Source: Streptomyces sp. SLBN-118
Lineage (GTDB): Bacteria > Actinomycetota > Actinomycetes > Streptomycetales > Streptomycetaceae
Reading direction: 5' to 3'
DNA length: 64,000 bases
NCBI RefSeq assembly: GCF_006715635.1
Contig: NZ_VFNP01000001.1
Coordinates: forward strand, 3,286,001 to 3,350,000
Shown: one piece after another, positions 1-64,000 of the stretch
Position numbering within the stretch: the stretch's first letter is position 1
Layout: every line of letters starts with the position of its first letter
The notes under the pieces: model-generated
Told to the model about the DNA's origin: nothing
Databases searched by the model: none
The model's input: only the letters and a program-made list of their open reading frames with translations
Translations under genes and position numbers: made by a program

Positions 1-105
1 GTCAGGGTGGCGCTGTTCAACTGACTCCATCTGACCAAATCGGGCGAACAGAAGCGTCAGTCCGCGGGAGCAACTTGGCGTACTGCTATGGGATGACAGT
101 AGGAC

Positions 106-140
106 GCGGCGCCTCCCCCAACCAGTAGGGGAAGCGCCGC
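106..140. terminator. Strong stem-loop, probable terminator
   Basis: A 13-base arm at 106-118 (GCGGCGCCTCCCC) pairs with 128-140 (GGGGAAGCGCCGC) with one mismatch around a 9-base loop. It has no clear T-run, which is common for Streptomyces terminators. It lies directly after the minus-strand DUF3455 remnant and probably ended that gene's transcript. Confidence 0.5.
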
Positions 141-339
141 ATGCCCAGTTGAGGAGGGGTTGGTTCTGGATGAAGACGTAATCGGCCCCGTAGGGGACGC
201 CGACGACGGCTCCCTGCTCGCAGCCGCCGGCCGGGGCGACGCCGCCCACGGTGTTCAGCCGGAACGTCTCCTGGGTGTTCGCCAACAGGCCCCGCTTCTT
301 GCCCGACTGGGTCGCCTTCAGGTCCAGCTCGGCGATGTT
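141..339 (-). pseudogene. C-terminal remnant of a DUF3455 secreted protein
   Basis: Translating the minus strand from 339 down gives a peptide with the C-terminal hallmarks of DUF3455 proteins: FRLNTVGGVAPAGGC followed by VPYGADYVFI. Only about 60 residues of the family remain. No start codon or signal peptide is present, and upstream (339-530) the frame loses similarity. A different frame just upstream reads HYANLHTAAFPG, which resembles a CHRD-domain fragment, so the locus may be the debris of two genes. The frame stays open toward the window edge past the stem-loop at 106-140, which suggests the natural stop codon is lost. The assignment rests on recalled family motifs only. Confidence 0.45.
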
Positions 340-537
340 CCCGGGAACGCTGCGGTGTGCAGGTTGGCGTAATGCCAACGCCCCGTGCGTCGACTTCCGG
401 GCATCAGTACGGAGTGGATCCGAGATTGGACTCAACCCAAGAATGTGACCCGTACCACACACCTCGGGTTGATCCCGAAGCAGATCGCGGTGCCGTGGTA
501 ATGGGTTTGTCAGTCCGCGGGCTGACAGTCATCGGCG

Positions 538-1548
538 TCAGCCCGCGCGGTGGACCACCGCGTCGCAGAGCTCCTCCAGGGCTGCCTTCGCATAGCACTC
601 GGGCAGCGGGGCGAGCATCGCCCGCGCCTCCTCCGCGTACCGCACGGTGTCACGCCTGGCCTGCTCCAGCGCGGGGTGGACACGCAGCCGCCGCAGCGCC
701 TCGCCGTGCCGGGCGTCGTCCGTCAGATCACTGTCCAGCAGGGCGACGAGCTCCAGATCCTCGGGCCGGCCGTGCGCCTCCGCCTCCGCGCGCAGACGCA
801 GCACCGGGAGTGTCGGGATGCCCTCGCGCAGATCCGTGCCGGGCGTCTTGCCCGACTCGTGCGAGTCGCTCGCGATGTCGAGTACGTCGTCGGCGAGCTG
901 GAAGGCCACGCCGAGCCGCTCTCCGTACTGGGTGAGGATGTCCACGACACCCTCGTCGGCGCCGGACATCATCGCGCCGAACCGGCCGGAGACCGCGATC
1001 AACGAGCCCGTCTTGCCACCGATGACATCGAGGTAGTGCTCGACCGGGTCGCGGCCGTCGCGCGGCCCCGCCGTCTCCAGAATCTGGCCGGTGACCAGCC
1101 GCTCGAAGGCCTCGGCCTGGATGCGTACGGCCTCGGGGCCCAGGTCGGCCAGTATGTGCGACGCCCTCGCGAACAGGAAGTCGCCGGTCAGCACGGCCAC
1201 GGAGTTGCCCCAGCGGGCGTTGGCGCTGTCCACGCCGCGCCGCACATCGGCCTCGTCCATCACGTCGTCGTGGTACAGCGTCGCGAGATGGGTGAGCTCG
1301 ACGACCACGGCCGAGGGCACGACACCCGGCGCGTACGGATCACCGAACTGGGCCGCCAGCATCACCAGCAGCGGCCGGAAGCGCTTGCCTCCCGCGCGTA
1401 CGAGATGCTGTGCGGCCTCCGTGATGAAGGGCACCTCGCTCTTGGTGGCATCGAGCAGACCCGCCTCGACAGCCGCCAATCCGGTCTGGACATCGGCCTC
1501 AAGAGCCTGGTCCCGCACGCTCAGCCCGAACGGCCCGACGACGGTCAC
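538..1548 (-). CDS. Polyprenyl diphosphate synthase (isoprenoid side-chain synthesis)
   Basis: A 336-aa trans-isoprenyl diphosphate synthase that condenses isopentenyl diphosphate units into a long prenyl chain, most likely the menaquinone side chain. The first Asp-rich motif is HDDVMDEAD (D94, D95, D98) and the second is QLADDVLD (D220, D221, D224); both bind Mg-diphosphate. The GGKRFRPLLV segment (about 53-62) is the usual substrate-binding Lys/Arg region, and the length is normal for the family. The start is GTG at 1548, with GGAG about 8 bases upstream. The nuo operon and four other menaquinone genes in this window support a quinone role. Chain length cannot be read from the sequence. It is transcribed away from the CocE-type hydrolase gene at 1724. 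Confidence 0.88.
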   Translation of the reverse strand: MTVVGPFGLSVRDQALEADVQTGLAAVEAGLLDATKSEVPFITEAAQHLVRAGGKRFRPLLVMLAAQFGDPYAPGVVPSAVVVELTHLATLYHDDVMDEADVRRGVDSANARWGNSVAVLTGDFLFARASHILADLGPEAVRIQAEAFERLVTGQILETAGPRDGRDPVEHYLDVIGGKTGSLIAVSGRFGAMMSGADEGVVDILTQYGERLGVAFQLADDVLDIASDSHESGKTPGTDLREGIPTLPVLRLRAEAEAHGRPEDLELVALLDSDLTDDARHGEALRRLRVHPALEQARRDTVRYAEEARAMLAPLPECYAKAALEELCDAVVHRAG

Positions 1549-1723
1549 GAGGGGATCTCCTGTCTGCTGACGGTCACACGGATTGTCGATGTGTCGCTGG
1601 ATGCACTCAAGTCAGCGTATCCGGTCGCCTTTCGATCACCATGGGCGCCTTCCCGCCACCACCGGTATGTTCGTGATCAGCTGGTACGACATCGAGTGAC
1701 CCATTTGCCAGGAAGCTCCTGCC

Positions 1724-3724
1724 ATGCGCATCCGCACCGATTTCCCGTACGAGACCGCCCACGAGGACGTCCGAATCGCCCTCAAGGACGGCACGCGACT
1801 GTACGCGCGCCTCTGGCGGCCGCTGACCGGCGAACCCGTCCCCGCCCTGCTCGAGTATGTGCCCTTCCGGCTGACCGACTGGACCGCGCCGCGCGACTAC
1901 CAGCGCCACCCCTGGTACGCGGGCCACGGCTACGCCTCCGTACGGGTCGATGTGCGCGGACACGGCAACAGCGAGGGCCTGCCCGGCGACGCCTACGACG
2001 CGACCGAGGCCGCCGACGGGGTCGAGGTGATCAACTGGCTGGCCGGGCAGCCCTGGTGCACGGGCCGCGTCGGCATGTTCGGCATCTCCTGGGGCGGCAC
2101 CGACGCCCTGCGGATCGCCGCCCTCGCACCCGAGCCGCTCAAGGCGGTCGTCACCGTCTGCTCCACGGACGATCGCTACGACAACGACGCGCACTACATG
2201 GGCGGTTCGGTCCTCGCCGGCGGGATGCCCGCCTGGGCCGCTACCCTCCTCGCCTTCACCGCCCGGCCGCCCGACCCGCTCCACGTCGGCGATGCCTGGC
2301 GCGAGCAGTGGCTGAACCGGCTGGAGGCCCTTAACCCCTTCATCCACACCTGGCTGTCCCATCAGATGCGCGACGACTACTGGAAGCAGAGCAGCGTCCG
2401 CGAGAACTACACGGCCGTCGAAGCGGCAGTCCTGGCGGTCGGCGGCTGGCACGATCCCTACCGGGACACCGTGCTGCGCCTGGTCGAGCAGTTGCCGCCC
2501 GACCGGGTACGGGGCCTGATCGGCCCCTGGCCGCACGAGTACCCCGACCGCGGCCGCCCGCCGGGACCCGCCATCGGCTTCCTTCAGGAGACGCTGCGCT
2601 GGTGGGACCACTGGCTGAAAGGCAGGGCCACCGGGGTCATGGCCGAGCCCCTGCTGCGCTCCTGGATCAGCGAGTCCCATCGGCCCGCGACGGTCTACTG
2701 CGAGCTGCCCGGCCGCTGGGTCGGCGATCCCGCCTGGCCCTCGCCGCACATCGCCTCCGTCCCGTACACACTGACGGGCGAGCCGGTCGTCGTCGACTCC
2801 CCCCAGTACACCGGCCTGGACGCCGGACGCTTCCTTCCCAGCGGCAACGACGCCGATCTGCCGCCCGACCAGCGTGACGAGGACGCCCGCTCGGCCTGTT
2901 TCGACTTCCCGGTCACCGACGAGCCGGTCGAGATCCTGGGCCGCCCCCGGGTCACCCTGCGGCTGCGCCCGGACGTTCCCTACGGCCAGGTGATCGCCCG
3001 CCTCTGCGACGTCTCCCCCGACGGCTCCGCCACCCTGGTCACCCGCGGTGCGCTGAGCCTGTCCGCCCGCCACGGCCGCGAACGCGCACGCGCCTGGCCT
3101 CCCGGCACGAGTGAGGACGTGGCTTTCGAGCTGAACGGCATCGGCCACGCCTTCCCTGTGGGCCACCGCATCCGGCTCGCCGTCTCCTCCGCGTACTGGC
3201 CATGGATCTGGCCCCACAGCGGTTCCGCCGGCTTCACCCTCGACCCGGCGGGCTCTCGTCTGGAGCTGCCCGTACGCGATCCCGGTGCGGGCGCCGAGTA
3301 CAAGATTGTCTTCGAGGAGCCGGAACAGTCCGCGCCGCTCGGCGTCAGCTCGCCCGTGACGCTCGACGAGCCGCGGCCCGGGCGGCTGGTGACCCGGGAC
3401 GTCGCCAAGGGCGAATGGCGCGTCGAGATCGACCCGCGCCACGGCGCCACGCTCGTTCATCCGGACGGCCTCGAATACACGGCGGACCCGCTGGAGACCT
3501 ACACGATCCGCGAGCGCGACCCGCACTCCGCACACACCCGCTGCACCTGGACGATCCGGCTGCACCGGCCGGAGCTGGCCTGGGACGTCAGAATCGAGAC
3601 CCGCTCCGAAGTCGGCTGCGACGCCGCCGACTTCATCACCTTCGACGAGGTGGTCTGCCGCGACGGCCACGAGATCGTCTTCCACCGCACCTGGGAGCGG
3701 CGGATCCCCCGTTTGACCGGGTGA
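1724..3724 (+). CDS. CocE/NonD family hydrolase (X-Pro dipeptidyl-peptidase S15 type)
   Basis: A 666-aa alpha/beta-hydrolase of the CocE/NonD acylase group. The nucleophile elbow GISWGG puts the catalytic serine at 122. VRGHGNSEG (about 78-86) is the typical oxyanion-side loop, and GGWHDPY and GPWPHEY fit the Asp and His regions. Residues about 350-540 form the PepX C-terminal jelly-roll domain. The last ~110 residues are an extra beta-rich region seen in a subset of the family. No signal peptide is visible, so it is likely cytoplasmic. A weak AGGAAG lies upstream of the ATG. The substrate is unknown; these enzymes cleave esters or amides. Confidence 0.85.
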   Translation: MRIRTDFPYETAHEDVRIALKDGTRLYARLWRPLTGEPVPALLEYVPFRLTDWTAPRDYQRHPWYAGHGYASVRVDVRGHGNSEGLPGDAYDATEAADGVEVINWLAGQPWCTGRVGMFGISWGGTDALRIAALAPEPLKAVVTVCSTDDRYDNDAHYMGGSVLAGGMPAWAATLLAFTARPPDPLHVGDAWREQWLNRLEALNPFIHTWLSHQMRDDYWKQSSVRENYTAVEAAVLAVGGWHDPYRDTVLRLVEQLPPDRVRGLIGPWPHEYPDRGRPPGPAIGFLQETLRWWDHWLKGRATGVMAEPLLRSWISESHRPATVYCELPGRWVGDPAWPSPHIASVPYTLTGEPVVVDSPQYTGLDAGRFLPSGNDADLPPDQRDEDARSACFDFPVTDEPVEILGRPRVTLRLRPDVPYGQVIARLCDVSPDGSATLVTRGALSLSARHGRERARAWPPGTSEDVAFELNGIGHAFPVGHRIRLAVSSAYWPWIWPHSGSAGFTLDPAGSRLELPVRDPGAGAEYKIVFEEPEQSAPLGVSSPVTLDEPRPGRLVTRDVAKGEWRVEIDPRHGATLVHPDGLEYTADPLETYTIRERDPHSAHTRCTWTIRLHRPELAWDVRIETRSEVGCDAADFITFDEVVCRDGHEIVFHRTWERRIPRLTG

Positions 3725-3808
3725 GAGCGTCGGCAGGGTGGCCTGCCGCAGCAGAGCAACATCCACGTAACGTGGGACCCACACCCGTGGAAAGCGAGGC
3801 AAGCACCG

Positions 3809-5038
3809 ATGCCCGAGCAGAGCCCGCTCGATCTGGCCGAGGGCGATCCCTTCGGCCCGCACAACCTGCCGTACGGCGTTTTCAGCACGGCCGACGAGCC
3901 CGGCCGCCGGCGGCTCGGCGTCCGCATCGGCAGCCATGTGCTCGACGCCGGGGCCGCGGCCCACACCCTCGGCTCCCCCTATGCCGCGCTGCTGGCACAG
4001 CCGAGCCTCAATCCGCTGCTCGCCGCGGGCCGCACCGCCTGGCGCGATGTGCGCCGCGCACTCACCGCCTGGGTCACGGTGCCCGCCCACCGCCCGGACA
4101 TAGAGCCGCTGCTGCACCCGCTCGACTCGGTCACGCTGCACCTCCCGTACGAGGTCGCCGACTATGTCGATTTCTACGCGAGCGAGCACCACGCCACCAA
4201 CGTCGGCAAGATCTTCCGGCCGGACGGGGACGCACTGACCCCCAACTGGAAGCACCTGCCCATCGGTTACCACGGCCGGTCCGGCACGGTCGTCGTCTCC
4301 GGCACGGATGTGGTGCGCCCCCGCGGCCAGCGCAAGACGCCCGCGGACGCCGCCCCCGTCTTCGGCCCCTCGGTCAAGCTCGACATCGAGGCGGAGGTCG
4401 GCTTCCTCGTCGGCACCCCCTCCGAGCTGGGCACTCCGGTGCCGCTGAGTGACTTCCGCGAGCATGTCTTCGGCCTCTCGCTGCTCAACGACTGGTCGGC
4501 GCGCGACATCCAGGCCTGGGAGTACGTCCCGCTCGGCCCGTTCCTCGGCAAGTCCTTCGCGACGTCCGTCTCCGCCTGGGTGACCCCCCTGGAGGCCCTG
4601 GACACGGCACGGACGGCCCCGCCCGCCCGCGACTTCGATCTGCTGCCCTACCTCGACGATTCGGGCGAGGAGGAGCCGGGCGGCTTCGATGTGCGCATCA
4701 CGGTGGCGATCAACGGCCATGTGATCTCCGAGCCGCCGTTCGCCACGATGTACTGGACGGCCGCCCAGCAGCTGGCCCATATGACGGTCAACGGCGCGTC
4801 CCTGCGTACGGGCGACCTCTTCGGCTCCGGCACGGTCAGCGGCCCCGAGGTCCATATGCGCGGCTCGCTCCTCGAACTCACCTGGAACGGCCGGGACGTC
4901 CTCGAACTCCCCGAGGGCAAGCGGACCTTCCTGGAGGACGGCGACGTGGTGACGATGACCGCGTGGGCGCCCGGCCCGGACGGCACCCGGGTGGGCCTCG
5001 GCGAAGTGACGGGCCGGATCGTCCCGAGCACCGGCTGA
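3809..5038 (+). CDS. fahA: Fumarylacetoacetase
   Basis: A 409-aa enzyme for the last step of tyrosine catabolism, cleaving fumarylacetoacetate to fumarate and acetoacetate. It has the FAA N-terminal domain (about 15-115) and the FAH catalytic fold. Key segments are VDFYASEHHATNVGK (metal ligand D121, catalytic H128 by analogy with the mouse enzyme), IGYHGRSG, the acidic metal ligands around 193-195 (DIEAEVG), LNDWSARDIQ (D228) and GPFLGKSF. The length matches the family. The stop overlaps the start of the GPP34 gene (TGATG), so the two are probably translated together. Other tyrosine-pathway genes are not in this window. Confidence 0.93.
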   Translation: MPEQSPLDLAEGDPFGPHNLPYGVFSTADEPGRRRLGVRIGSHVLDAGAAAHTLGSPYAALLAQPSLNPLLAAGRTAWRDVRRALTAWVTVPAHRPDIEPLLHPLDSVTLHLPYEVADYVDFYASEHHATNVGKIFRPDGDALTPNWKHLPIGYHGRSGTVVVSGTDVVRPRGQRKTPADAAPVFGPSVKLDIEAEVGFLVGTPSELGTPVPLSDFREHVFGLSLLNDWSARDIQAWEYVPLGPFLGKSFATSVSAWVTPLEALDTARTAPPARDFDLLPYLDDSGEEEPGGFDVRITVAINGHVISEPPFATMYWTAAQQLAHMTVNGASLRTGDLFGSGTVSGPEVHMRGSLLELTWNGRDVLELPEGKRTFLEDGDVVTMTAWAPGPDGTRVGLGEVTGRIVPSTG

Positions 5039-5745
5039 TGGGCGAACCGACCCTGCCCGAGGAGCTGTTGCTGCTTGCCCTCGACCCGGCGACGGGCCGT
5101 CGGCACTGCAGCAGGAGCTACCTCCAGTACGGACTGGCGGGCGCCGCCCTCGCCGAACTGGAACTCCAGGGCAGGGTCGCCGAGGCGCGCGGCCGGGTGA
5201 CGGTGATCAATCCGCTGCCGCCGCGGGACCGGTTGTCGGCGCAGATCCTGGCAAGCCTCCCGGCCCCGCGCGGCAGCCGGTTCGGCGACGGCGTCCACGC
5301 CCGGCGCTGGGTCAGGCGCACCGGACGTCAGGTCGAAGAGCTGTGCCTGCACCACTTGGTGGGGCGCGGTGCGCTGCGCGTGGAGAGCCGCCGCTTCCTG
5401 GGGCTCTTCCCGTACCACCGCTACCCCGCGGCGACCGAGGACTGGTCGTCACCGGCTCGGGGCCGCTATGCCCGGTCGATGGCGGCCGGCTTCCCGGACC
5501 GCCGCGGCCGGCTGCTGGCCGGCTTCACCACGGCAATCGGTCTTTCCCGGGTGCTGCATCCGGACAGGTCCTGGCGGGAGAGCGGCGTGCTGCGCGCTCT
5601 CGTACGGGAGGAGTGGGCCCCGTACGCGGTGCACCGCGCCGTCAAGCAGGACAAGCGGTCGAGCAACAGCAGCATCAGCATCGGGGACGGGTCCGACGGC
5701 GGGGGCGGGGGCGACGGCGGGGGCGGCGGGGGCGGCGGCGACTGA
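5038..5745 (+). CDS. GPP34 (Golgi phosphoprotein 3-like) family protein
   Basis: A 235-aa protein of the GPP34 family, alpha-helical proteins that in eukaryotes bind phosphatidylinositol-4-phosphate and are expanded in actinomycetes with unknown role. The N-terminal LPEELLLLALDPATG and the following YGLAGAALAEL region are diagnostic. ATG at 5038 is chosen because it overlaps the fahA stop; an in-frame extension upstream would lie inside fahA. The last ~25 residues are unusual: a Ser-rich stretch followed by an almost pure Gly/Asp tail, encoded by a G-rich tract at about 5697-5742. That tail is probably disordered or repeat-expanded. Coupling to fahA may only be positional. Confidence 0.82.
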   Translation: MGEPTLPEELLLLALDPATGRRHCSRSYLQYGLAGAALAELELQGRVAEARGRVTVINPLPPRDRLSAQILASLPAPRGSRFGDGVHARRWVRRTGRQVEELCLHHLVGRGALRVESRRFLGLFPYHRYPAATEDWSSPARGRYARSMAAGFPDRRGRLLAGFTTAIGLSRVLHPDRSWRESGVLRALVREEWAPYAVHRAVKQDKRSSNSSISIGDGSDGGGGGDGGGGGGGGD

Positions 5746-5900
5746 CGTCCCCAGGGTGGCAGATCGTCGGCTACTCCGGCCTGAGACCCCATCCAGAAGC
5801 CCTTGAGCCCGGACCGGGCGGCGGAGTAGGCGGGCCCCGTCTCGGGCGCGAAGTAGACGGGCGCGTGTACGCATTCCAGCAACTGCCGGCTGTCGTCCAT
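5745..5900 (-). pseudogene. Truncated SCO6745-family gene (N-terminal fragment)
   Basis: From ATG at 5900 the minus strand encodes about 40 residues typical of the start of SCO6745-family proteins: HAPVYFAPE, then an Ala-rich stretch, then GLKGFWMG. After FWMG, where full-length members continue with a Tyr-Phe-Ala segment for some 240 more residues, similarity stops. The frame then runs into the Gly-tail region of the GPP34 gene on the opposite strand. It is therefore a deletion remnant. Family assignment is from motif memory only. Confidence 0.5.
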
Positions 5901-6032
5901 GCTCGCCGACGCTAGCCCACCCGCAGGGCGCGTCAATGCGACGTGACGCCTTCACCCGTGTGCGGGAGCCTGATCGCATTCCCGCCGGATACGCTGGACA
6001 GACCCGCGAGACTCCGTCCCATGGGAGCACTG

Positions 6033-6641
6033 ATGAGCGTCGAACCCGAGGCCCCCGAGCCCAGCTGGCCAACCCCGCCCGTGGGTGGCTGGACTGCCGA
6101 CGACCTCGACCGGCTTCCGAACCTGCCTCCGCACACGGAGCTGATCGACGGGAGCCTGATCTTCGTGAGTCCGCAGACGCTTTTTCATTTGCGGGCGGTC
6201 GACTTCTTCAACTGGCAGTTGCAATCTGTGGCCCCCGAGGACCTGGATGTGGTCCGGGAGTTCACCATCGACATCGACTGGCAGAACAGGCCCGAGCCCG
6301 ACGTGATCGTCGTACGCGAGGATGTCGTGGAGGACGCACGCCAGACCCGGTTCCCGGCCGAATCCGTAGTGCTGGCCATTGAGGTCGTCTCCGCCGAATC
6401 CCGGACCCGCGACCGCGAGACCAAGCCGGTGAAGTACGCACGCGCCAAGATCCCGCACTACTGGCGGGTGGAGGACAACGAGGGCAAGGCTGTCGTCTAC
6501 GTCTTTGAGCTCGAGCCGGCCACCGGCGCCTACACCAGCACCGGCATCTTCCACGACCGAATGAAGCTCTCTGTCCCCTTCCCCGTCGACCTGGATCTGA
6601 ACGGGATCGCAGTCCGCCGGAAGCGAACCCGAGAGCAGTAG
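6033..6641 (+). CDS. Uma2 family (DUF820) putative nuclease
   Basis: A 202-aa protein of the Uma2/DUF820 family, a PD-(D/E)XK-like fold common in actinomycetes and cyanobacteria, often called endonuclease though function is rarely shown. Visible motifs are the TELIDGSLIFVSP strand near the N-terminus, the acidic PEPDVIVVRED, then LAIEVVSAESRTRDRETK with the E-x-V/K core, and IPHYWRVE near the C-terminus. The ATG at 6033 has GGGAG 6 bases upstream; an in-frame ATG at 6021 and longer extensions lack a ribosome site. It converges on the FG-GAP gene through the stem-loop at 6657-6685. Confidence 0.8.
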   Translation: MSVEPEAPEPSWPTPPVGGWTADDLDRLPNLPPHTELIDGSLIFVSPQTLFHLRAVDFFNWQLQSVAPEDLDVVREFTIDIDWQNRPEPDVIVVREDVVEDARQTRFPAESVVLAIEVVSAESRTRDRETKPVKYARAKIPHYWRVEDNEGKAVVYVFELEPATGAYTSTGIFHDRMKLSVPFPVDLDLNGIAVRRKRTREQ

Positions 6642-6656
6642 CCGTATCAGCCGAAG

Positions 6657-6685
6657 GGCCCGGCACCTCACCGAGGTGCCGGGCC
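6657..6685. terminator. Bidirectional terminator hairpin
   Basis: A perfect 13-base stem (GGCCCGGCACCTC at 6657-6669, GAGGTGCCGGGCC at 6673-6685) with a 3-base loop lies between the converging Uma2 and FG-GAP genes and can serve both. Confidence 0.8.
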
Positions 6686-6690
6686 GAGGG

Positions 6691-9600
6691 TCATCCGATG
6701 GCTGTGTAGCCGGTCCAGGTCGTGCCGACGCTGCTGTTGATGATGTTGAACATATTGGTGGTGCTGAGCGCCACGGTGCTGCTCCCCAGGTAGATCACGG
6801 CGTTGCCGTCGGATCGCAGGGCCCAGACATCGGGGATGGAGTCCCCTGTGACATCCGGACTGCCAATGACGATGGGTATGTCGGCGACATGCCAGCCGGA
6901 GCTTCCGTAGATGAAGTCGATGCCATCGGCGGATGCCGTCTGGACCGCGAAGGAGAACAGGTTCGTACCTGTCCCGCTCGAATGGATCTTCCCCTTACGG
7001 AGGAAGACCCTGCCGGTGGTGTCCGTGCGATAGACGAGATCCGCAGCGGCGTCACCGGCAACCTGGCCGACGTACACGAGGTCACGGAGCGTCCAGTCAT
7101 CGCCGCTGAGCTGTGTGGCGGTCTGGAAACTGACACCCGTGTACCCCGTGAATGCCCACAGAGCGCTGCCCGCCGTCGCCAGCATGTCGGGGCGCCCGTC
7201 ACCGGTGACGTCTCCCACGGACAGGATCTGGCTGAGCGAGGAGGCCGCAGGCGCACCCGTCGGCAGCAGAACCTTGCGGCGTTCATTGACGTCGAAGCCG
7301 CCGTAGCCGTCTCCGGGATACACGTAGATCTCGCCGTCGATGCGCGCAACCAGGTCCTGAATACCGTCGCCGGGCAGCCAGTCGCCGTTGTGCGTGATCA
7401 ACGCTCCGCTCCAGTAGCCGTCGGCCACCGCCTTGGCCGGCCCGTCGGCGGTCGTGTACGCGGCAGGCATCGAGAAGTGGAGGCGGTCGGTGCCGAGGGT
7501 TTTGGCGTACAGCGCGAGATTGCCCGTGGGGTCGATCGTGTAGACGTCGGGCACCCCGTCACCAGTGACGTCACCCGCGGCGTCCGGGTCCGGGTCCGGC
7601 TTCACGTTGAACTGGTACTTCCTGACCCCGGAGATGTTCCCGGAGCTGTCGGCGCTACGCACGTACAGCACTGAGGGGCCGGCGTGCGGAGGCTTGAGCG
7701 TGACGACAGCGTCACCACCCTTGGCTGGATCGGGCAGAGCCTTCTTGTCGAAAGCCGTGTTGAAGCTGTACTGGTACTCCTTCACCTCCGTTGCCGTGCC
7801 GTTGGGCTTGAAGGTGAACTGCCCTGCGGTGCCGAAGGTGACCGTGCTCCAGACATCGCTGTCGTCGCCCGACGGCGGGAAGCTGGCGGATTCGACCTCG
7901 GGTGTGCTCGGCGCGGTGTGGTCGACGGTGAACTGGCAGATCGCCGTCGTGTAGGGCGGCCCCCATGCGGAAGTCGCTCCCTCGGCGTCCTTGGAGTACA
8001 CCGACCAGGAGTATGTGACCCCGTGGGTGAAGCTCGCCCACGGCATGGTGAAGGCAGTCATCGCGCCAGTGCTGTTCGTGGCATGGTCCGCGTCATGGAG
8101 CGGCGTGCTCGCATAGCCTGTACGCCACACCTTCAGGTGCAGGTACTTGAGGTTTCCGTCGGCGTCCGAGGCGGAGGCGGTGAAGGTGATGTCACTCTTG
8201 CCGATGGAGATGTACGGCGACGTGTAGTCGCAGGTACCACCGGGGAAGGTCTTCATGAGCGAACCGGTCGGCTCGTTCGGCGCCCGGTTGTAGACAACCT
8301 CGATAGACGGGGAGCTCTCGCCGTTGGCCAGGAACTTCTTCCAGTACTCAGCGCTGCTCTCATTGGCGGCTCGCAGACCCAGTGTTATCGCGGTCCACTT
8401 GCTGGTGGCCGCCTGCTGAGCCTCGGGCTTGATGTCGAGGGCGACCCAGTTGTCCGGGCACGTCGTTGCTTTGTACCCGTAGCCGGTCGTTGCGCTGTTG
8501 ATTGCAGAACCCCAGGAGGGCTGATTGTTCCAGGTGCTGGCACTGGAGATGGCGCTGGTGAGATGCAGGTTGTACTGGCGTGCCGCGCAGCCCCAGGAGT
8601 AGGTCTGGAGCGCTCTGAAGGTTGCCGACTTGACGTTGGCGCCGTGCAGTTTGCTGTCGAACTCGAAGGTGAAGACCGAGCGGGACAGGCCACCGGAGTC
8701 TGACTCGTAGCCGACACGGGCGTCGTTGGTGCCGTCGTTGAAGTTCAGACCGTTGTAGAAGCTGGAGCTCGGGTACTTGGCGTAGAGCAGCGTCCAGTTC
8801 TTCTTGTGTCCCGTGAAGGACGGGTCGATGAAGACCGGATACACCATCTCCGGCTCGGTCAGAAGCTTCTTGTTCACGGCCAGACCGAGGGTGTTGTTCC
8901 CGTCGAGACTGGCATTGAGGACGCTGTCGTGGCTGCCCGGCTGCGGCCCGGCGAGACCGGGCAGGCCAATCGCGGTGTCGCTGACGTCCGGGGCAGGGCT
9001 GGGAGCTGGCTCACCGATGGTTGCCCGGATCTCGCCGGCAGAGTCCCAGGCGTACGGGGTCGGGGCGGAGGCGACCTCCTCGCCGTTGCTGTCGATGGCG
9101 CTGACGACATCGGAGTCCGCATCTAGGCGAAACTTCAGGTCCGGTGAGGAGAGCCGGTAGTTCAGCTCGCTGAGCAGCGGGTCGGAGGCCGCTTCACGGG
9201 TGTGCAGGATCAGGATGTGTGAGTATCCGCTGTCGCGGGCGGTGAGCAGCAGATCGATGCCGGGGCGCACGTTCTCGTACAGCGCGCGGGACCCGTCCAC
9301 GACCGGCTGCGGCAGGGGACCGGGCCAGCTCACGACGAGCTCGTGGCCATCGCTGTTCAGGCGCACCAGCTCGCTCCAGGTGCCTTCCTCTGAGGCACCG
9401 GCGGAGGTTTGCGCCAGGGAGGAGCGAAGGGTCGCGCGGGAGGCACGCTTCGCCGGACCGCCTGCGCTGCCCGCGCTGAACAGCAGCGGGTCGTTGACCG
9501 CCTTGGGCGCGTAACCCCCTTCGACGCGCTGCAGAGTGGTGTCGATCGGCTTCCACTCATCGCCGACTTTCGCCCGGATCGTGGCGCTGTAGGTACGGGT

Positions 9601-9963
9601 CCGGAGCAGCCCGTCCGGCCGGGCCCAAGTGGTCGAGTTGGCGGTGTGCTGAGCGGTGACCTGGACGTCCTTGCCGGTCTGCCGCGCCTGCCGGATGGCT
9701 TCGGGAGCATCGACGGGCCGCTTCCGAGCGCGGTCGTCCCCGGCCCGAGGAGACGGCTTCGGACTCCGCTCGCCGGAGAGGTGTACGCCCACGGGCACAG
9801 CGATCACCACGGCCAGAAGAGCGGCCAGTGCGGCATATCCGCGCCGCCTGCGCGTTCGCTTCAATTCCTTTGCAAATGCGGGCAGTTGACCATCCGACAC
9901 TGCCACTGCAGGCTCTACGGGCGGCGAATTCTCCGTGGTTTCCACGCTCTTCGAGGCGTCCAT
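6691..9963 (-). CDS. Membrane-anchored DNRLRE / FG-GAP repeat surface protein
   Basis: About 1090 aa from ATG at 9963. Residues 35-42 are basic and 43-62 form one membrane segment, so this is a type II anchored or secreted protein. It continues with a long beta-rich region; then a DNRLRE-type domain (VYPVFIDPSF, then SVFTFEF and STWNNQPSW); fibronectin-like segments; and at the C-terminus FG-GAP/VCBS-like repeats with Ca-binding cores such as DVTGDGVPDVY, DVTGDGRPDML and DVTGDSIPDVW. DNRLRE domains commonly sit at the front of WapA-like RHS toxins. This gene is divergent from such a toxin, so it may be its surface partner or a split-off module (inference). The frame is open upstream to 10170, so the start is uncertain; GGGAG is only 2-3 bases before the chosen ATG. 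Confidence 0.75.
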   Translation of the reverse strand: MDASKSVETTENSPPVEPAVAVSDGQLPAFAKELKRTRRRRGYAALAALLAVVIAVPVGVHLSGERSPKPSPRAGDDRARKRPVDAPEAIRQARQTGKDVQVTAQHTANSTTWARPDGLLRTRTYSATIRAKVGDEWKPIDTTLQRVEGGYAPKAVNDPLLFSAGSAGGPAKRASRATLRSSLAQTSAGASEEGTWSELVRLNSDGHELVVSWPGPLPQPVVDGSRALYENVRPGIDLLLTARDSGYSHILILHTREAASDPLLSELNYRLSSPDLKFRLDADSDVVSAIDSNGEEVASAPTPYAWDSAGEIRATIGEPAPSPAPDVSDTAIGLPGLAGPQPGSHDSVLNASLDGNNTLGLAVNKKLLTEPEMVYPVFIDPSFTGHKKNWTLLYAKYPSSSFYNGLNFNDGTNDARVGYESDSGGLSRSVFTFEFDSKLHGANVKSATFRALQTYSWGCAARQYNLHLTSAISSASTWNNQPSWGSAINSATTGYGYKATTCPDNWVALDIKPEAQQAATSKWTAITLGLRAANESSAEYWKKFLANGESSPSIEVVYNRAPNEPTGSLMKTFPGGTCDYTSPYISIGKSDITFTASASDADGNLKYLHLKVWRTGYASTPLHDADHATNSTGAMTAFTMPWASFTHGVTYSWSVYSKDAEGATSAWGPPYTTAICQFTVDHTAPSTPEVESASFPPSGDDSDVWSTVTFGTAGQFTFKPNGTATEVKEYQYSFNTAFDKKALPDPAKGGDAVVTLKPPHAGPSVLYVRSADSSGNISGVRKYQFNVKPDPDPDAAGDVTGDGVPDVYTIDPTGNLALYAKTLGTDRLHFSMPAAYTTADGPAKAVADGYWSGALITHNGDWLPGDGIQDLVARIDGEIYVYPGDGYGGFDVNERRKVLLPTGAPAASSLSQILSVGDVTGDGRPDMLATAGSALWAFTGYTGVSFQTATQLSGDDWTLRDLVYVGQVAGDAAADLVYRTDTTGRVFLRKGKIHSSGTGTNLFSFAVQTASADGIDFIYGSSGWHVADIPIVIGSPDVTGDSIPDVWALRSDGNAVIYLGSSTVALSTTNMFNIINSSVGTTWTGYTAIG

Positions 9964-10459
9964 GACTCCCTTTCCCCCCGCGGGCGCCTGGATGCTGAGC
10001 TGCCCTCGGAATTTCTGCTCCACGCAGATGTGCGCGAGCAGAGCATGGCTCATCTTCACGTTTTCGTCACCCGTCGCCCGGGCGCATGAGGTTGAGGAAC
10101 CATTCGCGGGACGGACGCGTCCAAATAGGCACCGGCGCATCCCTGGGCAGCCAACCTCACCGACCCCCACGGCCTGAACGGGATATTTGGGACTTCATGT
10201 CCCCGCTTTTGGGCGACGCTGCGGTTACTTCCGCCACTCCGCCCGAGATGTGATCCCCAATGCCACGTAGTGGCGATTCGGTCACTAATAGCCGGTCAAT
10301 TCCCTTTTTGGCGCGATCAGTTGTTTCATGATCGTGATTGACGTCACACCTGTAAGTCCGTTGTGGATTTCGCGTGCAGTCCACCTGCACAATCACCACG
10401 CTATTTGTCGATTCCCTGCGGTCGTGCTGTTCCGTCCGGCAGTGGAAGTGGGGGGTCTC
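9964..10459. other. Divergent promoter region
   Basis: About 500 bases lie between the FG-GAP gene and the RHS toxin gene. The region is less G+C-rich than its surroundings and contains small palindromes such as GCCACGTAGTGGC (about 10263-10275) and TGACGTCA (about 10338-10345). Both flanking genes are transcribed outward, so their promoters must lie here. No promoter hexamers could be assigned with confidence and no gene is visible. Confidence 0.4.
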
Positions 10460-13400
10460 ATGTCCTCGTCCAATTCGAGGCGTTCTTTCCGCCTGCCCGG
10501 AAACGGGATCTGGCGTACACGGTCTGCGCGGAAAGGTCGGGCAGGGCACAGCCGCGCCCGTGTCCGTGCGGGCGCCGTCGGAGCCATGCTCTCCGCGTTT
10601 CTCGTGGCGACTCTGCTTCCGGCCGAGGCGTGGGCCATTCCGCCTGGGGACCCCCGCAACGGCGTCAGCCTGCCCGCGATCCAGCAGGACACCCCCGTGG
10701 ATCCCGACGAGGCGAAGATCGATGAGCTGAGCAGCTGGTCGGGTGCGCCGGTCGAGCCCCCGGCCGAGTACGAGCCGACCGATGTCGCACCCCCGGCCGG
10801 CGGCACCGCCCCCGTGGCCCTCGACGGCGCGGGTGAGCAGCTCGTCCAGGTCAGCGGGCTCCCGGTGCGTATCGGCCAGGCATCCCCCACCGAAGCCGAG
10901 CCCAACCCGCCTGCCCCCAGCGGCACGTGGGACGTCGCCGTCGAGCCCCGTACAAGTACCGAGGCGGCGGACGTCGACGGTGCGATCATCAAGGTCACGC
11001 CCCCGTCCACCGGGTCCACACCCGTCGATGTGGAGCTGGACTACGGAGCGTTCGAGGACCTGTACGGCAACGAGTGGTCCTCCCGCCTCCAGCTCACCCA
11101 GCTTCCCGAGTGCTTCCTGACCACGCCGGAGCTGGAGGAGTGCACGACGTCGGTCGACGTGCCGAGCGAGAACGACCCCTCGTCCGAGACCATCCGCGCA
11201 ACCGTCGACCCCGCCGCGAGCCAGACTCAGGGCCTGACCGTTCAGGCGGGCGGCGGCCCGGTCGTCCTCGCGGCCTCCGACTCGGCGTCCGGCGCGGGCG
11301 GCACGTACAAAGCGACCCCCCTCTCGGCGACCGGCAGCTGGACCGCGGGCGGCAGCGGCGGCGGCTTCTCCTGGTCGTACCCGCTCACAGTCCCCGCACC
11401 TCCGGCCGGCCCCGCGCCGAAGGTCTCGTTCTCGTACTCGTCGCAGGCCGTGGACGGCAAGACGTCGGTGGCGAACGGCCAGGCCTCCTGGATCGGTGAC
11501 GGCTGGGACTACAACCCCGGCTTCGTCGAGCGCCGCTACCGCTCCTGCTCGGACGACCGCAAGAACAGCCCCAACAACGACAACGCCACGGACAAGAAGA
11601 AGGCCGACCTGTGCTGGGCGAGCGACAACCTCGTGATGTCGCTCGGCGGTTCGTCCACGGAACTCGTCCACGACGACGCCACCGGCAAGTGGGTCCCTCT
11701 CAACGATGACGGCACCAGGGTCGAGTACAAGGCCAAGGACGGCACGAACAAGGCCGCGCAGACCGACGCGTACGACAGCGAGTACTGGGTCGTCACCACT
11801 CGGGACGGGACGCGCTACTGGTTCGGAAGGAACAACCTCCCCGGCCGGTCCACGGCGACCGATTCCGCCTTCACCGTCCCGGTCTTCGGCAACCACACCG
11901 GCGAGCCCTGCCACGCGACCACATACGCCGCATCCTCCTGCACCCAGGCCTGGCGCTGGAACCTCGACTATGTCGAAGACGTCCACGGCAACGCGATGAT
12001 CATCGACTGGGACAAGGAGACCAACTACTACGCGAAGAACCAGAAGTTCAATGCCAAGGTCTCCTACGACCGCGGCGGCTACCCGACCCAGATCCTCTAC
12101 GGCCTGCGCGCCGGCAGCCTGACCGGCACCCCGGCCGGAAAGGTGATTTTCGGTGTCGACGAGCGCTGCATCAAGGAAGGCACCACCTCCTGCTCGGACA
12201 CCGAATTCGAGTCCAAGAACTACGAGGACAAGCAGCCCTGGTGGGACACCCCCTCCACGCTGCACTGCAAGGCGACCGCCACCAACTGCTACGTCTCCGC
12301 TCCCACCTTCTGGAGCCGGATGCGGCTGACGCAGGTCACCACGTACGGCCAGCGCACGCCGGGCACGACCTCCCTCTCCCTGGTCGACCGCTGGAACCTC
12401 AAGCAGTCGTTCCCCAGGCAGCGCAGCGACACCCACCCGCCGCTGTGGCTGGAGTCGATCACCCGTACCGGCTTCGGCACCGACACGGACAGCGCAGGCA
12501 ACCAACTCAGCACCCCGCTTCCGGAGGTGGCGTTCCTCCCGAACATCGTCGACATGCCGAACCGCGTCTCGACGGGTTCGGGTGACCAGACGCCGGACTT
12601 CGACCGTCTGCGCGTCGAGACCATCCGTACGGAGACCGGCGGCGAGATATACGTCGACTACTCCGACCCCTGCCCGGTTGGAGGCACTCACCCCGCTCCG
12701 GCGGAGAACACCAGCCGGTGCTTCCCTGTCCACTGGTCGCCCGATCCGGACCTCGAAACGCCGCCGCTGGAGTGGTTCAACAAGTACGTCGTCGACAGCG
12801 TCGTCGAGAAGGACCGGGTGGCCCGTCAGCCCGACGTCGTCACCTCGTACACATACGAGGGCGGTGCCGCCTGGGCCAAGGGCACCGACGAGTTCTCCAA
12901 GCCGGAGCTGCGCACGTACGACCAGTGGCGCGGCTACGGCAGCGTTGTGGTGAAGAAGGGCAAACCCGCCGAGGCCGGGATCCCGGACGCGAGCGAGCAG
13001 TCCCAGGCCCGTACGCGCTACTTCCGTGGCATGTCGGGGGATGCAGGCCGCCCCACGATCACAGTCAAGGACTCCACGGGCGCCGAGGACCTGGGCGAGG
13101 ACCTGCTCGCCTACCAGGGCCGGCCTGCCGAGACCCTTACGTACACCAAGGCGGGCGGCAGCGTCGCCTCGCGGGAGCTGACCTGGCCGTACAGCAAGAA
13201 GACTGCGTCGCGGGCACGTGAGGGCCTCCCGGCGCTGGATGCTTACCGGACGGGCACAACCCGCACGGACGCGATCCAAAGCATCAGCGGCGGCAGGGTG
13301 CGCACGGCCCGCACGGCCACCACCTTCGACGCCACCTACGGCCTGCCCCTGACGGGCCACACGCTCACACTCACGCCCGACGCGTCGGGAGCGCAGGTCA

Positions 13401-16400
13401 CCGGCAACGAGTCGTGCACCACGACAAGTTACGTCCACAACACGAGCGCCTACCTCATCGGCCTGCCCCAGCGGGTCCGTACGACCGTCGGCGACTGCGC
13501 CCAGGCGGCCACGGCGACGGGCGACCAGGTCATCTCCGACACCCGCACCTCGTACGACGCGCTGGACGCCTTCGGCACGGCACCCGTCAAGGGCCTGCCC
13601 TACCAGATCGACACGGTCGACGGCGACGGCTCGGGATGGATCACATCGGCGCGCACGACGTACGACGCGCTGGGCCGCACCACCAAGGTCACCGATGCGG
13701 CGGGCAACGCCACGACCACCGACTTCACACCCACCACTGGGCCCGCATTCGAGGTCACGGCCACCAACGCCCTCGGCCACACCTCGAAGTCCGCAACCGA
13801 CCCGGCGCGGGGCACGGTGCTGTCCGTGACCGACCCCAACGGCCGGAAGGTGACGAGCAGTTACGACGACCTCGGCCGCGTCACCGGTGTCTGGTCACCT
13901 TCCCGTACCCAGGGCACGGACAAGGCGTCAGCGCTCTTCGAGTACCAGATCGAGGCAAGCAAGACCCCTGTCGTCACCACGCGCACCCTGCGCGACAACG
14001 GCACGTACGAGGACTCCGTCGCGATCTACGACGGCCTCCTGCGCCCGCGTCAGACACAGACGGAGGCGCTCGGCGGCGGCCGGATCGTCGCGGAAACGCT
14101 CTACGACGACAACGGAGCCGCCGTCGAAGCACGCAACGGCTACTACGCCAAGGGTGAACCGACCAAGGACGAGCTCTTCGTGCCGGAGTCGCTCACCGAG
14201 GTCAAGAACTCCACGCAGACCCAGTACGACGGGCTGGGGCGTGCGGTTCGCTCGACGACCCTGTACGAGGGCGATCCGCAGCACTCGACGACGTCCCAGT
14301 ACGCCGGTGACTGGACGCTTGCCCGCACCGGTATGTCGGCGGACGGCACAACCCCGCTGTCAGGCAGTCGCGCGGTGAAGACGTGGACGGACACGCTGGG
14401 CCGCACCTCGCTGATCCAGCACTTCACAGCCACCGACCTCACGACGAAGACCGACACCTCGTACGTCTACGACCCGCGCGGCAAGCTTGCTCAGGTCACG
14501 GATGCGGCGGACAACCACTGGACCTACACCTACGACGCGCGAGGCCGTCTGACGGCGTCGACGGACCCGGACATGGGTTCGGCGTCCTTCGGCTACAACT
14601 CGCTCGATCAGCAGATCCGGTCCACGGACGCCGTGGGCCGTACGCAGCACACGCTGTATGACGTCCTGGGCCGCCAGACCGAACTGCGCGACGACTCGGC
14701 TTCGGGTCCGCTGGTGGCGAAGTGGACATACGACTCACTGCCGGGCGCGAAGGGACACCCTGTCGCCTCCACGCGCTACAACGACGGCGCCGCGTTCACG
14801 AGTGAGGTGACCGGTTACGACACCGAGTACCGCCCGACCGGCTCGAAGATCACGATCCCGAACACGTCGGTCACCGCAGGGCTCGCCGGCACGTACGCAT
14901 ACACCAACACATACACGGCAACCGGCAAACCCCAGAGCGTACAGCTCCCCGCGACCCCGGGAGGGCTCGCCTCCGAGAAGCTGATCACCCGGTACGACAG
15001 CGAAGGCTCCCCGGTCACGACCTCGGGTTTGTCCTGGTACACCGCCGACACCCGCTACAGCTCTTTTGGTGAGGTACTCCGCACGGCATCCGGTGAGGCG
15101 CCGCGCCGCGTGTGGACGACGAACCTGTACGACGAGAACACCGGCCGGGTGGAAAAGTCGTACAGGCACCGGGAAACGGCCAACCCGAACCTGATCTCCT
15201 CGCTGGCGTACGGCTACGACACGGTCGGCAACGTCACCTCGATCACCGACACCAAGTCGGGAGCACAGACCGAACGGCAGTGCTTCTCGTACGACCCGAT
15301 GGGCCGCCTGGTACACGCCTGGACCGGCCGCACCGTGAACTGCCCTGCGGCGTCGAGCGCTCAGGGCGCGGGCCCCAGCCTCGCCGAAGTCGACCCGGGC
15401 TTCGACGGGAACGGTTACTGGCAGCAGTACGAGTTCGACGCCATCGGCAACCGCACCCGGATGACGGTGCATGACCTGACCGACCCGGCGCTGGACGACG
15501 TCCACGACTACACCTACGGCAAGACGGTCACCGGGAACGGCACACAGCCCCCGACCATTGCGCAGCCCCACACGCTCGCGAAGGTCGACTCGACCGAACG
15601 CACTCCGGGTTCGACGGTCACCTCGCAGTCGACGTACGTGTACGACTCCTCGGGCAACACCACCCAACGAGTGCTCGGCGGCGACACCCAGGCTCTGGAC
15701 TGGGACCGCCGCAACAAGCTGACATCGGTCGACACCGACAACAACGGCACGGCCAACGTCAAGTACCTGTACGACGCGGCCGGTCAGCGCCTGATCGAGG
15801 ACAACGGAACCACCCGCACCCTGTTTCTCGGCGAAGCCGAGATCACGGTCAACACCGCCGGCCAGGCGATCGAGGCTCAGCGCTACTACACCCACCCCGG
15901 CGCCCCGACCACGGTCCGCTCGACGGGCGGGAAGACAACGGGCCATAAGCTCACGGTCCTGCTCGCCGACCACCACAACACCGCGAGCAACGCGATCGAG
16001 CAGACGGCCGGCCAGGCCATCATCCGCCGCAAGTACGACCCGTACGGCAACCCCCGCGGCACCGAACCGTCGAACTGGCCCGACCGCCACACGTTCCTGG
16101 GCACGGGAATCGATGACCCGTTGACGGGCCTGACCCACATCGGCGCGCGTGAATACGAGGCATCGACCGGCCGCTTCATCTCAGCCGACCCGATCATCGA
16201 CATCGCCGACCCGCTCCAGATGAACGGGTACACGTACTCAAACGCCAACCCGGTGTCGTACTCCGACCCCACAGGTCTCAAGCTGGCTTGTGGACCGTCG
16301 GGTGACGGCTGCCCATTGAGGCCGGACGACGACTATGGGTACGGGAACGGTCGCCCGAATGAAGGCGTCGACCACACGGAGACCACGCCGGGCGGTCCAT

Positions 16401-17539
16401 GCAACGGCGGTTGTGACGAATCTCATGGCGTCGATCTCGATGACGACGGCAAGATCACGATGCTTCCCGGTGCCGAAATACCGGCATCGTGGAAAGACAC
16501 GCCGAAATTCGCCCAGGTCTATATGGCGAAGCTCGATTCTAATTGTCACTACGACGACCTTAGCGACTGCTTTTCACAGACGGACAATCCCTATGTTAAG
16601 AGCACGCTGGAGTCAACGAAGAACTACGCCTGCCGCGAGGTCTACGGTGGATCCTGTCCAGGGGGCTTTAACCTTAGCAAGGCGATTTCTGGCGCCCTTG
16701 TCTTGGGGCTGGACAACGGTTATTCGCGTAGCCCGGGCGTAAAGGGGCAGCGAGGAGACTGTACCCAGTGCTTCCTGGCTGGCACAGATGTCCTCATGGC
16801 GGACGGCACCACCAAGAATATTGAGGAAGTCGAGCTCGGCGACAGAGTCCAAGCCACCGACCCAGATACCGGTGAGTCAGGGGCCCGTGAGGTAACTCGC
16901 CTCATAGTCACTGAGGACGACAAGCACTTCAACGAGCTGTCCATCGCCACCGAGGACGGCATCGAAGAACTCACGGCGACTTTCGAGCACCCCTTCTGGT
17001 CTCCGTCCGAGGACAACTGGGTCGAAGCCGGTGAGCTCCAGCCGGGCACGACGCTGCTCACGGACGACGGCACAACTGTGATCGTCACAGCCAACCGCGC
17101 CTTTACGAAGCACGCCCGCACCTACAACCTCACGGTTGACGACCTTCACACGTACTATGTGCTGGCGGGCGAGACTCCGGTACTCGTTCACAACAGCAAC
17201 TGCCCCGGTGTCGGCCGTGATTTGATTGGCGGGCAAGAGCAGTTCCATATCATTCACGGTGACAGAACGGGTGGTGGCCATAAGTGGCCGGGACAGCCTG
17301 GGAAGACCGTGTTTCCGCGCGGCTGGGACACTGACAAGATCCTCGACAGTATTGCCGATGTCGCGACCAGTCCCAGCAGCGTTAGGACGCAGCAGACAGG
17401 CCGAGCTGGAGCCCCGTACACGAGGAACGGGGATCCGTCGCGGTGGAAGGTTGAAGGAGTAGTGGACGGCGTGAACATCAGGGTCATTTATGAACCTGCA
17501 ACGGGCCGAGTTGTGACCGGTTTCCCGTACCGGCCCTGA
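10460..17539 (+). CDS. Secreted RHS/YD-repeat polymorphic toxin with Hint and EndoU RNase domains
   Basis: About 2359 aa from ATG at 10460, with GGGGG 5-10 bases upstream. The N-terminus has basic residues, a hydrophobic core ([17 protein letters not shown]) and a likely signal cleavage. Next are an SpvB/WapA-like region; many YD repeats ([16 protein letters not shown] and relatives); the RHS core end near 1860-1935 ([28 protein letters not shown]); a 170-aa atypical linker; a Hint autoprotease domain from C2104 to H2244-N2245; and a 112-aa C-terminal toxin. The toxin matches bacterial EndoU: HIIHGD (H2263, H2266), GGGHKW (H2274), a Lys in GKTVFP, and a short GFPYRP end. Hint should release the toxin after RHS encapsulation. 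EndoU toxins cleave RNA, in some cases tRNA anticodon loops. The next gene is the expected immunity gene. Confidence 0.9.
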
Positions 17540-17549
17540 TGGAGGTGCA

Positions 17550-17807
17550 GTGAAAGCTGTAGAGTACGCCGCCAAGATCGAAGAACTGCTAGAGGAATCT
17601 CCCATCACTGCGCCTTCGGTCGCAGTCGATGTGCGCGACCTTCTGACGGCCGGAGAGTTCGCCCTAGCTTTCGACACCATGTGCTCATGGATATATGAGG
17701 ACGAGTTGTCGATTAGCGAAGAGTATTACGAGCGGCTTGTCCGGATGTCGGAAGATCTTGGGTCTCACGATCTGATCGCGCGAATGCGTGAGCTGGTAAC
17801 GGGATAG
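17550..17807 (+). CDS. MafI-like immunity protein to the EndoU toxin
   Basis: An 85-aa acidic, all-helical protein starting with GTG at 17550, 10 bases after the toxin stop, with a strong GGAGG 4 bases upstream. It resembles MafI-family immunity proteins (helical, about 80-90 aa, with an [21 protein letters not shown] core), which in Neisseria neutralise MafB toxins carrying EndoU-type nuclease domains. Its position directly after the toxin, its size and its charge fit an immunity role: it should bind the EndoU domain in the cytoplasm and protect the producer. Family assignment is from memory of motif and context. Confidence 0.75.
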
Positions 17808-17891
17808 CTGAGTGTGTTCCCGCCACTTCGATTGGGCCGCGTCGCGATCGTCTGATGTGGGTCGAATCGGAGTGAGCAACCGCAAATCTGA

Positions 17892-17924
17892 AGCCCCGCC
17901 AGGTGCATCCTGGCGGGGCTTTTG
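17892..17924 (+). terminator. Rho-independent terminator after toxin-immunity pair
   Basis: AGCCCCGCCAGG (17892-17903) pairs perfectly with CCTGGCGGGGCT (17909-17920), with a 5-base loop, followed by TTTT. It closes the RHS toxin-immunity transcript and marks the edge of the mobile-element block. The rest of 17808-17955 holds no gene. Confidence 0.85.
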
Positions 17925-17955
17925 CGTGGGGTGACGGCAGTAGTTGACGGCAACG

Positions 17956-19261
17956 TCAGCGGACGAGGACGGTGAGCGGAGGTGGATCATCGCCGTCAGT
18001 TCGGTTGGCCTTGGTGTTCGTTATGCCGTATCGAGCGCGGTGCCGAGGGCGTCGATGGCGTCTCGCTGGAGGCGGAGTCGGACGTGGGCGTAGACGGTGG
18101 CGGTGACGCCGATGTGGGCGTGGCCGAGAAGTTCCTTGATCACGACGAGTTCGACGCCCTGTTCCAGGAGCAGCGTGGCGGTCGAGTGCCGGAGGTCGTG
18201 GAAGCGGATGCGGCGGAGGCCGGCCTTGCGGAGGAGCGTGGTGAAGGCGCGGGTGAGGTTGGTCGGGTCGAATCGATCCGCCCTGCACGGTGGTGAACAC
18301 GTGCCTGCTGTGCTGCCATGCGGTGCCTGCGGCCTTGCGCTCACGCTGCTGCTGTTCGTGGTGGAGCTTCAGCGATTGGACGCAGCGGGCGGGGAGGGCG
18401 ATGCGGCGTTCGGAGGCCCGCGTCTTGGTGGGCAGCGTGGTGAGTCCGCCCCTGCTGGTGCGCTGCAAGGTTCGGCGGACGGCAGCGGTGCCCGCGCTGA
18501 GGTCGAGGTCCCCCCAGCGCAGGCCGAGGAGTTCGCCCTTGCGGAGCCCAGTGTGAAGAGCGAGTTCGCCGCGTGCAACCGGTGTCCGCGCGTGGCCGCG
18601 AGGAACTGGCGGGCTTCGTCGGCGGTGAGGGGTTCGAAGCGCCGAGGCCGTGGGGTGCCGGTGCGGACGTTGCGGGCGATGTTGCGCGGGATCTCTTCCT
18701 CGCGGACGGCGTGCTCCAGGGCAGACTTGAGCACCGAGTGGATATAGGTGAGCGTCAGCGGGGAGAGCAGCTTGCGGCAGCACCGGCCACTGGCACAGCA
18801 GCGGGGCTCATCACGCCGGGCATCGATACCACGCGAGCAGCACTGGCAGGTGGCGCGGAGCTGATTGAGCCAGGTGCGGACGTCCTTGGCGGTGAGCTTG
18901 GTGAGCTTCTTCTTGCCCAGGCCGGGGATCAGGTACCGGTCGATGCAGGCGGCGTACCGCGTGTGAGTGTTCTCGCGGAGGTGGTGGACGGCGACGTTCT
19001 CCAGCCAGTACGTCAGGTACGCGGCCAGGCTGCCCTGCGCGGAGGGGACGGGAAGGCCGCGGTTGCTGGCGGCGATCTTCTCGGTGAGCTTGGCCAGGGC
19101 TTCCTTGCGGGTCGTGCCGTAGACGCGGATGCGCTTGCGGGTGTTGCCGGGGGCGAGGACGTATCCGGCGGCTTCCCAGCGGCTGTCCTTGCGCTGGTAG
19201 ACGGTTCCGTCGCCGTTGGCGCGGACGCGACGGGAGGCGGGGGTGTCGCGGGGCGTGGTCA
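17956..19261 (-). pseudogene. Tyrosine recombinase (AICE integrase), frameshifted
   Basis: This is a phage/pSAM2-type integrase broken into at least three frames. Frame one starts with GTG or ATG near 19261 and carries the arm-binding and SAM-like domains (YLTYWLENVAVHHLRENTHTRY, with a Cys-rich insert CQCCSRG). It shifts near 18570 into the frame with ALHTGLRKGELLGLRW (first catalytic Arg). It shifts again near 18285 into the frame with RFHDLRHSTATLL (H-x-x-R) and LLGHAHIGVTATVYAH (catalytic Tyr). A stop at 18021 ends that frame, but the family's usual acidic-Pro tail (GDDPPPL, then VLVR) lies in another frame ending at 17956, so a third shift is likely. The enzyme should be inactive unless these are sequencing errors. 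The excisionase is directly upstream. Confidence 0.8.
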
Positions 19262-19489
19262 TCAGGCGGCGGCTTCCTGTTCGAGGCGGGTGCGGATGAA
19301 GTCGGCCAGCGCGTGGGTGGGGATGCGGCGGGCGCGGCCGAGGGTGATCGAGGCGAGCTGTCGGGTGCGGAGCAGGTCGTAGACGGCGGAGCGGCCGAGC
19401 TGGAGGCGGGCCATGACCTGGGGCACCGTGAGCAGATCCAGCGCCGGTGCCGCCTCCGCGTGGAGGCCAGCGAGCGGGGGCGAGGTCAT
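19262..19489 (-). CDS. Excisionase-type helix-turn-helix protein
   Basis: A 75-aa MerR-like helix-turn-helix (HTH_17) protein with LTVPQVMARLQLGRSAVYDLLR, then LGRARRIPTHALADFI, the classic excisionase arrangement. It overlaps the Rep stop (TGATG at 19491-19487) and sits immediately before the integrase, the standard rep-xis-int order of pSAM2-like elements. It directs integrase toward excision by bending attachment-site DNA. The reading frame is intact even though the integrase is not. Confidence 0.82.
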   Translation of the reverse strand: MTSPPLAGLHAEAAPALDLLTVPQVMARLQLGRSAVYDLLRTRQLASITLGRARRIPTHALADFIRTRLEQEAAA

Positions 19490-20934
19490 CAACAGCCCCC
19501 TTCGGCCGCGAACTGCCGTTCCAGTTCCTTGCGGTGCCAGATGTGGGCTGCGAGGAGTGCGCCGCCGGGGCTGTAACCCGAGCCGAGGTAGTCCCAGCGA
19601 CCGACGACGAGCGTGGTCGTCGGGTCGGACTCGGGCAGTCCGGCGTGGGCGCGGGCCTGTTCGGTGCGCCAGGTGCGGCGGGCGTCGCGCAGTGCGCCGA
19701 GGGTGGTGGAGTAGCTGCGGGACTTGGTGGAGAAGTGGCCCCGGAAGCCGAGCATGTGGGCCCACTTCCGGAGCTTGAGGTGGGCGAACTCCGGCAGCTC
19801 TCCAAGCTCCCAGCAGGTGCGGATCATCTGCCGGACGTGCCGGGCGACGGGGAGCCGGGTCAGCGGGCGGGCCTGTCCGGTGCCGTCGCAGGCGGTGCAC
19901 GGGAGCGGCGTTCCGTGGGGCAGGAGGTTGGCGCCGCGTCCCTGGCAGGGGCGGCAGAGGAGGGTGTGGTCGAGGGTGCCGGAGGCGTTGGCGGACTTGG
20001 TGGCGTACTTCGCCACGTAGGCGGCTACGGCCTGGTCGGTGAGTTCGGCGTCGGTGCCGAAGGCGGCGATCTCGCGCACGTCGAGCTGTGTGCCCCAGGC
20101 GAGTTCGCGCTCCCCGATCGCGTCCGAGGCGACGGCCACTCGGACCCGGAGGGCTGCGGCTCGGATGGCGTCCGTGAGCACGGCGACGGTCGCCGACGGT
20201 GGCGGAGGCATGGCGTTGCCGTCGGGGCCGTCGAGCCGGATGACGGCGTGGAAGTGGACCAGGCCGCGCTTTTGGTACTCGGCGACCTTGGCGAAGGAGA
20301 TCCGCAGTACGGCGCGGGCGGCTTTCTGGGTGAGGCCGAGTCGGGCGGCGAGCTCGCGGCGCAGGTAGATGGTGAAGCGGGCCCACAAGGCTCCGGCGTG
20401 GGCGTTGAAGAGGACTGCGCCCGCGTAGTCGTACGTCGCCGGGTTCAGCGGCGTCCCGATCAGGGCGTCCGTGGGTTCGTGGAGCTTGCGGCAGCGGCAG
20501 GGCCGGATGTCGCCGCCGGGGGTGGTGAGGCGGTTGTGGACGGGGCCGAAGGACGGCGGGGTGAGAGTGGCGAAGACCCGGGGGTGGGTGCGGACGGTGT
20601 CGGGCACGGTCTTGCCGCCGGAGAGGCCGGCGCGGATGAGGTGGTAGGTGTCGGCGGCATAGATGCGGGAGCAGGTTGGGCAGCGGGAGGCGCGGCGGTT
20701 GCCGCAGGTGGTGAGCAGGCTGCCCGTCGGTTCGGCGGAGGATGTGTAGGAGCGCAGCACCTCACCCGTCGCGGAATCGACGGTGGTGGTGTGGCCGGTC
20801 AGGCGCACGGGCTCGCTGCAGCCGCCGAGGCGTTCGATCTGCTGTTGCGCGCGGTCGAAGTTGGGGTGGTTGACGAGGTGGAGCAGGTCCCGCACGGCGG
20901 GGCTTGCCACGTGGCGCAGGTCCAGGGTGACCAT
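19489..20934 (-). CDS. RepSA-like rolling-circle replication initiator
   Basis: About 481 aa from ATG at 20934. The frame is open further upstream, but the sequence before MVTLDLRHVAS has no Rep character. It is related to the Rep proteins of pSAM2-type actinomycete integrative elements. It contains a zinc-finger-like region CGNRRASRCPTC (about 80-91), a V-H-F-H motif (LVHFHAVIRLDG) that fits an HUH-type metal site, a C-terminal half with a second CRPCQGRG...CTACDGTG zinc pattern, and then a conserved MLGFRGHFSTKSR-like region. It would nick the element's double-strand origin after excision. AAGGGA lies about 12 bases upstream as a weak ribosome site. The frame is intact. Confidence 0.82.
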   Translation of the reverse strand: MVTLDLRHVASPAVRDLLHLVNHPNFDRAQQQIERLGGCSEPVRLTGHTTTVDSATGEVLRSYTSSAEPTGSLLTTCGNRRASRCPTCSRIYAADTYHLIRAGLSGGKTVPDTVRTHPRVFATLTPPSFGPVHNRLTTPGGDIRPCRCRKLHEPTDALIGTPLNPATYDYAGAVLFNAHAGALWARFTIYLRRELAARLGLTQKAARAVLRISFAKVAEYQKRGLVHFHAVIRLDGPDGNAMPPPPSATVAVLTDAIRAAALRVRVAVASDAIGERELAWGTQLDVREIAAFGTDAELTDQAVAAYVAKYATKSANASGTLDHTLLCRPCQGRGANLLPHGTPLPCTACDGTGQARPLTRLPVARHVRQMIRTCWELGELPEFAHLKLRKWAHMLGFRGHFSTKSRSYSTTLGALRDARRTWRTEQARAHAGLPESDPTTTLVVGRWDYLGSGYSPGGALLAAHIWHRKELERQFAAEGGC

Positions 20935-21085
20935 TCGGGGCGTGTCCCTTCTGTCGGGTGGGTGGCCCCGAGCAGCACCCAGCCAGGCAGGAAGGCGTGT
21001 TGGTGCTGCTCGGGGCATGACGAACCAGGCCCATCGGGTGGGCGTGGGGTGGAGCGAGGGTGACGCGGCCGGTGAGGGCCGGGGC

Positions 21086-21826
21086 TCAGAGCTGAGCAAG
21101 TGCGGCGGTGGCCACCGGCAGGGCGATGCCCATGCGCGCGCCCAGGTGGGCGGCGGTGATCGGGGTCCCGTGCTCGGCACGGTGGGTGTCCGCGATGCGC
21201 CGGGCCGCGTCCAGCAAGGCAGCGGGCAGGGCCGGGCCGGAGGCGGGTCGGGCCGTCGGGGTGATGGCGACGGGAGCCGGGGCGGTCGGCGGTTCCTCGG
21301 TCGGCGACGCGACAGTGACCGGGACGGGGGCCGGGGGTGCTGGTTCGGGTGCGGGTGCTTCGTCTGGCACCGGCGCGGAGATGGGAGTGGTGGCGTCCTC
21401 CAGATGCGGGGTGGGGGCCGTGGGGGTGTGGAACTGGGCGAGGAAGGCGGGGCCGACGTGGCCCCAGCCGAGGAGCAGGAGCGGGGCGACGGTGTCGAGG
21501 CAGGCCCGGCCGTAGCGCCCGGTCAGCAGTGGCTCGGCGGTGTTCAGGGCAAGGGTGAGCACCCCGCACAGGTGCGGCAGCCGCGTACCGGCCCGCAACT
21601 CCGCCTTGGACACCCCGCGCAGAGCCAGGAACCGCAGAGCGACCAGGAGACCGACGACGGACAGATCCACCATGGGGGCGATCAGCGGCGCGATCGGACG
21701 GGGGACGCCGAGCCGCAGGGCGAGCGCCCAGACGTTGCCGAAGGAGAAGACGAAGGCCAGGGCCGCGATGACTGCCATGACCACGGTCACGGTGCGCCGG
21801 GTGAACCGTCTCCGCCATGTTCTCAA
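21086..21826 (-). CDS. DUF2637 membrane protein (Spd-like transfer/spread protein)
   Basis: A 246-aa protein with four hydrophobic segments in the first ~125 residues (for example VVMAVIAALAFVFSFGNVWALAL and LIAPMVDLSVVGLLVALRFLAL), then a long Pro/Ala-rich linker, and a C-terminal ~50-residue winged-helix-like part (HRAEHGTPITAAHLGARMGI). DUF2637 proteins accompany the Tra/Rep genes of actinomycete integrative elements and are thought to help plasmid spread in mycelium. The start is uncertain: TTG at 21826 overlaps the preceding stop (TTGA), but GGGAGG abuts it directly. An internal GTG at 21790 is an alternative. Confidence 0.72.
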   Translation of the reverse strand: MRTWRRRFTRRTVTVVMAVIAALAFVFSFGNVWALALRLGVPRPIAPLIAPMVDLSVVGLLVALRFLALRGVSKAELRAGTRLPHLCGVLTLALNTAEPLLTGRYGRACLDTVAPLLLLGWGHVGPAFLAQFHTPTAPTPHLEDATTPISAPVPDEAPAPEPAPPAPVPVTVASPTEEPPTAPAPVAITPTARPASGPALPAALLDAARRIADTHRAEHGTPITAAHLGARMGIALPVATAALAQL

Positions 21827-22437
21827 CCTCCCTTCTGGTGTGGGCGTTTCGTCGTCGGGTCGCTGCCCTTGTACTCGCGGAAGTAACCGTGCGCCTCATC
21901 GATGATCAGGACCGTGAGCGGCCACTCCGGTGAGGGGCCGACGTGCCACAGGTTCTTCACACCCAGCACGTCCCGGATGGTCGCCGAGCGCCGCTTACGC
22001 AGCTCCACCAACCGCTTGAACAGCGCGTTCGCCTCATCGAGGTCATCCCCGCAGAACGCGAACATCCGCTTGACCAGGTCGGCGTAGTCGCCCTCCGAGG
22101 CCTGCGACACCTTGCCGTCCGCACCCGCGATCTGCACGGACGGAGACGGCGCGAAGTCGCAGACGAACTTGTTGACCCCCGAGGTCTTGCCCGCACCCGG
22201 GACGCCGGCCACCGTCACCCCGGGCACGTTGGCCAGGGACACCCACACCTTCGCGGCGTACTCATCGATGCCCGGCTCCCAGCGGGTCAGGTCCGTGGGC
22301 GGGCGGCGGGTGGGCCGGTGCGTGGTCGGCGTGGTCAGGGGGTCGGAGCGCACGCCCCGGATCACCACCCTGCCGGGGCCGTCCGGCAGCACGGACACCC
22401 GCGTGCACCGCCAGGCGTCCGCCAGTGTCGAGTCCCA
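21823..22437 (-). pseudogene. Truncated TraB/FtsK-like conjugative DNA translocase
   Basis: An internal fragment of an FtsK/SpoIIIE-type transfer protein. The Walker A motif is GVPGAGKTSG and the Walker B is LTVLIIDEAHGYF. The N-terminal part is missing. In-frame similarity begins near 22437 (a W-D-S-T-L-A-D-A-W stretch) exactly where the IS remnant ends, and no proper start codon remains. The C-terminal ~200 residues (sensor, arginine finger and gamma/recognition domain) are also missing, because the frame ends soon after Walker B. A normal relative pumps double-stranded element DNA between mycelia; this one cannot be functional. Confidence 0.78.
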
Positions 22438-22482
22438 GGTGATGGCTGGCGTTCTGGTCCCAGGTGATGCTTGACGGTGGGC

Positions 22483-22757
22483 CTAGACAACATCGGAAGC
22501 TTCGTAGGGTTTGTTCGCTTTCACGTTGCGGACCGGGATGTCGGTGGTGCGCTGGATGACGCGGGCCTGTCCAGCTCGACGGTGATCGTCGAGTCCGCGA
22601 CATACACGGTCACGGTCTGTCCCGCGTAGGTCCGCCCGAGCGAGATGACCTGCCGGCAGACCATGGCCGTGCCCGTCGCACTGACCCGACGCTGCACCCG
22701 CACTGACCCGACGCTGCACCCGCACTGACCCGACGCTGCACCCGCACCGGCTCGACG
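22483..22757 (-). pseudogene. IS481-type transposase C-terminal remnant
   Basis: The minus strand encodes the C-terminal beta-rich tail of a DDE integrase/IS481 transposase: RVQRRVSATGTAMVCRQ, then LGRTYAGQTVTVYVADSTI, then in another frame VIQRTTDIPVRNVKANKP up to the stop at 22485-22483. At least one frameshift lies near 22575. The segment coding for the RVQRRVSA part is present three times in tandem (22682-22747), which breaks the frame again because the unit is 22 bases. No DDE catalytic core remains. Confidence 0.62.
22682..22747. repeat. Tandem repeat, 3 perfect copies of 22 bp
   Basis: Three perfect copies of a 22-base unit beginning TGACCCGACGCTGCACCC lie at 22682-22703, 22704-22725 and 22726-22747. 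The unit corresponds to codons of the transposase tail, so this is a local duplication within a dead gene. Confidence 0.95.
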
Positions 22758-23197
22758 CCCGGACGCGGCGGCGGGCCGGCCGGACGCAGGCCGCCGCGCG
22801 CCGGCGGTCGGTGCCCGCCGCCCGCTCCTGTCTGCCGCCCCCCTGGCGACGGCCGCCGACCACTCGGCGCGCAGTCGTCAGGCAAGCGAGCCGAACCGGT
22901 CAAGGAAGCAACTCAGCACCCACAGCAGCGCCGCAGGCCGACTCTGCTGAACGCCGCGCAGCGTCAGGTCAGGCTGCGGCAGCCAAGGCCGCGATCGTCG
23001 CCGACGCGTGGGCCGCAGATCGAGCAACCCAGCCCGCTGCCAAACGGCCACGCCGGAGGGGGCAAATGCCGTGGCGGAACAATGAGGCGTGGCTGAGGCC
23101 GGCGCGGGTTGCTGGAAGCACACGTGGCGGGTGATCTCTCGGCGCACCCGCCGTCGTGGCTGACTTTCTGTGGCTGAGCTTGAAGGTGCGACGGGGA
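22758..23197. other. Non-coding, unassigned stretch
   Basis: About 440 bases lie between the IS remnant and the TPR regulator gene. Several frames are open on both strands, but their translations are Arg/Ala/Pro-rich low-complexity sequence without a recognisable motif or ribosome site. It is probably decayed IS or element sequence. Confidence 0.5.
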
Positions 23198-24538
23198 TCA
23201 GGTGACCAGTGACGGTGGTGCGATCGTCCGTGCCCGGTCGTACAGGTCGAGCGCCGTCGCGTTCTTCAGATGAGGGCGCAAGAGGCCGAACATCGCCTTC
23301 ACGCGGTCGTCGGCGCGGCCGGACTGCACCTTGGGGTAGTCGTCGAGGGCCTGGTGCCAGGTGGCGCAGGCTGCTTCCAGGTGGCCGAGTTCCATCTGCC
23401 GCTCAGCCAACAGGCCACGACGGTGTACTCGCGTGCGCTGGTACACGCTGGGGCGAAGCCGGTCCGCTTGTTGCATGGCCTCGACGGCTCCGGCCTTGTC
23501 GTCGAGTTCGTAACGTACCTGGCTGACGTGGTAGTTGAGCGACGACGGGTCGTACGAGCCGAACGCCTTTCCCCGTGACTCGGCGCGGTCCATGGCCGCC
23601 TCAGCTTCCCGGATGTGGCGCAGCGCACCCGTACGGTCGCCGGTCTGCGCGGCGGCGTGCGCCTGCTGGCCGGCGAGGAAGGCCAGCATACGGGGGCCGG
23701 CTTTCGGGGAGGCGGCGGCAGCGGCGTCGGCCAGCTCCATGGCCTTCGCCCCATGACGGAGGTCGACTGCCTGGACGCTCATGCCCCGCAGGGTGGTGCA
23801 GTACGTCAGGTGGTCTTCGGCAGCGCCCGCCAGCTCCAGAGCCATGACGTAGTACCGCTGTGCGAGACCGTGCAGCCCTTCGTCCACGGCCATATAACCG
23901 GTCAGGTAGAGCAGGTCCGAGGCCGCTGACAGCATCGCCTTGCGAACATCCTCGGGCGCGTCGGCGCGCAGGTAGGAGGCCACGGTGTTGACCATGAACG
24001 AGGCCGCCATGGGACGTGCGTGACGGCCGCCGAACTCGTCGTCCAGCTCCGAGACACGCTCGGTCATGGCAACGACCATGTCCACTTCGTTCATGCCGAT
24101 GCGTGCTGTGCGGCCGGACCGAATGGCATCGGCACGCCCGACCACATCAGGCCAGCCGGGAATGGTGACGGCCACGGAGAACAGGCCGGCACCCAGGACA
24201 CTGCGGCGGGACGGGTCCATATCCAGCCTCCCCAGGTCGATCACCCCTTCCACGGTATCCGCAGCCGCGGAGGAGCGATCGCGTGGAACCGGCAGCCCGG
24301 CCTCGGCATGGGTGACGGGGCGGCTGAGGCGGCGGGAGAGAGCTTCGAGGATGCATCCGCGCACCGCACCGCGAGGGACGGTGCCTCCGAGCCAGTGACT
24401 CACTGCCGACTCGTCGTAGCGCAGGGGGATTCCGGTCTCAGTGCCGACGCGGTTCACCGCCCGCGCGAACTGGCGGTGAGTCCAGCGGCTCTCGGTGAGC
24501 AGGCGCCCGAGCGCCACGTTCGGTTCACGCTTGGCCAT
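23198..24538 (-). CDS. XRE-like regulator with TPR domain
   Basis: A 446-aa protein. Residues about 5-75 form a helix-turn-helix DNA-binding domain (LGRLLTESRWTHRQFARAVNRVG, then ESAVSHWLGGTVPR). After a linker, residues about 150-440 are an all-helical tetratricopeptide-like array (for example GLAQRYYVMALELAGAAED, then QQAHAAAQTGDRTGALRHIREAEAAMD). This is the architecture of Streptomyces peptide- or signal-sensing regulators. It faces the small ORFs and the peptide/asparagine-synthetase/methyltransferase operon across a 149-base divergent region, so it is the likely local regulator (inference). The start ATG at 24538 is at the beginning of the HTH. The frame is intact, unlike the genes on either side. 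Confidence 0.82.
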   Translation of the reverse strand: MAKREPNVALGRLLTESRWTHRQFARAVNRVGTETGIPLRYDESAVSHWLGGTVPRGAVRGCILEALSRRLSRPVTHAEAGLPVPRDRSSAAADTVEGVIDLGRLDMDPSRRSVLGAGLFSVAVTIPGWPDVVGRADAIRSGRTARIGMNEVDMVVAMTERVSELDDEFGGRHARPMAASFMVNTVASYLRADAPEDVRKAMLSAASDLLYLTGYMAVDEGLHGLAQRYYVMALELAGAAEDHLTYCTTLRGMSVQAVDLRHGAKAMELADAAAAASPKAGPRMLAFLAGQQAHAAAQTGDRTGALRHIREAEAAMDRAESRGKAFGSYDPSSLNYHVSQVRYELDDKAGAVEAMQQADRLRPSVYQRTRVHRRGLLAERQMELGHLEAACATWHQALDDYPKVQSGRADDRVKAMFGLLRPHLKNATALDLYDRARTIAPPSLVT

Positions 24539-24687
24539 CCCCTCAACTCCCCGTGACCTTGCGAACTTTCAAGGCTTTCAAGTCCTGGTGATACGGCAAC
24601 GGTACCGCTGAGCGTGGTCGTGCAGTTGCGTAGAGGCAGCAGGGAACGGCGAGGCCTCGCCGCAGCCGTCGTCTGAAGGGCTGAGGG

Positions 24688-24915
24688 ATGAGAAGCGAAG
24701 CACGGACCCGTCTGGCCCAGATGACCGAGGAGCAGGGCATGGACGGGGTGTTGAGGATCGACACCTACGAGGGCGCGGACCTGCCGCCGGGTTCGAACCG
24801 GTTCTCGCCGTGCCGCTGCCCGCAGCACCGCAGTGCCACGCCCGAGTACGGCGCGGAGAAGCTGAGCGTCGCAGTACGCGAGGCCAACCAGCGCAGCCGC
24901 GGAGAGCGGCTGTGA
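24688..24915 (+). CDS. Small conserved-type protein, 75 aa, unknown
   Basis: ATG at 24688 with GAAGGG about 7 bases upstream; it ends in a GTGA overlap with the next small ORF. The sequence is soluble and charged, with a central acidic stretch (VLRIDTYEGADLPPG) and a CRCPQH motif that could bind a metal. It is the first gene divergent from the TPR regulator, and the overlapping second ORF suggests a real operon. No family is recognised. Small proteins of this type are common in Streptomyces accessory regions. It could be an accessory factor for the downstream peptide genes (speculative). Confidence 0.6.
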   Translation: MRSEARTRLAQMTEEQGMDGVLRIDTYEGADLPPGSNRFSPCRCPQHRSATPEYGAEKLSVAVREANQRSRGERL

Positions 24916-25025
24916 ACCGGTTAGCCGCAGCCGTCGACCGCTACGCCGGACCACTCCTGATCACCACCATCTCGGGATCGGTCGGCTTCGTCCTGGGCGT
25001 CGCCGCCGCATCCACACCCGCCTGA
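24912..25025 (+). CDS. Small membrane peptide, 37 aa
   Basis: A GTG start overlaps the previous stop by four bases (GTGA). The product has a short amphipathic front (NRLAAAVDRYAG) and a single hydrophobic segment of about 20 residues (PLLITTISGSVGFVLGVAAA), consistent with one membrane helix. No homologue is recalled. Its existence is supported by the coupled start and by the hydrophobic pattern, not by motif. Confidence 0.5.
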   Translation: MNRLAAAVDRYAGPLLITTISGSVGFVLGVAAASTPA

Positions 25026-25096
25026 CTCCTCCCCGTCACGCATCCAGGCTCCCCACCTGTGATGAGGGAGGGCCCGCCGCCGGAAGCGGTGGGCAC

Positions 25097-25140
25097 CCCG
25101 TCCGGCTGCCTTCTTCGCAAGGGTCCGGCAGCCGGACGGG
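25097..25140 (+). promoter_or_regulatory. Strong hairpin upstream of the peptide gene
   Basis: CCCGTCCGGCTGCC (25097-25110) pairs perfectly with GGCAGCCGGACGGG (25127-25140) over 14 bases with a 16-base loop. It lies 55 bases before the 39-aa peptide gene and after the two small ORFs. It may terminate the small-ORF transcript or form a leader structure for the peptide mRNA. There is no T-run. Confidence 0.6.
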
Positions 25141-25195
25141 TCCAACTCCGCAGCAGTCGCCGCGGAGTCCACTGAAAACCGTAAGGGAGAAAACG

Positions 25196-25315
25196 ATGAA
25201 CGTGGACGAGCTGTTCACCGGCGACCTGATCACTGGCGTCCCGGCCGTCGAGGCCGCGCTGCTCGACAAGATGCCGGGCGGTGGCGACAACAACGGCGAC
25301 CACTGCAGCAAGTGA
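25196..25315 (+). CDS. Putative RiPP precursor peptide, 39 aa
   Basis: ATG at 25196 has an excellent ribosome site (AAGGGAGA, spacing about 5). The product splits into a leader-like acidic, helical front (MNVDELFTGDLI, ending about AALLDKM) and a compositionally different C-terminus, PGGGDNNGDHCSK, rich in Gly, Asp and Asn with a single Cys. It sits between two perfect hairpins and directly before an asparagine-synthetase-like enzyme and a methyltransferase, the layout expected for a ribosomally made, modified peptide. No RRE protein, leader protease or transporter gene is adjacent. It does not match a lasso precursor, because the tail after a possible Gly-Asp ring would be only about four residues. 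The peptide class is unknown. Confidence 0.68.
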   Translation: MNVDELFTGDLITGVPAVEAALLDKMPGGGDNNGDHCSK

Positions 25316-25331
25316 TCCAGGGCTGACGCCG

Positions 25332-25365
25332 GGCGGGGCGGGGCCGTTCGCGGCCCCGCCCCGCC
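25332..25365 (+). terminator. Intercistronic hairpin (TTCG tetraloop) after peptide gene
   Basis: A perfect 15-base G+C stem (GGCGGGGCGGGGCCG at 25332-25346, CGGCCCCGCCCCGCC at 25351-25365) is closed by a TTCG loop, 16 bases after the peptide stop and 23 bases before the asparagine-synthetase-like gene. Such a structure usually acts as a partial terminator or RNA stabiliser, raising precursor mRNA relative to enzyme mRNA. There is no T-run. Confidence 0.7.
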
Positions 25366-25388
25366 GCACGACATCGGAAAGGGACGAC

Positions 25389-26861
25389 ATGCTGTCGATG
25401 CGTCTGCGCCTGGCTGATCTCCAGGAGCCCAAGTGGAGATCGCAGGGCGGCCGTTGGATCAACGGCGAGAGCTGGATCGAGCCCGTAAACGTGTCCACTC
25501 TGGTCATGGAGGTCGCCGACGACCAAGCGCCGCGCGTACGGGTCCGGGTGAAGGAGTGCAAGCGGGACGAGGCCGACTTCGTCGAACTCACCATGGAGCC
25601 CGGACAAGCCCGCCTGGCGGCGGGCGTCTTCGGCACAGCCCCGCTCTATCTGACAGGGAAGGCCGAGGAGCTGCACGCCTCGTGGGACCTGACACTACTG
25701 CGACCGTATATACAGGCCGATCGCCTGGTGCCGCGCGTTGTCGCTCGAACGCTGACGAGGCAGCACCGCTACACGTCCGAGACGCTCTTCGAAGGCGTCT
25801 ACCGCCTCACCGAACGGGCAGCGGCCACGTTTACCCCCTCGGGACTCAGCATCCACTACCCCGACCCCGCCGAACACGTACTTGAGCCACGCCGGCTGCG
25901 TGCTGGCGTTGATCCACTCGCCGCTCTGGACGAGTTGCTGACCGACGTAATACGCCAGGCGCCGACGGCAACCGGATGCGTGGGCGTCGAACTGTCCGGC
26001 GGCGCGGACTCCGGGAACGTCGCCCTGGCCATCAAGGCGGCCCGCTTCCTCGAGGTGTACAGCTTCGGCCTGCTGGTGGGAGGAAGCACCGGCAGGCAAC
26101 AGAGCGAGCGGCGCCGGACCCTTGTGGAGCACTGCGGCTTCCGAGACACGGCCACCCCCGCCATGCAGCACCCACCCTTCTGCGCTGGAGGCGTACGCGC
26201 TCTGCGCAAGCCGCACGACCCGGCGGGAGCCTTCTACCAGGAGGCGTTCGACGTAGTACGCGAGCAGGCAGCCGCCCGGCGGTGCGAGATCATGTTCACC
26301 GGCAGCGGCGGCGACGAGATCAACGCCCACCACTCAAGGACACAGGCCGAACTGCCGACACCCGAACCCGTACCGTGGCTAGGAGTCAAGGCAGCCCGAG
26401 CACTCGCCGAGGTGAACGAGCATCTGGCGCCCATCCCGGTACTGCCCGTACCGACCCTGATGGCGTTCGGGATGCACAACCCCGGATTCCTCCGGGCCGG
26501 AATCTGGCCGGTGAGCCCGCTCGCGCACCCGCGGATCGTGCGGTTCATGGAGCAGCTACCGCACGAACACAAGCGCGGCAAAGCGCTGTTCCGCGAACGG
26601 ATCAGACGGGCCGGGGTACCCGAGTGGGTAGCCGCGCCGGCCGAACCGGAGAACTTCCTGGCCGTCCTGGAGAAGGGCCTGCGGTCCTACGGTCTGCCCG
26701 TACTGGACGACATGCTGAAAGAGTCCATCCTGGTGGACCTCGGCTACGTTGATGGGAAGGCTCTCGCCAAGGCGCGGAGGGACGCCGACGCTGCGCCGGG
26801 CGTCCCCGACCTGCTGTGCGATGTGCTCGCCCTGGAAGTCGGACTGCGAAGCCTCATGTGA
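25389..26861 (+). CDS. Asparagine-synthetase-like ATP-dependent amide/lactam-forming enzyme
   Basis: About 490 aa from ATG at 25389, with AAAGGGA 5 bases upstream; the longer open frame from 25281 would run through the hairpin. The C-terminal half is an AsnB-type ATP-pyrophosphatase domain: ELSGGADSGNVAL is the PP-loop (203-208) and FTGSGGDEINAHH (305-310) is the second conserved loop. The N-terminal ~170 residues resemble the glutaminase fold position but have no Cys at residue 2, so the enzyme cannot use glutamine in the usual way. This pattern occurs in lasso cyclases and beta-lactam synthetases, which adenylate a carboxylate and close an amide. The likely substrate is the peptide encoded just upstream (inference). 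Its stop overlaps the methyltransferase start. Confidence 0.83.
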   Translation: MLSMRLRLADLQEPKWRSQGGRWINGESWIEPVNVSTLVMEVADDQAPRVRVRVKECKRDEADFVELTMEPGQARLAAGVFGTAPLYLTGKAEELHASWDLTLLRPYIQADRLVPRVVARTLTRQHRYTSETLFEGVYRLTERAAATFTPSGLSIHYPDPAEHVLEPRRLRAGVDPLAALDELLTDVIRQAPTATGCVGVELSGGADSGNVALAIKAARFLEVYSFGLLVGGSTGRQQSERRRTLVEHCGFRDTATPAMQHPPFCAGGVRALRKPHDPAGAFYQEAFDVVREQAAARRCEIMFTGSGGDEINAHHSRTQAELPTPEPVPWLGVKAARALAEVNEHLAPIPVLPVPTLMAFGMHNPGFLRAGIWPVSPLAHPRIVRFMEQLPHEHKRGKALFRERIRRAGVPEWVAAPAEPENFLAVLEKGLRSYGLPVLDDMLKESILVDLGYVDGKALAKARRDADAAPGVPDLLCDVLALEVGLRSLM

Positions 26862-27604
26862 CCAGCCCCGACACGGAAGCCGAGCACGTGGAAGCCACCA
26901 ACCTCCTGTACCGCGATCCGGCACTCTACGACGTGGTCCAGTCCGACAGCACGAGCGCCGGAATGTGCCAGACCCTGATCGAACTGCACAGGCCGGACGC
27001 CCGGACCCTGGTCGACTTCGGATGCGGTACCGGCCGTGACCTGGAGATCCTCGCCAAGCGCTTCGAGTGCATCGGCGTGGACCTTCAGCCCGGCATGGTC
27101 GACTACGCCCACCAAGCCCGGCCCGAGTTGGACATCCGCACCGGCGACATGCGCACCGCACGACTCGGCAGCCGCATGGACGTGGTGACCTGCATGGGCA
27201 ACAGCCTCGCCTACGTGCACGACAACGAGGCGATCGGCCAGGTCTTCGCCACCTTCGCCGCCCACGCCCGGCCGGGCGCGCTGCTCGTGCTGTGTTCCCC
27301 CGTTGCCCCGATCACCCGGACCGTGCCGACCACAGCCACGGTGGACACCCCGACGGGACCCGCGACGGTCACCATCCGCCACACGTGGGACCTGCGGACC
27401 CAGATCAACACCATGCACCGGCACTGGAGTCTCCCCTCGGGCGACGAGGCCCGAGACGAGATCCGCCGGCGCGTCCTGTTCCCCCGCGAGCTGGAACGCT
27501 ACGCGGAGGGCGCCGGCTTCGAGGTCCTGGACATGCTCGACGGCACAGGGACAGGGCTTACCGGCCCCACCGCATACACGGTGGCCCGACAAACTCCGCG
27601 GTGA
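26858..27604 (+). CDS. Class I SAM-dependent methyltransferase
   Basis: 248 aa from GTG at 26858, overlapping the previous stop (GTGA), which indicates coupled translation; a GTG at 26888 is an alternative. SAM motif I is LVDFGCGTGRDLE (51-63), followed by an acidic residue at GVDLQPGMV (motif II) and by VVTCMGNSLAYV (post-motif II). The C-terminal substrate-binding strands include TVTIRHTWDL. The rest is typical of small-molecule or peptide O/N-methyltransferases. As the last gene of the peptide operon it probably methylates the peptide or its new linkage. Aspartimide-type RiPPs also use a methyltransferase, but this is not recognisably a PIMT. Confidence 0.82.
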   Translation: MTSPDTEAEHVEATNLLYRDPALYDVVQSDSTSAGMCQTLIELHRPDARTLVDFGCGTGRDLEILAKRFECIGVDLQPGMVDYAHQARPELDIRTGDMRTARLGSRMDVVTCMGNSLAYVHDNEAIGQVFATFAAHARPGALLVLCSPVAPITRTVPTTATVDTPTGPATVTIRHTWDLRTQINTMHRHWSLPSGDEARDEIRRRVLFPRELERYAEGAGFEVLDMLDGTGTGLTGPTAYTVARQTPR

Positions 27605-27689
27605 CCAGCGGGACGAGCAACGGCACCAGCACCAGCCGCCCGGCCCCTGACGGCAGTAGCGACGGCAACAACCACGGAGCTGCGGCGGG

Positions 27690-27814
27690 TAGGTCGTCAC
27701 GGTCGTCGGCCTCGCCGCTGAGAGCGTCGTTCAGGGTGCCGACGACCTGGCGCTGGAGGCGAAGTCGGGCGTTGGCGTAGACGCCAGCCGCCGCGCCGAT
27801 GTGGTCGAGGTTCC
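27690..27814 (-). pseudogene. Second integrase C-terminal remnant
   Basis: The minus strand from about 27804 reads HIGAAAGVYANARLRLQR, closely parallel to HIGVTATVYAHVRLRLQR of the integrase at 18 kb, including the catalytic Tyr. Upstream of HIG the similarity breaks off after a few codons and a small deletion. This is therefore the tail of a second, related integrase in the same orientation at the other side of the peptide cluster. The rest of the gap 27605-27989 holds no gene. Confidence 0.6.
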
Positions 27815-27918
27815 ACTGCTAAGACGCCACCTGTCGGCGGCGGATGCGGGTGCCGCATTCAACGCGCCAACCGAGAAGGCATGCCTCAGCCATCATCACG
27901 GCGCGATCCGGGAACGTT

Positions 27919-27972
27919 TGACGCCCCCCGCCGAGCCGTCCGTCTGACGGGGCGTGGGTGGTGGGGGCGTCA
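27919..27972 (-). terminator. Nested inverted repeat after DUF397 gene
   Basis: TGACGCCCCC (27919-27928) pairs with GGGGGCGTCA (27963-27972), with an inner CCGTC/GACGG stem between. It lies at the end of the minus-strand DUF397/DUF5753 operon and is likely its terminator. The right arm includes the original DUF397 stop. Confidence 0.5.
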
Positions 27973-27989
27973 GGGCTTGGACGTGGATG

Positions 27990-28178
27990 TCACGAAGGTC
28001 GCCCACTGGGTTCGGTGAAGGCGAGTTGGGGGCCCTGGGTGTTCTTGGAGTCGCGAACGTGGACCGTGCCGGGGGTGGCTGCGACCTCGACGCAATCGTT
28101 GCCGTTACTGCTGTCGCTGTAGCTGCTCTTGAACCAGTCCAGCCCGGTGCCGTCCGCAGCGAAGGGCTTGTCGGTCAT
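27990..28178 (-). CDS. DUF397 protein with C-terminal frameshift
   Basis: A 62-aa product with the DUF397 core WFKSSYSDSSNGNDCVEVA and VRDSKNTQGPQLAF. The family normally ends with a W-x-x-F segment. Here the frame stops early (TEPSGRPS), while the neighbouring frame reads QWATFVTSTSKP up to a stop at 27970-27972. One missing C in the run near 28005 explains this. It may still function, since most of the domain is intact. It overlaps the stop of the DUF5753 regulator gene (ATGA). Such pairs (HTH-DUF5753 plus DUF397) with an upstream anti-sigma-like ATPase are a recurrent Streptomyces module. Confidence 0.72.
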   Translation of the reverse strand: MTDKPFAADGTGLDWFKSSYSDSSNGNDCVEVAATPGTVHVRDSKNTQGPQLAFTEPSGRPS

Positions 28179-29049
28179 GTGTCTCCCAGCGCTTTCTCGA
28201 TGAAGGCCAGTGACTCCCTCGGGGTGAGAGCCTGGGCCCGGATGATCCCATAGCGCAGCTCAAGGATCCGGAGCTCCCTCGGGTCGGTGATCGGACGGCT
28301 GGTGAGCTGGCCTTCGTCGTGGCCCACCGCCGAGCCGTCCTTGAACTTCAGCACCTGGATCCGACCGCCCATTCCGGCGTGGTCGTCACGGTCGGTCGGC
28401 ATCACCTGGATTTCGACGTTCCGCAACTGTCCTACCTCCAACAGGCGTTCAAGCTGCTTGCGCAGGACCATTCTGCCTCCGATGGGACGGCGAGGGTCAC
28501 CTCTTCTTGGACGAATGTGAGCGCGGGGGCCGGGGACCGGTCAAAGATCGGCCGCCGGGCCATGCGCGCGGCGACCATGCGCTCCACCTCGTCCTCCGAG
28601 TACGCGGGCCGCCAGGTCTCGATCAGTGCTCGCGCGTACTCCTCGGTCTGCAACAGCCCGTGCAGGTTGTGGTTGCCGTACGCCCCGACCTCGACCGCCT
28701 GCGCCTCCAGCTTCGCCAGGTCCCGGACCTTCTTCGGGTACCGCGCCTCCGCGATGTCCTTCTTCATCGCGGCGATCTTGCCGCCCGCGCCCAGCACTTC
28801 GTCCACCTTGTCCAGGAACTCAGGCCTGGGGATGCGTTTTCCGCCCTCCACCTTGTAGATCAAGTTCTCGCCGTACCCGATCGCCGCCCCAAACTCGGCC
28901 GGCCGCAGCCCCGCCGCCTCGCGCCAGAGTTTGAGCTGGTGGCCGAGTGCCGCTACCACCGCCGCCGAGTCGTTCTCAGGATCGACGTCCCAGCCGGGCT
29001 CGTCCGCCCCTTCCGCCGCGTGCTCCGCACGTTCCCCGTCCACGCTCAT
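28175..29049 (-). pseudogene. HTH-XRE / DUF5753 regulator, frameshifted
   Basis: The start at 29049 opens an XRE helix-turn-helix (LRPAEFGAAIGYGENLIYKVEGGKRIP) followed by the first half of the DUF5753 domain (HGLLQTEEYARALIETWRP, then FVQEEVTL). Just after EEVTL the frame is lost. The next frame supplies the rest of DUF5753 (RMVLRKQLERLLEVG, then VEIQVMPTDRDDH, ending with LAFIEKALGDT at 28175). Adding one C near 28484 would restore a normal ~290-aa protein. A WhiJ/BldB-like developmental regulator is the usual role of this family. Confidence 0.75.
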
Positions 29050-29174
29050 CCGAGCCCACCTCCGGAAGTGTCACGGTGGACAGCCTGTACAGGCCTGGAC
29101 AGCCGCCAGACAGTCACCGTACGCATCGGCTTCATCACTGTTCAGGCTACGCACGCCCGGCCACGCTGAGTTAT

Positions 29175-29732
29175 GTGAATCCAGAAATCACCCAAGCCAG
29201 CGCCACCGTCCGCCAGTTCAGCGTGCAGCTCTCCGCCACCCGCAGAGGTGCCCGTCTCGCCCGTCTGCTCGCGACCGAGCAACTCCGCTCCTGGGGGCTC
29301 CCGTTCGAGACAGCGGCTCAGGTGGTCGCAGAGCTGGCTTCGAATGCCGCGCTGCACGGCCGCGTGCCAGGACGCGACTTCCGCCTCGCACTCGCCGTCA
29401 CCGACGACACTCTCCGTATCGAGGTGACCGACACTCGCGGTGACCGTCTCCCCGTCGCCCAGCGGCCCGGAGACGACGAGTCCGGGCGCGGCCTCATCCT
29501 CGTCGACGCCTTCGCCGACCGCTGGGGCGTCATTCCCGGCCCGGCGCCCCGCAAGACCACATGGGCCGAGATTGATTTTGCGCCCTGCCCGGGCGCCATC
29601 GGAACGCGGTGCGGCACGTCGGCCCTCGGCCGGGACGAGCGATCCCGATCGAGGGCCTGCCTGCCCGAGGAGTCGGCATGTGCTCGGATGGCACGCTCAA
29701 GATCGTGCAGGACTATATCGATTTCTGTATAG
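29175..29732 (+). CDS. ATP-binding anti-sigma-factor-like protein (HATPase)
   Basis: 185 aa from GTG at 29175 (the overlapping ATG is followed at once by a stop). It is a small GHKL ATPase of the RsbW/SpoIIAB type, abundant in Streptomyces. It has the N-box ELASNAALHGRVPG, the G1 box IEVTDTRGD, and the G2 box DESGRGLILVDAFADRWGV. Family members usually end just after the WAEIDF strand. Here about 45 extra, low-complexity residues follow and overlap the promoter of higB, so a natural stop has probably been lost. It is divergent from the DUF5753/DUF397 pair, forming the common three-gene regulatory module. Confidence 0.75.
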   Translation: MNPEITQASATVRQFSVQLSATRRGARLARLLATEQLRSWGLPFETAAQVVAELASNAALHGRVPGRDFRLALAVTDDTLRIEVTDTRGDRLPVAQRPGDDESGRGLILVDAFADRWGVIPGPAPRKTTWAEIDFAPCPGAIGTRCGTSALGRDERSRSRACLPEESACARMARSRSCRTISISV

Positions 29733-29733
29733 T
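29705..29733 (+). promoter_or_regulatory. Putative higBA promoter/operator (leaderless)
   Basis: TATAGT at 29728-29733 is a good -10 box lying 7 bases before the GTG of higB. No ribosome site exists, so the mRNA is probably leaderless. CTATA (29713-29717) and TATAG (29728-29732) form an AT-rich inverted repeat over the -10, a plausible operator for autorepression. The -35 match (about 29705-29710) is weak. Confidence 0.5.
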
Positions 29734-29740
29734 CGTGTGC

Positions 29741-30115
29741 GTGAGCAAACCCTGGCAGATTGAGGTCGAGCCGGAGGTCCGGCAGTGGCTGGAACTGCTG
29801 TCAGACAGCCAGTACGACAAAGCCGAACGGGCGGCTGACATGCTCGCAGCAGGGCCAACCACTCTGAGTGAGCCGTACTCTCGTCACCTTGGTGGCAAAG
29901 TACGCGAACTCCGGTTCACCATGGACGGCAATGCTGTGCGCATCACGTACTGGCTCGCCCCCGGTCAGCGCATCGTGTTACTGACAGTGTTCCGCAAGAC
30001 CAGACAGCGCGAGGCCGCTGAGGTCGAGCGCGCCCAGCAGGCCCAGAAGGTGTGTCAAGCGGACCACGGCCCCGCCGAGCACAGCTACGACCGGATCAAG
30101 GAGGAGAGCCCATGA
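29741..30115 (+). CDS. higB: HigB-like toxin (RelE/ParE superfamily, Gp49 type)
   Basis: 124 aa from GTG at 29741; the open frame extends upstream but has no ribosome site there. It fits the phage-Gp49/HigB family: VRQWLELLS near the start, then EPYSRHLGGKVRELRF, then VRITYWLAPGQRIVLLTVFRKTRQ with the conserved basic residues of the ribosome-dependent mRNA interferase fold. It is followed by an XRE antitoxin gene with ATGA overlap, the toxin-first order typical of higBA. Activity would be blocked by the HigA partner. It could be a plasmid-type maintenance module. Confidence 0.85.
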   Translation: MSKPWQIEVEPEVRQWLELLSDSQYDKAERAADMLAAGPTTLSEPYSRHLGGKVRELRFTMDGNAVRITYWLAPGQRIVLLTVFRKTRQREAAEVERAQQAQKVCQADHGPAEHSYDRIKEESP

Positions 30116-30480
30116 ACCACTCCCAGTGGACGACCCGCCGGAGCAGGAAGCTCATGGGTGAGTCGGTCGAGGAGTCACCGGCCTACGTCGAGGCCGGATA
30201 TGCGTTCGCACTCGGCCAGGCCGTCTACGACCGGAGAACTGAACTCGGCCTGTCACAGACCGAACTGGCCCGGCGTGCCGAGATGACACAGCCGCAGATC
30301 TCCAACATCGAGGGCGGCGACTCCGTACCGACCCTGCCGCTGCTGACTCGCCTGGCCAAGGCCCTGGACGCGTCGCTGACGATTGACCTGGACGGCGACA
30401 CCTCGGCGTTTGCCTTCACCGCGCACAAAAGCCGGCAGCCTGATGAAGCATCGCCGGATGGGGGTACATCGGCGGCCTGA
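30112..30480 (+). CDS. higA: HigA-like antitoxin (XRE helix-turn-helix)
   Basis: 122 aa from ATG at 30112, which overlaps the higB stop, with GGAGGAG 5-11 bases upstream; the longer upstream frame is rejected. It contains an XRE helix-turn-helix (ELGLSQTELARRAEMTQPQISNIEGG) and the second half typical of HigA (LPLLTRLAKALDASLTIDL). It should bind HigB and repress the operon, with the AT-rich inverted repeat before higB as its likely operator. Confidence 0.87.
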   Translation: MNHSQWTTRRSRKLMGESVEESPAYVEAGYAFALGQAVYDRRTELGLSQTELARRAEMTQPQISNIEGGDSVPTLPLLTRLAKALDASLTIDLDGDTSAFAFTAHKSRQPDEASPDGGTSAA

Positions 30481-30536
30481 CGGGGCTGCGCCGCAACCGC
30501 CGCACCCGGCGCGCTCCTCACGGCAGGAGCCGCACG

Positions 30537-30583
30537 AAAAAAGCGCTCGCCGCGGCGTCGTCAAAGACACCACGGCGAGCGCT
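30537..30583 (-). terminator. Terminator of the nuo operon
   Basis: On the minus strand AGCGCTCGCCG (30583-30573) pairs with CGGCGAGCGCT (30552-30542), followed by T6 (complement of A at 30537-30542). It lies 23 bases after the nuoN stop. Confidence 0.85.
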
Positions 30584-30605
30584 CAATAGCCGCCTGGAAG
30601 CCGGG

Positions 30606-32255
30606 CTACCGAACGAACACTCCCGCCTGGCTCGCCAGGTCCAGGAAGTACTGCGGCGCCACACCCAGCACCAGCGTCACCGCCACGCCCACCCCGATCG
30701 TCGTCATCGTCAGCGGCGACGGCACGGCGACCGTCGGGCCGCCCTCCTTCGGCTCGCTGAAGAACATCAGGACGATCACCCGGATGTAGAAGAACGCCGC
30801 GATCGCCGAGGAGATCACACCGATCACGACCAGCGCGCCCGCGCCGCCATGTGCCGCCGCCGAGAAGACCGCGAACTTTCCGGTGAAGCCCGAGGTCAGC
30901 GGGATACCCGCGAAGGCCAGCAGGAAGACCGCGAAGACCGCCGCGACCAGGGGTGAACGGCGGCCCAGGCCCGCCCACTTGGACAGGTGCGTCGCCTCGC
31001 CGCCCGCGTCCCGTACCAGGGTGACGACCGCGAACGCGCCGATCGTCACGAAGGAATAGGCCGCCAGGTAGAACAGGACCGACGAGATGCCGTCGGGCGT
31101 GGACGCGATGACACCGGCCAGGATGAAGCCCGCGTGCGCGATCGAGGAGTACGCCAGCAGCCGCTTGATGTCGGTCTGCGTGATCGCGACGATCGCGCCG
31201 CCGAGCATCGTGACGATCGCGACGGCCCACATGACCGGCCGCCAGTCCCAGCGCAGGCCGGGCAGGACCACGTACAGCAGGCGCAGCAGCGCGCCGAACG
31301 CGGCCACCTTCGTCGCGGCCGCCATGAAGCCCGTGACCGGGGTCGGCGCGCCCTGGTAGACGTCCGGTGTCCACATGTGGAACGGCACCGCACCGACCTT
31401 GAAGAGGAGGCCCATCAGGATCATCGCGCCACCGATCAGCAGCAGCGCGTCGTTGCCCATGGTGTCGGCGAGCGCCGGGTCGATCGTGCGGACGCTGCCG
31501 TCGACGACGTCCGCGATCCTGGCGTACGAGAGCGAGCCCGCGTAGCCGTACAGCAGCGCGATGCCGAAGAGCAGGAAGGCGGAGGAGAAGGCACCGAGCA
31601 GGAAGTACTTCACCGCCGCCTCCTGGGACATCAGCCGCTTGCGGCGGGCGACGGCGCACAGGAGGTAGAGCGGGAGCGAGAAGACTTCCAGCGCGATGAA
31701 CAGCATCAGCAGATCGTTGGCGGCCGGGAAGAGCAGCATGCCGGTGATCGCGAAGAGCACCAGCGGGAAGACCTCGGTGGTGGTGAACCCGGCCTTGACC
31801 GCGGCCTTTTCGCTGTCGCTGCCGGGCACGGACGCGGCCTGCGCGGCGAACGAGTCGATGCGGTTGCCGTGCGCCGCGGGGTCGAGCCGGCGTTCGGCGA
31901 AGGTGAAGACGGCGACCAGCGAGGCCAGCAGGATCGTGCCCTGAAGGAAGAGTGCCGGGCCGTCGACCGCGATGGCGCCCATTGCCGCGACATGCGCCTT
32001 GGTGGTGCCGTATCCGCCGGCCGCGAGTGCCACGACCGCCGCGAAGGAGGCCGTGAGCGCGACGACGGTCAGGAACACCTGGGTGTAGTAGCGCGCCCTG
32101 CGCGGGACGAATGCCTCGACCAGCACACCCACGACGGCGGCGCCCACCACGATCAGCGCGGGTGCCAGCTGGGCGTACTCGATGGTCGGGGAAGGAATCT
32201 TGTCGATCGGCTCGGCGGCCGTCGTCCACAGGCTGTGGACAGCCATAGCGCTCAC
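30606..32255 (-). CDS. nuoN: NADH-quinone oxidoreductase subunit N
   Basis: A 549-aa antiporter-like membrane subunit of complex I that helps translocate protons as NADH reduces menaquinone. It is strongly hydrophobic with about 14 helices. Conserved proton-channel lysines lie in segments such as LFKVGAVPFHMWTPDVYQGAPTPVTGFMAAATKVA and TDIKRLLAYSSIAHAGF. GTG at 32255 overlaps the nuoM stop (GTGA); ATG three codons later is an alternative. It is the last gene of the 14-gene operon and is followed by a terminator. Confidence 0.95.
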   Translation of the reverse strand: MSAMAVHSLWTTAAEPIDKIPSPTIEYAQLAPALIVVGAAVVGVLVEAFVPRRARYYTQVFLTVVALTASFAAVVALAAGGYGTTKAHVAAMGAIAVDGPALFLQGTILLASLVAVFTFAERRLDPAAHGNRIDSFAAQAASVPGSDSEKAAVKAGFTTTEVFPLVLFAITGMLLFPAANDLLMLFIALEVFSLPLYLLCAVARRKRLMSQEAAVKYFLLGAFSSAFLLFGIALLYGYAGSLSYARIADVVDGSVRTIDPALADTMGNDALLLIGGAMILMGLLFKVGAVPFHMWTPDVYQGAPTPVTGFMAAATKVAAFGALLRLLYVVLPGLRWDWRPVMWAVAIVTMLGGAIVAITQTDIKRLLAYSSIAHAGFILAGVIASTPDGISSVLFYLAAYSFVTIGAFAVVTLVRDAGGEATHLSKWAGLGRRSPLVAAVFAVFLLAFAGIPLTSGFTGKFAVFSAAAHGGAGALVVIGVISSAIAAFFYIRVIVLMFFSEPKEGGPTVAVPSPLTMTTIGVGVAVTLVLGVAPQYFLDLASQAGVFVR

Positions 32256-33862
32256 TTGGCCGCCTCCGCGTTTTGAATAGGCACCGTGGGCTGGGGGTCC
32301 TTCTGGTGTACGTCGGACATCGTTTGCTCCACCGCCGGGTTGATGATCTCCGTCAGCGGCTTCGGGAAGACGCCGAGGAAGAGCAGCAGCGCGATCAGCG
32401 GTGCGACCACCACCAGTTCACGCGCCCTGAGGTCGGGCAGCTTCGACACCTCGGCCTTCACCGGGCCCGTCATCGTCCGCTGGTAGAGGACGAGGGTGTA
32501 GAGCGCGGCGAGCACGATGCCGAAGGTCGCGATGATTCCGGCCGCCGGATAGCGCGTGAACGTGCCGACCAGGACCAGGAACTCACTGATGAAGGGCGCG
32601 AGGCCCGGCAGGGAGAGTGTGGCCAGGCCGCCGATCAGGAAGGTGCCGGCGAGCACGGGGGCGACCTTCTGCACTCCGCCGTAGTCCGCGATGAGCCGCG
32701 AGCCGCGCCGGGTGATCAGGAATCCGGCCACCAGCATCAGGGCGGCGGTCGAGATTCCGTGGTTGACCATGTAGAGCGTCGCGCCCGACTGGCCCTGGGT
32801 GGTCATCGCGAAGATGCCCAGGATGATGAAGCCGAAGTGCGAGATCGAGGCGTAGGCGATCAGTCGCTTGATGTCGCGCTGGCCGACGGCGAGCAGCGCG
32901 CCGTAGACGATGCTGATCAGCGCCAGTACGAGGATCACGGGCGTGGCCCACTTGGACGCCTCCGGGAAGAGCTGGAGGCAGAAGCGCAGCATCGCGAAGG
33001 TGCCGACCTTGTCGACGACCGCGGTGATCAGCACGGCGACGGGGGCGGTCGCCTCGCCCATGGCATTGGGCAGCCAGGTGTGCAGCGGCCACAGTGGCGC
33101 CTTGACCGCGAAGGCGAAGAAGAAGCCGAGGAACAGCAGCCGTTCGGTGCTGGTCGCCATGTCCAGCGAGCCGTTCGTCCGGGCCTCGGCGATCTCGGTG
33201 AGCGAGAAGCTCCCCGCGATGACATAGAGCCCGATGACCGCGGCCAGCATGATCAGTCCGCCGACCAGGTTGTAGAGCAGGAACTTCACGGCCGCGTACG
33301 ACCGTTGCGCCGCGGCGTTCTCCTCGCTGCCCGAGTGGGCCCGGTCTCCGAAGCCGCCGATGAGGAAGTACATCGGGATGAGCATGGCTTCGAAGAGGAT
33401 GTAGAAGAGGAAGACGTCGGTGGCCTCGAAGGAGAGGATCACCATCGCCTCGACCGCGAGGATCATGGCGAAGAAGCCCTGAGTCGGGCGCCAGCTGTAG
33501 GACTTGCCCGCGGCGGAGCCGCTATTGGACTCAGCCAGCGGGTCGGCGTCGTGCCAGCCCGCGAGGATCACAAAGGGGATCAGCAGCGCGGTCAGCGCCA
33601 GCAGCGCGACCGCGATGCCGTCCACGCCCAGTTCGTACCGGACCCCGAAGTCCTTGATCCAGGCGTGGGACTCGGTCAGTTGATACCGGGCGCCACCGGG
33701 CTCGAACCGTACGAGCACGATCGCGGCCAGCACCAGCGTGGCGAGGGAGACGAGCAGCGCCAGCCACTTGGCGGCGGTCTGCCTCGCGGCCGGGACGGCG
33801 GCGGTGGCGATGGCGCCGACCGCCGGAAGCGCCGCCGTCGCCGTCAGGAGTGGAAAGGACAT
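32252..33862 (-). CDS. nuoM: NADH-quinone oxidoreductase subunit M
   Basis: A 536-aa antiporter-like proton-pumping subunit. Diagnostic segments are FLFYILFEAMLIPMYFLIGGFG, KAPLWPLHTWLPNAMGEATAPVAVLI (channel Lys) and RDIKRLIAYASISHFGF. About 14 membrane helices, with an extra soluble loop near residue 95 (Ser/Gly-rich) between helices 3 and 4. ATG at 33862 follows the nuoL stop by one base, and its own stop overlaps nuoN. Confidence 0.95.
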   Translation of the reverse strand: MSFPLLTATAALPAVGAIATAAVPAARQTAAKWLALLVSLATLVLAAIVLVRFEPGGARYQLTESHAWIKDFGVRYELGVDGIAVALLALTALLIPFVILAGWHDADPLAESNSGSAAGKSYSWRPTQGFFAMILAVEAMVILSFEATDVFLFYILFEAMLIPMYFLIGGFGDRAHSGSEENAAAQRSYAAVKFLLYNLVGGLIMLAAVIGLYVIAGSFSLTEIAEARTNGSLDMATSTERLLFLGFFFAFAVKAPLWPLHTWLPNAMGEATAPVAVLITAVVDKVGTFAMLRFCLQLFPEASKWATPVILVLALISIVYGALLAVGQRDIKRLIAYASISHFGFIILGIFAMTTQGQSGATLYMVNHGISTAALMLVAGFLITRRGSRLIADYGGVQKVAPVLAGTFLIGGLATLSLPGLAPFISEFLVLVGTFTRYPAAGIIATFGIVLAALYTLVLYQRTMTGPVKAEVSKLPDLRARELVVVAPLIALLLFLGVFPKPLTEIINPAVEQTMSDVHQKDPQPTVPIQNAEAAK

Positions 33863-33863
33863 C

Positions 33864-35804
33864 TCAGACCCCCCTCATCAGCAGGGTCGCGGCGATCAGG
33901 ATCGCCGTACCGCCGAACATCGAGACCGCGTACGTGCGGGCGTAGCCGTTCTGCAGCTTGCGCAGCCGGCCGGAGAGCCCGCCGAACGAGGCAGCCGTGC
34001 CGTTGACCACGCCGTCGACCAGGGTGTGGTCGACGTAGACCAGGGAGCGGGTGAGGTGCTCGCCGCCGCGCACCAGGACGACATGGTTGAAGTCGTCCTG
34101 GAGGAGATCGCGGCGGGCGGCCCGGGTGAGCACCGAACCGCGCGGCGCGGTGACCGGCACCGGCCTGCGTCCGTACATCACCCAGGCGATGGCGACGCCT
34201 ACGACCAGGCAGACCATGGTCGCCCCGGTGATGGTGGCCACGCTGAGCGGTGAGTCCCCGTGCGCGTGCCCGGTGACGGGCTCCAGCCAGTCGAGGAACC
34301 GGTCGCCGATGCTGAAGAACGCACCGGCGAAGACGGACCCGAAGGCGAGGGCGATCATGGGGATCGTCATCGACTTGGGGGACTCGTGCGGGTGGGGCAG
34401 CTCGCCGGGGTGCACCTCGATGCCGGGCTCGATGCCGGGCGTCTTGTCCGGGTCGGGGGCGGGCTGCCAGCGCTTCTCGCCGAAGAAGGTCAGCAGCATC
34501 ACGCGGGTCATGTAGAACGCGGTGATGGCCGCGCCCAGCAGAGCCACGCCGCCGAGGATCCAGCCCTCGGTGCCGCCCTTGGCGAACGCCGCCTCGATGA
34601 TCTTGTCCTTGGAGAAGAAGCCGGACAGACCCGGGAAGCCGATGATGGCCAGGTAGCCGAGGCCGAAGGTGACGAAGGTGACCGGCATGTACTTCCGCAG
34701 GCCGCCGTACTTGCGCATGTCGACCTCGTCGTTCATGCCGTGCATGACCGAGCCGGCGCCGAGGAAGAGCCCGGCCTTGAAGAAGCCGTGCGTCACCAGG
34801 TGCATGATCGCCCAGACGTAGCCGATCGGGCCGAGGCCGGCCGCCAGGACCATGTAGCCGATCTGCGACATCGTCGAACCGGCGAGCGCCTTCTTGATGT
34901 CGTCCTTCGCGCAACCGACGATCGCACCGAAGAGGAGCGTGACGCCGCCGACGACCACGACCACCAACTGGGCGTCGGGCGCGGCGTTGAAGATCGCCCC
35001 GGACCGGACGATGAGATACACGCCGGCCGTCACCATGGTCGCCGCGTGGATGAGGGCCGAGACCGGAGTCGGGCCCTCCATGGCGTCCCCGAGCCAGGAC
35101 TGCAGCGGTACCTGGGCGGACTTGCCACAGGCGGCCAACAGCAGCATCAGCCCGATGGCCGTCAGCTTGCCCTCGCTCGTCTCACCCGTCGACGCCAGGA
35201 CCGGCCCGAAGGCGAAGGTCCCGAACGTGGCGAACATCAGCATGATCGCGATGGACAGGCCCATGTCGCCGACACGGTTGACGATGAAGGCCTTCTTCGC
35301 CGCCGTCGCCGCGCTGGGCTTGTGCTGCCAGAAGCCGATCAGGAGGTACGAGGCGAGACCGACGCCCTCCCAGCCGACGTACAGGAGCAGGTAGTTGTCG
35401 GCGAGGACGAGCAGCAGCATCGCCGCGAGGAAGAGGTTCAGATAGCCGAAGAAGCGGCGGCGCCGCTCGTCGTGCTCCATGTACCCGATGGAGTACAGGT
35501 GGATCAGTGAGCCCACACCGGTGATCAGCAGGACGAACGTCATCGACAGCTGGTCCAGCTGGAAGGCGACGTCCGCCTGGAAGCTCTCGACGGGGATCCA
35601 GGTGTACAGCTTGACGTTCAGCGCGCGGTCGTCCGCGGCCTTGCCGAGCATGTTGACGAAGAGCACCACGCCCATAACGAAGGACGAGGCCGCGAGCAGC
35701 GTGCCGATCACATGGCCGCTGCGGTCGAGCCGCCGCCCGCCGCACAGCAGGACCGCCGCTCCGAGCAAGGGCGCCGCGACGAGCAGCGCAATCAAGTTCT
35801 CCAC
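33864..35804 (-). CDS. nuoL: NADH-quinone oxidoreductase subunit L
   Basis: A 646-aa distal antiporter-like subunit of the complex I membrane arm. It has the typical [22 protein letters not shown] and [28 protein letters not shown] motifs, channel residues in [21 protein letters not shown], and a C-terminal lateral helix that clamps the membrane arm. A His/Pro-rich loop near 430-450 ([15 protein letters not shown]) is a Streptomyces-type insertion. GTG at 35804, 14 bases after nuoK, with only a weak ribosome site. Confidence 0.95.
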
Positions 35805-35818
35805 GATTCAGCGACCCC

Positions 35819-36118
35819 TTACAGCTTCATCAGGCTGGCGTCGTCGACCGAGGCCGAGTGGCGTGAGCGGAAGACCGACACGATGATCGCGAGGCCGACC
35901 ACGACTTCCGCGGCGGCGACGACCATCGTGAAGAAGGCGACGATCTGGCCGTCGAGATTGCCGTGCATCCGGGAGAAGGTGACGAACGCGAGGTTGCAGG
36001 CGTTGAGCATCAGCTCGACGCACATGAAGACGACGATCGCGTTCCGCCGGATCAGCACCCCGGCGGCGCCGATGGTGAACAACAGCGCCGCGAGATAGAG
36101 ATAGTTGACGGGATTCAC
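35819..36118 (-). CDS. nuoK: NADH-quinone oxidoreductase subunit K
   Basis: A 99-aa, three-helix membrane subunit of complex I (MrpC-like). It has the conserved [21 protein letters not shown] helix, whose Glu takes part in proton transfer, and a second acidic residue in the [13 protein letters not shown] helix. GTG start overlaps the nuoJ stop. The length is standard. Confidence 0.95.
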
Positions 36119-36951
36119 TTCGCGACCCCCTCTTCGTGTTCCTGCGAATCGTGGTCACGGCCGAGCCGCTCCTGCGCGCGCTGCTCCAGCGCCTTGAGGT
36201 CGTTCAGCGCCTCGCTCGACACATCCCGGATCTGGCCGCGCTCGCGCAGCGTCTTGCTGACGGTGAGCTGGGAGGGTGTGCCGTCCGGCAGCAGGCCGGG
36301 GATGTCCACGGCGTTGTGCCGGGCATAGACACCGGGTGCGGGCAGCGGGGGCAGTTGCTTGCCTTCCCGTACGCGCTGGTCGGCCAGCTCCCGCTGGGTC
36401 CTGGCCCGCTCGGTGCGCTCCCGGTGGGTGAGCACCATCGCGCCGACGGCCGCGGTGATCAGCAGCGCGCCGGTGATTTCGAAGGCGTAGACGTACTTGG
36501 TGAACAACAGGGCCGCAATGCCTTCGACGTTGCCGCCGTAGGCGCCGTTGGCCGTCCCCACTCCGTTGAAGTTCTTCAGCGAGGCATTGGCAATGCCGGC
36601 GATCAGCAGCACACCGAAGCCGAGACCGCAGGCCGCGGCGAGCCAGCGCTGGCCCTTCAGCGTCTCCTTGAGCGAGTCGGCGGCGGTGACGCCGACCAGC
36701 ATGACGACGAAGAGGAACAGCATCATGATCGCGCCGGTGTAGACGATGATCTGGACGACGCCGAGGAAGTACGCCCCGTTGGCGAGATAGAAGACCGCCA
36801 GGACGATCATGGTCCCGGCGAGGCTGAGCGCGCTGTGCACGGCCCGCTTCATCAGGATCGTGCCGAGCGCGCCGAGCACGGCGACGGTGCCGAGCAGCCA
36901 GAACTGGATGGCCTCACCCGTCGACGTGGCGGTGGCCGCGAGGGTGTTCAT
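36115..36951 (-). CDS. nuoJ: NADH-quinone oxidoreductase subunit J
   Basis: A 278-aa membrane subunit with five helices in the first ~165 residues, including the [21 protein letters not shown] helix conserved in NuoJ. The C-terminal ~100 residues are a charged, soluble extension ([21 protein letters not shown]) typical of actinobacterial NuoJ and absent from E. coli. ATG overlaps the nuoI stop (ATGA). Confidence 0.94.
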
Positions 36952-37544
36952 ACGTCCACCTCCTCGCTCTTGTGGGCCTTCTCGTCCTTGGAGAGGGCGG
37001 CCTGCTGGACCGTGCCGGGAGCGGCCTCGGTGACAAGGCCCCGGTAGTAGTCCTGCTCGTCCATGCCCGGGTAGATCGCGTGCGGGGAGTCGACCATGCC
37101 CTCCTCGAGACCGGCGAGGAGCTGCTCCTTCGTATAGATGAGGTTCTCGCGGGAGCTGTCGGCCAGTTCGAACTCATTGGTCATGGTCAGCGCCCGCGTC
37201 GGACAGGCCTCGATGCACAGCCCGCACAGAATGCAGCGTGCGTAGTTGATCTGGTAGACCCGGCCGTACCTCTCACCCGGGGAGTAGCGCTCCTCGTCGG
37301 TGTTGTCCGCGCCCTCCACATAGATCGCGTCCGCCGGGCAGGCCCAGGCGCACAGCTCGCAGCCGACGCACTTCTCGAGCCCGTCCGGATGACGGTTCAG
37401 CTGGTGCCGGCCGTGGAAGCGCGGCGCGGTGACCTTCTGCTGCTCCGGGTACTGCTCGGTCAGCCGCTTCTTGAACATGGCCTTGAAGGTCACGCCGAAG
37501 CCGGCAACCGGATTCTGGAACTTGTCCTCGGATCCCTCAGACAC
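36948..37544 (-). CDS. nuoI: NADH-quinone oxidoreductase subunit I (2x 4Fe-4S)
   Basis: 198 aa from GTG at 37544, with AAGGAGG 6 bases upstream. The longer open frame begins inside nuoH and is rejected. Two ferredoxin motifs bind clusters N6a and N6b: [14 protein letters not shown] and [13 protein letters not shown]. It relays electrons from NuoG toward NuoB. It overlaps the end of nuoH by 8 bases. The C-terminal ~60 residues are a charged tail. Confidence 0.95.
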
Positions 37545-38907
37545 CGTCAGCCTCCTTTCCGTCACCGGAACCGTCACTCGTAGTATCCGGGCCACCACTG
37601 ACAATCAACTCGCGCTCACGGCGCGGCCGCCTGCGCGGCACCGGCGGCAACTCCTGCCCCGGCAGCGGCGGTACGGGGAACCCGCCCGCCATCGGGTCGA
37701 AGGCCGGGGGCTCGCCCTTGGCGGCTTCGGCCTCCTTCTCCTTCTTGCCGCGGAACATGTCGGCGACGAAGGAGAGCAGCAGCAACGCGATGACCGCGCC
37801 GCCGACGTAGAGCACGATCTGCTGGAAGTCGTAGTTCTCGTTCCGCAGCGCCCGTACGGTCGCGACCAGCATCAGCCAGACCACGGAGACCGGAATGAGG
37901 ACCTTCCAGCCGAGCTTCATCAACTGGTCGTAGCGGACGCGCGGCAGCGTGCCCCTCAGCCAGATGAAGAAGAAGAGCAGCAGCTGGACCTTGATGACGA
38001 ACCAGAGCATCGGCCACCAGCCGTGGTTCGCGCCCTCCCAGAACGTGGAGACGGGATACGGAGCCCGCCATCCGCCGAGGAAGAGAGTGGCCGAGACCGC
38101 GGAGACGGTGACCATGTTGACGTACTCGGCCAGCATGAACATCGCGAACTTGATCGAGCTGTACTCGGTGTTGAAGCCGCCGACGAGGTCTCCCTCGGAC
38201 TCCGGCATGTCGAAGGGTGCGCGGTTGGTCTCGCCCACCATCGTGACGACGTAGATGATGAAGGAGACCGGCAGCAGGATGATGAACCAGCGGTCCGCCT
38301 GGGCCTCGACGATCGCCGAGGTCGACATCGAGCCGGAGTAGAGGAAGACGGAGGCGAAGGCCGCGCCCATGGCGATCTCGTACGAGATCATCTGCGCGCA
38401 GGAGCGGAGTCCGCCCAGCAGCGGATAGGTCGACCCGGACGACCAGCCCGCGAGCACGATGCCGTAGATGCCGACGGAGGCGACGGCGAGAATGTAGAGC
38501 ATCGCGATCGGCAGGTCGGTGAGCTGCATCGTGGTGCGCTGCCCGAAGATCGAGACCTCGTCGCCGGCCGGCCCGAAGGGGATCACGGCGATCGCCATGA
38601 AGGCCGGGATCGCGGCGACGATGGGCGCGAGGACATAGACGACCTTGTCCGCGCGCTTGACGATCACGTCTTCCTTGAGCATCAGCTTGATGCCGTCGGC
38701 GAGCGACTGGAGCATGCCCCAGGGGCCGTGCCGGTTGGGGCCGATGCGCAGCTGCATCCAGGCGACGACCTTGCGCTCCCACACGATGGAGAACAGCACG
38801 GTGATCATCAGGAAGGCGAAGCAGAACACGGCCTTGATGACGACGAGCCACCAGGGGTCGGTCCCGAACATCGAGAGATCCTCAGCGGCGAGGACGGTCG
38901 GGTTCAC
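37537..38907 (-). CDS. nuoH: NADH-quinone oxidoreductase subunit H
   Basis: A 456-aa membrane subunit that, with NuoB and NuoD, forms the quinone-binding chamber. It has eight helices; conserved [22 protein letters not shown] and the cytoplasmic loop [22 protein letters not shown] carry the quinone-site acidic residues. The last ~70 residues are a Pro/Arg-rich soluble tail typical of Streptomyces. GTG start overlaps the nuoG stop (GTGA). Confidence 0.95.
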
Positions 38908-41404
38908 GCTCGCACCTCCCCTTCGTCAGTGGCGGCGGGCGCCGGGCCGATGCGGACCAGCTGTCCGGGGACGGCTCCGGTGTCCGAAGTGACACCGCCG
39001 CCCACGGAGTTCAGCGGAAGCCACACCACCTTGTCGGGCATCTCGCTCACCTGGAGCGGCAGCCGCACCTCGCCGGCGGGCCCGCTGACGGCCAGGACGT
39101 CGCCGTCCTTCACGCCCGTCTCGGCCGCCGTGGCCGCGGAGAGCCTGGCGACCGCGGCATGGCGAGTGCCCGCCAGTGCCTCGTCGCCCTGCTGGAGCAG
39201 GCCCTGGTCGAGGAGCAGCCGGTGGCCCGCGAGGACCGCCTCCCCCTCGCCCGGACGGGGCAGGGACTGGGAGGACTCCAGCGGTCCGGTGGCCCGGGTG
39301 CCGTCCCAGGCGCCGAGCCGGTCCAGCTCCCTGCGTACGGACTTGAGGTCCGGCAGCCCGAAACTGACATCGAGCGCGTCCGCGAGCATGTGCAGCACCC
39401 GCGCATCGGTCGGCGCGAGGCGGCGGGTCATGTGCTCGGGCTTGAGCGCGGCCTCGAACAGCCTCGCCCTGCCCTCCCAGTTGAGGAAGGTGCCGGGCTT
39501 CTCCGCGACGGCGGCGACCGGGAAGACCACGTCCGCCCGCTCGGTGACCTCGCTCGGCCGCAGCTCCAGGGAGACCAGGAAGCCGACCGCGTCGAGTGCT
39601 TCACGCGCGCGCTGGGGGTCGGGAAGGTCCGTGACCTCGACGCCCGCCACCAGCAGCGCGCCCAGTTCGCCGGTGGCCGCGGCCTCGAGGATCTGGCCGG
39701 TGTCGCGGCCGTAGCGGTGCGGGAGTTCGCGTACCCGCCAGGCCGCCGCGGTCTCCTCGCGGGCCCGCGGGTCGGTGGCCGGACGTCCGCCGGGCAGCAG
39801 CGAGCAGATCGCCCCCGCCTCGATCGCGCCGCGTTCGCCCGCCCTGCGCGGGATCCACACCAGCTGTGCGCCCGTGGCGGTCGCGGCCCGTGCGGCCGCG
39901 GTCAGGCCGCCGGGCACGCCCGCCAGCCGCTCGCCGACCAGGATCACCGCGCCTTCGGTGCGCAGCGATTCGGCCGCCTTCGCACCCTCGCCGTCCAGAC
40001 CGGTGCCGGAGGCCAGCGCGTCCAGCCACTCGGTCTCGGTCCCGGGCGCCGCGGGCAGCAGCGTGCCGCCCGCCTTCGTCAGGCCCCGGGTGGCGTGGGT
40101 GGCCACGGCGAAGGTGCGCTGGCCGTGCCCGCGGTTCGCCTTGCGCAGCCGCAGGAAGACGCCGGGTGCCTCCTCCTCCGACTCCAGCCCCACGAGCAGG
40201 ACCGCCGGTGCCTTCTCCAGCGAGGTGTAGGTGACGCCCTCGCCGTCCAGGTCCCGGCCGCGCCCCGCGACGCGGGCGGCCAGGAAGTCGGCCTCCTCAC
40301 TGCTGTGCACGCGCGCGCGGAAGTCGACGTCGTTGGTGTCGAGTGCGACCCGGGCGAACTTGGCATACGCATAGGAGTCCTCGACGGTGAGCCGGCCGCC
40401 CACCAGGACACCGGCACGGCCACGGGCCGCGCTCAGTCCCCGGGCCGCCGCCTCAAGCGCCTCGGGCCAGCTCGCCGCTTCCAGGACGCCCGCCTCGTTG
40501 CGTACGAGCGGGGTCGTGAGCCGGTCCGGCTTCTGCGCGTAACGGAAGCCGAAGCGGCCCTTGTCGCAGATCCACTCCTCGTTGACCTCTGGGTCCTCGG
40601 CGGCGAGGCGCCGCATGACCTTGCCGCGCCGGTGGTCCGTACGCGTCGCGCAGCCGCCCGCGCAGTGCTCGCACACCGAGGGCGAGGACACCAGGTCGAA
40701 GGGGCGGGAGCGGAAGCGGTACGCGGCCGAGGTGAGCGCGCCCACCGGGCAGATCTGGATGGTGTTCCCGGAGAAGTACGACTCGAAGGGGTCGCCCTCG
40801 CCGGTGCCGACCTGCTGCAGTGCGCCCCGCTCGAGCAGCTCGATCATGGGGTCGCCCGCGATCTGGTTGGAGAAGCGGGTGCAGCGGGCGCAGAGCACGC
40901 ACCGCTCACGGTCGAGCAACACCTGTGTGGAGATCGGAACAGGCTTCTCGTACGTGCGCTTCTTGCCCTCGAAGCGGGTGTCCGGGTCGCCGACCTGCAT
41001 GGCCTGGTTCTGCAGGGGGCACTCGCCGCCCTTGTCGCAGACCGGACAGTCCAGCGGGTGGTTGATCAGCAGCAGCTCCATCACGCCGCGCTGGGCCTTC
41101 TCGGCGACCGGCGAGGTGAGCTGCGACTTGACGACCATGCCGTCGGTGCAGGTGATGGTGCAGGACGCCATCGGCTTGCGCTGGCCCTCGACCTCGACGA
41201 TGCACTGGCGGCAGGCGCCGGCCGGGTCGAGGAGGGGGTGGTCGCAGAACCGCGGGATCTCGATACCGAGCAGCTCGGCGGCCCGGATGACCAGGGTGCC
41301 CTTGGGCACGCTGATCTCGATGCCGTCGATCGTCAGCGTGACGAGGTCTTCCGGCGGAAGAGCCGCCTCCCCGCCCCCGGAGGGAGCGCTGTTTGTCGTG
41401 ACCG

Positions 41405-41408
<4 letters not shown>
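38904..41408 (-). CDS. nuoG: NADH-quinone oxidoreductase subunit G
   Basis: An 834-aa iron-sulfur subunit of the peripheral arm. The N-terminal 2Fe-2S ferredoxin domain has [15 protein letters not shown] and later CTITC. It is followed by the His/Cys motif region [17 protein letters not shown], the 4Fe-4S set CVLCARC with ICPVGAL, the molybdopterin-oxidoreductase 4Fe-4S segment [13 protein letters not shown], and a degenerate molybdopterin domain to the C-terminus. No molybdenum is bound in this family. ATG overlaps the nuoF stop (ATGA). Confidence 0.95.
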
Positions 41409-42780
<1,372 letters not shown>

Positions 42781-42781
<1 letters not shown>

Positions 42782-43614
42782 CACTCCCCCTCCTCGGCGA
42801 CGGGACCGGCCGGGTGGTCGGGGTCGGAGGACGATGTCGGCTGCGGTGCGTCGTGCGAGCTGAGGTGCTCGGAACCGGGCTGTGGAGGCTTCTGGGGGAA
42901 CTCGCCGCGCGGCGAGACGACTCGGGCCGCCGTCATCTCGCCCTTGGCGAGCCGCAGTCCCACCAGCGAGGCGGGGCCCGCGCCGCCGCCGGCCTCGACC
43001 GCGCCCGGGCGCTCGTCGGGGAAGCCGGCGAGGATCCGGGCGGTCTCCTGGTACGTGCACAGCGGGGCTCCGCGGGTGGGAGTCACCTGTTCCCCGGCCC
43101 GGAGGTCGTCCACCAGCCGCTTGGCGGATTCGACGGTCTGGTTGTCGAAGAACTCCCAGTTGACCATCACCACGGGAGCGAAGTCGCAGGCCGCGTTGCA
43201 CTCGATGTGTTCGAGGGTGACCTTGCCGTCCTCGGTCGTCTCGTTGTTGCCGACGCCGAGGTGCTCCTTGAGTCCCTCGAAGATGGCGTCCCCTCCCATC
43301 ACCGCGCACAGGGTGTTGGTGCAGACGCCCACCTGGTAGTCGCCGCCCGGCTTGCGGCGGTACATGGAGTAGAAGGTCGAGACAGCGGTGACCTCGGCCG
43401 TGGTCAGCTCCAGCATCTCGGCGCAGAACCGGACGCCGGTGCGCGTCACATGGCCCTCCTCCGCCTGCACCAGGTGCAGCAGCGGCAGCAGGGCCGACCG
43501 GCTGTCCGGGTAGCGGGCGATGATCTCCTTGGCGTCCGCTTCGAGCCGGGTCCGCACATCGGCCGGGTAGTCGGGGGCGGGGAGCTGTGGCATCCCCAAG
43601 CTGATGTCTGTCAC
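42781..43614 (-). CDS. nuoE: NADH-quinone oxidoreductase subunit E (2Fe-2S)
   Basis: 277 aa from GTG at 43614, overlapping the nuoD stop (GTGA); the far longer open frame is a shadow of nuoD. It is a thioredoxin-like 2Fe-2S subunit carrying cluster N1a: [10 protein letters not shown] and [14 protein letters not shown] supply the four cysteines. The first ~90 residues are the helical NuoE N-terminal bundle. The C-terminal ~85 residues form a low-complexity Pro/Ser tail, longer than in E. coli. Confidence 0.94.
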
Positions 43615-44933
43615 CGGTCGACGCCTCCCATCACGGGGTCGATGGACGCGACGGCGACGATGACGTCGGCGACCTGGCCGCCTTCGCACATCGCCGCCAT
43701 GGCCTGCAGATTGGTGAAGGACGGATCGCGGAAGTGGACCCGGTAGGGGCGTGTGCCGCCGTCGGAGACGACATGGACGCCGAGTTCGCCCTTGGGCGAC
43801 TCGACGGCCGCGTAGGCCTGTCCGGCCGGTACGCGGAAGCCCTCGGTCACCAGCTTGAAGTGGTGGATCAGGGCCTCCATGGAGGTGCCCATGATCTTCT
43901 TGATGTGGTCGAGGGAGTTGCCGAGTCCGTCGGGCCCGAGCGCGAGCTGCGCGGGCCAGGCGATCTTCTTGTCGGCGACCATGACCGGTCCGGGGGCGAG
44001 GCGGTCCAGGCACTGCTCGATGATCCGCAGCGACTGCCGCATCTCCTCCAGCCGGACGAGGAAGCGGCCGTACGCGTCACAGGTGTCGGCGGTCGGGACG
44101 TCGAAGTCGTACGTCTCGTAGCCGCAATAGGGGTCGGTCTTGCGCAGGTCGTGGGCGAGGCCCGCGGAGCGCAGGATCGGGCCGGTCGCGCCGAGCGCCA
44201 TGCAGCCGGTCAGGTCGAGATAGCCGATGTCCTGCATGCGGCCCTTGAAGATGGGGTTGCCGGTGGCGAGCTTGTCGTACTCCGGCATGTTCTTGGTCAT
44301 CTTCTTGACGAACTCACGCACGGCGTCGACCGCGCCGGGCGGCAGGTCCTGGGCCAGTCCCCCGGGCCGGATGAACGCGTGGTTCATCCGCAGGCCGGTG
44401 ATCAGCTCGTACAGGTCCAGGATCATCTCGCGGTCCCGGAAGCCGTAGATCATGATCGTGGTGGCACCGAGCTCCATGCCGCCGGTGGCGATGCAGACCA
44501 GATGGGACGAGAGCCGGTTGAGTTCCATCAGCAGGACGCGGATGATGCTCGCCCGGTCCGGGATCTGGTCGGTGATGCCGAGCAGCTTCTCCACGCCCAG
44601 GCAGTACGCCGTCTCGTTGTAGAACGAGGTGAGGTAGTCCATGCGCGTGACGAACGTGGTGCCCTGCGTCCAGGTCCGGTACTCGAGGTTCTTCTCGATG
44701 CCGGTGTGGAGGTAGCCGATGCCGCAGCGGGCCTCGGTGACCGTCTCGCCGTCGATCTCCAGGATGAGGCGGAGCACGCCGTGCGTGGAGGGGTGCTGCG
44801 GGCCCATGTTGACGACGATGCGCTCGTCGTCGGCCTTGGCCGCGGACTGGACGACCTCGTCCCAGTCGCCGCCGGTGACTGTGTAGACAGTCCCCTCGGT
44901 GGTCTCGCGGGCGCTTGCAGATGGGGTAGTCAC
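43611..44933 (-). CDS. nuoD: NADH-quinone oxidoreductase subunit D
   Basis: A 440-aa 49-kDa-type subunit related to NiFe hydrogenase large subunits, forming the quinone site with NuoB and NuoH. It contains the N-terminal [22 protein letters not shown] with the quinone-site His, then [16 protein letters not shown], and a C-terminal ending in MGGVDR that is cleavage-free in this family. GTG start overlaps the nuoC stop. Confidence 0.95.
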
Positions 44934-45646
44934 GAGTACGACCTCCGCTGGTCCGGAGCCGGGATCTGGGCGCCCTTGTACTCGACGGCGATGCCGCCGA
45001 GCGGATAGTCCTTGCGCTGCGGGAAGCCCTGCCAGTCGTCCGGCATCATGATCCGGGTGAGGGCGGGGTGGCCGTCGAAGACGATCCCGAAGAAGTCGTA
45101 CGTCTCGCGCTCGTGCCAGTCGTTGGTCGGATAGACCTCGACCAGGGACGGGACGTGCGGGTCGCTGTCCGGGGCCGAGACTTCGAGGCGGACGAGCCGC
45201 CCGTGGGTGATCGAGCGCAGGTGGTGGACGGCGTGCAGCTCGCGGCCCTTGTCGTGCGGGTAGTGGACACCGCTGACGCCCGTACAGAGCTCGAAGCGCA
45301 GTGCGGGGTCGTCCCGCAGGGTGCGGGCCACCTGGAGCAGGTGCTCGCGCGCGATGTGGAAGGTGAGCTCGCCGCGGTCGACGACCGTCTTCTCGATAGC
45401 GTTCTCGGGAACGAGTCCCTGCTCTTCCAGTGCGCCTTCGAGTTCGTCGGCCACCTCGTCGAAGTAGCCGCCATAGGGGCGGTGCGAGGCCCCCGGCAGG
45501 GTCACGGTTCTGATGAGCCCGCCGTAGCCGCTCGTGTCGCCGCCGTCGGCGGCGCCGAACATGCCCTTGCGTACGCCGATGACTTCGGGGGACTCGTCGC
45601 GAGGCGCGGGAACGTTGTTACCGTTGGTGTGGTCGCCGTCACTCAC
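44930..45646 (-). CDS. nuoC: NADH-quinone oxidoreductase subunit C
   Basis: A 238-aa 30-kDa-type scaffold subunit of the peripheral arm. Its signature is [28 protein letters not shown] followed by [11 protein letters not shown]. An extra ~70-residue N-terminus (before [11 protein letters not shown]) is typical of Streptomyces. It is separate from nuoD, unlike the fused NuoCD of E. coli. GTG overlaps the nuoB stop. Confidence 0.95.
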
Positions 45647-46197
45647 CGGAGCAGCCCCTTCATCTCGATGGTGGGGAGCGCCTTGAGGGCCGCTTCCTCC
45701 GCCTCGCGGGCCGCTTCCTCCGCGTTCACACCGAGCTTGGAGCTCTGGATCTTCTGGTGGAGCTTGAGAATCGCGTCCATCAGCATCTCCGGACGCGGGG
45801 GGCAGCCCGGCAAATAGATGTCAACGGGAACAACATGGTCAACACCCTGCACAATCGCATAATTGTTGAACATTCCGCCCGATGACGCACAAACACCCAT
45901 GGAGATGACCCACTTGGGGTTGGGCATCTGGTCGTAGACCTGCCGCAGGACGGGCGCCATCTTCTGGCTGACGCGTCCGGCGACGATCATCAGGTCGGCC
46001 TGGCGCGGCGAGCCGCGGAAGACCTCCATGCCGAAGCGGGCCAGGTCGTACCGTCCGGCGCCCGTGGTCATCATTTCGATGGCGCAGCAGGCCAGACCGA
46101 AGGTGGCCGGGAAGACGGATGACTTGCGCACCCAGCCCGAGGCCTGTTCGACCGTGGTCAGCAGGAAACCGCTCGGCAGCTTCTCTTCGATTCCCAT
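45643..46197 (-). CDS. nuoB: NADH-quinone oxidoreductase subunit B (cluster N2)
   Basis: 184 aa from ATG at 46197; the upstream in-frame extension would overlap the end of nuoA. It holds terminal cluster N2, which reduces menaquinone: [10 protein letters not shown] (tandem cysteines), [15 protein letters not shown] and LPGCPPRPE. The length matches other Streptomyces NuoB proteins. The Ala/Glu-rich C-terminal helix is family-typical. Confidence 0.96.
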
Positions 46198-46216
46198 TGG
46201 TGTGCCCCTCAGCCCC

Positions 46217-46576
46217 TCAGTCCCATTCCAGGCCGCCGCGCCGCCATACATAGGCGTAGGCGACGAAGACGGTGAGCACGAAGAGCAGCATCTCCACGAG
46301 CCCGAAAATCCCCAGGGCGTCGAAGGTGACCGCCCAGGGATAGAGGAAGACGATCTCGATGTCGAAGACGATGAAGAGCATCGCCGTCAGGTAGTACTTG
46401 ATGGGAAAGCGGCCGCCTCCGGCGGGCGTGGGAGTGGGCTCGATGCCGCACTCGTACGCTTCCAGTTTTGCGCGGTTGTACCGCTTTGGGCCGATAAGCG
46501 TGGCCATGACCACGGAGAAGATCGCAAACCCTGCCCCGAGGGCGCCGAGCACAAGGATGGGCGCGTAAGCATTCAC
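46217..46576 (-). CDS. nuoA: NADH-quinone oxidoreductase subunit A
   Basis: 119 aa from GTG at 46576, with AAGGAG 8 bases upstream; the longer open frame lacks a ribosome site. It is a three-helix membrane subunit: [21 protein letters not shown] is the conserved loop after helix 1, and [18 protein letters not shown] is helix 2 with its acidic pair. It is the first gene of the operon, about 80 bases downstream of a Rex-like operator. Confidence 0.95.
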
Positions 46577-46656
46577 CCTCCCCGCTCCTTCCAGTCGTCC
46601 TTGACCGTTGGACCGCACCGGGCATCCGTCTCGCCGCCTCGCGAAGATCGTGCACA

Positions 46657-46672
46657 TGTGAGGCAGTTCACA
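46657..46672 (-). promoter_or_regulatory. Rex-like operator in the nuo promoter
   Basis: TGTGAGGCAGTTCACA is an inverted repeat with TGTGA/TCACA arms that matches 12 of the 16 positions of the Streptomyces Rex consensus (TGTGAACGCGTTCACA). It lies 81-96 bases upstream of nuoA. Rex, an NADH/NAD+ sensor, is known to repress the nuo operon in S. coelicolor, so redox control is expected here. Confidence 0.65.
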
Positions 46673-47118
46673 AGCCCGACTGCTCCGCATCCTATGCCTG
46701 CTGGTCTGTGATCTGCGACACGGGGTGGGCCAACGTCTTTGTGATCTCCACCACCCGGCGAACGATCATGAAGTCGGATGAGCGGTGATCTTCATACGCG
46801 AAGCGCCCGAGTGATCACCAGACGTGACATCTGGCCGTGTTACCGCTGGTCGGAGAGGTGGCGCCCTATCAAGGGGTGGCCAGTACAGGCAAATTGGCGA
46901 TGGACCGCATCGGGTGATAGTGGACGCACCCTCACCCGGGCGAGGGTCAGGGCGGATTGAGGTGGACGCGTGCACACGTTCACGAGCTCCCGCCCTCCCC
47001 GGGCGGTGACCTTTCTGTGACCTGCGCCACTCGTTCCCGAGCTCAACAAAAGCGGGCTTGGCCACGGGTGTGAAGCGATGGTAAGCGCCAGGCAATTCGG
47101 ACCTTTCATGGATAGGCC

Positions 47119-47138
47119 GTGATCACAGCCCTGATCAC
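47119..47138. promoter_or_regulatory. Palindrome upstream of NlpC/P60 gene
   Basis: GTGATCA (47119-47125) and TGATCAC (47132-47138) form a 7-base inverted repeat with a 6-base gap, about 130 bases before the start codon. The spacing fits a dimeric regulator; GTG-N(n)-CAC resembles Crp-type sites, but the identity is not established. Confidence 0.4.
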
Positions 47139-47268
47139 GAGTGCCCGGTTTGCCCGTTACGGCGTCAATAAGGGCGCAACATAAGCGGATTCAGGCGTTC
47201 CGAACGTAACTGTGGCGCAACACACGTTTCTTGATGGGAACCGCAAGCCCCTGATAGCGCTAGTACTC

Positions 47269-48060
47269 ATGTCCCACACCGCTCACATACCCAGCCACCG
47301 GAAGCCCCGCCGCAGCAGCTCGAAGCTCGCGCTGCGGGCCGGAGTTGCCGGTGGCGTCCTCAGCACCATCGCAGTGGCTTCAGGTGCCGGGGCGGCGACC
47401 GCCGACCCGGTGACCGAGACCATTGAGATGCCCACGCTCTCGTCCGGCCTCTCGGCCGCCGTGACGCAATCCGCCGAGGCCACTCAGCAGGTCGCCCTCG
47501 ACCTCGAGCTGCAGGCCCAGGAAGACGCCGCGGCCGCCAAGGCCGCACAGACCGCGAAGAAGGCCAAGGCGGAGGCCGAGCGCAAGGCCGAGGCCAAGGA
47601 GAAGGCCGAAGCGAAGAAGCGCGCCGAGGCCGAGGCGAAGGAGCGCGCCTCCCGCTCCTCCGAGCGCACCACGCTCTCCGCGCCCAGCAGCTCCTCCAAC
47701 GCCACGGGCTCCGCAGCGACCGTTGTCGCCTTCCTGAAGGCGCAGCTCGGCGACGCCTACGTCATGGGCGCCACCGGCCCCAACTCCTGGGACTGCTCCA
47801 GCCTCGTCCAGGCCGCGTTCCGCCAGGTCGGCATCGACCTCCCCCGCGTTTCGCAGGACCAGTCGGTCGCCGGCACCCAGGTGGGCACCAGCAACCTCCA
47901 GATCGGCGACATCCTCTACTGGGGCGGCGCCGGCAGCGCGTACCACGTCGCCGTCTACATCGGCGACGGCCAGTACCTCGACGCCGCCAACCCCAGCAAG
48001 GGCGTCGTGATCCAGGACCTGTCGGGCTACCCGGCGAGCGGCGCGGTCCGCGTTCTCTGA
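47269..48060 (+). CDS. Secreted NlpC/P60 peptidoglycan endopeptidase
   Basis: 263 aa from ATG at 47269. A GTG at 47212 is in frame but would precede the basic signal region by an atypical stretch. Signal peptide about 1-45 (basic front, then a hydrophobic core ending with AATA). Residues about 75-130 form a long Ala/Glu/Lys coiled coil, followed by a Ser-rich linker. The C-terminal NlpC/P60 domain (about 148-263) has the catalytic NSWDCSSLVQ (C176) and AYHVAVYIGDG (H226), with N241 as a possible third residue. It cleaves peptidoglycan stem peptides, as RipA-like enzymes do. A strong hairpin follows. Confidence 0.9.
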   Translation: MSHTAHIPSHRKPRRSSSKLALRAGVAGGVLSTIAVASGAGAATADPVTETIEMPTLSSGLSAAVTQSAEATQQVALDLELQAQEDAAAAKAAQTAKKAKAEAERKAEAKEKAEAKKRAEAEAKERASRSSERTTLSAPSSSSNATGSAATVVAFLKAQLGDAYVMGATGPNSWDCSSLVQAAFRQVGIDLPRVSQDQSVAGTQVGTSNLQIGDILYWGGAGSAYHVAVYIGDGQYLDAANPSKGVVIQDLSGYPASGAVRVL

Positions 48061-48072
48061 TCGCCTTCACGT

Positions 48073-48121
48073 CCGAAGGGCCGCGGCTCCCCCGCTCGGG
48101 GGCGGAGCCGCGGCCCTTCGG
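48073..48121. terminator. Bidirectional terminator, 18-bp stem
   Basis: Arms at 48073-48090 and 48104-48121 are perfectly complementary over 18 bases (starting CCGAAGGGCCGCGG), with a 13-base loop. It lies between the converging NlpC/P60 and geranylgeranyl-reductase genes. Confidence 0.9.
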
Positions 48122-48144
48122 CCGTTCGTCGTATGGGAGCCGGG

Positions 48145-49431
48145 TCAGGCCTTAGGGGCCACCTTGCTCAGCCCGTTGATGATCCGGTCCATCGCGTCGC
48201 CGCCCGTGGGGTCGGTGAGGTTGGCCAGCATCTTCAGCGTGAACTTCATCAGCAGCGGGTGGGTCAGTCCGCGCTGGGACGCGATCTTCATGACCTTCGG
48301 GTTGCCGATGAGCTTCACGAACGCGCGGCCCAGCGTGTAGTAACCGCCGTAGGTGTCCTTAAGGACCTTCGGGTAGCGGTGCAGCGCCAGCTCGCGCTGC
48401 GCCGGGGTCTGCCGGGCGTGCGCCTGGACGATCACATCCGCGACGAGCTGCCCGGACTCCATGGCGTAGGCGATGCCCTCGCCGTTGAACGGGTTGACCA
48501 GGCCGCCCGCGTCGCCCACCAGCAGGAGACCGCGCGTGTAGTGCGGCTGGCGGTTGAAGGCCATCGGGAGCGCGGCGCCGCGGATCGGCATCGTCATGTT
48601 CTCCTCGGTGTACCCCCAGTCCTCGGGCATCGAGGCGCACCAGGCCTTCAGCACCTCGCGCCAGTCCAGCTCCTTGAAGGAGGCGGAGGTGTTGAGCACA
48701 CCGAGGCCGACGTTGGAGGTGCCGTCGCCCATGCCGAAGATCCAGCCGTAGCCGGGCAGCAGCCGGTCCTCGCCCGGGCCGCGCCGGTCCCACAGCTCCA
48801 GCCAGGACTCCAGGTAATCGTCGTCGTGGCGGGGGGAGGTGAAATACGTCCGTACGGCCACGCCCATCGGGCGGTCCTCGCGCCGGTGCAGTCCCATGGC
48901 GAGGGAGATCCGGGAGGAGTTGCCGTCGGCGGCGACGACGAGCGGGGCGTGGAAGGTGACCGGGGTCTTCTCCTCGCCCAGCTTGGCATTCACGCCGGTG
49001 ATACGGCCCGTACGGTCGTCGATGACCGGAGCGCCGACATTGCACCGCTCGTACAGCCGGGCGCCCGCCTTCTGCGCCTGCCGGGCCAGCTGCTCGTCGA
49101 AGTCGTCGCGCTTGCGGACGAGTCCGTAGTCCGGGTAAGAGGCGAGATCCGGCCAGTCGAGCTGCAGCCGCACACCGCCGCCGATGATCCGCAGGCCCTT
49201 GTTGCGCAGCCAGCCCGCTTCCTCGGAGACGTCGATGCCCATGGCGACCAGCTGCTTGGTGGCGCGCGGGGTCAGGCCGTCGCCGCACACCTTCTCGCGC
49301 GGGAAGGCCGTCTTCTCCAGGAGCAGGACGTCCAGTCCGGCCTTGGCCAGGTAGTACGCGGTCGTGGAGCCGGCCGGGCCTGCCCCGACGACGATCACAT
49401 CGGCGGTGTTTTCGGAGAGGGGCTCGGTCAC
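48145..49431 (-). CDS. Geranylgeranyl reductase family FAD oxidoreductase (MenJ-like)
   Basis: 428 aa from GTG at 49431. The Rossmann start VIVVGAGPAGSTTAYYLA binds FAD. The family marker FPREKVCGDGLTPRA follows (45-58 region), with GDAGGLVNPFNGEGIAYAMESG as the second FAD motif. The C-terminal part holds the hydrophobic prenyl tunnel. Mycobacterial MenJ of this family saturates one isoprene unit of menaquinone. The position among nuo, menG, mqnC and mqnA genes makes menaquinone the likely substrate. It lies directly opposite a GNAT gene with a divergent promoter of about 100 bases. Confidence 0.85.
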   Translation of the reverse strand: MTEPLSENTADVIVVGAGPAGSTTAYYLAKAGLDVLLLEKTAFPREKVCGDGLTPRATKQLVAMGIDVSEEAGWLRNKGLRIIGGGVRLQLDWPDLASYPDYGLVRKRDDFDEQLARQAQKAGARLYERCNVGAPVIDDRTGRITGVNAKLGEEKTPVTFHAPLVVAADGNSSRISLAMGLHRREDRPMGVAVRTYFTSPRHDDDYLESWLELWDRRGPGEDRLLPGYGWIFGMGDGTSNVGLGVLNTSASFKELDWREVLKAWCASMPEDWGYTEENMTMPIRGAALPMAFNRQPHYTRGLLLVGDAGGLVNPFNGEGIAYAMESGQLVADVIVQAHARQTPAQRELALHRYPKVLKDTYGGYYTLGRAFVKLIGNPKVMKIASQRGLTHPLLMKFTLKMLANLTDPTGGDAMDRIINGLSKVAPKA

Positions 49432-49529
49432 GGCGGGTTCTCCCGAAGACTCGATATTGCGTACCGAAGGGCACTGGACGTGTGCAGTCTATGGGGGCGT
49501 ACTGATCCACAAACTGAAGGGCACCCTCT

Positions 49530-50048
49530 ATGAGCAGGCCGCTCCCCGCCGTACAGCTGCGCGTGCCCACCGACGAGGACGCCGTGGCCTGGCACCGGAT
49601 CTTCGACGACCCCGAGGTGATGGAATTCCACGGCGGAAAAGCAGCGGAGCTCTCGCTCTACGAGGAGTTGACCGCCCGGCAGCGCAGACACGACGCCGAA
49701 CGCGGCTTCTGCTTCTGGACGATGCTCGACGAGGAAGGCAGGGTCATCGGTTTCACCGGGGCGCAACCGTGGCCGCACAAGACCTTCGGCCCGGTGGGAG
49801 AGATCGAGATCGGCTGGCGGCTGGCGCGCGACGCGTGGGGCAAGGGGTACGCGACGGCCGCCGCCCGCACCACGCTGGAGCGAGTACGGGCGGCAGGCGT
49901 CGAGCGGGTGGTGGCGATGGTGAACGCCCGCAACGAGCGCTCGATCGCGGTGATCCGGCGGCTCGGGATGGAGCTGGCCGAGACCTTCACCACGCCGGTG
50001 TCCGAGCAGAAGGGGTACTGCTTCCGGCTGGAGCTCAGTTCAGTGTGA
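49530..50048 (+). CDS. GNAT family N-acetyltransferase
   Basis: 172 aa of the RimJ/RimL type. It has the front strand LPAVQLRVPTDEDAVAWHRIFDD, the FHGGKAAELSLYEELTARQ region, and the acetyl-CoA loop RLARDAWGKGYATAAARTTLE (Q/R-x-x-G-x-G/A). Then VERVVAMVNARNERSIAVIRRLGM is typical of the C-terminal half. It transfers acetyl from acetyl-CoA to an amine; the substrate is unknown. Its end overlaps the converging zinc-ribbon gene by 14 bases. Confidence 0.85.
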   Translation: MSRPLPAVQLRVPTDEDAVAWHRIFDDPEVMEFHGGKAAELSLYEELTARQRRHDAERGFCFWTMLDEEGRVIGFTGAQPWPHKTFGPVGEIEIGWRLARDAWGKGYATAAARTTLERVRAAGVERVVAMVNARNERSIAVIRRLGMELAETFTTPVSEQKGYCFRLELSSV

Positions 50049-52407
50049 ACGTGCTGGTCGCGGTCGAGAAGACCACGTCCTTGCTCGCGTCCCACAGGTC
50101 GGCGCGGCCGGCGGCGAGGATCGCGTACTCCGTGCCGTCCGCGGCGACGAAGGCCTGGTCGATCACATGCCGCCGCAGGCTGCTCTCGTCGGGCTCGGGG
50201 ATGTGGGTGAACTCCCAGAGCGCGCCCGGCCGTCCCTGATAAGTGTTCTGGATCAGCCGACTGCGCCGGTAGTCCGTTCCCGGGGTCTGAGCGTGCTTCG
50301 CCTCCAGTCCGAGGAAGTTCTCGTACGAGCTGGTAGGCGTGTTCCTGATGATGCCGATCTGGAGGTACGCGCCGCCGGTCGGCGCCTCGTAGAAGATCTG
50401 GGTGCCCGACTGGCGGCGCTGCCAGCCGTCCATCACGCCGACAGCGAATCCGGCGGGGTCCTGCTTGAGCACGAAGCCCGCGGGGAGGGTTCCGCTGCCC
50501 TGCGAGGCGGACGGCGAGGCGAACAGGGAGGCGGACGGGGAGGAGGGGCTGATGGCCGGGGCCGCGGACGCCGAGGGCTGCTGGTTCGGCTGGTTCTGCC
50601 CGTCCTGATCGGGGGTGGCTGACTGCGAGGCGGCAGGCGGCTTGTTCTGTGCCGGGCCGGACTCGTCGTTGTTGTTCTTCAGCAGCAGGGCTCCGGCCGT
50701 CGCGCCGCCACCGATCACGAACGCGGCGGTGAGGGTGGCGGTCCAGACGAGGACCTTCCGCTTCCGCTCGGCCGCGCCGGGCACGGGGGCCACGCCGGGC
50801 GACACGGGCGCCGGTGCCGCGCCGAGGTGCATGGTGTGGGGGCCGACGGCGTACGGAGCGGACGGCGCGGCGGCGACGGTGGCCGGGTGATCGGGGACGT
50901 CGGCGGGCGCCGGAGGCGCGGCCGGGCCTCCCGGCGGAACGCCGGGCAGCGCAGGTTCCGCCGCAGCCGCGACGCCCGGCGCGTACCCGGCCCCCGGGCC
51001 GTACGCCGGAGGCATCGGCACGGCGGGCGGGGCAGGCGGGATCAGTGCCTGCTGCCCCACCAGTCGCAGCACGTACGGGCCCAGGAAGATCGCGGCCCCG
51101 ACCCACAGCAGACCGAACAGCAGCGCGTCCGGAACGCTCGGAGCGAACTCCGACGTGCCCCGGCCGCCCCAGTCCGCCAGGCCGCCCTCGATCTTCGCCG
51201 AGACCCCGCTGACGCCCGTGAACAGCAGGACGAGTCCCAACGAGAAGCCCCCGGCGGCCAGTTGCTCGCGCCGGTCCGCCGAGCGGCGCGCCGCCCCGAC
51301 GCCGAACGTGAGGGCGCAGACGACGCCGATGCTCAGCGCCCCCGCGACCGCGCCGTTGCCCCATACGTCGCGGATCTCGGACAGCCCGAAGCTGCCGCTC
51401 TCCGCGCGGGAGCCGACCATGCCGAACTGCCCCTGGACGTCGAACTTCACCGGCACGCCCCAGCTCAGCCCCAGCACCGCGAAGCCGATATTGGGCAGAA
51501 TCGGCAGCGCGATCAGCAGGGCCGTGCCGTCCACGTCGTCCGCGCCCGCGTATGCGACGAAGCCCACCAGCGAGCAGAGCGCCACCACAGCGCCCAGCGC
51601 ACGCACCGCTGTCCCGAAGGCACGCACCGCCGACCTGGCACCCGGCCGCTGCGCCAGCCAGTCCGCGAGGTCGTCGCGCTGGAGCACCCCGCAGCTCACC
51701 ACGAGCGAGATCGCCAGCGCGCCGAGCGCGGCGAGCAGCGGGGACGAGGAGATCTCGACCCCCTGGATCTCGGGCTGCGCGAAGAGCGCCAGGGCCAGTA
51801 CCAGTCCGGTGACCAGCAGTGAGAGCCGTACGGCGGCTTCCAGTCCGGCACCGCGCGTACGCAGCATCCGCGCACCCAGGCAGAGCGCGCCGATCCACAG
51901 CAGGGTCACCGTCAGCGGCACGAGGGAGAGCGAGGCCGCGCCCATCGCGTCCGTGCCGGGGGCGCCGAAGCCCGAGGGACCACCGCCCGAGGTGTCGTAA
52001 TCGGAGCCGAACGGCGAGGAACCACCGCTCGCCTTCATCTCGAAGCCGCCGCCGACGCCTTGCAGCAGCATCGCCAGTGCGATCCGCAGCCGGTCGCTCC
52101 AGCCGACGACGACCTCGTCGTCCTGGCCGTACGAGGGGATGGCGAGCGCCACCGCCATCACCAGCAGCAGCCCGGCCGGCCAGGCCGCCGCCTTCGCCGA
52201 GGACAGCCAGTCGCCGCGGAACACCCGCCCGAAGAACGCCCCCAGGGGCGAGGGCTGCACGGGCCCCGGGACGCTGCCGGGACCGTACGCGGGCGGCGGT
52301 GGCGGCGGCGGCGCAGCGGCGACGGGCAGCCTCTCGCGCCCGCATGTCATGCAGAAGCGAGCCTCATCCGGGGATGGGTTGCTGCAGTGCGGGCAGAACG
52401 ACGCCAT
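50035..52407 (-). CDS. Zinc-ribbon multi-pass membrane protein with extracytoplasmic domain
   Basis: 790 aa. It starts with a zinc ribbon (FCPHCSNPSPDEARFCMTC), then a Pro-rich linker and about ten hydrophobic segments between 70 and 430. A Pro/Ala-rich region follows, then a further membrane helix near 560 (VLVWTATLTAAFVIGGGATAGALLL), a Gln/Ser/Asn-rich linker and a soluble ~150-residue C-terminal domain (LKQDPAGFAVGVMDGWQRRQ, then GALWEFTHIPEPDE). The topology is like a membrane-bound surface or stress sensor. The function is not known. The C-terminal gene end overlaps the GNAT gene on the other strand. Confidence 0.75.
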   Translation of the reverse strand: MASFCPHCSNPSPDEARFCMTCGRERLPVAAAPPPPPPPAYGPGSVPGPVQPSPLGAFFGRVFRGDWLSSAKAAAWPAGLLLVMAVALAIPSYGQDDEVVVGWSDRLRIALAMLLQGVGGGFEMKASGGSSPFGSDYDTSGGGPSGFGAPGTDAMGAASLSLVPLTVTLLWIGALCLGARMLRTRGAGLEAAVRLSLLVTGLVLALALFAQPEIQGVEISSSPLLAALGALAISLVVSCGVLQRDDLADWLAQRPGARSAVRAFGTAVRALGAVVALCSLVGFVAYAGADDVDGTALLIALPILPNIGFAVLGLSWGVPVKFDVQGQFGMVGSRAESGSFGLSEIRDVWGNGAVAGALSIGVVCALTFGVGAARRSADRREQLAAGGFSLGLVLLFTGVSGVSAKIEGGLADWGGRGTSEFAPSVPDALLFGLLWVGAAIFLGPYVLRLVGQQALIPPAPPAVPMPPAYGPGAGYAPGVAAAAEPALPGVPPGGPAAPPAPADVPDHPATVAAAPSAPYAVGPHTMHLGAAPAPVSPGVAPVPGAAERKRKVLVWTATLTAAFVIGGGATAGALLLKNNNDESGPAQNKPPAASQSATPDQDGQNQPNQQPSASAAPAISPSSPSASLFASPSASQGSGTLPAGFVLKQDPAGFAVGVMDGWQRRQSGTQIFYEAPTGGAYLQIGIIRNTPTSSYENFLGLEAKHAQTPGTDYRRSRLIQNTYQGRPGALWEFTHIPEPDESSLRRHVIDQAFVAADGTEYAILAAGRADLWDASKDVVFSTATSTFTLN

Positions 52408-52547
52408 GGGGAGACTCCGGGGTGAGACGCGGGAACGGGCGGGGAGATAAGAACCGCGTAAACAGGCTCGTACTCAACTGACACATCTTCCCCGGCCGCC
52501 GGTTCCCTCAACTCGCCCTCTGCAACCACCCGTTCACCCAGGGCGTT

Positions 52548-53459
52548 TTAGAAAACGGAGAGCCCGGTCAGGGTCGTGAAGCGGTCCAGCGCCGCAACTC
52601 CCGCCACCGAGTTGCCCCGTGCGTCGAGCCCGGGGCTCCAGACGCACAGCGTGCAGCGCCCCGGCACGACCGCCACGATCCCGCCGCCCACACCGCTCTT
52701 GCCCGGCAGCCCGACCCGGTAGGCGAACTCGCCGGCCGCGTCGTACGTACCGCAGGTCATCATCACGGCGTTGATCTGCTTGGCCTCGCTGCGGGTGAGC
52801 AGCCGCGAGTCGTCCGCGCGCAGCCCGTGGCGGGCCAGGAAGAGCGCGGCGAGGGTCAGATCGGCGCAGCTCATCTCGATCGAGCACTGCCAGAAGTAGT
52901 GGTCGAGGAGGGTGGGGACGGGGTTGGCGATATTGCCGTACGAGGCCATGAAGTGGGCCAGCGCGGCGTTGCGGTCCCCGAACGCGGACTCCGACTCGGC
53001 GACGTCGGGGTCGAAGGCCAGCTCCGCATTGCCGCTCTCCTGCCGCAGGAATTCGAGGAGTTCGCTGCTCGCGTCGCCGGTCAGGGTCAGCAGCCGGTCG
53101 GTCACGACGAGCGCGCCCGCGTTGATGAACGGATTGCGCGGGATCCCGTTCTCGTACTCCAGCTGCACCAGCGAGTTGAAGGGGTTGCCGGACGGCTCAC
53201 GCCCGACGCGCTCCCAGAGGCTGTCGCCGCCGTGGGCGAGTGCCAGGGCGAGCGTGAAGACCTTGGTGATCGACTGGGTGGAGAAGGGCCGTTGCCAGTC
53301 CCCCACTCCGTACACCGTGCCGTCCACGTCGGCGACGGCCATGCCGAAGCGGTGCGGGTCGACGGCGGCGAGCGCCGGGATGTACTCGGCGGGCGTGCCG
53401 CTGCCGACCTGCGGTGCGATGTCCTGCGCGATCTGTTCGAGGACCGCCTGGTAGTCCAT
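52548..53459 (-). CDS. glsA: Glutaminase A
   Basis: A 303-aa serine-dependent glutaminase of the beta-lactamase-like fold that hydrolyses glutamine to glutamate and ammonia. Catalytic motif STQSITKVF supplies S63 and K66. The FNSLVQLEYENGIPRNPFINAGAL region carries conserved substrate residues (Asn, Glu), and AYRVGLPGKSGVGGGIVAVVPG is the classic glutaminase C-terminal signature. The length is standard. The gene stands 10 bases after menG in the same direction, so the two may share a transcript. Confidence 0.93.
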   Translation of the reverse strand: MDYQAVLEQIAQDIAPQVGSGTPAEYIPALAAVDPHRFGMAVADVDGTVYGVGDWQRPFSTQSITKVFTLALALAHGGDSLWERVGREPSGNPFNSLVQLEYENGIPRNPFINAGALVVTDRLLTLTGDASSELLEFLRQESGNAELAFDPDVAESESAFGDRNAALAHFMASYGNIANPVPTLLDHYFWQCSIEMSCADLTLAALFLARHGLRADDSRLLTRSEAKQINAVMMTCGTYDAAGEFAYRVGLPGKSGVGGGIVAVVPGRCTLCVWSPGLDARGNSVAGVAALDRFTTLTGLSVF

Positions 53460-53469
53460 GGCGGGCGGC

Positions 53470-54165
53470 TCAGCGGCGCTTGGTGCCGCGGTGCAGGGCC
53501 ACGATCCCGCCGCTCAGATTGCGCCAGGCGACCTGGGTCCAGCCCGCTCGCTGAAGCAGCTGCGCGAGGCCCGCCTGGTCGGGCCAGGCACGGATGGACT
53601 CGGCGAGATAGACGTACGCGTCGGGGTTGGAGGAGACCGCCCGCGCCACCGGCGGCAGCGCCCGCATCAGGTACTCGGTGTAGACGGTCCGCAGCGGCGC
53701 CCAGGTCGGCTGCGAGAACTCGCAGATCACGACCCGCCCGCCCGGCTTGGTGACCCGGTACAGCTCGCGCAGCGCCGCCTCGGTGTCCTGGACGTTGCGC
53801 AGCCCGAAGGAGATCGTCACGGCGTCGAAGACATCGTCCCGGAAAGGCAGCTTCGTCGCGTCGCCCGCGGTCAGTGGCAGCCACGGGTGGCGCTTCTTGC
53901 CCTCGCGCAGCATGCCGAGGGAGAAGTCACAGGGCACGACATAGGCGCCGGTGGTGGTGAAGGGGAGCGAGGACGTGCCGGTGCCCGCGGCCAGATCCAG
54001 GACCTTCTGTGCCGGGCGGGCGTCCACCGCCTTGGCGACCTCCTTGCGCCAACGCCGGTCCTGGCCGAGCGAGAGCACGTCGTTGGTGAGGTCGTAGTTC
54101 GCCGCCACGTCGTCGAACATCGAGGCGACTTCGTGCGGCTGCTTGTCCAGGGTTGCGCGGGTCAC
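53470..54165 (-). CDS. menG: Demethylmenaquinone methyltransferase (UbiE/MenG)
   Basis: 231 aa. The enzyme makes the last step of menaquinone synthesis, methylating demethylmenaquinone with [24 protein letters not shown] is the family N-terminal signature, and SAM motif I is [15 protein letters not shown] (55-69). [21 protein letters not shown] and [25 protein letters not shown] are typical of UbiE/MenG. GTG start at 54165. It is close to mqnC and mqnA, consistent with the futalosine route. Confidence 0.93.
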
Positions 54166-54231
54166 TGGTGTTCGGCCTCGCTTGCGTGGTGGGCGGGTGG
54201 CGTGGTGGACGTCATTGTCTCAGGCGCCCGG

Positions 54232-54744
54232 TCAACGCCGGCGGTGGACCAGCCGCCCGTCGAGGGCGGTGACCAGGCAGGTGCCGTCGTCGGCGAAGAC
54301 GGCGAAGGAGGCCGGCCCGCCGGGGGCGAGGGGGCGGGGCCCTTCGGCGTACCGCAGGCCGGAGCGCTCGACGGCGAGGCGTACCGACGGCCGCGTGAGG
54401 GACCCGGCCAGGGTGGTCGTGCCGGACGCCAGGAGTCGCTGCACCCCGCGCCGGGCGCTCGCGCCCCACCGGGTGTCGGTCATCGTGAGCGCGGCCAGGG
54501 CGTCCCCCGTGAGCGGTCCGGTACCCAGCTCGTCCGCCTCACGCGGGTCGGGCCAGTACGCGTGCTCCAGCAGGGCGACGGCGTCCTGCTCGTGGCGGCC
54601 CGGGCCGATGACCCCGTCCCACTCACGCACCCGGGCCCGCTCCCCGTACGCGGCGAGCAGCTCCTCGTACGGGCCGATCGCCGCGATCCACGCGCCCTCG
54701 ACGACGAGCGAGTGTCCCTCGGCCGCCCGGTGAAGTGTCAGCAC
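54232..54744 (-). CDS. Imidazolonepropionase-like amidohydrolase-related protein
   Basis: A 170-aa protein resembling the N- and C-terminal beta-sandwich (composite) domains of amidohydrolases, with the TIM barrel largely missing: LTLHRAAEGHSLVVEGAWIAAIGPYEEL at the front and GPASFAVFADDGTCLVTALDGRLVHRRR at the end. No metal-binding HxH motif is visible, so catalysis is doubtful. It is directly downstream of mqnC (8 bases) and upstream of menG; its conserved position suggests a link to menaquinone synthesis (inference). Confidence 0.7.
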   Translation of the reverse strand: MLTLHRAAEGHSLVVEGAWIAAIGPYEELLAAYGERARVREWDGVIGPGRHEQDAVALLEHAYWPDPREADELGTGPLTGDALAALTMTDTRWGASARRGVQRLLASGTTTLAGSLTRPSVRLAVERSGLRYAEGPRPLAPGGPASFAVFADDGTCLVTALDGRLVHRRR

Positions 54745-54751
54745 GTCAGGC

Positions 54752-55951
54752 TCAGTTGGCGCTGAGCAGCTTCAGCTCGGGGTGCGCCGTGCCGCCCTCG
54801 ATCGCCGTCGACGAGATGTGTGAGGCCACTCGCTCGTCGACCGGGTCGTTCGCCGGGTCGTCGTGGACGACGATGTGCTCGTACGTCGTCGTCCGCTGCG
54901 CCGGGACCCGGCCCGCCTTGCGGATCAGGTCGATGATCTCCAGCCGGTTCGAGCGGTGCTTGGCGCCCGCGGAGGACACCACGTTCTCCTCCAGCATGAT
55001 CGAGCCCAGGTCGTCCGCGCCGTAGTGCAGCGACAGCTGGCCGACCTCCTTGCCGGTGGTCAGCCACGAGCCCTGGATGTGGGCGACGTTGTCGAGGAAG
55101 AGCCGCGCGATCGCGATCATCCGCAGGTACTCGAAGAGGGTGGCCTGCGTCCGGCCCTTGAGGTGGTTGTTCTCGGGCTGGTACGTGTACGGGATGAAGG
55201 CCCGGAAGCCACCCGTCCGGTCCTGCACGTCGCGGATCATCCGCAGGTGCTCGATCCGTTCGGCGTTGGTCTCGCCGGTGCCCATCAGCATCGTCGACGT
55301 CGATTCGACTCCGAGACCGTGCGCGATCTCCATGATCTCCAGCCACCGCTCGCCGCTCTCCTTGAGCGGGGCGATCGCCTTGCGCGGCCGCTCGGGCAGC
55401 AGTTCGGCGCCCGCGCCCGCGAAGGAGTCGAGACCGGCCGCGTGGATACGGGAGACGGCCTCCTCCACCGGGACATTGGAGATCCGCGCCATGTGCTCGA
55501 CCTCGGAGGCTCCCAGCGAGTGGATGACCAGCTGCGGGAACTCCTTCTTGATCGCCGCGAAGTGCTTCTCGTAGTACTCGACGCCGTAGTCCGGATGGTG
55601 CCCGCCCTGGAACATGATCTGGGTGCCGCCGAGCTCGACGGTCTCGGCGCAGCGCCGCAGGATGTCGTCGAGGTCGCGCGTCCAGCCCTTGGCGGTGTCC
55701 TTGGGCGGGGCGTAGAAGGCACAGAACTTGCAGGCGGTGACGCACACGTTGGTGTAGTTGATGTTGCGCTCGATGATGTACGTCGCGATGTGCTCCGTAC
55801 CGGCGTAGCGCCGCTTGCGTACGGCGTCCGCGGCCACGCCGAGCGCGTGCAGCGGCGCGGAGCGGTAGAGGTCGAGCGCCTCTTCGGGCGTGATCCGCCC
55901 ACCCTCGGCAGCACGGTCCAGCACGGACTGAAGGTCGGCCTTCTCGGTCAC
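54752..55951 (-). CDS. mqnC: Cyclic dehypoxanthinyl futalosine synthase (radical SAM)
   Basis: A 399-aa radical SAM enzyme that cyclises dehypoxanthine futalosine in the alternative menaquinone pathway. The CxxxCxxC motif CVTACKFC (C70, C74, C77) binds the 4Fe-4S cluster; GGTQIMFQGGHHPDYGVEYYE and PYTYQPENNHLKGRTQAT are characteristic of MqnC rather than MqnE. GTG start at 55951 with AAAGGTGA upstream. Together with MqnA nearby it shows that this organism makes menaquinone by the futalosine route. Confidence 0.93.
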   Translation of the reverse strand: MTEKADLQSVLDRAAEGGRITPEEALDLYRSAPLHALGVAADAVRKRRYAGTEHIATYIIERNINYTNVCVTACKFCAFYAPPKDTAKGWTRDLDDILRRCAETVELGGTQIMFQGGHHPDYGVEYYEKHFAAIKKEFPQLVIHSLGASEVEHMARISNVPVEEAVSRIHAAGLDSFAGAGAELLPERPRKAIAPLKESGERWLEIMEIAHGLGVESTSTMLMGTGETNAERIEHLRMIRDVQDRTGGFRAFIPYTYQPENNHLKGRTQATLFEYLRMIAIARLFLDNVAHIQGSWLTTGKEVGQLSLHYGADDLGSIMLEENVVSSAGAKHRSNRLEIIDLIRKAGRVPAQRTTTYEHIVVHDDPANDPVDERVASHISSTAIEGGTAHPELKLLSAN

Positions 55952-56043
55952 CGGGTGTCACCTTTCGGCGGTGTTTCAGAGCATCAGCGGGCCGATCCAG
56001 CCTACGCCAGCCGCCTTCGCCGCTCGCGGGCGCGGTCGGCGGG

Positions 56044-57633
56044 TCAGCCCTTGCGCTCCAGCGTGGCGCGCGGGTCGCCCGCCCGTGGCTCCTTGGAGGT
56101 GTACTGGACGCGGGATCCCTCGAGTCGCAGCTTCACCGTGTGAGTGCCGGGGGTGCATGTGTTGCCCGGCTTGCCGCTGGACCTACCGTCGGCGACCAGC
56201 TCCTTCGGGGTCGCGCCGCGCAGCACGAGACTGTCCTCGCAGGAGAGGTTCCCCAGTGCGTCGAACTGGCTGACCGTGGCGAACTTCGCGCCCGTCTTCC
56301 CCGCTCTGATGGCGACCGAGAAGGTCCCGGCCTCCAGTTCGCTGCCGGCGAGGCTGACTTTGAAGGGGCCCTCCCAGGTGCCGATGAAGGCCTTCGGCAC
56401 CTTGTTGAGCTTTTTGTTCGCCGACGGCGCGCCGCCCGCCGTGTCGTTGCCCGTGTCGCCGCCGGTGCCCGTGCCCGGCCACAGGTCGAGCAGGAATCCG
56501 CCGCCCACCGTGACCGCGACCAGTGCCGCGGCCACCGTCAGGGTCACCGTGCAGCTCACCTTCCTGCGGCCCCGCCCGGGCGACGGGCTCTCCAGCGCTC
56601 TCCCCTGGGTGTGCGGCGGCGCGTCCTGGGGCGCCGCCACCGAGGCGGGCGGCGTCACCGGCTCGATCGGCGGCCCGAACGTCCCGATCGCCGGGCTGCT
56701 GAACGCGACCGGCCCCGAAGCGGCCGGGTCCGCGGGTGCCGGCTCCAGGTTCAGCAGGCTCACCGCCGACCGGCTGACCTGCTCGACCAGCGGACCGGGC
56801 AGCCAGCCCACGCCGACCAGCGAGGCCGCCCCGCCCGGGGCCAGCCTCTTCGCGATCTGCGCGGGGGCGGGCCGCGCGGACGGGTCCTTGGCCAGGCAGT
56901 CGGCGACCAGCTCCCGCAACTCACCTTCCAGGAAGCCCAGTTCGGGCTCCTCGTGCACCACCTTGTAGAGCAGCGCGGCCGACGAGTCGCCCGGGAAGGG
57001 CGCCGCGCCCGTCGCCGCGTACGCCAGTACCGCGCCCAGCGAGAACACGTCGGCCGCGCCCGTGACGCCCCTGCCGAGGATCTGCTCCGGCGACATGTAG
57101 CCGGGCGAACCGACCGAGACCCCGGTGGAAGTCAGCGAGGCGGTGCCGTCGGTGGCCCGGGCGATCCCGAAGTCGATCAGCCGCGGTCCGTCCAGCGTGA
57201 GCAGCACATTGGACGGCTTCACGTCCCGGTGCACCAGATCCAGACGGTGCACGGCCGCCAGCGCCTCGGCGAGCCCCGCGCCCAGCACCCGTACCGAGTG
57301 CGCGGGCAGCGGACCGTGCTCGGCGATCGCCTGCGACAGCGGGGGACCGGCCACATAACCCGTGGCCACCCAGGGCACGGTGGCCTCCGGGTCGGCGTCG
57401 AGGACCGGCGCCGTCCACTCGCCGCCGACCCGGCGGGCCGCCTCCACCTCACGCCGGAACCGCGCCCGGAACTCCTCGTCGAGGGCGAAGTGCGGATGGA
57501 CCACCTTCACGGCGACCGTGCGGCCACCGGCGCTGCGCCCGAGATAGACGCGGCCCATTCCGCCCGCGCCGAGCCGGCCGAGCAGCCGGTACGCCCCGAT
57601 GCTCTGCGGCTCGCCCGGATCCAGCGGCTGCAT
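56044..57633 (-). CDS. Membrane-anchored Ser/Thr protein kinase
   Basis: A 529-aa PknB-type kinase. The kinase domain (about 14-270) has the glycine loop LGAGGMGRVYLG, catalytic Lys 43 (VAVKVVHPH), HRDVKPSN at 135-142, DFG at 154-156 and the activation loop ending GYMSPEQ. A Pro-rich juxtamembrane linker follows, then one transmembrane helix (about 360-384), then an extracytoplasmic C-terminal domain of ~140 residues (FIGTWEGPFKVSLAG, with two Cys). The signal sensed is unknown. It lies between mqnC and mqnA but is not obviously part of the pathway. Confidence 0.9.
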   Translation of the reverse strand: MQPLDPGEPQSIGAYRLLGRLGAGGMGRVYLGRSAGGRTVAVKVVHPHFALDEEFRARFRREVEAARRVGGEWTAPVLDADPEATVPWVATGYVAGPPLSQAIAEHGPLPAHSVRVLGAGLAEALAAVHRLDLVHRDVKPSNVLLTLDGPRLIDFGIARATDGTASLTSTGVSVGSPGYMSPEQILGRGVTGAADVFSLGAVLAYAATGAAPFPGDSSAALLYKVVHEEPELGFLEGELRELVADCLAKDPSARPAPAQIAKRLAPGGAASLVGVGWLPGPLVEQVSRSAVSLLNLEPAPADPAASGPVAFSSPAIGTFGPPIEPVTPPASVAAPQDAPPHTQGRALESPSPGRGRRKVSCTVTLTVAAALVAVTVGGGFLLDLWPGTGTGGDTGNDTAGGAPSANKKLNKVPKAFIGTWEGPFKVSLAGSELEAGTFSVAIRAGKTGAKFATVSQFDALGNLSCEDSLVLRGATPKELVADGRSSGKPGNTCTPGTHTVKLRLEGSRVQYTSKEPRAGDPRATLERKG

Positions 57634-57842
57634 CTGTTCTCCCCCGATTGCCCTTGTCCTGACGGTCTTTGCCTGCGCCTGCTCCTCAGCGTAGGCGCGC
57701 CGTGGCCCGCATCACGAGGATTCCCGCGCCCGGCAGCCAACCGAACCCCGCCCGCCGCCATCTCCCCATGCGTACATCACACCGCTTGTCGGAAAGCCGC
57801 CTCTGCCGCAACGCCTCGGCCAGAATCCCCCGGAGTCCGTCC

Positions 57843-59808
<1,966 letters not shown>

Positions 59809-59989
59809 CTAGACCCGTGGCGTACGTGGCACCCCGCTGGGGCGGCGCGCGCCCCTCCCGAGCTGCAATTCGTCAGCGAATCATGATCCTTTCAAACGTC
59901 CGGGTGACGTGATCTTTACCTCTACCGCTGCGCACACGCTGCGTGCTAGGCTCAACGCAAGTTGCAGTTTGGTTTCCCTTGCAGTACAG

Positions 59990-60020
59990 AGCCTGCGGAG
60001 CATGTAACCCGCAGGCTTTT
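59990..60020 (+). promoter_or_regulatory. Leader terminator/attenuator of cold-shock gene
   Basis: AGCCTGCGG (59990-59998) pairs with CCGCAGGCT (60009-60017) and is followed by TTTT and a second T-run. This terminator-like hairpin lies 62 bases upstream of the csp start, inside the expected 5' leader (a TAGGCT -10-like box is near 59947). It suggests transcription attenuation, with anti-termination on cold shock. Confidence 0.6.
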
Positions 60021-60081
60021 GTAGTTTTCAGACTTCTTGCAGGTTCTGGAGCAGGGCAACCCTTTGGCCCAAGGAGGGCTT

Positions 60082-60285
60082 ATGGCTACCGGAACCGTCA
60101 AGTGGTTCAACGCTGAAAAGGGCTTCGGCTTCATCGCCCAGGACGGCGGCGGCCCGGATGTCTTCGTCCACTACTCCGCGATCAATGCGACCGGCTTCCG
60201 CTCCCTCGAGGAGAACCAGGTCGTGAACTTCGACGTCACTCAGGGCCCGAAGGGCCCGCAGGCGGAGAACGTCACCCCGGCCTAG
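60082..60285 (+). CDS. Cold-shock protein (CspA family)
   Basis: 67 aa from ATG at 60082 with AAGGAGG upstream; the in-frame extension to 60037 overlaps the leader and is rejected. The cold-shock domain is complete: [21 protein letters not shown] (RNP-1) and DVFVHYSAI (RNP-2). It is a single-stranded RNA/DNA chaperone. It is preceded by an attenuator-like hairpin and followed by a terminator. In S. coelicolor a csp gene (SCO4505) also neighbours mqnA (SCO4506), from memory. Confidence 0.96.
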
Positions 60286-60326
60286 TCAGCCCCGGGTCGG
60301 CGATCGCGCACGACTTAGCAGTACCA

Positions 60327-60358
60327 AGGAGCCCCGTTCCGCATGGACCGGGGCTCCT
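60327..60358 (+). terminator. Terminator after cold-shock gene
   Basis: AGGAGCCCCG (60327-60336) pairs with CGGGGCTCCT (60349-60358), a perfect 10-base stem with a 12-base loop, followed by GCCTTTATTT. Confidence 0.85.
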
Positions 60359-60433
60359 GCCTTTATTTCCCTGGAGACGCCCTGCTCCCGCCTCCTACAG
60401 TGACCGGACCCGATGTCGTCACGGAGAGCGGTC

Positions 60434-62127
60434 ATGCGCATTCACTACCCCCGCACACCACATCCCCGTGGTCGCCGGGGGCCGCGTCGGACGACGTACG
60501 AGCCGGTGATCTCTCGGGTCTGCACGGCCGCGAGGTCGTGGTCACCGAGAAGCTCGACGGGGAGAACACCACCCTCTACGCCGACGGCCTGCACGCCCGC
60601 TCGCTGGACTCGGCGCACCATCCCTCCCGGGCCTGGGTCAAGGGCCTTCAGGGCCGGGTCGGGAGCCGGATCCCGCAGGGGTGGAGAGTGTGCGGCGAGA
60701 ATCTGTACGCGCGGCACTCGATCACGTACGAGGACCTGGAGAGCTGGTTCTACGGCTTCTCCGTCTGGAACGGCGAAGGCCATTGCCTGGACTGGGACCG
60801 GACCGTCCGCTTTCTGCGGCGGCTGGGCGTGCCCGTGCCGCGGGTGCTGTGGCGGGGCGTCTTCGACGAGCGGGCTCTGCGCGCGCTGCGGCTGGACACC
60901 ACCCGGCAGGAGGGCTACGTCGTACGGACCGCCGGGGGCTTTGGCCCGGACGAGTTCGGGCAGCGGGTGGCCAAGTGGGTGCGCGGGGGCCATGTGCAGA
61001 CCGATGCGCACTGGATGCATGCCGCGGTCGTGGAGAACGGGCTGAGCCCGAAGGCCGCGCTGTGGGCCGTGCGTTCGGGGGCGAGTGCCGATGTGGAGTC
61101 ACTGTCGGCGGCGGTCGGCGTAGCTCCGCCGGACCCGGCGGGGGCACGGGCCGCCGTCATCGAGGTTGCCGCGAGGCTCGATGCGCCGGGCAGGTCCGGG
61201 GACACGCGGCTGGCGGGGGTCCTCGCCACGCTGCTGAGCGCCGCACGCCGCGGGTCGCTCGCCGGCCGGCTGGTCACCCCGCTCGGCATGCCGCTCGCGC
61301 GGCAGGTCGCCGACCTGGTGGGGCTGTACCCGAACCTGCACCGGCCGTATCCGGATGAGGACCGCCGGACCGGCCTGGTACGGATGTCGTTCGCGGCCGA
61401 CCTGGGCGTGCTGCACGCCGTCGCCGGAGCGGTGGCGTCCGACTCCGAGGCGCGCGAGCAGGTCGACTGGTCGGCGCTGTACGCCGAGGACGCCGGACTC
61501 CTGGGCGGGGCAGGGGTACTAGCGGGACTGCGGGAGGCATTCGCCGACCTGGACCCGGAGCCCGCCGACCGCTGCCTGGCCGAGGCCAGGGAAGCGTATG
61601 CGCAGGGGCGGATCCGCACCGTGGGCGAGGCCGTCGCGGCGACCTGGCGGTGGCGCAACGGGGACTTCCCGCGGCTGATCCACCTGGTCGGCCCTTCGGG
61701 CAGTGGGAAGAGCACCTTTGCTCGCGGGCTGCGAGGAGTCGACGCGTACGTGTCCCTCGACGACCTGCGCGAGGCGCGCGGCTCGCGCGCGGACCAGCGC
61801 GCAGGCGCAGACGTGCTGCGCGCGGGGCTCGCCCTTCTCGACACCGCACTGGCCTCCGGCGGGACCGTCGTATGGGACGCCACATCACTCAACCCGCACC
61901 AGCGTTCCCTGGTGCACTCGCTCGCGCACCGTCGCGACGCGCTGACCACGCACGCGGTGGTGCTGGTCGACGAGGACGAACTCGTCCGGCGCAACGCGGT
62001 ACGGCCGCATCCCGTGCCGCCGGACGTGCTCGCCTCACAGCTGCACCGGTTCGTGCCGCCCTACCCCGGTCAGGCGCACCGCACCTGGTACATCGGGCCG
62101 GGCGGAACCGTCGAGGAGGCGGTCTAG
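60434..62127 (+). CDS. RNA ligase fused to polynucleotide kinase (RNA repair), N-terminal frameshift
   Basis: About 560 aa. The RNA-ligase domain has the nucleotidyl-Lys motif VVVTEKLDGENTT (Lys codon 60550-60552) with GENLYARHSI and EGYVVRT as further ligase motifs. After a helical middle comes a P-loop kinase domain LVGPSGSGKSTFARGL (61690-61716) and DATSLNPHQRS, so this is a ligase-PNK fusion that can phosphorylate and seal broken RNA. The best start is ATG 60434 with GGAG 7 bases upstream, reading MRIHYPRTPH. This is out of frame with the ligase by one base, and a missing base in the C-run near 60463-60466 would join them. An in-frame GTG at 60400 has no ribosome site. The gene abuts the next RNA-repair gene. 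Confidence 0.83.
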
Positions 62128-64000
62128 TTGCGTACGAGCGACGAGATCTATCACCGGGTCCGCTGGGACCCTCGCTTGGATCCGGCCAGGTTCGTGATGG
62201 GGATCAACCAGCGGGGCGCCACCCCCAAGCGGGTCCCGCTGCCCTCCTTCGTGCCCGGGGGCGAGATTCCGTGGCACCGGGTGCTGTTCTTCGAAGCGGA
62301 CGGCGAGGTGGTCTGGGACCGGGCGACCGGGGTGGACCGGATCGACGCCTCGGACGCGGGCCGGGCGCGGGATCCGCGGCTCCTGCACGCGCCGTTCTTC
62401 ACGGCCGGGACACCGCACGCATGGGACCCGGCCACGGAGAGGTGGCGGCCCGCGGACGAAGCGTCCCGGGCTTCCGCACCGACCGGGAGGAGCCTGCGCG
62501 TACTGACGTGGAACACGCTGTGGGACCGCTACGACAGCGACCGCATCGACACCGCCCGGCGCAGGCCCCTGCTGCTCGCGGCCCTGGAAGAAGCGGACGC
62601 GGACGTCATCGCACTCCAGGAGGTCGAACCCGGCCTGCTGGCCCTGCTTCTGCGGGCGCCGTGGGTCCGCGCAGGCTACACGCTGGGCTGCGACCCGCAC
62701 GGCAAGGACGTCGACGACTGCGGGCTGCTGCTGCTCAGCCGGCTGCCCGTACGGGAGGCGGGACGCCACGAGTTCGGACCGCACAAGGCCGTCACCGCCG
62801 TCACCCTGAAGACCGGCTCCGGCCCGCTCGTCGTGGCAGCGACCCATCTGAGCAGCGACCACTCCGAAGACGGCCCGGCCCGGCGGAAAGCCGAACTGGC
62901 CGCTCTCGCCGAGGGACTCGGCGGGGTCGAGGGCGAACTGATCCTGCTCGGCGACTTCAACGACGGCGGCGAAGGACCGGCCCGAACGCTCGGGCTGCGG
63001 GACGCCTGGATGCAGGTGCACGGGCCGGACGACCGGACCCCCACCTTCGACCCCCGCGTCAATCCGCTGGCCGCGGTGTCCTCGCTGTCCGGCAGGGCTT
63101 CCCGTCTCGACCGGATCTTCCTGCGGGCCGGGAGGCCGGAGGCGACCCGGGCGGCCCTCCGAGGAGACGTTCCCACCCCGGAAGGGCTGTACATATCGGA
63201 TCATTACGGTGTGGAAGCGGACCTGACCCTCGGCGGGAGAGAACCCGCCGACGACCTCGCCGAAGAGGACCTCCCAGACGTCCTCGCCGTCGCGCCCTCG
63301 CCGCGCACCGCCCTGGCCTGGATCCCGCCCCAGGAGCTGTGGCCCTCGATCCAGCACATCCGCCGGGAACACGACCGGCAGATCCACCGATGGCCGCCGC
63401 ACGTGAACCTGCTCTTCGGTTTCGTACCGGAGTCGGACTTCGAACGGGCGGCCCCGCTGCTCGCCGCGGAGACGGCCGGGACGGCGGCGTTCACCGCCCG
63501 GCTGGAGGGAGTGCGCTCCTTCCGGCACCGGGAGGACTCCACCGTCTGGCTCGACCCGGCGGCGGCCGGCCCGGCGCCCTGGGCAGAGCTGCACCGCGCC
63601 CTGGCGCGGCGATTTCCCCGCTGCGGGGGCCGGGCCCCGCGCTTCACCCCCCATCTCTCCCTGGGCCGGACCCGGGATCCGCACACGCTCGCCACGCACT
63701 GCGCCGCCCTGCTCGACGGCATGTCGGCGCACGTGAGCGAACTGGTGCTGCTCTCGCGGCGGGGCGACGGGCCGATGCGGCCACGGGCCACGATCGCCCT
63801 CGGAACGGGCGAAGTGCGCTGGCTGCCGGACTCCCCCGGATCCCCCGCATCCCTGGAGGCCGTCACCGCCGAGCCCGTCACGGACGACGGGACCGCCAGG
63901 CGCCTCTCCGAAGCGCTGGCCGACGGAGTCGTCCACGTCGTCGGATCGCGGCGCATGGGCTGCGCCCCGGCCGGAGCGGACCTGGACCTGGTGGCGGCCC
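62128..64000 (+). CDS. Multidomain RNA-end processing protein (DUF504/EEP/2H/nucleotidyltransferase), partial
   Basis: The start is TTG 62128, directly after the previous stop, with GGAGG 8 bases upstream; the frame runs open to the window end (at least 624 aa). In order: an MJ1316/DUF504-like RNA-end recognition domain (about 1-90; [21 protein letters not shown] and VVWDR); an endonuclease/exonuclease/phosphatase domain (about 125-370; [39 protein letters not shown]); a 2H phosphoesterase domain (PHVNLLFGF and PHLSLGR); and the start of a polymerase-beta-type nucleotidyltransferase ([14 protein letters not shown]). It should trim, open 2',3'-cyclic ends and extend damaged RNA before ligation by the upstream gene. 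Confidence 0.85.

Follow-up and report, generated by a model that had tools for sequence, protein, structure and literature searches.

What does an asparagine synthetase (AsnB)-like enzyme make when it is encoded between a 39-residue ORF and a methyltransferase? The window analyzed here, a 64,000-nucleotide part of the chromosome of Streptomyces sp. SLBN-118, contains such an arrangement (Table 1), and an earlier note on this DNA had proposed that it is a RiPP-type cluster. Comparison with related loci leads us to propose a RiPP family whose AsnB-fold synthetase would activate an Asp side chain for attack by a Lys amine, yielding a seven-residue Lys-Asp macrolactam that in this clade would then be N-methylated. 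We assign this reading, which rests on sequence comparison and structure prediction, a probability of roughly 0.6. The RiPP-like pair, which proves to be conserved across genomes, the Cys-less AsnB-like enzyme, the methyltransferase and the lack of a lasso-type peptidase beside them all stand from the earlier note, whereas its claim that a normal lasso tail is impossible and its expectation of a variable core do not.

Table 1. Features of the locus, in window coordinates
Feature	Position	Strand	Basis
Divergent NsdA-family HTH/TPR-like regulator, 446 aa	23198..24538	-	NCBIfam NF053720, 444 bits (cut-off 75)
Structured upstream region (possible 5' leader), two G+C-rich hairpins	25097..25168	+	Consensus fold of 17 close relatives
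Precursor peptide gene, 39 aa, MNVDELFTGDLITGVPAVEAALLDKMPGGGDNNGDHCSK	25196..25315	+	Coding constraint; most relatives have a homologous or analogous ORF ahead of the AsnB-like gene
Proposed ring segment Lys25-Met-Pro-Gly-Gly-Gly-Asp31	25268..25288	+	K-x5-D recurrence in representative peptides
Stem-loop, 15-bp stem, between peptide stop and AsnB-like start	25332..25365	+	MFE of the spacer
AsnB-fold macrolactam synthetase candidate, 490 aa, no Cys2	25389..26861	+	PF00733 and fold model
SAM methyltransferase, probably an N-methyltransferase, 248 aa	26858..27604	+	PF13649; solved relatives

The precursor peptide and its distribution

The peptide ORF is preceded by a GGGAG ribosome-binding sequence and lies intact in the same place in 27 of a set of 31 close loci (L001-L031), to which the window's locus belongs. 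The four exceptions are L013, where the copy is frameshifted, L022, which lies at a contig edge, and L027 and L030, where the enzyme match is truncated. Across 18 unique intact copies, that of the window among them, pN/pS is 0.31, indicating coding constraint. The earlier note had tied its proposal to conservation of this ORF, and the ORF is indeed conserved across relatives. It had also expected a variable core behind a conserved leader. Instead, the last 16 residues (DKMPGGGDNNGDHCSK) are identical across the intact copies inspected from the window's clade, and the leader also varies across clades. The sister group, with enzymes 62-65% identical, carries a near-identical peptide minus the final Lys. 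The peptides scanned have no match in Pfam or NCBIfam. The small ORF and the adjoining modifying-type enzyme thus constitute a conserved putative precursor ORF next to a candidate enzyme, an arrangement expected of a RiPP locus.

Related enzymes occur in at least 43 of 392 genomes of the genus (whole-genome search, E up to 1e-15), at least 14 of 150 genomes of the family (E up to 1e-30), at least 13 of 394 genomes of the class, in 7 of 137 genera (profile query, E up to 1e-30), and at least 2 of 396 genomes of the phylum (single-sequence query, E up to 1e-20); these tallies are lower bounds because few candidates were scored per genome. Distant relatives, 21-38% identical, are found in Streptomycetaceae, other Actinomycetes, Rhizobium, Mesorhizobium, Bradyrhizobium and Xanthomonas, and in most cases a small ORF lies directly upstream. 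The enzyme tree has 53 rows, and the placement of the proteobacterial rows on it is unsure because long branches join them.

In a wider set of 40 Streptomycetaceae loci, 10 of them from the window's clade, the upstream small ORF contains a Lys and an Asp exactly six residues apart (K-x5-D) in 33 cases (32 by the strict pattern, with L083 added by a looser look). No K-x5-D peptide was found in the remaining seven (L088, L093, L094, L098, L104, L113 and L114), and in several of these the enzyme gene is partial or broken; the peptide at L098 is related but lacks the Lys-Asp pair. A search of 72,556 plasmid records gives 48 matches for the window's enzyme and 54 for each of two distant relatives. 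Sixteen plasmid loci out of the approximately 54 matching records were read, picked for diversity from Streptomyces, Xanthomonas, Mesorhizobium, Rhizobium and Bradyrhizobium, and all 16 have a K-x5-D small ORF upstream, a count biased by the unannotated rhizobial peptides, for which a near ORF was picked by start signal and K-x5-D. The choice of ORF is independent of the motif for L116-L121 and L129, where it is present in the record's gene table. Other Actinomycete genera contribute a K-x5-D ORF in five of eight loci (L134, L135, L137, L138 and L141), where the ORFs considered were restricted to motif-bearing ones, so that selection was partly by K-x5-D itself. The other three have a masked upstream region (L132) or partial enzyme matches (L142 and L143). 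The K-x5-D ORFs from these genera resemble the known peptides in a shared GSSD/GDSD core and in a leader motif that reads LF or VF. Peptide-enzyme pairs occur across two phyla, among bacteria associated with soil and plants, and may represent a new kind of ring-shaped peptide natural product.

The small ORF could alternatively be something other than a substrate, such as a regulatory leader peptide, with the enzyme acting on a small molecule. The strongly conserved and foldable region upstream would suit such a role. Against it stand the persistence of the ORF-enzyme pair across two phyla with changing regulators and partners, the coding constraint in the window's clade and the recurring residue spacing, and we regard this possibility as very slight.

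An AsnB-fold enzyme without glutaminase Cys

The AsnB-like protein carries the SGGADS and GSGGDE motifs that the earlier note had recognized, and its N-terminus reads MLSM, hence the glutaminase Cys2 is missing, again as that note had it. Cys2 is found in 0 of 22 aligned enzymes of the family. PF00733 matches the protein with E 1e-7, and the predicted structure (pLDDT 93) gives the whole chain a two-domain AsnB/beta-lactam-synthetase fold. A profile search against solved structures ranks beta-lactam synthetase highest (1jgt, E 6.7e-10), and a fold search puts the same group first. Beta-lactam and carbapenam synthetases (1jgt and 1q15), which are among the closest solved relatives, use the AsnB fold for intramolecular amide formation; they differ in having small-molecule substrates and no known peptide gene, and are 14-18% identical to the family described here. 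A position occupied in beta-lactam synthetase by a Tyr with a catalytic role is not conserved in the family alignment, which counts against the explanation that we favor.

Curated models return weak matches for many of the 22 members: TIGR01536 (asparagine synthase) for 18, NF033561 (albusnodin/ikarugamycin cyclase) for 17 and NF033535 (lasso cyclase) for 10. The window protein scores 35 bits against the TIGR01536 cut-off of 267. Five listed members score 24-38 bits with NF033561 (cut-off 300), and scores for NF033535 are 16-26 bits where listed (cut-off 525). An asparagine synthase assignment was rejected on the basis of the missing Cys2, the low scores and the peptide partner.

A fixed Lys-Asp spacing

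The K-x5-D pair is present in all 21 representative peptides when the whole peptide is considered; restricting the count to the last 26 residues leaves 20. Shuffling of the last 26 residues gives an expectation of 2.7, and any other spacing reaches at most 8 of these 21 peptides. With one peptide per clade, the pair falls within the last 26 residues in 10 of 11, versus 1.5 expected. In a table of 23 actinomycete and 9 proteobacterial peptides, whose alignment is anchored on K-x5-D so that the pair is invariant by construction, no other column is invariant. The tail beyond Asp measures 6-10 residues in the aligned peptides, with the single exception of an annotated ORF with 26, and the C-terminal residues differ widely between clades. 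Because Lys and Asp recur at the same spacing in peptides that share little else, the comparison favors one isopeptide pair, Lys25-Asp31, from the Asp/Lys/Gly isopeptide, imide or amide that the earlier note had entertained; the chemistry itself we infer.

Amidation must also be weighed, in which the enzyme would use free ammonia to form an amide or nitrile at Asp or at the C-terminus. According to the accessible text of PMC13060819, RiPP clusters contain AS-like amidases and one nitrile synthetase (TsrC, ScdTA and PesC) that amidate or nitrilate the C-termini of other peptides, and PesC accepts ammonia. These are AsnB-type enzymes working on a ribosomal peptide, as we propose here, yet they act on the C-terminal carboxylate with ammonia, whereas the present family lacks Cys2 and has no conserved C-terminus. 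Amidation would also leave the fixed Lys-Asp spacing unexplained, and we consider it rather improbable.

Comparison with lasso peptides and graspetides

The main rival is a lasso-type product. An unlinked protease would cut just before Lys, and the enzyme would join the Lys α-amine to Asp, giving a seven-residue ring through which the tail is threaded. Lasso cyclases belong to the same enzyme superfamily and, like the reaction proposed here, carry out AsnB-type ATP-dependent amide formation on a ribosomal peptide; the weak NF033561 and NF033535 matches point in the same direction. A ring of seven and a tail of mostly 6-10 residues are plausible sizes, and lasso rings of seven residues exist. 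The earlier note's statement that this core is unable to build a normal lasso tail is not supported by the sequence, because eight residues come after Asp31 in the window peptide. Some loci also contain a GNAT gene, resembling the albusnodin cluster, which carries an acetyltransferase and whose product is acetylated at Lys10 (PMC9266682, in the part available).

Several features are at odds with a lasso product. The cyclase-model scores lie far under the curated cut-offs, and the linked PF13471 leader peptidase of lasso clusters is lacking. Nineteen of 41 host genomes (listed completeness 98-100%) contain no PF13471 match anywhere; the matches in the remaining 22 sit on a different contig or at a distance of 200 kb or more, in line with the earlier remark that no protease is adjacent. 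Since 19 host genomes are without any match, a lasso-type leader peptidase is not required. No RRE (B1, PqqD-like) appeared among the window genes covered by a general scan that is not RRE-specific. Thr at the penultimate leader position is a lasso feature, with an Ile exception treated in the accessible text of PMC10368454. If the core is assumed to start at Lys, position -2 is Tyr in 14 and Thr in 1 of the 23 actinomycete peptides, and Thr in 0 of the 9 proteobacterial ones. The freed N-terminal residue starts the ring in lasso peptides, whereas here a Lys without a conserved Thr at -2 stands at the ring start, and an α-amine ring alone would not require Lys. Overall, the lasso-type alternative appears unlikely.

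A side-chain Lys-Asp macrolactam, as we favor, would make the product resemble the graspetides, which are likewise ribosomal peptides; corallotide, for example, contains a Lys9-Asp13 isopeptide bond (PMC13097080, available portion). Graspetides are formed by ATP-grasp ligases through acyl-phosphate chemistry, whereas the enzyme here has an AsnB fold, would presumably adenylate its substrate and would connect residues i and i+6. No ATP-grasp match was obtained among the window genes scanned, and the enzyme itself is assigned to PF00733. As judged from these comparisons, the putative RiPP family departs from lasso peptides and from graspetides alike in defining features that were tested.

Methyltransferase and clade-specific partners

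The GTG start of the methyltransferase gene, at 26858, overlaps the AsnB-like stop by 4 nt, and the same overlap is seen in an annotated homologous plasmid record. This overlap, together with the PF13649 match (E 2e-13), bears out the coupled SAM methyltransferase of the earlier note. The closest solved structures are an amino-sugar N,N-dimethyltransferase (3pfg, E 1e-17) and the cypemycin N-terminal methyltransferase (7wzg, E 4e-11). Among 70 loci, the methyltransferase is found in all 25 of the window's clade and in 0 of 45 others, and its presence maps onto the enzyme tree as one change with 100/100 support. These results bear on a further possibility, that Asp is converted into an aspartimide or another imide while Lys and Asp are kept as a recognition motif. 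Aspartimide pathways do combine Asp activation with a methyltransferase, as would this locus. However, the methyltransferase resembles N-methyltransferases and is found in one clade only, so that an imide seems most improbable.

Other clades have other partners. Within the 70 loci, GNAT is linked in 18 of 18 actinomycete loci with a double-Lys peptide and in 0 of 31 with a readable single-Lys peptide; it is also present in L093, a member of the double-Lys clade with no peptide found, and in five rhizobial plasmid loci. A strict rule linking the second Lys to GNAT was rejected, and the association is a tendency only, because L138, outside the 70 loci, has a single Lys and GNAT. ABC transporters adjoin the loci of one other clade, and a phosphotransferase is added in Mesorhizobium, Rhizobium and one Bradyrhizobium loci.

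Proposed mechanism

The best explanation of the family is a Lys-Asp isopeptide, because the enzymes have no glutaminase Cys, are close to intramolecular amide formers and are paired with peptides of fixed Lys-Asp spacing. The enzyme would bind the N-terminal leader, through a motif around LFTG...VP, and adenylate the side-chain carboxylate of Asp31 at the expense of ATP. The side-chain amine of Lys25 would be positioned to attack the adenylated Asp31, and release of AMP would close the seven-residue ring through an isopeptide bond (-18 Da), leaving an eight-residue tail. The methyltransferase would then N-methylate the peptide, with GNAT acetylating it instead in other clades. Export and leader trimming might be left to general cell machinery or, in some clades, to the linked ABC transporter. 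If the ring is indeed formed between side chains, no dedicated leader peptidase is needed first.

More broadly, and with odds that we place barely above even, these loci would define a RiPP class of two phyla in which an AsnB-fold synthetase joins the side chains of Lys(i) and Asp(i+6) without prior leader removal. Such a class would be a separate evolutionary route to isopeptide rings of the graspetide type, with clade-wise decoration by N-methyl-, acetyl- or phosphotransferases and HTH/TPR control in Streptomyces. Asparagine-synthetase-type enzymes would then have been recruited once more for peptide macrocycles, via side chains and not the N-terminus, and a two-gene cassette with K-x5-D near the C-terminus would provide a compact tool for isopeptide rings that could be mined at once.

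A literature search, with subscription journals mostly outside its range, showed no description of an AsnB-like/K-x5-D family among the titles and abstract openings listed. The word "asparagine" is absent from the main text of the decRiPPter paper (PMC7794033), as far as that text was accessible, and the available part of PMC13352647 contains nothing on such a family. The accessible text of PMC13060819 counts approximately 300 uncharacterized AS-like enzymes near RiPP elements. The present family, which may or may not fall among them, offers a group with a testable reaction.

Regulation and genomic context

A homolog of the divergent NsdA-type regulator lies upstream in 24 of 25 loci of the window's clade; one is present in 38 of 70 loci overall, in one of which (L096) it is downstream. 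The region ahead of the peptide gene folds into two hairpins in the consensus of 17 close relatives, where two-sided changes occur in just 2 of 44 pairs, so that its conservation proves no RNA structure. A similar two-hairpin layout with other stem letters is discernible by eye in six of eight sister-clade loci (L111 differs, and in L112 it was not found). A mixed-clade alignment of the region was left out, as its first stem is misaligned. Rfam gives only sub-threshold matches, and no tRNA gene was found in the window.

Streptomycete loci usually have a stem-loop between the peptide and enzyme genes. In the window, the 73-nt spacer has an MFE of -47.9 kcal/mol (z -3.4). Across 45 spacers, each compared with 100 single-base shuffles, z is -2 or lower in 38 and above -2 in seven. 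The stem-loop is not seen in the folds of L147-L149, and with the seven spacers above -2 this led us to reject it as a universal mark. It is a probable attenuator favoring precursor expression, and as such would keep precursor mRNA above enzyme mRNA.

LuxI genes stand beside some of the rhizobial loci, and these copies may be under quorum control. One copy is located beside both nifHDK and a LuxI gene, which raises the question of symbiotic signaling.

Upstream DNA and mobile elements

The segment listed first in the table is what is left of a pSAM2-type integrative element. Its RepSA replication protein was matched at an E value of 1e-153, and the integrase is split into halves that lie in two reading frames. 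The segment also encodes a protein of the DUF2637 family and a fragment resembling FtsK. Elsewhere, the peptide cassette looks as though it were travelling on mobile DNA in the homologous loci L019, L084, L089, L109, and L112. A gene family that we named relaxase-like by eye (cluster c6) is found near the cassette in these same loci.

Two kinds of feature occupy the DNA between the NsdA-family regulator gene and the gene for the 39-residue precursor peptide. Reading frames related to the pair of small ORFs occur in a few close relatives. The foldable region matches no Rfam family above that family's threshold. By eye, a similar two-hairpin layout with other stem letters is seen in six of the eight loci tried from the sister clade, whose enzymes are 62-65% identical to that of the window.

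Features upstream of the peptide gene (window coordinates)
Feature	Position	Basis or location
Remains of pSAM2-kind integrative element	17944-22398	RepSA, integrase, DUF2637, FtsK-like matches
75-aa ORF, then 37-aa ORF with membrane-like stretch	24688-25024	Between regulator and peptide
Conserved foldable region 5' of peptide gene	25097-25168	Strong conservation, fold

Peptide variants and divergent relatives

In the alignment, 19 of 23 actinomycete peptides carry an Asp twelve residues C-terminal to the Lys of the proposed ring-closing Lys-Asp pair, and the window's peptide lacks it. This Asp, together with the double Lys that some of the peptides have, might permit a second bond. In the peptide upstream of the AsnB-like gene of locus L020, the segment GDLIT occurs three times in the leader. 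Locus L098 is a divergent member: the leader of its reading frame (VFAGEPVLAVP) is related to the others, the Lys-Asp pair is missing, and two ABC transporter genes lie upstream.

Enzyme relatives with 44-52% identity come from Carbonactinospora, Longimycelium, and Myceligenerans (P0102, P0113, and P0120). On plasmid pRL10 of Rhizobium johnstonii 3841 (L129 2655-9221), a LuxI-type gene, the peptide gene, and the AsnB-like gene, which is annotated as shorter than its relatives, are followed in a row by nifHDK.
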